In this document: positions 1 through 21,127 of the stretch, piece by piece
Layout of the letters: every line of letters begins with the position of its first letter
How positions within the stretch are numbered: the first letter of the stretch is position 1
From: a virus
IMG/VR virus record: IMGVR_UViG_3300022752_002920
Coordinates: 1 to 21,127 of that record
Length of the DNA: 21,127 bases
Strand: one strand, 5' to 3'
The notes under the pieces: model-generated
Database searches by the model: none
The model's input: the letters and a program-made list of their open reading frames with translations, nothing else
What the model was told of the DNA's origin: nothing
Program-made: the position numbers and the translations under genes

Positions 1-156
1 TATGACAGCCTGTACGAGACTGCGGAGCCTGGCTCTATTCCTCAAGCCATTCTTGTGCTTGGCGACTACCAGTACAAGGCAGCGTTTGCAGCCGACCATG
101 AGATCAATCTCACAGCGTGTCTTGTGCAGTTGATGATGGAGGTCAAGTTCAAGTGA
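1..156 (+). CDS. 44: Clamp-loader ATPase subunit gp44, C-terminal end (partial)
   Basis: The frame is open from base 1 to a TGA at 154-156 and gives the last 51 residues of a protein whose start is outside the window. The tail contains LGDYQYKAAFAADHEINL followed by a short hydrophobic helix and ends in EVKFK. This resembles the C-terminal collar domain of phage and archaeal/eukaryotic clamp-loader (RFC-type) subunits. In T4, gp44 and gp62 form the ATP-driven loader that places the gp45 sliding clamp on primer-template DNA. The identification rests mainly on position: gp62 and regA follow in T4 order. No Walker motifs are visible because that part is missing. The stop overlaps the GTG start of an HNH gene. 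A capsid-protein C-terminus was considered and is less likely in this context. Confidence 0.72.
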   Translation, partial: YDSLYETAEPGSIPQAILVLGDYQYKAAFAADHEINLTACLVQLMMEVKFK

Positions 157-545
157 GAAATCCTTATAAATTGATTCTCTCTAATGCTAAAGGTGCCCAA
201 CATGGATGGAATGCAAAACATCAAAAGGTGGGAATAAATCGCAGGGTGAAAGAATTTACTATTACTTGGAAAGATGTTCAGCGAGTTTTCATAGAGCAAA
301 ATGGAAAGAGCAAATGGCTGGGTATTCCTATTGATGCTAATGATGTGTTTAGGAAACATTATCCTCTAGCACCAAGTTTAGATCGTTTGGATAACGATAA
401 AGATTATACTCCAGACAATATCTGTATTAGCACACGGTTTGAAAACTACGGATTCAACCAATGTGATGAGAGTGTAAAAAGAGAATGTGTTGAGAAAATT
501 GTGGAGTGTAAGTTCAAAGGGACACTATTTGATTTTCTTAAGTGA
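153..545 (+). CDS. HNH-type homing endonuclease inserted in the clamp-loader operon
   Basis: This is a 130-residue protein starting at GTG 153, which overlaps the gp44 stop as GTGA; GGAGG at 138-142 is a suitable ribosome site. A longer reading from GTG 117 would run inside gp44 and is less likely. Residues 75-89 (SLDRLDNDKDYTPDN) match the core seen in many phage HNH proteins, where a conserved Asp-Arg-Ile/Leu-Asp precedes a turn and Asn. Such small enzymes are usually free-standing homing endonucleases that nick or cut alleles lacking the gene. The coding sequence is visibly more AT-rich than the gp62 gene that follows, which suggests transfer. It separates 44 and 62, which are usually adjacent and translationally coupled. 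The catalytic His is not obvious, so activity is uncertain. Confidence 0.75.
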   Translation: MRNPYKLILSNAKGAQHGWNAKHQKVGINRRVKEFTITWKDVQRVFIEQNGKSKWLGIPIDANDVFRKHYPLAPSLDRLDNDKDYTPDNICISTRFENYGFNQCDESVKRECVEKIVECKFKGTLFDFLK

Positions 546-554
546 GGAATCTTT

Positions 555-947
555 ATGACCTATGGACTACCTGATTATTTGAATGCCATCAATGTAAACA
601 AGGAACCGCTCTTGGACGAGAGCGAGTCATATACAAAGCAGTCGTATCCCCCGTTCGTGGTGACGCGCTGCTTGTCGTATTTCCCTGACACACTGTTCGC
701 CGCGAACGAGATGAACATCCGCCCCCACTTGGATTCAAAAATGCACTTTGACTTCCTGCGGGGTGCAGTGCGTCCTCGCAAGCGGTTCTCCAAGTGGCTG
801 AAGCGGGAGGAAGACACCCGCGTAGCCGCTCTTGTGGAGTACTACAGCATCTCCACGCGGAAGGCGCGGGAAGCACTGTCCGTGCTGTCTGAAGGCGATG
901 TGGAGGAGATTCTGGCGGCTGTGGACAAAGGTGGAAAGCGGCGTTGA
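555..947 (+). CDS. 62: Clamp-loader small subunit gp62
   Basis: This 130-residue protein is the non-ATPase clamp-loader subunit that joins four gp44 subunits to open and load the sliding clamp in T4-like replication. Recognisable family segments are a PPFVVTRCLSYFPDTLFAANEMN block near residues 32-53, an RKRFSKWLKRE block near 75-85, and a C-terminal helix with EYYSISTRKAREALSVLS. T4 gp62 is about 187 residues; the shorter form here resembles those of cyanophage relatives. ATG 555 is preceded by GAGGA at 545-549. It lies 9 bases after the HNH stop, so translation may still be coupled through the inserted gene. Codons here are GC-rich, unlike that neighbour. Confidence 0.9.
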   Translation: MTYGLPDYLNAINVNKEPLLDESESYTKQSYPPFVVTRCLSYFPDTLFAANEMNIRPHLDSKMHFDFLRGAVRPRKRFSKWLKREEDTRVAALVEYYSISTRKAREALSVLSEGDVEEILAAVDKGGKRR

Positions 948-955
948 TCTAAATA
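948..955 (+). promoter_or_regulatory. Possible T4-like late promoter (TCTAAATA)
   Basis: TCTAAATA starts one base after the gp62 stop and 45 bases before the regA ATG. It differs from the T4 late consensus TATAAATA at the second base. T4 late promoters need only this -10 element with sigma gp55. A single 8-base match is weak evidence, and regA is normally an early or middle gene. Confidence 0.25.
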
Positions 956-992
956 GTTCCGTGTCGGTTCAATATTTGGGAGTGAACGCAAC

Positions 993-1430
993 ATGGAACA
1001 AAACGAACGCTACATTGACCTTGAGACAACCGATCTGCTTGAGGTCACGCTACAGAAACCTGATGACTTCTTGAAAGTCCGTGAAACGCTGACCCGCATT
1101 GGCGTATCGTCCCGAGCCGAAAAGAAATTGTGGCAGTCCTGCCATATTCTCCACAAGAAGGGCAAGTACTACATTGTCCATTTCAAGGAGATGTTTGCGC
1201 TTGACGATCTGCCCACCTCCATCAACACCGAAGACACTGGACGGCGCAACACCATCGCGTGTCTGCTTGAGGAGTGGGGCTTGGTGAAGATTGTGGACAA
1301 GACAAAGATCACGGACAAGGTTCCGCTGAACAAAATAAAGATACTGCCGTTCAAGGAGAAGGGGGAGTGGGAACTCTGCCCTAAATACCACATAGGACGG
1401 TCAAAGAAAAACATCAAACCCGAAGAGTGA
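993..1430 (+). CDS. regA: RegA translational repressor
   Basis: This 145-residue protein is homologous to T4 RegA, an RNA-binding protein that blocks ribosome access on early phage mRNAs, including its own and clamp-loader messages. The core runs from about residue 18: a beta/alpha segment with KPDDFLKVRETLTRIG, then QSCHILHKKGKYYIVHFKEMF, then NTIACLLEEWGLVKIV, and a final WELCPKYHIGRS. This is the RegA block order. T4 RegA is about 122 residues; the extra length here lies at both ends. The chosen ATG has GGGAG about 10 bases upstream. It directly follows gp62, as in T4. Gene 43, which follows regA in T4, is here displaced by almost 18 kb. Confidence 0.92.
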   Translation: MEQNERYIDLETTDLLEVTLQKPDDFLKVRETLTRIGVSSRAEKKLWQSCHILHKKGKYYIVHFKEMFALDDLPTSINTEDTGRRNTIACLLEEWGLVKIVDKTKITDKVPLNKIKILPFKEKGEWELCPKYHIGRSKKNIKPEE

Positions 1431-1446
1431 ACAACGGAGATACATT

Positions 1447-2148
1447 ATGAAACTAGTGATCAAGTTCCCCACCCGCAATCGTCCCGACAAGTTCAAGGCT
1501 GTGTTTACACGCTATCTCACCTTCCTTAGTGGACGGCATGATGTGCGTTTCATCGTCACGATGGACGAAGACGACCCCACGATGAACACCCCCGAGATGA
1601 AGCAGTGGCTCTCTACCCGCGCACAGAACGCGCAGATTGAGTGCTTCTATGGACACTCCAAGAGCAAGATAGAGGCTTGCAACGCGAACCTAGAGGGCGT
1701 GGACGGCGATGTGTTGCTGCTTGCGTCTGATGACATGGTTCCCGTGCAGATGGGATATGATGACATCATTGCCAAGTGCTACGAGCAGGCTTTCCCTGAC
1801 TACGATGGCGCAATCAAGTTCTGGGATGGACTGCGCCCAAAAGAAGACCCGCTGATGACCTTGACAGTCATGGGATTCCCCCTGTATAAGCGGTTCGGCT
1901 ACATCTACAACCCCGAATACAAGTCCCTGTACTGCGACAACGAACAGACACAGGTGTGCATGGCGTTGGGTAAACTGCGCCGCTGTGACCTGTGTATCAT
2001 TCAGCACCAGTGGACGAATGAGCCGTTTGATACTCTCCACGCTCGTAACGAGAATGCGGAAATGTATGGAGTAGACGGTGAAACCTTCAAGCGACGAGCC
2101 GCAAACAAGTTTGACATGGAGAGGATGTTCAATGTCGCAACTGCTTGA
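1447..2148 (+). CDS. GT-A fold glycosyltransferase-like protein
   Basis: This is a 233-residue protein likely to transfer sugar from a nucleotide donor. The N-terminus MKLVIKFPTRNRPDKF is the first beta strand and loop of a GT-A (family 2-like) fold. VRFIVTMDEDD at about 33-43 is the next strand. LLLASDDMVP at 90-99 carries the SDD that stands for the DxD metal and nucleotide-binding motif. A His-rich C-terminal part (IIQHQWTNEPFDTLHARN) could hold the acceptor side. There is no signal peptide or membrane segment. ATG 1447 follows CGGAG. It is the first gene after regA and opens the carbohydrate cluster; its last 17 bases overlap the methyltransferase gene. Donor and acceptor are unknown. Confidence 0.75.
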   Translation: MKLVIKFPTRNRPDKFKAVFTRYLTFLSGRHDVRFIVTMDEDDPTMNTPEMKQWLSTRAQNAQIECFYGHSKSKIEACNANLEGVDGDVLLLASDDMVPVQMGYDDIIAKCYEQAFPDYDGAIKFWDGLRPKEDPLMTLTVMGFPLYKRFGYIYNPEYKSLYCDNEQTQVCMALGKLRRCDLCIIQHQWTNEPFDTLHARNENAEMYGVDGETFKRRAANKFDMERMFNVATA

Positions 2149-2755
2149 ACACTATTGGCAAGACTCCATGTTTGGAGAGGGATATTTCACCTATCCGAAC
2201 CTATACTCCTATGTTGTTCGTAAATTTCCCACGGACTCCCATTTTGTTGAAGTTGGTTGCTGGAAAGGACGATCTGCGGCTTACATGGCGGTGGAGATAA
2301 ACAATTCCGAAAAGAACATCAAGTTTGATTGCGTAGACACATGGAACGGAAGCGTCACGGAGGACGCTCATCAAAATGATCAATCCGTAAAGTCTGGCAC
2401 ACTATACGATAAGTTCATGTCAAATACAGAACGAGTAAAGCACATCATAACCACAATTCGTGGTGATTCGGTTTCTGTCGCCAGTAAATACGCAGACGAT
2501 TCGCTTGATTTTGTATTCATAGACGGCGATCACCGTTATGAATATGTTAAAGCAGACATTGAAGCCTGGCTGCCAAAGATGAAGTCGGGAAGCGTGTTGG
2601 CGGGTCACGATTACGGATGGTGTGAAGATGTTCGTAGAGCAGTCCATGAAGTTTTGGGAGAAGGCACAGATTCATATACAGATCGTTATGGAATAGGTTA
2701 CAAGTCATACGATGATCCTTGGAGCGAAGGCTGCTGGATCATAAACATTGATTGA
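2132..2755 (+). CDS. Class I SAM-dependent methyltransferase
   Basis: This 207-residue protein has the Rossmann methyltransferase order. Motif I is FVEVGCWKGRSAAYM at 38-52. The acidic strand end FDCVDTW is at 65-71. GDSVSVA at 111-117 follows, then DFVFIDGDHRYEYVKADIEAWLPKM at 126-150 as motif IV region, with AGHDYGW at 157-163. The DGDH-Y and GHDY pattern is typical of the Methyltransf_24-like group found in glycan and antibiotic clusters. ATG 2132 is preferred because GGAGAGGA lies just upstream; a longer reading from 2078 lies inside the preceding gene. It probably methylates a sugar or another small group in the same pathway. The substrate cannot be inferred. Confidence 0.85.
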   Translation: MSQLLEHYWQDSMFGEGYFTYPNLYSYVVRKFPTDSHFVEVGCWKGRSAAYMAVEINNSEKNIKFDCVDTWNGSVTEDAHQNDQSVKSGTLYDKFMSNTERVKHIITTIRGDSVSVASKYADDSLDFVFIDGDHRYEYVKADIEAWLPKMKSGSVLAGHDYGWCEDVRRAVHEVLGEGTDSYTDRYGIGYKSYDDPWSEGCWIINID

Positions 2756-2763
2756 GGAAAATT

Positions 2764-3402
2764 ATGCCAGTACCAGCAAGTGAAATCAAGTTCAGCATTC
2801 TGATTCTGTCCATCCCGTCACGCTTTGAGTCGCTGAAGGCGGCGGTCAATCACCTACAAGAACAAGCCGATGCCACAGGGCAGGGCAAGTCCGTTGAGAT
2901 TCTTGTGTTGCTTGACAACAAGTCCAAGAGCATTTCCGAGAAGCGCAATGACCTCCTGCAAATGGCGCGTGGAAAGTATATCGCGTTCTTGGATGACGAT
3001 GATGCCGTGAGCAAAGACTACATGAGCGCGATTCTCAAGGCTATTGATGAACACGATGTGGACTGCATCTCGTTTAATCAGTGGTGCAGCCTTGACGGTG
3101 AACCGATGGATGTAGAGTTCGGTATTGGCAATCCACACGGACAGTTGTGGAGGGACGAAGACGGCTTTCTTGGCGACATCAAGCGTCCACCTTACCATAT
3201 GTGCCTGTGGCGGCGAGATATTGCGGTGAGCGAGGGTTTCAATCCTGTGTATGGAGCCAACGGGCAGTCCACGGAAGACATTGACTGGCTCATGCGTCTG
3301 TATCCAAAGATTCAGACCGAGCATCACATCCCCGATGCCCTGCATGGCTATATTTACAACTCAAAAACCACGGAATCACTTGTTCCGCAGGATCAGCAGT
3401 GA
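2764..3402 (+). CDS. Family 2-like glycosyltransferase
   Basis: This is a 212-residue GT-A enzyme. The first strand is FSILILSIPSRFESL at 10-24. SEKRNDLLQMARGKYIAFLDDDD at 58-80 is the classic family 2 stretch in which the Asp cluster binds Mn2+ and the nucleotide-sugar diphosphate. STEDIDWLMRL at 169-179 supplies the ED pair usually acting near the catalytic base. The length is short for family 2 and it lacks a membrane anchor, so it is likely cytoplasmic. ATG 2764 with GAGG 6 bases upstream is chosen over an upstream TTG at 2752. Its stop overlaps the next start as GTGA. Donor sugar and acceptor are unknown. Confidence 0.85.
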   Translation: MPVPASEIKFSILILSIPSRFESLKAAVNHLQEQADATGQGKSVEILVLLDNKSKSISEKRNDLLQMARGKYIAFLDDDDAVSKDYMSAILKAIDEHDVDCISFNQWCSLDGEPMDVEFGIGNPHGQLWRDEDGFLGDIKRPPYHMCLWRRDIAVSEGFNPVYGANGQSTEDIDWLMRLYPKIQTEHHIPDALHGYIYNSKTTESLVPQDQQ

Positions 3403-4091
3403 AGGTAATTTCGTATAGCCTGTGGGGAGATAAGCCCACATATACGGTCGGTGCGGTTCGGAATGCTGATCTAGCAGCACAATTGTTCCCTGATTGGACT
3501 TGTGTGTTCTACTGCTTTCAGTCCGTTCCCGCAGAAATAATCGCGCAGTTGGAATCTCGTCCGAATGTGCTTGTTCGGCGGGTGGAAGGCGATTACAATA
3601 CCGCAGACAGCCGTGGTATGTTCCACCGTTTCCTTCCTGCTGATGAAGAGGGCGTAGAGTACATGATGAGCCGCGATACAGATTCCCGTCTGTCGGAGCG
3701 TGAGCGGCTGGCTGTGGACGCTTGGCTTGCCAGTGGCGCGGATCTCCATGTGATGCGCGACCATCCGTATCACGGCGTACCCATGCTTGGCGGTATGTGG
3801 GGAGTGAAGGGCGGCAAACTGAAGGGGATTGCCCGTGATATGGAAGAGTTTCAGCCGAGTAGCGACAAGGGACAGGACCAGTCGTTCCTGTGGGAATGTG
3901 TTTGGGGCAAGGTAAAGGACGGTGAACTGGCGGTCTGCGTTCACGATCCGTTCTTCCAAAAGTCTCCATTCCCCGATGGGGCAAAGCGCGGCGAAGAGAA
4001 CGGTGGCGTATGGTTTGTCGGTCAGGTGTTTGATGAAAACGACAAGTACAATAGCCAAAGTGATTTGGACATGGTGAAAGGACAGCCGTGA
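3399..4091 (+). CDS. Glycosyltransferase-like protein with DTD motif
   Basis: This 230-residue protein starts at GTG 3399, overlapping the upstream stop (GTGA). MKVISYSLWGDKPTYTVGA begins a GT-A-like fold. GVEYMMSRDTDSRLSERER at 85-103 contains the DTD motif, followed by HVMRDHPYHGVPMLGGMWG at 117-135. These blocks recur in small glycan-cluster proteins of phages and bacteria annotated as glycosyltransferases; I recall this pattern but could not search it. GQDQSFLWECVW near 168-179 would fall at the acceptor site. No signal peptide is present. Most likely it acts with the neighbouring transferases on one glycan. The family assignment is moderate and the substrate unknown. Confidence 0.7.
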   Translation: MKVISYSLWGDKPTYTVGAVRNADLAAQLFPDWTCVFYCFQSVPAEIIAQLESRPNVLVRRVEGDYNTADSRGMFHRFLPADEEGVEYMMSRDTDSRLSERERLAVDAWLASGADLHVMRDHPYHGVPMLGGMWGVKGGKLKGIARDMEEFQPSSDKGQDQSFLWECVWGKVKDGELAVCVHDPFFQKSPFPDGAKRGEENGGVWFVGQVFDENDKYNSQSDLDMVKGQP

Positions 4092-4810
4092 TGAATAGAA
4101 CACTTTTTGTCCATCATCACTTAGGAATGGGCGATCACATAATCTGCAATGGACTGATACGGTCTTTGATTGGAAACAGTTCTGTATTTCAGTCTGTTGC
4201 TGTTTTTGCCAAAGAAAGAAACTCCAAGAGAGTGCAGAGAATGTTTGACGATGATCCACGAATCATGGTCATTTCTATTCCATCCGATGTAAATGAGATT
4301 CTTTATGCGAATGCGGTTGTAGAGCAGTACAAGATATGCGATTTCATCCGTTGTGGTTTTGGAATGGGACAGAATTTAGAAAGCATGGGGATGGTTTCTA
4401 ATTTTGACGAAGGGTTCTATGCGTGTGCTGGAATTCCTTTTGATCATAGGTGGACTCACTTCCGTCTTCGTAGAAATCGTGAATCTGAACAAGAGGCATT
4501 GAAGCGGTTGAATCCAACAGGACAGCCTTTTGTGTTTGTACACGACGATCCCTCAAGGGGATTTATTTTGAATCCCGAGACACCAAAGGAACTTGCCGTG
4601 ATCAAGAATGATCCGTCAATTGATATGTTTGATATGATTTCTCTTTTGGAAAACGCATCAGAAATCCATTGTATGGAAAGTTCTTTTAGGTGTCTTATAG
4701 AACACATTGACACGATTGTTTGCCCTCTGTATCTACATACATCAGTCAGAGCAGACATGAATGGAAATTTCTTGCTGTCAACTAGCAAACGAAATTGGAT
4801 ACGGTCTTAA
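4091..4810 (+). CDS. GT-B/heptosyltransferase-like protein
   Basis: This is a 239-residue protein. Its start FVHHHLGMGDHIICNGLIRSL resembles the N-terminal GDHI/GD-x-x loop of heptosyltransferase-like GT-B enzymes. LLENASEIHCMESSFRCLIEHID in the C-terminal part resembles the second-domain segment that contacts the nucleotide in such enzymes. It is shorter than full GT9 proteins (about 320-350), so it may be a reduced form. ATG 4091 overlaps the upstream TGA by one base; GTG 4088 is an alternative start. The gene is markedly AT-rich (about 32% GC in a 60-base sample at 4621), unlike the upstream four genes, which suggests separate acquisition. Confidence 0.6.
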   Translation: MNRTLFVHHHLGMGDHIICNGLIRSLIGNSSVFQSVAVFAKERNSKRVQRMFDDDPRIMVISIPSDVNEILYANAVVEQYKICDFIRCGFGMGQNLESMGMVSNFDEGFYACAGIPFDHRWTHFRLRRNRESEQEALKRLNPTGQPFVFVHDDPSRGFILNPETPKELAVIKNDPSIDMFDMISLLENASEIHCMESSFRCLIEHIDTIVCPLYLHTSVRADMNGNFLLSTSKRNWIRS

Positions 4811-4854
4811 GTTCAGAAAACTCTTTACAATGATGTGAAACAGAAAGGTAATTT

Positions 4855-5205
4855 ATGAGTATTGATATTGCATCCGTGATTGAAACTGCATTGTCTGAAA
4901 AAATTCGTCAGACCCTTGACCAAAAGTATGTCCCCGAACTACCAGACGATCTGATCGCCACAGATAATCTTGGCGAGGTCATAGAGAAGTTGTGCATTCT
5001 TCACATCAGAACTTGGTTTTTGGAAGACATGATTGGTGTTGCAAAAACAGATGAAGAAGTCGCCTCTTTGAAGAGAAAAATTGACACTTGTTTCAAGCAA
5101 AAGCGACCGCAGTACATTCAGGCTATCAATCGTATGGTGGATGCTGCCATATTGAATGGCAGGACTTTGACTGAAGACTCTGTGAAGATTTACAAAGGCA
5201 ATTAA
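4855..5205 (+). CDS. Unrecognised 116-residue helical protein of the sugar cluster
   Basis: I do not recognise this protein with confidence. It is predicted to be mostly helical and soluble, with alternating charged and hydrophobic residues. The stretch NLGEVIEKLCILHIRTWFLEDM followed by SLKRKIDTCFKQKRPQYIQAINRMVD recalls small proteins of bacterial and phage glycan clusters (possibly DUF4254-like), but this is only an impression. AAAGG lies upstream of ATG 4855 and the 44-base gap before it is the largest in this part of the cluster. It is followed two bases later by the GDP-fucose synthase gene, so it may assist that pathway. Confidence 0.6.
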   Translation: MSIDIASVIETALSEKIRQTLDQKYVPELPDDLIATDNLGEVIEKLCILHIRTWFLEDMIGVAKTDEEVASLKRKIDTCFKQKRPQYIQAINRMVDAAILNGRTLTEDSVKIYKGN

Positions 5206-5207
5206 CA

Positions 5208-6179
5208 ATGATGGAAACCAACTCCAAGATTTTTGTGGCTGGTCATCGTGGTTTAGCGGGATCTTCTATTGTTAGATGTTTGGAGAGCAAAGGATTCACG
5301 AATTTGATTGTTCGTTCTAGCAAGGAATTGGATCTTCGCAACCAACAGGCTGTCAGAGAGTTTTTTCTTCAGGAAAAACCCGAGTTCGTATTTGATGCTG
5401 CGGCAAAGGTCGGTGGTATACTTGCGAACAGCACATATCCCGCTGATTTCATATACGACAACATAATGATACAGAGCAATCTCATTCAGAGTTCCTACGA
5501 GACAGGTGTGAAGAAATTCCTGTTCTTGGGATCTGTTTGCATCTATCCAAAAGAATCACAGTTGCCAATCCGTGAAAACCATCTTATGACTGGTCCTTTG
5601 GAGACAACCAATGAAGCGTATGCCATAGCAAAAATCTGTGGTATAAAGATGTGTGAGTTCTATCGCAAACAGTACGGCTTCAATGCTGTATCGGTTATGC
5701 CGTCCAACCTGTACGGTCCTGGCGACAATTTCCATCCGCATAATAGTCATGTCATATCTGGACTAATACAGAAGTTCTACGCTGCCAAACTTGAAGATAA
5801 GCACAAGATTGAGTGTTGGGGTGATGGCAGTCCTGAGCGGGAGTTCTTGTACATTGATGACTTGTCTTCAGCCTGTTTTGATGTGATGCAGAAATACGAT
5901 CATCACGAGATCATCAATATCAGCAGTGGAGTTGAATACACCATCAAAGAGGTAGCGGAAATGGTGAAAGAAATAGTTGGATTTCAGGGAGAGATCATTT
6001 GGGATACAACAAAGCCAAACGGAACCATGAAGCGTCCACTCAATATCAACAAGATAAAGAAGATGGGATGGTTCCCAAAGGTTAATCTTTATGACGGTAT
6101 AAAGATCACTTTTGATTGGTATGTGAAAAACTATCAAGAATTACAACAAACACAAAGATCCATGAGAAGTGGAGCGTGA
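5208..6179 (+). CDS. fcl: GDP-L-fucose synthase (GDP-4-keto-6-deoxymannose epimerase/reductase)
   Basis: This is a 323-residue extended SDR enzyme that converts GDP-4-keto-6-deoxy-D-mannose to GDP-L-fucose with NADPH. GHRGLAG at 12-18 is the dinucleotide-binding loop. Catalytic residues appear at S109, C111, Y138, K142 and H181. This is exactly two beyond E. coli Fcl S107, C109, Y136, K140 and H179, so the active site looks complete. FLGSVCIYP, NEAYAIAK, NLYGPGDNF and EREFLYIDDL are family blocks. Length matches the family (about 320). No GDP-mannose 4,6-dehydratase (gmd) was recognised in the window, so the substrate must come from the host or from a gene elsewhere. It follows the 116-residue gene by two bases. 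Confidence 0.93.
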   Translation: MMETNSKIFVAGHRGLAGSSIVRCLESKGFTNLIVRSSKELDLRNQQAVREFFLQEKPEFVFDAAAKVGGILANSTYPADFIYDNIMIQSNLIQSSYETGVKKFLFLGSVCIYPKESQLPIRENHLMTGPLETTNEAYAIAKICGIKMCEFYRKQYGFNAVSVMPSNLYGPGDNFHPHNSHVISGLIQKFYAAKLEDKHKIECWGDGSPEREFLYIDDLSSACFDVMQKYDHHEIINISSGVEYTIKEVAEMVKEIVGFQGEIIWDTTKPNGTMKRPLNINKIKKMGWFPKVNLYDGIKITFDWYVKNYQELQQTQRSMRSGA

Positions 6180-6181
6180 CT

Positions 6182-6865
6182 ATGAAATTGATTACGGTGT
6201 GTTCGGATTCTCACAATGAGTTGCTAGAAAAGCATCTTCTTCCTTCATTGCCATCAACATTAACAGCAACAGTTGTGAAAACGACTCAACGCGGTAATGG
6301 AAATCATGGATGGAATTCAGAATTCATTGCAGCAATGAGGGAGAAACTAAGCGTTGTTCTTCATCATACAAAAACAGAAAACGCTCCTTTCATCTACTGC
6401 GATGCAGACATTAGATTTAATCCTCAAGTTGATCCAGTTCCGTTTTTACTAACAGTACTAGAGCAAAATAAATTTGACATAGTGTGTCAGCGAGATGGTG
6501 GAGACATATGTGCTGGTTTCATGTTGCTTGATCCATCCGAGAAGAACGCGAACTATTTGCAGGCTGTTCTGAACTATATGGATGCCAATCTATCAAAATG
6601 TGATCAACTTGCTTTCAAGGAGTTGTATCACTCAAACCTTTATCCCAATGATGCAAAACCTCGCATTGGTCTACTTGACGTAAATGTTGGGTTTGGAAAC
6701 ATGAACCACTTGCAACCAAATGTCTTATGGACTTCGGACAATGACATGATGGAAAGACACAGGGACATCGTTCGAAAGCAGTTCATGTGGCACGCCAATC
6801 ACACAATTGGAGTGCAAAACAAGATGGAGATGCTTGATAGGTTCAAGATTATTTGTGAAGGTTAA
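6182..6865 (+). CDS. Glycosyltransferase-like protein (DAD motif)
   Basis: This 227-residue protein is likely a GT-A nucleotide-diphospho-sugar transferase. FIYCDADIRFNPQ at 70-82 is a good DxD strand as in GT77-like and related enzymes. DIVCQRDGGDICAGFMLLDPS then gives the donor-pocket part, and a C-terminal FMWHANHTIG contains a His that could bind metal. ATG 6182 follows the fcl stop by two bases, with GGAG nearby; an upstream in-frame start at 6116 lies inside fcl and is rejected. AT-rich codons continue here. The acceptor is unknown. Confidence 0.7.
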   Translation: MKLITVCSDSHNELLEKHLLPSLPSTLTATVVKTTQRGNGNHGWNSEFIAAMREKLSVVLHHTKTENAPFIYCDADIRFNPQVDPVPFLLTVLEQNKFDIVCQRDGGDICAGFMLLDPSEKNANYLQAVLNYMDANLSKCDQLAFKELYHSNLYPNDAKPRIGLLDVNVGFGNMNHLQPNVLWTSDNDMMERHRDIVRKQFMWHANHTIGVQNKMEMLDRFKIICEG

Positions 6866-6882
6866 ACACAAGGAATATCAGC

Positions 6883-7677
6883 ATGAAAGTGCCTTCTTAC
6901 AGCATAACCATACAAACATATGTTTACAGATATGAATCCTACTTCAAATCATTGCTTGAAACCATACACAAGCAAAGACCCAATATTGAAAAAGTAGTAT
7001 TCGTCAACGGACAACACAAAGAACAATTTAGCGAGGACTACAGAAGGAACATCATGCAGTATGCATCGTGTTTCCCTAATACATTCTTGGTTATGTCTCC
7101 GTTCATGCGAGGCTGCTCGCATATGTGGAACACCTGCATAAATTACACAAGCAACGAATACATTCTGGTATTGAGTGATGACATCATAATTCTTGATGGA
7201 TTCTTTGACCACTTTGAGGAGATGCTTGCCCACAACCGCCAACTAGGAGATGAGTCGTTTAGGATTAATTGGCATTGGGGTCACTTCTGCATTTGGAGAA
7301 ATGATGTTCTAGATCCAAATAGAGTGGGGTATTTTGATGAGCGTTTGATTGCATTTGGTGATGAAGATGGAGATTGGATGTGGCGTTATCAAGACAAGTT
7401 CAATCGTCATATGAGAAACTACGGAACAGACAGGCTTCCGTTTAATTCCGACAGTGTTTTGATGCCCGGAAAGAATACCAAAACACACAGCGGAAGCAAA
7501 TACAGTGCTTTCAACCATGAATTTTGGCTTGAGCAAAAGATGGAACCCGATATTGGGGGAAGCAATGATGCTCATGGGTTGTATAGAAACAACCCACAAA
7601 AGGTAAGACCAGGAATGGAAACTCCTAACTTTTATCCTGGTGAGAAGTGGTATAGAGACAACATCCATCTAGTATGA
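6883..7677 (+). CDS. Family 2-like glycosyltransferase
   Basis: This is a 264-residue GT-A protein. SYSITIQTYVYRYESYFKSLL at the start, CSHMWNTCINYTSNEYILVLSDDIIIL at 78-104 with the SDD metal motif, and FDERLIAFGDEDGDWMWRYQ at 151-170 with the ED pair are the three family 2 landmarks in the right order. The region from about 190 on is rich in Asn, Gly and His and probably contacts the acceptor. It is cytoplasmic by sequence. The gene ends in ATGA shared with the next SDR gene. The RBS (AAGGAAT) is modest. Its place between fcl and three SDR genes suggests that it uses a deoxy-sugar made by them, which is an inference. Confidence 0.78.
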   Translation: MKVPSYSITIQTYVYRYESYFKSLLETIHKQRPNIEKVVFVNGQHKEQFSEDYRRNIMQYASCFPNTFLVMSPFMRGCSHMWNTCINYTSNEYILVLSDDIIILDGFFDHFEEMLAHNRQLGDESFRINWHWGHFCIWRNDVLDPNRVGYFDERLIAFGDEDGDWMWRYQDKFNRHMRNYGTDRLPFNSDSVLMPGKNTKTHSGSKYSAFNHEFWLEQKMEPDIGGSNDAHGLYRNNPQKVRPGMETPNFYPGEKWYRDNIHLV

Positions 7678-8498
7678 TATCTGTCTACGGATCAACTGGG
7701 TTCATAGGATCTCGTTTTTGTTCGATGTTTGGAGATACTACGGTATCAATACCAAGAGAACAAGACGATCCTGCTTCAAGTGAAGTGCTGTATTTCATAA
7801 GCACTACTCACAACTACAATATATTCACAGAACCACACAAAGACATAGACACGAACATGAGTAAGTTGATATCGGTTCTTGAGGAGTGTAGAAAACTCCA
7901 CGGGCAGAAAACAGTTTTCAATTTCGTGAGTTCGTGGTTCGTGTACGGCATGAATGCCACTCTCAACACAAAAGAAACGGATCATTGCGACCCGCGAGGG
8001 TTTTATTCCATAACTAAAAGAGCGGCAGAGCAGATGCTGATCTGCTACTGCGAAACATTCGGAATGAGTTATCGTATACTTCGGCTTACCAATATTGTGG
8101 GAGAAACCGATCCTAAAGTTTCTCATCAGCGAAACGCTGTGCAGCACATGATCGGATTGCTGAAGAAAAACGAACCAGTCAAGTTGTACGACAATGGTTC
8201 GAACATACGGGACTTCATGTATGTGGATGATGCTTGCAGGGGTATTGATGTGTGCGTCCGAACTGCCCCGATGAATGAAACCATAAACATCAGCAACACA
8301 CAGCCAATTGAAATTGGAAGCGTGATTCGTTATGCAAAGGAGAAATTGAATTCTTCCTCTCCTCTTGTTTCCATTGATCCTCCACACTTCCACAAAGTCG
8401 TACAGGTGAAAGATGTGTGTCTAAATACAGACAAACTTCGATCCTACGGATATCAACCCACCATAAATACTCTTGAAGCAATCGACAGATTGCTGTGA
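7674..8498 (+). CDS. Extended SDR NAD(P)-dependent sugar-nucleotide epimerase/reductase
   Basis: This 274-residue protein starts with MISVYGSTGFIGSRF, whose GSTGFIG (6-12) is the dinucleotide loop. FVSSWFVYG at 84-92 carries the catalytic Ser, and Y111/K115 in GFYSITKRAAEQ form the YxxxK pair. LRLTNIVGE and NIRDFMYVDDACRG are typical extended-SDR blocks that bind the sugar nucleotide. It is short for the class (usually 300-340). The segment after the first strand is reduced (residues 20-45), so cofactor preference cannot be judged. It could be the 4-keto reductase of a deoxy-sugar pathway. It overlaps the upstream gene by ATGA. Confidence 0.82.
   Translation: MISVYGSTGFIGSRFCSMFGDTTVSIPREQDDPASSEVLYFISTTHNYNIFTEPHKDIDTNMSKLISVLEECRKLHGQKTVFNFVSSWFVYGMNATLNTKETDHCDPRGFYSITKRAAEQMLICYCETFGMSYRILRLTNIVGETDPKVSHQRNAVQHMIGLLKKNEPVKLYDNGSNIRDFMYVDDACRGIDVCVRTAPMNETINISNTQPIEIGSVIRYAKEKLNSSSPLVSIDPPHFHKVVQVKDVCLNTDKLRSYGYQPTINTLEAIDRLL
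8462..8469 (+). promoter_or_regulatory. Weak candidate late promoter (CATAAATA)
   Basis: CATAAATA lies inside the end of the SDR gene, 48 bases before the DUF2061 ATG. It matches seven of eight bases of the T4 late -10 element. It is also a plain Thr-Ile-Asn-Thr coding stretch, so chance is a fair explanation. Confidence 0.2.
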
Positions 8499-8516
8499 GT
8501 ACCGTGAAAGAACATC

Positions 8517-8753
8517 ATGTATACAGAAACAAAAAAGAGAAGTTGGACAAAGACCGTTGTTTGGCGGCTTATAGCCACCGCAAACAGTTTTGCGATACTG
8601 GCAGCAGCCATTACAGGCAGTGCTTTATGGAATGCCGTCTGCATGAACATAACGGGACTTTTTGTGTACTATTTCTATGAACGAATATGGAATCGTATTT
8701 CTTGGGGAAAAGTTCTAGTGAAGGTTCAAAATAATGGAGGCGAGCATGAATAA
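8517..8753 (+). CDS. Small DUF2061-type membrane protein
   Basis: This is a 78-residue protein with two predicted membrane helices, about 17-36 and 37-54. The start KKRSWTKTVVWRLIATANSF and the block FYERIWNRISWG at 53-64 match the DUF2061 pattern, in which a basic Trp-Arg start precedes two helices and a HERIWN-like end. The family has no assigned reaction; members occur alone or fused to APS kinase. It would insert in the inner membrane with the basic N-terminus inside by the positive-inside rule. It overlaps the next SDR gene by 8 bases. A competing frame at 8495-8680 lacks any family signal. In this cluster it may help anchor or export a glycan, which is a guess. Confidence 0.75.
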   Translation: MYTETKKRSWTKTVVWRLIATANSFAILAAAITGSALWNAVCMNITGLFVYYFYERIWNRISWGKVLVKVQNNGGEHE

Positions 8754-9717
8754 AGTCATGGTTGTTGGTGGGGCTGGCTACATCGGAACTTTGATTTCAT
8801 CTGAACTGCATGATCGGGGATACGATGTTAGCATTGTGGATCTCTTGTGGTTTGGGAACCATCTTCCCGCCGAGTTAAAGAATCGGGTAAGGGTTTGTGA
8901 TGTATTTGATCTGAAGCAGTCCGATCTTGAGGGCTTTGATGCAGTGGTGTTTGTTGCTGGACTGTCAAACGACCCTATGGCAGACTATTCTCCTGGCAAA
9001 AACTTCATCTCCAATTCTGCAAGTCCAGCGTATCTGGCGTATATCGCAAAGAAGGCTGGTGTGAAGCGAATGGTTTACGCCAGTAGTTGCTCCGTGTACG
9101 GATACGCGGTGGATGAGTTTTATGATGAAAGCGGTCCCACCACCGCCGTTTATCCGTATGGAATATCCAAACTCCAAGGCGAAAGATCGGTCATGCAGTT
9201 GGCATCCGAAGATTTTTCGGTGATTGCGTTCCGTAAAGGAACCGTTTCGGGGGTCAGTCCTCGTATGAGATTTGATCTAGTCGTGAATGCGATGTTCAAG
9301 ACAGCGGTTTCCTCCAACACAATAACCATGAGCAATCCGTCCATATGGCGACCCGTGTTGTCAATAAAGGATTGTGTGTCTGCATATGTTCGCGCAATAG
9401 AAGCAGACAGTCACATATCTGGTGTGTTCAATGTTGCTTCCGAGAATTGTACCGTGGGAGCGATTGCCGATGTGGTTCGAACAACCGTTCAAGAAAAACT
9501 GTCCATCAAACCCATCATAATCAACAACAACATTCAAGATGTTCGAAACTACAAGGTTGACTGCACCAAGGCTACCACGGTTTTGGGATTCGTTCCCCAC
9601 AACAATGTGAGGAGTATTGTGGAAGATTTGATTGCAAACAGGGATAGTTTCGGTAACATGGAAGATCCTAGGTACTACAACATCAAGACTTTTGTGGACA
9701 TGGAGAAAACCAAGTGA
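8746..9717 (+). CDS. Extended SDR sugar-nucleotide epimerase/dehydratase
   Basis: This is a 323-residue extended SDR protein. VVGGAGYIGTLISSEL gives the GxxGxxG loop at 8-14. VYASSCSVYG at 110-119 supplies the catalytic Ser. Y138-GIS-K142 is the YxxxK pair. FRKGTVSGVSPRMRFDLVVNAM and RPVLSIKDCVSAYVRAI are typical substrate-domain blocks. The ATG at 8746 is chosen over 8734 because GGAGG at 8736-8740 sits 5 bases before it. The stop overlaps the next GTG start (GTGA), which ties it to the 3-dehydrase gene. It may be a 4-keto reductase or epimerase acting on the product of that enzyme. The exact reaction is not readable. Confidence 0.85.
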   Translation: MNKVMVVGGAGYIGTLISSELHDRGYDVSIVDLLWFGNHLPAELKNRVRVCDVFDLKQSDLEGFDAVVFVAGLSNDPMADYSPGKNFISNSASPAYLAYIAKKAGVKRMVYASSCSVYGYAVDEFYDESGPTTAVYPYGISKLQGERSVMQLASEDFSVIAFRKGTVSGVSPRMRFDLVVNAMFKTAVSSNTITMSNPSIWRPVLSIKDCVSAYVRAIEADSHISGVFNVASENCTVGAIADVVRTTVQEKLSIKPIIINNNIQDVRNYKVDCTKATTVLGFVPHNNVRSIVEDLIANRDSFGNMEDPRYYNIKTFVDMEKTK

Positions 9718-11048
9718 CTGAATTGACCATATCAAAAATCACGGAAACGCTTCACGAAGCGATTAGAAATCGCCTTGCAGAAAACAAGAAGCAGTGGATC
9801 GCTGGACAGAGTTGGGTACAGTATGCAGGAAACTATTTTACGGACGAAGAATACATCGCCGCAATAGATTGCTTGCTGAATGGCTGGCTTGCACTGGGAG
9901 AAAACGGAATTCGTTTTGAAAACAAGTTTTGCTCTCGTCTTGGAAAGGATCACGGCTGTCTTTCGAACAGCGGATCTAGCGCAAACCTGTTGATGGTGAC
10001 GGCATTGAGTTCCAAGAAACTGTGGAATATGCCGAAGGGAACCAAGATCATCACCCCCGTTGCGGGCTTCCCGACAACTATCAATCCAATAGTCCAAAAC
10101 GGGTACGAGCCAGTGTTCATCGACATTGAGTTGGACACGCTCAACCTGAATATTGAACAGTTGGAGTCTGCTGCAAAGGCTGGTGCAAGTGCATTGGTGT
10201 TTGCTCATGTTCTCGGAAATCCGCCAAACATGGATGCCGTGATGGATATTGTCAAGCGGTACAACTTGGTTCTTCTTGAGGACTGCTGCGATGCTCTTGG
10301 AAGCACATATAAAGGTCAGCCGCTTGGATCTTTTGGAGAACTTGCAACCTGTTCTTTCTATCCTGCCCACCACATAAGCATGGGAGAAGGAGGATTTGTT
10401 GCCACAAGAACAAAAGAACAGGAAATGGTTGTCAAGAGTCTCCGAGAATGGGGCAGAGGTTGTTACTGTTCTGGTAAAGCGGCTTCATGCCTCAAGAACG
10501 GGATGTGCAAGAAGCGATTCAGCAACTGGTTGCCCTCTCTGCCAGATGAGATTTTCGACCATAAGTTCGTGTACGAAGAGATAGGATACAATCTGAAGCC
10601 ACTTGATCTACAGGCTGCTATGGGAATAGTTCAGTTGGACAAACTTCAGTGGATCATTGACCGAAGAAAGCACAACTATCAGAGACTAATGAGCATCTTT
10701 TCGAAATACGAAGACAGGTTCATTTTGCCGAAGGCTACCGATGGATCTGATCCAGCGTGGTTTGCCTTCCCGATGACGGTCAGAGAAAATTCTGGTTTCA
10801 AGAGGAGCGATATCACTGGCTACTTTGAAGACAACAAGATACAGACCCGCAACTACTTTGCTGGAAACATTCTGTTGCAGCCTGCGTACAGCGGATTCGT
10901 GAACTTTGACCCAGTGAAAGCATTTCCTATGGCTACCACAGCAACAACGAACACATTCTTTCTTGGAACAAGCCCCGTTATTACTGATGAACATATTGAC
11001 TATATTGAACAAACCTTGAATGCATTTTTTGAAAGCAAAATCAAATGA
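9714..11048 (+). CDS. E1-type iron-sulfur PMP-dependent sugar-nucleotide 3-dehydrase (RfbH/DdhC-like)
   Basis: This 444-residue DegT/DnrJ/EryC1-fold protein is likely to remove the 3-hydroxyl from a 4-keto-6-deoxy sugar nucleotide on the way to 3,6-dideoxy sugars. CSFYPAHHISMGEGG at 213-227 has His219 where aminotransferases have the PLP-binding Lys; this is the hallmark of 3-dehydrases (His220 in Yersinia E1). Cysteines C192, C250, C252 and C259 fit the E1 [2Fe-2S] pattern C-x57-C-x1-C-x7-C except that the last gap is 6; C265 just before KKRF is an alternative ligand. REWGRGCYC and IGYNLKPLDLQAAMG are RfbH-like blocks. Length matches RfbH (about 437). The start is GTG 9714, overlapping the upstream stop. 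No CDP-glucose 4,6-dehydratase or E3-type reductase was recognised here. Confidence 0.87.
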   Translation: MTELTISKITETLHEAIRNRLAENKKQWIAGQSWVQYAGNYFTDEEYIAAIDCLLNGWLALGENGIRFENKFCSRLGKDHGCLSNSGSSANLLMVTALSSKKLWNMPKGTKIITPVAGFPTTINPIVQNGYEPVFIDIELDTLNLNIEQLESAAKAGASALVFAHVLGNPPNMDAVMDIVKRYNLVLLEDCCDALGSTYKGQPLGSFGELATCSFYPAHHISMGEGGFVATRTKEQEMVVKSLREWGRGCYCSGKAASCLKNGMCKKRFSNWLPSLPDEIFDHKFVYEEIGYNLKPLDLQAAMGIVQLDKLQWIIDRRKHNYQRLMSIFSKYEDRFILPKATDGSDPAWFAFPMTVRENSGFKRSDITGYFEDNKIQTRNYFAGNILLQPAYSGFVNFDPVKAFPMATTATTNTFFLGTSPVITDEHIDYIEQTLNAFFESKIK

Positions 11049-11950
11049 AAGCATTAGTAACTGGTGGAGCAGGTTTCATTGGATCTACTCTGGTAGATCG
11101 TCTGATTGCAGACGGACATGATGTCACGGTGATCGACAACGAATCATCGGATGCACACGATCAGTTCTATTGGAATCCTGCTGCTAAAAACTACAAGTAC
11201 GATATCAATGATTGTGTCATGGTTCGTAGATTGTATGAAGGTGTGGATACTGTTTTCCATTTTTCAGCAGAAGCACGAATTCAGCCGTGCATGGAAGATC
11301 CGCTGAAGGCGGTGGAAGCAAATATGCTTGGCACAGCAAGCGTATTGCAGTGCGCCCGTGTGTGTGGTGTAAAGCGGGTAGTGTATTCTTCAACATCTGC
11401 TGCCTATGGATTGAACAATACTCCTCCACTGATAGAAACCATGCCCAATGATTGTCTCAATCCATATTCGTTAACTAAGGTTGGTGGAGAAGAATTGTGC
11501 AAGATGTATTCCAAACTATACGGATTGGAAACCATCATCTTCCGTTATTTCAATGTCTACGGAGAGAGACAGCCTTTGCGTGGACAATATGCTCCTGTGA
11601 TCGGGATCTTTCTGCGTCAACGAGCAGCAGGGGAGTCCATGACCGTTGTTGGCGATGGAGAGCAGCGGAGAGATTTCATTCATGTGGGAGATGTAGTCGA
11701 AGCCAACATCAAGGCATCAGAATTTGTTGCTCCACACAATCACTGGGAATGGGGTCAGGTCTACAATATTGGAACTGGCAAAAATCATTCCATTAATCAG
11801 ATTGCTGCTCTTGTAGGTGGAGATAAGATACATATTAGTCCTCGTCAGGGTGAGTCTCGAATTACTCTAGCAAACACAACCAAAGCAAAAGAACACCTTG
11901 GATGGACACCGAAAGTTCGTCTTGAAGACTGGATTGCCGAGCATAAATAA
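11045..11950 (+). CDS. UDP-glucose 4-epimerase-like SDR
   Basis: This 301-residue extended SDR begins MKALVTGGAGFIGSTLVDRL with GGAGFIG at 7-13 and an Asp at the end of the second strand (VIDNESS), which favours NAD. VFHFSAEARIQ at 70-80, VVYSSTSAAYG at 112-122 with the catalytic Ser/Thr, and Y141-SLT-K145 complete the active site. FRYFNVYGERQ and RRDFIHVGDVVEANI are blocks of the GalE/WbpP-type epimerase group. It probably interconverts a gluco- and galacto-configured UDP-sugar, but a 4,6-dehydratase or other epimerase role is possible. It overlaps the 3-dehydrase gene by ATGA. Its stop lies inside a late-promoter-like CATAAATA. Confidence 0.87.
   Translation: MKALVTGGAGFIGSTLVDRLIADGHDVTVIDNESSDAHDQFYWNPAAKNYKYDINDCVMVRRLYEGVDTVFHFSAEARIQPCMEDPLKAVEANMLGTASVLQCARVCGVKRVVYSSTSAAYGLNNTPPLIETMPNDCLNPYSLTKVGGEELCKMYSKLYGLETIIFRYFNVYGERQPLRGQYAPVIGIFLRQRAAGESMTVVGDGEQRRDFIHVGDVVEANIKASEFVAPHNHWEWGQVYNIGTGKNHSINQIAALVGGDKIHISPRQGESRITLANTTKAKEHLGWTPKVRLEDWIAEHK
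11942..11949 (+). promoter_or_regulatory. Candidate T4-type late promoter (CATAAATA)
   Basis: CATAAATA sits at the very end of the epimerase gene, 23 bases before the next ATG, and matches the NATAAATA form of the T4-like late promoter. Together with the same octamer at 13133 it marks gene starts where the DNA becomes GC-rich. The site partly encodes the last codons, so chance is not excluded. Confidence 0.4.
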
Positions 11951-11972
11951 CCGTAACAGGAGATCGTGAACA

Positions 11973-13169
11973 ATGTCTACAGTATGCCTCTCTATGATCG
12001 TCAAGAACGAAACCAAGATTCTGCATGAGTGCTTGGACTCCATTCATCCCCATATTGACTACTGGGTGATCGTGGACACAGGCTCCACGGACGGAACTCA
12101 GGAATACATCAAGAAGTACTTTGCCGAGAAGGGAATTCCTGGTGAACTGATTGAGAAGCCGTGGATCAACTTTGGACACAACCGCAGCGAAGCACTTGAT
12201 CTGTGTGCAGGCAAGGCTGACTACGCGTGGATGATTGATGCAGACGACCGCGTGGTTGGAAGATTCAAGTATCCCCACGGCAAGAACCTCACCGCTGACG
12301 CTTACGCCATCAAGTGCGGACGCGATCAGTGCGTGTGGTGGCGCAACCAAATCTTCAAGACAGGGATTGGCTGGAAGTATGTGGGCATTCTGCACGAATA
12401 CGCCCACTGCGACAAGCAGCCGCTCCACCAAGAGAAGATTGAGGGCGACTACTACCTTGAGGCGCGTACACTCGGTCAGGAGCGCAACGGCAATGTGACA
12501 CCCGTGGAGAAGTACTCCAAGGATGCCGAACTGCTCGTAGAGGCTCTGAAGACGGAGCCGAACAACTCTCGCTACCAGTTCTATCTTGGGCAGTCTTACT
12601 TTGACTCGCAGCAGTGGGACAAGGCGATTGAAGCGTACTACAAGCGGGTGGAGATGGGTGGATGGGAAGAGGAGTGCTACTACTCCCTGTTCCGCATCGC
12701 GCTCTGCGAAATCTCCAAGGAGTCTGCCTGGCCAGTGGTTCAGCAGAAGTTCCTTGATGCCTACGACTACCGCCCGTGCCGCGCCGAACCACTCCACGCC
12801 ATAGCGCGGTTCCTGCGGATGAACGGTCGCCCACGCGCTGCCTACCTGTTTGCCAAGGAAGCCGCTCAGATCCCGTATCCGCAGCAGGACATTCTGTTCA
12901 TTGACACCAATGTGTACAAGTGGATGGCACTGGACGAACTGGCGGCTACAGCGTTCTATGTGCATGACTACAAGAGCGGTTTTGCTGCCTGTGAAGCCCT
13001 TCTGAAGCAGAACAGACTGCCAGAGAGCGAGATTGAGCGTAATCAGAAGAATCACGCCGCATATCTGGAAAAAATGCAGCAGATTGGGCGTATGCAGCCA
13101 CAGCAGGCTCCCGTGCCGCAGACTGTTCCCGCCATAAATAAGACAAGAACCTTCAAGCGGAGAAAGTAA
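11973..13169 (+). CDS. Family 2 glycosyltransferase with C-terminal helical repeats
   Basis: This 398-residue protein has an N-terminal GT-A domain: LSMIVKNETKILHECLDSI at 6-24, WVIVDTGSTDGTQEYI at 31-46 and WMIDADDRVVG at 86-96 with the DxD-type motif. After about residue 180 it turns into helical hairpins with TPR-like features (NNSRYQFYLGQSYFDSQQWDKAIEAYYKR near 192-220, repeated more loosely to about 370). It ends in a Pro/Gln linker and a basic tail TFKRRK. Such GT2-plus-TPR proteins are common in bacterial and phage glycan or glycopeptide pathways, where the repeats hold a protein or glycan acceptor. AGGAGA precedes ATG 11973. Composition is GC-rich, like the later genes rather than the sugar block. 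Confidence 0.85.
   Translation: MSTVCLSMIVKNETKILHECLDSIHPHIDYWVIVDTGSTDGTQEYIKKYFAEKGIPGELIEKPWINFGHNRSEALDLCAGKADYAWMIDADDRVVGRFKYPHGKNLTADAYAIKCGRDQCVWWRNQIFKTGIGWKYVGILHEYAHCDKQPLHQEKIEGDYYLEARTLGQERNGNVTPVEKYSKDAELLVEALKTEPNNSRYQFYLGQSYFDSQQWDKAIEAYYKRVEMGGWEEECYYSLFRIALCEISKESAWPVVQQKFLDAYDYRPCRAEPLHAIARFLRMNGRPRAAYLFAKEAAQIPYPQQDILFIDTNVYKWMALDELAATAFYVHDYKSGFAACEALLKQNRLPESEIERNQKNHAAYLEKMQQIGRMQPQQAPVPQTVPAINKTRTFKRRK
13133..13140 (+). promoter_or_regulatory. Candidate T4-type late promoter (CATAAATA)
   Basis: The octamer lies within the last codons of the glycosyltransferase gene, 32 bases before the ATG of the 43-residue gene. Its distance suits a short leader. It matches the T4-like late -10 element at seven of eight positions. 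It would serve 13172-13937, which includes a structural-like protein. Confidence 0.4.
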
Positions 13170-13171
13170 CA

Positions 13172-13303
13172 ATGGCAAAGAACTCACGGAGCGGAAAAGG
13201 CACGGGCGGATTCGCAAGCGCAAAGACCCGCCGCGCACGAAAGTACGCGGTACTCGTCAAGGCTAACAATCGCGCTCGTAACGCCGCAGCAAAGGCACGG
13301 TAA
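13172..13303 (+). CDS. Very basic 43-residue protein
   Basis: This short gene starts at ATG 13172 and ends in TAA at 13301-13303; its last base is the first base of the next ATG (TAATG). The product begins MAKNSRSGKGTGGF and continues with about a dozen Lys/Arg in 43 residues and an Ala/Arg-rich helix at the end. I do not recognise it. The charge suggests nucleic-acid binding or a role in packaging or condensing DNA. The tight coupling to the next gene and the candidate late promoter upstream support that it is translated. Confidence 0.6.
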   Translation: MAKNSRSGKGTGGFASAKTRRARKYAVLVKANNRARNAAAKAR

Positions 13304-13725
13304 TGGCATCAGCGTACTACGACATTAACGCACAGCAGCATTCCACTCTGAACTTTCATGCAGAGTACTACGACGAGAACGGCAATGCCGTTGATCTGAC
13401 GGGATACACTGCGCGACTCCATGTTCGTCCAAACAATGACTCCTCCAAACTGTATCTCATGGTCACCACATCGGGGGTGACGAGCGGAGGTTCCACAGGT
13501 GAGTTTGGCTCAACCGCTGGCATCAGCGGCAGCGGCGGCATATTCCTGAACAAGGGCGAGACGGGCGGGGTTTTCACTGGCGGCATCCTTATCACCGCCG
13601 ATGCCACCACGATGGGATATGTCCGTGTGGGATCGTGGAAGTATTCGCTTGACATCACGAAGGGTGTCACCACGGACGAACTCATGCAGGGTCAGTTCGT
13701 GGTGGCTCCGAAGAACACCCGATGA
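13303..13725 (+). CDS. Structural-like beta-rich protein
   Basis: This is a 140-residue protein with no enzyme motif. It starts YYDINAQQHSTLNFHAEYYDENGNAVDLTGYTARLHVRP, a strand-rich segment like the N-terminal domains of baseplate/tail-associated proteins (BppU-like) and similar cyanophage proteins. A Gly/Ser/Thr-rich middle (about 55-90) looks flexible. VRVGSWKYSLDITKGVTTDELMQGQFVVAP forms the final strands. It may be a minor virion or adhesion protein. This reading is an impression from composition and layout, not from a recognised family. It is tightly coupled on both sides (TAATG and ATGA). Confidence 0.65.
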   Translation: MASAYYDINAQQHSTLNFHAEYYDENGNAVDLTGYTARLHVRPNNDSSKLYLMVTTSGVTSGGSTGEFGSTAGISGSGGIFLNKGETGGVFTGGILITADATTMGYVRVGSWKYSLDITKGVTTDELMQGQFVVAPKNTR

Positions 13726-13937
13726 AACTGAAGGTCAAGGAAACTTCGTATTCCGTGAAGCCAAAGCAGGACGAGGGAAAACTCGTTGTGCGCTACGACT
13801 CATTCACGGTAAAGCCCAAGCCACGCGGAGTGAAGATTTACGAAAGCAAACTCACCTCCGTGCTGAAGCACGACCGCCGCAGCGGTGTGCGTATTCAAAA
13901 AGTGCAGAACAACAAGATTCTGAAGCAGTGGGATTGA
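13722..13937 (+). CDS. Unrecognised basic 71-residue protein
   Basis: The gene overlaps the upstream stop by ATGA. The product is Lys/Val-rich, soluble, with alternating short strands (KLKVKETSYSVKPK, KLVVRYDSFTVKPKP) that look like an internal repeat of about 20 residues, followed by VKIYESKLTSVLKHDRRSG. No family is recognised. It ends just where the dUTPase promoter begins, so it closes this small operon. Confidence 0.6.
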   Translation: MKLKVKETSYSVKPKQDEGKLVVRYDSFTVKPKPRGVKIYESKLTSVLKHDRRSGVRIQKVQNNKILKQWD

Positions 13938-13961
13938 CTCCTCTGCGACTTGTGATACAAT
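13934..13961 (+). promoter_or_regulatory. Sigma70-like promoter for the dUTPase operon
   Basis: TTGACT at 13934-13939, a 16-base spacer and TACAAT at 13956-13961 form a near-consensus pair, and TG at 13953-13954 gives an extended -10. Transcription would start near 13968, leaving a leader of about 15 bases with AAAGGAG before ATG 13983. T4 early promoters are of this host-sigma type. The -35 overlaps the end of the preceding gene. Confidence 0.65.
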
Positions 13962-13982
13962 CCCATCAAAGGAGACTTCATC

Positions 13983-14555
13983 ATGGACAAGCCTACACTT
14001 GGTTTCTATATCATTCCAGACACAGGCGCAACTGTTCCCACATTTGCAACAGACGGCTCCGCGTGTTTTGACATCTGTGCGCGTTTCCACCACGATCCCG
14101 AAAACTCCGACACCGATTGGGAAGCCCACAAGCCCGTGGTTGCCTACGGTCCACAGAATGTAAAGATGGAAATGCATCCCACGCAGGGAGTGCTTGATGT
14201 TCCTGCGGGATGGCGGTTCCTTGTTCCCACGGGACTCATCCTAGACATTCCCGAAGGCTACTCTGTGCGCCTTCATGCCCGTAGCGGACTCGCCCTGAAG
14301 GAAGGCTTGGTGCTTGCTAACGCAGAGGGCGTGATTGACTCCGACTACACCGATGAACTGAAGGTGATGGTGACCGCCGTGAGCAACTGCTTGGTGAGCA
14401 TCCCCAACGGATCGCGCATCTGCCAGGCAGAACTGGTGCGGAATCAGCCTGTGGAGTTTGCAAAGATTGATCACCCGCCCCTGAAGAAGACGCAGCGTGA
14501 AGGCGGATTCGGCAGCACGGGACAGTTTTCATGGGACGCTAACAAGGGAGCCTAA
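13983..14555 (+). CDS. dut: dUTP diphosphatase
   Basis: This 190-residue trimeric-type dUTPase hydrolyses dUTP to dUMP and pyrophosphate, keeping uracil out of DNA and supplying dTTP precursor. All five motifs are visible: I TDGSACFDICA at 23-33, II ARSGLAL at 99-105, III GVIDSDYTDEL at 116-126 with the catalytic Asp and Tyr, IV NGSRICQAELV at 142-152, and V REGGFGSTG at 172-180 as the flexible C-terminal arm. The usual length is about 150; the extra 40 residues lie between motifs I and II (about 34-73). AAAGGAG precedes ATG 13983. It is the first gene after a strong promoter and so probably an early gene. Confidence 0.95.
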   Translation: MDKPTLGFYIIPDTGATVPTFATDGSACFDICARFHHDPENSDTDWEAHKPVVAYGPQNVKMEMHPTQGVLDVPAGWRFLVPTGLILDIPEGYSVRLHARSGLALKEGLVLANAEGVIDSDYTDELKVMVTAVSNCLVSIPNGSRICQAELVRNQPVEFAKIDHPPLKKTQREGGFGSTGQFSWDANKGA

Positions 14556-14556
14556 T

Positions 14557-14928
14557 ATGACACGCGATGAACTACTGGCATTTCATGCCGAACTGTGCGG
14601 CGCAGCCCGCGATCTGATGAGCAAGAAGAACCGCGACTACGCTGGCAAGGAAGGCACGGAGCCGTTTGCGAACTTTACCCGCGTGGAGTCTATGGGCATC
14701 TGCAAGACCGAGCAGGGCTTCATGGTGCGCCTCACGGACAAGATGAGCCGCCTGTCCTCCTTCATCCATGCTGGCAAGATGAATGTTCAGGACGAGTCCT
14801 TCATGGACACCTGTGTGGATGTGATTAATTACATGGTGCTGCTTGCTGCATATTTGAAAGAAAAGGAGTCTTCAAATATGCAGAAGGGTATTGATTCAAA
14901 TAATAGAGGCGGTAAGATTGGGGCATGA
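14557..14928 (+). CDS. Nucleotide modification-associated domain 1 (DUF1599) protein
   Basis: This is a 123-residue protein. KKNRDYAGKEGTEPFANFTRVE at 23-44, QGFMVRLTDKMSRLSSFI at 53-70 and VQDESFMDTCVDVINYMVLLAAYL at 77-100 match the phage DUF1599/Nmad1 pattern (DYxG, NF, RLSDKxxRL, DES-D---D--NY). The helical fold with an acidic C-terminal motif resembles MazG-type NTP pyrophosphohydrolases. The family is linked by context to phage nucleotide handling or modification; its reaction is not settled. GGGAG lies upstream of ATG 14557; an upstream reading at 14497 is inside dut and rejected. It lies between dut and uvsE, consistent with a DNA-precursor role. It overlaps uvsE by ATGA. Confidence 0.8.
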   Translation: MTRDELLAFHAELCGAARDLMSKKNRDYAGKEGTEPFANFTRVESMGICKTEQGFMVRLTDKMSRLSSFIHAGKMNVQDESFMDTCVDVINYMVLLAAYLKEKESSNMQKGIDSNNRGGKIGA

Positions 14929-15854
14929 TTCGTCACCTTGGCTACGCCTGTCAGAACCTGTCGCTTGCCGAAGGGCGGCGACCAAAGGATAGGTTCTTTA
15001 CCGACCGTACCCTGCGGATGGACGGCTTTTCGTTGGAGCGTGTGGGAGAACTCGGTGCGCGGAACGCCGCCGATCTGCTCCCCATCCTCCAGTGGAATGT
15101 GGCGAACGGCATCCGCTTTTTCCGTATCGGCAGCGGGATGTTTCCGTTCATGGATCACCCCACGCTTGGCTACGGGATTGGGCAGTTGCTCCCGCAGCAC
15201 GAAACCGCCATCCGCGAATCGCTCAAGAGCGCGGGGGAATACGCAAAGGAAAACGGAATGCGCCTGTCGTGCCATCCTGGTCCGTACACTTGCATTGCGT
15301 CCCCTGATCCCGACACCGTGGGGAAAAGCGTACAGTGCCTAGCCATGCACTCACTCATTGCCGACCTGTTGGGTTACGGTGACGAGTTTGCCATTAACAT
15401 CCACATGGGCGGCGTGTACGGCGACAAGCACAAGACGGCTGATCGCTTCCTGCGGGAGTTTTCCCGACTGCCCGACAGCATCAAGCGGCGGCTCACCCTT
15501 GAGAACGATGACAAGCCCACGATGTGGAGCATGACTGAACTGTACACCCAAGTGGCAAAGCACTGCCCCGTAAAGTTGGTGTTGGATGTTCACCACCACC
15601 GCTTCTGCCATCGGGAGTCGCTGCGCGAAGCCGCTGACATGGCGTTCCGCACATGGCAGGGGTTCTGTGAAGTTCCGAAGGTTCACTACTCGGAGTCCAA
15701 GGCGGGGGCGCGACCACAAGCCCACTCGGACTACATTCGTGAAGAGATTCCTCTGCTGTCGGATACAGTAGAGTACGATGTGATGATTGAAGCCAAGGCA
15801 AAGGACTTGGCACTGCTTGAATACAGAAAGGTTCACGCACCGTGTTTGGTTTGA
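14925..15854 (+). CDS. uvsE: UV damage endonuclease UvsE (UVDE family)
   Basis: This 309-residue TIM-barrel enzyme nicks DNA 5' to UV photoproducts and some other lesions and starts excision repair without glycosylase. The start HLGYACQN and the metal ligands expected from the Thermus enzyme are all present: H78, H117 (SCHPGPY), H160 (INIHMGG), E193 (LTLENDD), D221 and H224 (LVLDVHHHRF), H254 with the modified-lysine position K252 (PKVHYS), and E289 (MIEAKAKD). Length matches bacterial UvsE (about 300). T4 itself uses the unrelated DenV glycosylase, so this is a different solution to UV damage. Overlaps are ATGA at the 5' end and 13 bases at the 3' end. Confidence 0.94.
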   Translation: MIRHLGYACQNLSLAEGRRPKDRFFTDRTLRMDGFSLERVGELGARNAADLLPILQWNVANGIRFFRIGSGMFPFMDHPTLGYGIGQLLPQHETAIRESLKSAGEYAKENGMRLSCHPGPYTCIASPDPDTVGKSVQCLAMHSLIADLLGYGDEFAINIHMGGVYGDKHKTADRFLREFSRLPDSIKRRLTLENDDKPTMWSMTELYTQVAKHCPVKLVLDVHHHRFCHRESLREAADMAFRTWQGFCEVPKVHYSESKAGARPQAHSDYIREEIPLLSDTVEYDVMIEAKAKDLALLEYRKVHAPCLV

Positions 15855-16273
15855 TTCTCGCTACCGTGCTTTTTGCTGCTCCCGTTGACGGCAAGGCTGC
15901 TCCTGCTCCTCGCGTTCCCCTTCCTGTGGAGTGCTACACTGTTGACAATCTCTTGGATGCCATGTACACGGTGGAGTCCAATCGGGGCAAGAATCTTGTT
16001 GGTGACGGCGGGAAGGCGATTGGTCCGTATCAGATTTGGCGTGAGTACTGGCAGGACGCTGTGGAACACGACAAGTCTATTGGTGGCAAGTACGAAGACT
16101 GCATGGACAAGGCGTATGCCGAAAAGATCATTCGTGCGTACTGGAAGCGTTACGCTCCGAAGGGCGCGACCCTTGAGCAGTTGGCACGGATTCACAACGG
16201 AGGACCACGGGGTCATAAGCGCAGCGCGACCGTGAAGTATTGGCAGAAGATCGTGAAGGCGATGCGGGGGTGA
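15842..16273 (+). CDS. Exported i-type (destabilase-like) lysozyme
   Basis: This 143-residue protein starts at GTG 15842 inside the end of uvsE. Residues 1-19 are hydrophobic and end in VDGKA, a plausible signal peptide or signal-arrest-release anchor. The rest matches the invertebrate-type lysozyme pattern: LLDAMYTVESNRGKNLVGDGGKAIGPYQI with probable catalytic E45 and D55, then YWQDAV, YEDCMDKAYAEKIIRAYWKRY and ARIHNGGPRGH. It would cut peptidoglycan in the periplasm and act in lysis. The export signal would let it act without a classical holin, as in SAR endolysins. No holin was seen nearby. Its last codons (ATGCGGGGGTGA) are copied downstream of speD. Confidence 0.87.
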   Translation: MFGLILATVLFAAPVDGKAAPAPRVPLPVECYTVDNLLDAMYTVESNRGKNLVGDGGKAIGPYQIWREYWQDAVEHDKSIGGKYEDCMDKAYAEKIIRAYWKRYAPKGATLEQLARIHNGGPRGHKRSATVKYWQKIVKAMRG

Positions 16274-16293
16274 GGTGTGCCGTACAAAGACCC
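16261..16293 (+). repeat. Direct repeat copy 1 at the 5' end of the first HNH gene
   Basis: These 33 bases start in the last codons of the lysozyme gene and run through the first codons of the HNH gene (start GATGCGGGGGTGAGGTGTGC). They match 17234-17266 at 31 of 33 positions by hand alignment. The repeat spans a gene boundary, so protein similarity alone does not explain it. Confidence 0.85.
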
Positions 16294-16843
16294 AAAAAAT
16301 GCCAAGCGTGATGCCTATTTTAGAGAGTACCGCAGGACTCATAAGAAAGAGATTGCGGAAAAGAATAAGAAGCGGTATCTGAAAAATCGTGAAGCCTTCT
16401 GCGAAAAACAAAAACCTGCTCTATCTGAATACAGAAGAATCATCAGAGCAAAAGACAGAGGGTGTTATGTTCCGTTGACGGAAGATGAGAAACAGTCTTT
16501 GCTGCTGATTGAAAAAACTCGCAGGACTTTGGTTAAAGAAACGGGAAAGGCGTATGAGATAGATCATATCATTCCGATTTCTTATGGTGGACTTCATCAT
16601 CCGATCAATGTGCGAATAGTTGAAGCCGAACACAACAAATCAAAAAGCAATGATGTGACACCCGAGGCTGTTTCTCTTGCATACCAACACTATAGACTGT
16701 ACTATGATCGTGTTGGTTCCGAAAGAGCGATAGAGTTTGTAAAACAGTTGTCTGCGGGACTTGGTATTGAAGATTTACAGTTTAATGAAACAACCACACC
16801 GATCATCATAACAAAGCCAACACTAGAGGATTTTTTCACATGA
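16277..16843 (+). CDS. HNH endonuclease (speD-flanking, copy 1)
   Basis: This 188-residue protein from GTG 16277 begins PYKDPKNAKRDAYFREYRR, a basic helical region (to about residue 46) like the arginine-rich N-termini of many HNH homing enzymes. The HNH core is YEIDHIIPISYGGLHHPINVRIVEAEHNKSKS at 93-124, with D96-H97, N111 and H119/N120 as likely metal and catalytic residues. The end KPTLEDFFT overlaps speD by ATGA. It is a full-length paralogue of the protein at 17250, without the tandem expansion. DNA is AT-rich (about 37% GC in a sample at 16381) compared with its neighbours, consistent with an acquired free-standing homing gene. Confidence 0.85.
   Translation: MPYKDPKNAKRDAYFREYRRTHKKEIAEKNKKRYLKNREAFCEKQKPALSEYRRIIRAKDRGCYVPLTEDEKQSLLLIEKTRRTLVKETGKAYEIDHIIPISYGGLHHPINVRIVEAEHNKSKSNDVTPEAVSLAYQHYRLYYDRVGSERAIEFVKQLSAGLGIEDLQFNETTTPIIITKPTLEDFFT
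16815..16843 (+). repeat. 3' end repeat copy 1 (HNH cassette)
   Basis: The last 29 bases of the first HNH gene align with 17953-17981 with five mismatches by hand; both encode KPTLEDF and end in CATGA, where the next gene starts. With the 33-base 5' repeat it marks the two HNH genes as copies of one cassette. Confidence 0.7.
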
Positions 16844-17235
16844 GCAACCCATTCGGATATTCGTATTACCTTGATATGTACCGTTGCCGCGCAGGAGCAG
16901 CGGATGACTTGGAGTTGCACTACCGCTTTCTTGAGCGCGTGGTGGACAAGATCGGCATGACCCGCATGAGTCAGCCCATCGTAATTCACGGTCCAACTGC
17001 TTTTGGTGTGGAACTCTATCCCAACAAGACAGGGGTGAGCGGTTGGGTTCCGCTTATTGAGAGCGGCATTCAGATTCACTCCATTGAACCCACCCACTTC
17101 ATCACGCTTGATGTGTACTCATGCAACAAGTTTGACAAGCAGATCATTCTTGACTACGCACGGGAGTGCTTTGGATTTGTGGGGCACGAAGAGCGGTACT
17201 TTGAGCGTGGCAGGTTATACGGCGACATTGCCTGA
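16840..17235 (+). CDS. speD: S-adenosylmethionine decarboxylase proenzyme
   Basis: This 131-residue protein is a small bacterial/archaeal-type (class 1b) AdoMet decarboxylase, which makes the aminopropyl donor for spermidine. The segment PLIESGIQIHSIEPTHFITLDVYSC at 71-95 contains E74-S75, the self-cleavage site that yields the pyruvoyl group, plus H80 and C95. The spacing S+5=H and H+15=C equals that of S63, H68 and C83 in the Thermotoga enzyme. Length agrees with the class. No spermidine synthase is visible, so product use depends on the host. Cyanophages also carry speD. Polyamine could assist DNA condensation. It starts by ATGA overlap with one HNH gene and is followed by a second. Confidence 0.88.
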   Translation: MSNPFGYSYYLDMYRCRAGAADDLELHYRFLERVVDKIGMTRMSQPIVIHGPTAFGVELYPNKTGVSGWVPLIESGIQIHSIEPTHFITLDVYSCNKFDKQIILDYARECFGFVGHEERYFERGRLYGDIA

Positions 17236-17266
17236 TGCGGGGGTAAGGTATGCCGTACAAAGACCC
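17234..17266 (+). repeat. Direct repeat copy 2 at the 5' end of the second HNH gene
   Basis: This is the second copy of the 33-base repeat, starting at the end of the speD stop and running into the second HNH gene. The first dozen bases (GATGCGGGGGTAA) are a near copy of the lysozyme 3' end, which has no coding role here. This suggests that the HNH gene moved or was duplicated together with a scrap of lysozyme sequence. Confidence 0.85.
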
Positions 17267-17981
17267 CGAAAAACAGAAGGCAGCAGACAAGGCTTGGCGT
17301 GAACGCTATCGTGAACGGAAAGCGGCGACAGACAAGGCTTGGCGTGAACGCAATCGTGAACGCTATCGTGAACGGAAAGCGGCGACAAACAAGGCTTGGT
17401 ATGAACGCAATCCCGAACGGAAAGCGGCGACAAACAAGGCTTGGCGTGAACGCAATCGTGAACGGAAAGCGGCAGTACGCAAGGCTTGGCATGAACGCAA
17501 TCGTGAACGAGCAGCGGCGACAAACAAGGCTTGGCGTGAACGCAATCCCGAACGAGTAGCGGAAAAACGTAGAAGACGAAGATGCAGAAAGAGAAATGCT
17601 TCAATTCACTTGACCGCAAATGAAACCCAACAACTTCTCATTTTAGAACGCACTCGCCAAGAACTCCAAAGGGAGACAGGACGAGAGTATCACATTGACC
17701 ATGTTCTTCCTATTGTTCACGGTGGCATCCATCACCCTGTCAACTTGAGAATACTTGAAGGTGAAGAAAACCTTTCAAAAAATGCAAAACTCCTTCCCGA
17801 AGCGATTGCTCTTGCCCCCGAACACTTCCGCCTGTATAGTGAGAGGATCAGCACTGAACGCGCATGGGAGTTTGTGCGCCAACTTGCGGAAAGATTGGGA
17901 TTGGATGAAGACGATTTGGACGCATTGGTCACCGGCAAGCCACTAAAGAGCAAGCCCACACTAGAGGATTTCATGGCATGA
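17250..17981 (+). CDS. HNH endonuclease with expanded arginine-rich repeats (copy 2)
   Basis: This is a 243-residue protein from ATG 17250. Residues 10-102 are six tandem units of KAATNKAWRERNRER type, five of about 15 residues and one of 19 with an added YRER, giving a long basic alpha-helical arm. RRRRRCRKR follows at 107-115. The HNH core is YHIDHVLPIVHGGIHHPVNLRILEGEENLSKN at 147-178 with D150-H151, N165 and N174 in the roles seen in copy 1. The C-terminal domain (LLPEAIALAPEHFRLY... KPTLEDFMA) is paralogous to copy 1. ATGA overlaps the DNA methyltransferase. It is best read as a homing-type endonuclease; a role as partner of the methyltransferase is possible but not supported by family. 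Confidence 0.85.
   Translation: MPYKDPEKQKAADKAWRERYRERKAATDKAWRERNRERYRERKAATNKAWYERNPERKAATNKAWRERNRERKAAVRKAWHERNRERAAATNKAWRERNPERVAEKRRRRRCRKRNASIHLTANETQQLLILERTRQELQRETGREYHIDHVLPIVHGGIHHPVNLRILEGEENLSKNAKLLPEAIALAPEHFRLYSERISTERAWEFVRQLAERLGLDEDDLDALVTGKPLKSKPTLEDFMA
17277..17555 (+). repeat. In-frame tandem repeat of about 45 bp, six units
   Basis: Units start at codons 10, 24, 43, 58, 73 and 88 of the HNH gene, each with the core ACAAGGCTTGGCGTGAACGC. The nucleotide copies are nearly identical in places, which points to recent slippage or unequal recombination. Lengths are 42, 57, 45, 45, 45 and 45 bases, so the frame is kept. The matching minus-strand open frames are shadows of this repeat. 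Confidence 0.9.
17953..17981 (+). repeat. 3' end repeat copy 2 (HNH cassette)
   Basis: This is the partner of 16815-16843; it ends in GCATGA, where the methyltransferase start codon overlaps the HNH stop in the same way that speD overlaps copy 1. Confidence 0.7.
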
Positions 17982-18982
17982 ACACACACCGCATCATTCT
18001 TGGCGACTGCATTACGGGCATGAAGACGCTGCCAGACGGCTGCGTTCAGACTTGCATCACATCACCCCCCTACTTCGGGCTTCGTGATTATCAAGGAGGA
18101 GAAGCCGAGATTGGTCAGGAGGACACCGTTGACGGCTATGTGCAGAAGATGGTGGAGGTGTTCCGCGAGGTACGCCGCATTCTGCGTGATGACGGCACGG
18201 TATGGCTGAATCTTGGCGACTCGTACATGGCTGCAAAGAATGTGGCACCTCCCCCACAGACCATCGGAGGTCAGCGTGGAATGCCATCAGATTTTGTACC
18301 AGGTAATCGCAGGGAACAGAAAGGACTAAAGCAAAAGGACTTGATCGGTATTCCTTGGAGAGTCGCACTTGCTCTACAGGCTGACGGGTGGTATCTGCGA
18401 CAGGACATCATTTGGAGCAAGCCCAATCCCATGCCCGAGAGCGTGGAAGACCGCTGCACGAAGTCGCATGAGTACATCTTCCTGTTGTCCAAGAAGCCCA
18501 AGTACTACTACGACCACGAGGCTATCAAGGAACCGCTTGCAGAAGCATCAATCGGACGAGCACAAAGAAAGCAAAAACTGATTGATCGTGAAGGCGTTGG
18601 AACTCTTGGAAAGCAGATTCAAAATGGGGTTGATGCCACACACGGTTACGCTGGTCTTGCTATGGGTAGAAACGGAAAAACAGGATATTCAGAAGACGGC
18701 AAGCGGAACAAGCGTTCGGTGTGGACGGTGACTACCAAGGCGTACAAGGGTGCACACTTTGCCACTTACCCAAAGGACTTGATCCTGCCGTGTGTGTTGG
18801 CAGGATGCCCTGTTGGTGGCACGGTGTTTGATCCGTTCACAGGCAGCGGCACGACTGCCGTGGTAGCACTGAAGAACGGACGAAACTATATCGGAACCGA
18901 ACTGAATCCCGAGTATGTACAGATCGCGGAAGCGCGAATCAAAGAATCAGTTCCACAAACCCTTGAGGAGATTTTTGAATGA
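17978..18982 (+). CDS. Site-specific DNA methyltransferase (beta class, N4-cytosine or N6-adenine)
   Basis: This 334-residue enzyme has motif IV CITSPPYFGLRDY at 26-38 near the N-terminus and motif I FDPFTGSGTT at 284-293 near the C-terminus, the order of the beta class of amino-methyltransferases. VFREVRRILRDDGTVWLNLGDSY at 61-83, GWYLRQDIIWSKPNPMPESV at 137-156 and SHEYIFLLSKKPKYYYD at 163-179 are typical of the N4mC/N6mA family. The variable middle (about 185-255) would be the target recognition part. No restriction enzyme of a known family is adjacent, so it is probably an orphan that protects phage DNA from host restriction or marks it. It overlaps upstream and downstream genes by ATGA. 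Confidence 0.92.
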   Translation: MNTHRIILGDCITGMKTLPDGCVQTCITSPPYFGLRDYQGGEAEIGQEDTVDGYVQKMVEVFREVRRILRDDGTVWLNLGDSYMAAKNVAPPPQTIGGQRGMPSDFVPGNRREQKGLKQKDLIGIPWRVALALQADGWYLRQDIIWSKPNPMPESVEDRCTKSHEYIFLLSKKPKYYYDHEAIKEPLAEASIGRAQRKQKLIDREGVGTLGKQIQNGVDATHGYAGLAMGRNGKTGYSEDGKRNKRSVWTVTTKAYKGAHFATYPKDLILPCVLAGCPVGGTVFDPFTGSGTTAVVALKNGRNYIGTELNPEYVQIAEARIKESVPQTLEEIFE

Positions 18983-19242
18983 GTAATTTCAAGCCTATTG
19001 GAAAATGGATTTGGGTACAGTCGCACCTTGGTGGTCAGAAGGAAACCGAAGCAGGCATCATCTACAATGAAGTAGTCAAAACCCAGTACATTTGGGCTAC
19101 GGTTACCGCAATCGGTGATAAGATAACGGAAGACATCAAGGTTGGAGACAAGATTCTATGGGATCGCACCAAGAACCAAGGTCAGGGACATGATGGCGGT
19201 GACATGGTTCATCAGGACTGGATCGCACTCGTTGAGCGTTAA
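18979..19242 (+). CDS. GroES-like co-chaperonin
   Basis: This 87-residue protein resembles GroES/Cpn10. FKPIGKWIWVQ at 4-14 is the first strand. KETEAGIIYNE at 21-31 sits where GroES has its mobile loop, the part that contacts GroEL. IWATVTAIGDKITEDIKVGDKILWDR at 38-63 matches the GroES block (GEVLAVG...VKVGDIVIF), and HQDWIALVE at 78-86 the C-terminal ESDILAIVE. T4 encodes an analogous co-chaperonin, gp31, of 111 residues, needed to fold the major capsid protein with host GroEL. This one is nearer in size to bacterial GroES (97). It lies between the methyltransferase (ATGA overlap) and gene 43. Confidence 0.8.
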   Translation: MSNFKPIGKWIWVQSHLGGQKETEAGIIYNEVVKTQYIWATVTAIGDKITEDIKVGDKILWDRTKNQGQGHDGGDMVHQDWIALVER

Positions 19243-19250
19243 GGAGCATC

Positions 19251-20528
19251 GTGGACTTCTACACTTCCGTTGACATTCGTGGCAAGAACATCCTGTATCG
19301 GGGATGGAAGAACGGGCAGCGTCAGCACCTCCGTGTGCCGTTCTGCCCTACCCTCTACATCCCGTCCAAGGACGCAGGAGAGTTCACCACCATCAACGGC
19401 AAGCCCGTGCAGCCCATTCAGTTTGACGGCATCGGAGAAGCCCGCGAGTTCATTGACCGTTTCAAGGATGTCTCCAACTACGACATCTACGGAAACACCA
19501 ACTTTGTGTACCAGTACCTTTACAAGGAGTTTCCCAATGAAGTTGATTACGACTTCAGCAGCCTCCGCATAGCCAACTTGGACATTGAGACATCGTGTGA
19601 CGGCGGTTTTCCCACGCCATCCGCTCCCACCGAGCGGGTCATTGCAATCACGATCTCAATGGGTGACAAGACCTATGTGCTAGGCTTGGGAGACTTTCAT
19701 ATTGACGGCGAGGGAGTTTCCTGCATTCCTTATGATGACGAGCAAGAACTGCTTGCAGGGTTCATTGAACTGTGGCGGTTCCTTGATCCCGACATCGTGA
19801 CAGGGTGGAACATCCGCTTCTTTGATATTCCGTACCTTGTGGCGCGGATGAACTACCTTGAAGAAGGATGGGGAAACTCCCTCTCGCCGTGGGGCAAACT
19901 CCGCGAGACTGTGGTGAATCGCATGGGACGCGACCAGACCGCGTATGTGATCAGCGGCGTGGCTACCCTTGACTACTTTGAACTGTATCAGACTTTCACC
20001 TATGTGAAGCAGGAGTCATACTCCCTCAATCACATTTCCAAGGTGGAGTTGGGCGAAGAGAAACTGTCGTATGCGGAATACGAAACCATTCAGGAGTTCT
20101 ACACACAGAACTTTCAGCGGTTCATGGAGTATAACTTCCAAGATGTGCGGCTCGTTGATCGCCTTGAATCCAAACTGAAACTGCTGGAACTGGCGGTGGC
20201 GTTGGCGTATTCGGCGCGGGTGAACTTTGAGGATGTGTTCTCTCAAGTCCGCACATGGGATGCCATCATCCACCACCACCTGATGAGCAAGGGCATGGTG
20301 ATTCCGCAGAAGACCGATCAGAAGAAGGATGATCAGTACGCGGGTGCGTATGTGATGAATCCCATCGTGGGCAAGCACGATTGGGTGGTGAGTTTCGACT
20401 TGAATTCTCTCTACCCACATTTGATAATGCAGTATGGAATCAGTCCTGAATGTGTTGTGAAGCAGCGAGATTTAGAAAATCGTATTGACGAAATTAGAAG
20501 GGAATTAGAGGGTCGGGGTGTGCATTAG
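19251..20528 (+). CDS. 43: Family B DNA polymerase gp43, N-terminal part (exonuclease and start of polymerase domain)
   Basis: This is a 425-residue product with the T4-like arrangement: N-terminal domain, then the 3'-5' exonuclease with Exo I LDIET (D111, E113; T4 D112/E114), Exo II TGWNIRFFDIPYL (D192), Exo III YNFQDVRLVD (D298), and polymerase motif A FDLNSLYPHLIMQYGISPE with D383 (T4 D408). It stops 25 residues after ISPE at TAG 20526-20528. Motifs B and C (the second catalytic Asp pair), palm remainder and thumb are missing, so this polypeptide alone cannot polymerise. An HNH gene starts 38 bases later. Full T4-like polymerases are about 830-900 residues. The start is GTG 19251 with AAGGAG upstream. 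The tail QRDLENRIDEIRRELEGRG has AT-rich codons unlike the rest, so it may belong to the insert. Confidence 0.93.
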   Translation: MDFYTSVDIRGKNILYRGWKNGQRQHLRVPFCPTLYIPSKDAGEFTTINGKPVQPIQFDGIGEAREFIDRFKDVSNYDIYGNTNFVYQYLYKEFPNEVDYDFSSLRIANLDIETSCDGGFPTPSAPTERVIAITISMGDKTYVLGLGDFHIDGEGVSCIPYDDEQELLAGFIELWRFLDPDIVTGWNIRFFDIPYLVARMNYLEEGWGNSLSPWGKLRETVVNRMGRDQTAYVISGVATLDYFELYQTFTYVKQESYSLNHISKVELGEEKLSYAEYETIQEFYTQNFQRFMEYNFQDVRLVDRLESKLKLLELAVALAYSARVNFEDVFSQVRTWDAIIHHHLMSKGMVIPQKTDQKKDDQYAGAYVMNPIVGKHDWVVSFDLNSLYPHLIMQYGISPECVVKQRDLENRIDEIRRELEGRGVH

Positions 20529-20565
20529 CGAATGGGGATATACATACAAGTGAGGAGATTACTGT

Positions 20566-21127
20566 ATGCCCATCAAAACTTTCAACATTACACACAACGA
20601 ACTTCGCAAACTTTTTATAGAGCAGAATCTTTCACGGAAACAAGTAGCCAAGTATTACGGATGCTCGGAAGTGCTTGTAAAAAAGAAGTGTCAGCAATAC
20701 GGTATAAAGAAACCGAAGCACCTTGAGAGTGCAAACAAAGAAAGAAAGGCAATCTGTAGGTGCTTATGGTGTGATAGAGAGTTCATAGTTCCTAGATTCA
20801 GAGTGAAAAATAAAAAGTGGCTTTCGAAATACTGCTCACTCAAATGCTCTTCTGATATTAGATATTTGGGAGAAGAACATAAACGGGCTATGTTGAACTC
20901 TGTATCTGCAACACGAAGATCAAATGTCAAGAATGCTTTTGACCAAACAGCAGACATCGACAAGATAAATCAGTTCTATATTAAGGCAAAACTTCTATCG
21001 AAGCAAACAGGAATACAGCACGAGGTTGATCACATAGTACCCATCTCTAAAGGTGGTAAGCACAATGAGAACAATCTTCAGATACTGACAATGTCGGAAA
21101 ACAGAAGAAAAGGATCAAAGTATGTTT
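20566..21127 (+). CDS. HNH homing endonuclease following the truncated gene 43 (runs off the window)
   Basis: This is an open frame of at least 187 residues from ATG 20566, preceded by TGAGGAGA. Residues 8-48 look like a helix-turn-helix DNA-binding segment (LSRKQVAKYYGCSEVLVKKKCQQYG). Residues about 64-95 hold a zinc-ribbon-like CRCLWC and YCSLKC set. HEVDHIVPISKGGKHNENNLQIL near 151-173 is the HNH core, with DH, H and N residues in place. No stop occurs before the window end. Codons are AT-rich. It is either the endonuclease of a group I intron in gene 43 or a free-standing homing gene that splits it. It belongs to a different subfamily from the other HNH genes here. Confidence 0.88.
   Translation, partial: MPIKTFNITHNELRKLFIEQNLSRKQVAKYYGCSEVLVKKKCQQYGIKKPKHLESANKERKAICRCLWCDREFIVPRFRVKNKKWLSKYCSLKCSSDIRYLGEEHKRAMLNSVSATRRSNVKNAFDQTADIDKINQFYIKAKLLSKQTGIQHEVDHIVPISKGGKHNENNLQILTMSENRRKGSKYV

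Follow-up and report, generated by a model that had tools for sequence, protein, structure and literature searches.

The window analysed here, a viral record taken at its whole length of 21,127 bases, carries in a glycan cassette a gene (9714-11048, plus strand) for a protein of the E1 type, and raises the question of what an iron-sulfur sugar 3-dehydrase would do in a phage, on which nucleotide sugar it would act and from where it would receive its electrons. A preliminary description had read the product as an E1-type enzyme with its catalytic histidine in place and a shifted set of cluster cysteines, serving 3,6-dideoxyhexose synthesis with no partner reductase visible. Our analysis makes it probable that the protein is a working PMP/[2Fe-2S] NDP-4-keto-hexose 3-dehydrase that uses a dTDP- or GDP-linked substrate and host ferredoxin or flavodoxin as electron donors.

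The window is T4-like as judged by clamp loader A (gp62, 555-947), RegA (993-1430) and a family-B DNA polymerase (gp43, from 19251), and the glycan cassette is bracketed by regA and the polymerase gene. Among the sugar genes examined, which run from Fcl to the SDR gene at 11045, most have a third-codon GC of 0.38-0.51, against 0.67-0.69 in gp62, regA and gp43. The lower values of the sugar genes fit a later acquisition, and a horizontally acquired glycan cassette is the best reading of the setting in which the enzyme sits. Beside the cassette lie genes for a UvdE-type endonuclease (14925-15854), a SAM decarboxylase-like protein (16840-17235) and a GroES-like protein (Cpn10, 18979-19242). An HNH-type endonuclease is encoded at 16277-16843, and the protein encoded at 17250-17981 resembles this neighbor and has an N-terminal repeat (AW.ERN.ER). 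Scanning the window for Rfam families and tRNAs gave no matches. Within 19251-21127, similarity of the polymerase to the intact relative in record L010 ends at L010 residue 404 (window 20453), the frame closes at 20528 and the bases beyond show neither a polymerase match nor an Rfam intron, so that the gene is interrupted or split.

The E1 gene itself is a single open reading frame for 444 amino acids with no internal stops, whose GTG start shares the four bases GTGA with the stop of the preceding gene. Among phage copies, synonymous sites are saturated (pS 0.76-0.85) while dN is only 0.11-0.25. The frame is therefore real, intact and under purifying selection, and a chance or decayed frame is ruled out. 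The product matches the NCBIfam equivalog model for RfbH (NF011936) with 470.9 bits, above the cut-off of 423, and its best match among PDB sequences is Yersinia E1 (3bcx, E=4.7e-108). Two E1 dehydrase entries score 365 and 361 bits, followed by ColD with 177 and the next entry with 152. An AlphaFold (AF2) model (pLDDT 90, pTM 0.89) is nearest to the E1 structures 3bb8/3bcx (Z 52, 39% identity, 1.9 A over 411 residues), with ColD next (Z 47). Judged by sequence, the phage protein is a bona fide E1/RfbH-type 3-dehydrase, in keeping with the preliminary assignment, which curated model, PDB sequence and fold matches, invariant ligands and tree all bear out. Identity as ColD was ruled out by four invariant ligand cysteines and by the score of 177 bits for ColD against 365 for E1.

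Cysteines occur at positions 53, 73, 82, 191, 192, 213, 250, 252, 259 and 265 of the protein. Cys192 (codon 10287-10289), Cys250-Tyr-Cys252 (10461-10469) and His219 at the position of the PLP lysine (10368-10370) align with Yersinia E1 in the spacing C192-x57-C250-x1-C252, just as first described. The fourth ligand had been placed at Cys259, and here the alignment leads to a different residue: the fourth cysteine of E1 (NTCKKRF) pairs with Cys265 of the phage protein (GMCKKRF; codon 10506-10508). Cys192, His219, Cys250, Cys252 and Cys265 are unchanged in all 167 aligned homologues, which come from phages, cyanophages, bacteria and archaea and include some near-duplicates. Position 259 is a lysine in records L019/L020 and an asparagine in L198/L199 (CYCCGPKQNALPCGMC), and Cys259 was rejected as the fourth ligand. 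Since Cys265 aligns with the E1 cysteine and is invariant whereas Cys259 varies, the ligand is not shifted. Instead, the loop between ligands 3 and 4 (10470-10505) is longer, with 12 residues rather than the canonical 7. At the level of the alignment, the motif is C-x57-C-x1-C-x12-C, with the ordinary four ligands and five extra loop residues. In the AF2 model, residues 253-264 have a pLDDT below 50 and the cluster loop is undefined.

Across the 167 rows, this spacing is x7 in 138, x11 in 7 and x12 in 22, and every one of the x12 rows is viral. The x11 rows come from cyanophages, a 642-kb phage, a Nitrospirales genome and a Rhizobacter genome, and x11 is also found in a second Nitrospirota genome. 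In a tree of 60 rows, calculated with the loop removed from the alignment, the long-loop (x11/x12) and x7 sets are divided by one change across a branch with support 95/99; the outgroup branch is very long and the split carries no direction of change. The x12 set forms one group (68/87), the window enzyme and that of L010 are sisters (100/100), and the x11 row from Rhizobacter is basal to the x7 set. The phage enzyme does not group with lysine-containing aminotransferases. Few of the sampled bacteria have a long-loop enzyme (1 of 398 genomes of one phylum, 2 of 295 of another), and the loci taken from 386 cyanobacterial genomes included none. A match in Salmonella phage S.Kent (H7, L024) was rejected as a phage gene, as it groups with bacterial enzymes and has its own partial RfbG upstream; this canonical RfbH directly behind a partial RfbG is probably host rfb contamination.

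What the enzyme would act on is suggested by its neighbors, all on the plus strand. Directly upstream, and sharing the GTGA overlap, lies an SDR gene (c16, 8734-9717; SSCSVYG...YGISK), whose product is probably a 4-keto reductase/epimerase or a 4-dehydrogenase and has 6vo6 as its best PDB match (80 bits). The window shares this arrangement, with c16 immediately before E1, with 9 of 10 viral relatives of c16. The record L200 had to be dropped as a case of c16 without E1, as it also contains E1, about 4.6 kb upstream. Further upstream, a small DUF2061 membrane protein (8517-8753; PF09834, 28.5 bits) is kept between c16 and a second SDR, c1, in L191-L197. The c1 gene (7674-8498; SSWFVYG...YSITK), possibly encoding a C4 reductase, is a recurrent partner of long-loop E1: most phage loci of the window type have it close to E1, it occurs in cyanophage cassettes (43% identity), and it adjoins E1 in two Nitrospirota genomes. 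A GalE-like SDR gene (11045-11950; SSTSAAYG, no 4,6-dehydratase motif) overlaps the E1 stop and scores 165 bits on galE, where the cut-off is 262. The cassette further encodes a GDP-L-fucose synthase-like SDR (5208-6179; NF047922, 437.5 bits, below the cut-off of 500), two family-2 glycosyltransferases (PF00535; 2752-3402, and 11973-13169 with a TPR-like tail), a nucleotide-diphospho-sugar transferase (6116-6865; PF03407) and a methyltransferase (2078-2755; PF13578).

No 4,6-dehydratase gene was seen in the window itself, which is a fragment; most relatives have one next to E1 or close by. In 14 viral records, an RmlB-type gene (STDEVYG), of the dTDP-glucose 4,6-dehydratase kind, adjoins E1, directly upstream in 12 and directly downstream in 2; on TIGR01181, examples reach 309-382 bits, and a copy from a cyanophage exceeds the cut-off of 365. 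The same slot is filled by c16 in the window and in L002, L010, L021 and L194-L199, and by a c16-like SDR in L019/L020. GDP-mannose 4,6-dehydratase (GMD) is present in three c16-type records (413-451 bits, cut-off 415) and in a record of the other type that is 168 kb long. In G1109, genes for a TPP-dependent acetolactate-synthase-like protein, c16, GMD and a ColD-type protein are found close to an E1 (58% identical), and L207 (4581-14015) combines E1 and c16 with GMD, a ColD-type 3-dehydratase and a TPP-dependent enzyme like acetolactate synthase in a single phage cassette. Two split transketolase-like pairs lie downstream of E1 in L020 (11338-15864). The acetolactate-synthase-like gene of G1109 and the transketolases of L020 suggest branched 3-deoxy sugars in some relatives; neither gene type was seen in the window. 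In Synechococcus phage S-CAM7, a gene annotated as CDP-4-keto-6-deoxy-D-glucose-3-dehydrase (L168, 2950-4083) reads as ColD-type (FGHH), lacks the cluster cysteines and has GMD and GDP-fucose synthetase as neighbors.

The proposed synthesis of a 3,6-dideoxyhexose is thus plausible as far as the 4,6-dehydratases beside E1 in most relatives are concerned, whereas the enzymes that would tie it to the textbook route (RfbF, RfbG and E3) stayed below cut-offs in the phage records searched. By that classical route, RfbF and RfbG of the host would provide CDP-4-keto-6-deoxyglucose and a host E3 the electrons, leading to O-antigen sugars of the abequose, paratose or tyvelose type. The match to the RfbH equivalog model would suit it, as would the presence of an RfbG homologue close to E1 in roughly half of the canonical loci of bacteria. 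We nevertheless regard the CDP route as unlikely: the phage records searched contain no RfbF or RfbG over cut-off (a weak kind of absence, as both the window and the majority of relatives are fragmentary), RmlB-type or GMD dehydratases appear instead, and the phage clade stands apart from the canonical clade in the tree.

A comparably low probability attaches to a scheme in which the SDR at 8734-9717 is a C4-dehydrogenase like Cj1427 of Campylobacter and E1 acts on a 4-keto sugar that is not 6-deoxy, giving a 3-deoxy rather than a 3,6-dideoxy product. The SDR occupies the slot held by a 4,6-dehydratase in other phages, and its best PDB match, 6vo6, is a structure which we take to be Cj1427. 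This match amounts to only 80 bits, however, and the GMD of three c16-type records already makes a 4-keto-6-deoxy sugar. The chemistry is feasible, as a C4-dehydrogenase combined with a C3-dehydratase works in vitro (PMC10680097).

A further point is the source of electrons. The preliminary description had seen no E3 and had pointed to a CDP-glucose 4,6-dehydratase (RfbG) and an E3-like reductase as partners to look for; neither came up over cut-off in the phage records searched. No match to an E3-type reductase (PF00175, FNR-type NAD-binding) was found in two sets of 26 and 8 phage records, mostly fragments, several of them above 150 kb and the longest 642 kb. A ferredoxin gene was seen in only two cyanophages among the phage records. 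By itself, the missing E3 is weak evidence, because only 2 of 80 bacterial E1 loci have a full E3 nearby (searched by sequence pattern and similarity to two full E3s); a reductase-like gene of about 230 amino acids often stands behind E1 there. E1 is reduced by E3 through its [2Fe-2S] cluster and SpnQ by ferredoxin or flavodoxin systems, and E1, ColD and SpnQ alike form a Schiff base with PMP, employ a catalytic histidine and release the C3 hydroxyl (PMC8987622). Since the phage sequence has every hallmark of E1 and no E3 was seen, an SpnQ-like electron supply is the most economical reading, and host ferredoxin or flavodoxin are likely donors because no E3 is encoded nearby.

Lacking a reductase, the enzyme might instead leave its iron-sulfur route idle and transaminate C4. 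This would agree with the failure to find a reductase gene in the phage records searched and with the side activity of SpnQ in vitro (PMC8987622). Wild-type E1 shows no transamination under such conditions (PMC8987622), and the invariance of the four cysteines and His219 under purifying selection makes an idle cluster very improbable. An ordinary lysine-type sugar aminotransferase with cysteines unrelated to a cluster, to which membership in the Pfam DegT/DnrJ/EryC1 superfamily might point, can be dismissed on the histidine at the lysine position, the cysteines and the scores (E1 model over its cut-off; PseC, the second-best model, 156 bits against 423).

For the 3-dehydrase reading, the course of the reaction can be outlined by analogy with E1 and SpnQ. 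The C4 ketone of the sugar would form a Schiff base with PMP, His219 would take the C4' proton of PMP and the C3 hydroxyl would be lost. The resulting 3,4-glucoseen intermediate would then receive two single electrons via a cluster on Cys192, Cys250, Cys252 and Cys265, supplied by host ferredoxin or flavodoxin systems as with SpnQ. The substrate is likely a dTDP- or GDP-linked, not a CDP-linked, 4-keto-6-deoxy sugar. In the lineage of the window, GDP-4-keto-6-deoxymannose appears most likely; the GMD producing it would be encoded by the host or by the part of the phage genome outside the window. Donor and nucleotide are both likely assignments, drawn from gene context. After the E1 step, the SDRs encoded at 7674-8498 and 8734-9717 would reduce or epimerise C4, and glycosyltransferases of the cassette may place the 3-deoxy sugar on a cell-surface or virion glycan.

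If this is right, phages themselves supply a redox step of sugar deoxygenation and couple it to electron carriers of the host, in a nucleotide setting other than that of the textbook CDP pathway, and their cassettes exchange the dehydratase around a constant 3-dehydrase. The family would also be a testable one for co-variation of the E1 cluster loop and the electron donor. More tentatively, the long-loop enzymes as a whole may be a mainly viral clade of iron-sulfur 3-deoxygenases for dTDP or GDP sugars that draw electrons from ferredoxin or flavodoxin of the host. They would then be equivalents of ColD equipped with an iron-sulfur cluster, their loop being adapted to a general donor rather than to E3.

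Enzymes of this kind are familiar from bacterial pathways for surface sugars. Surface-glycan gene clusters are established in cyanophages and jumbo phages (PMC9602691, PMC7824862), viral rfbH is listed in Sargassum viromes (PMC11295528) and the copy in cyanophage S-H68 is annotated as rfbH. Viral rfbH genes were thus known before, and the enzyme described here is a variant. In the part of the literature covered, what is new as far as we have seen is the clade with the long loop, the revised assignment of the cluster ligands and a setting that points to dTDP or GDP in place of CDP; prior notice is possible. With E1/AscC/DdhC/RfbH (CDP-4-keto-6-deoxyglucose 3-dehydrase, 3bcx), the phage enzyme shares homology over the whole length (39% identity, Z 52), histidine for lysine and the four cysteine ligand positions, but it differs in a spacing of 12 rather than 7 between ligands 3 and 4 and in its setting, as no RfbF, RfbG or E3 was found in the phage records and related cassettes hold dehydratases of the dTDP or GDP type. 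SpnQ (dTDP-4-keto-2,6-dideoxyglucose 3-dehydrase), compared here by description, would resemble it in using an iron-sulfur cluster without a dedicated reductase and in the dTDP context of many relatives, whereas its substrate is another one and its pathway leads to an antibiotic. ColD (GDP-4-keto-6-deoxymannose 3-dehydratase) has the same fold and histidine, and likely the same GDP setting in the lineage of the window, but no iron-sulfur cluster (PMC8987622), while the phage enzyme has all four cysteines. The cyanophage homologues (S-H68, RN05-S) are 43% identical, have a long loop (x11) and lie in a glycan cassette with an RmlB-type dehydratase and a c1 homologue, and they differ from the enzyme of the window in a ferredoxin gene nearby, the lack of c16 and other glycosyltransferases.
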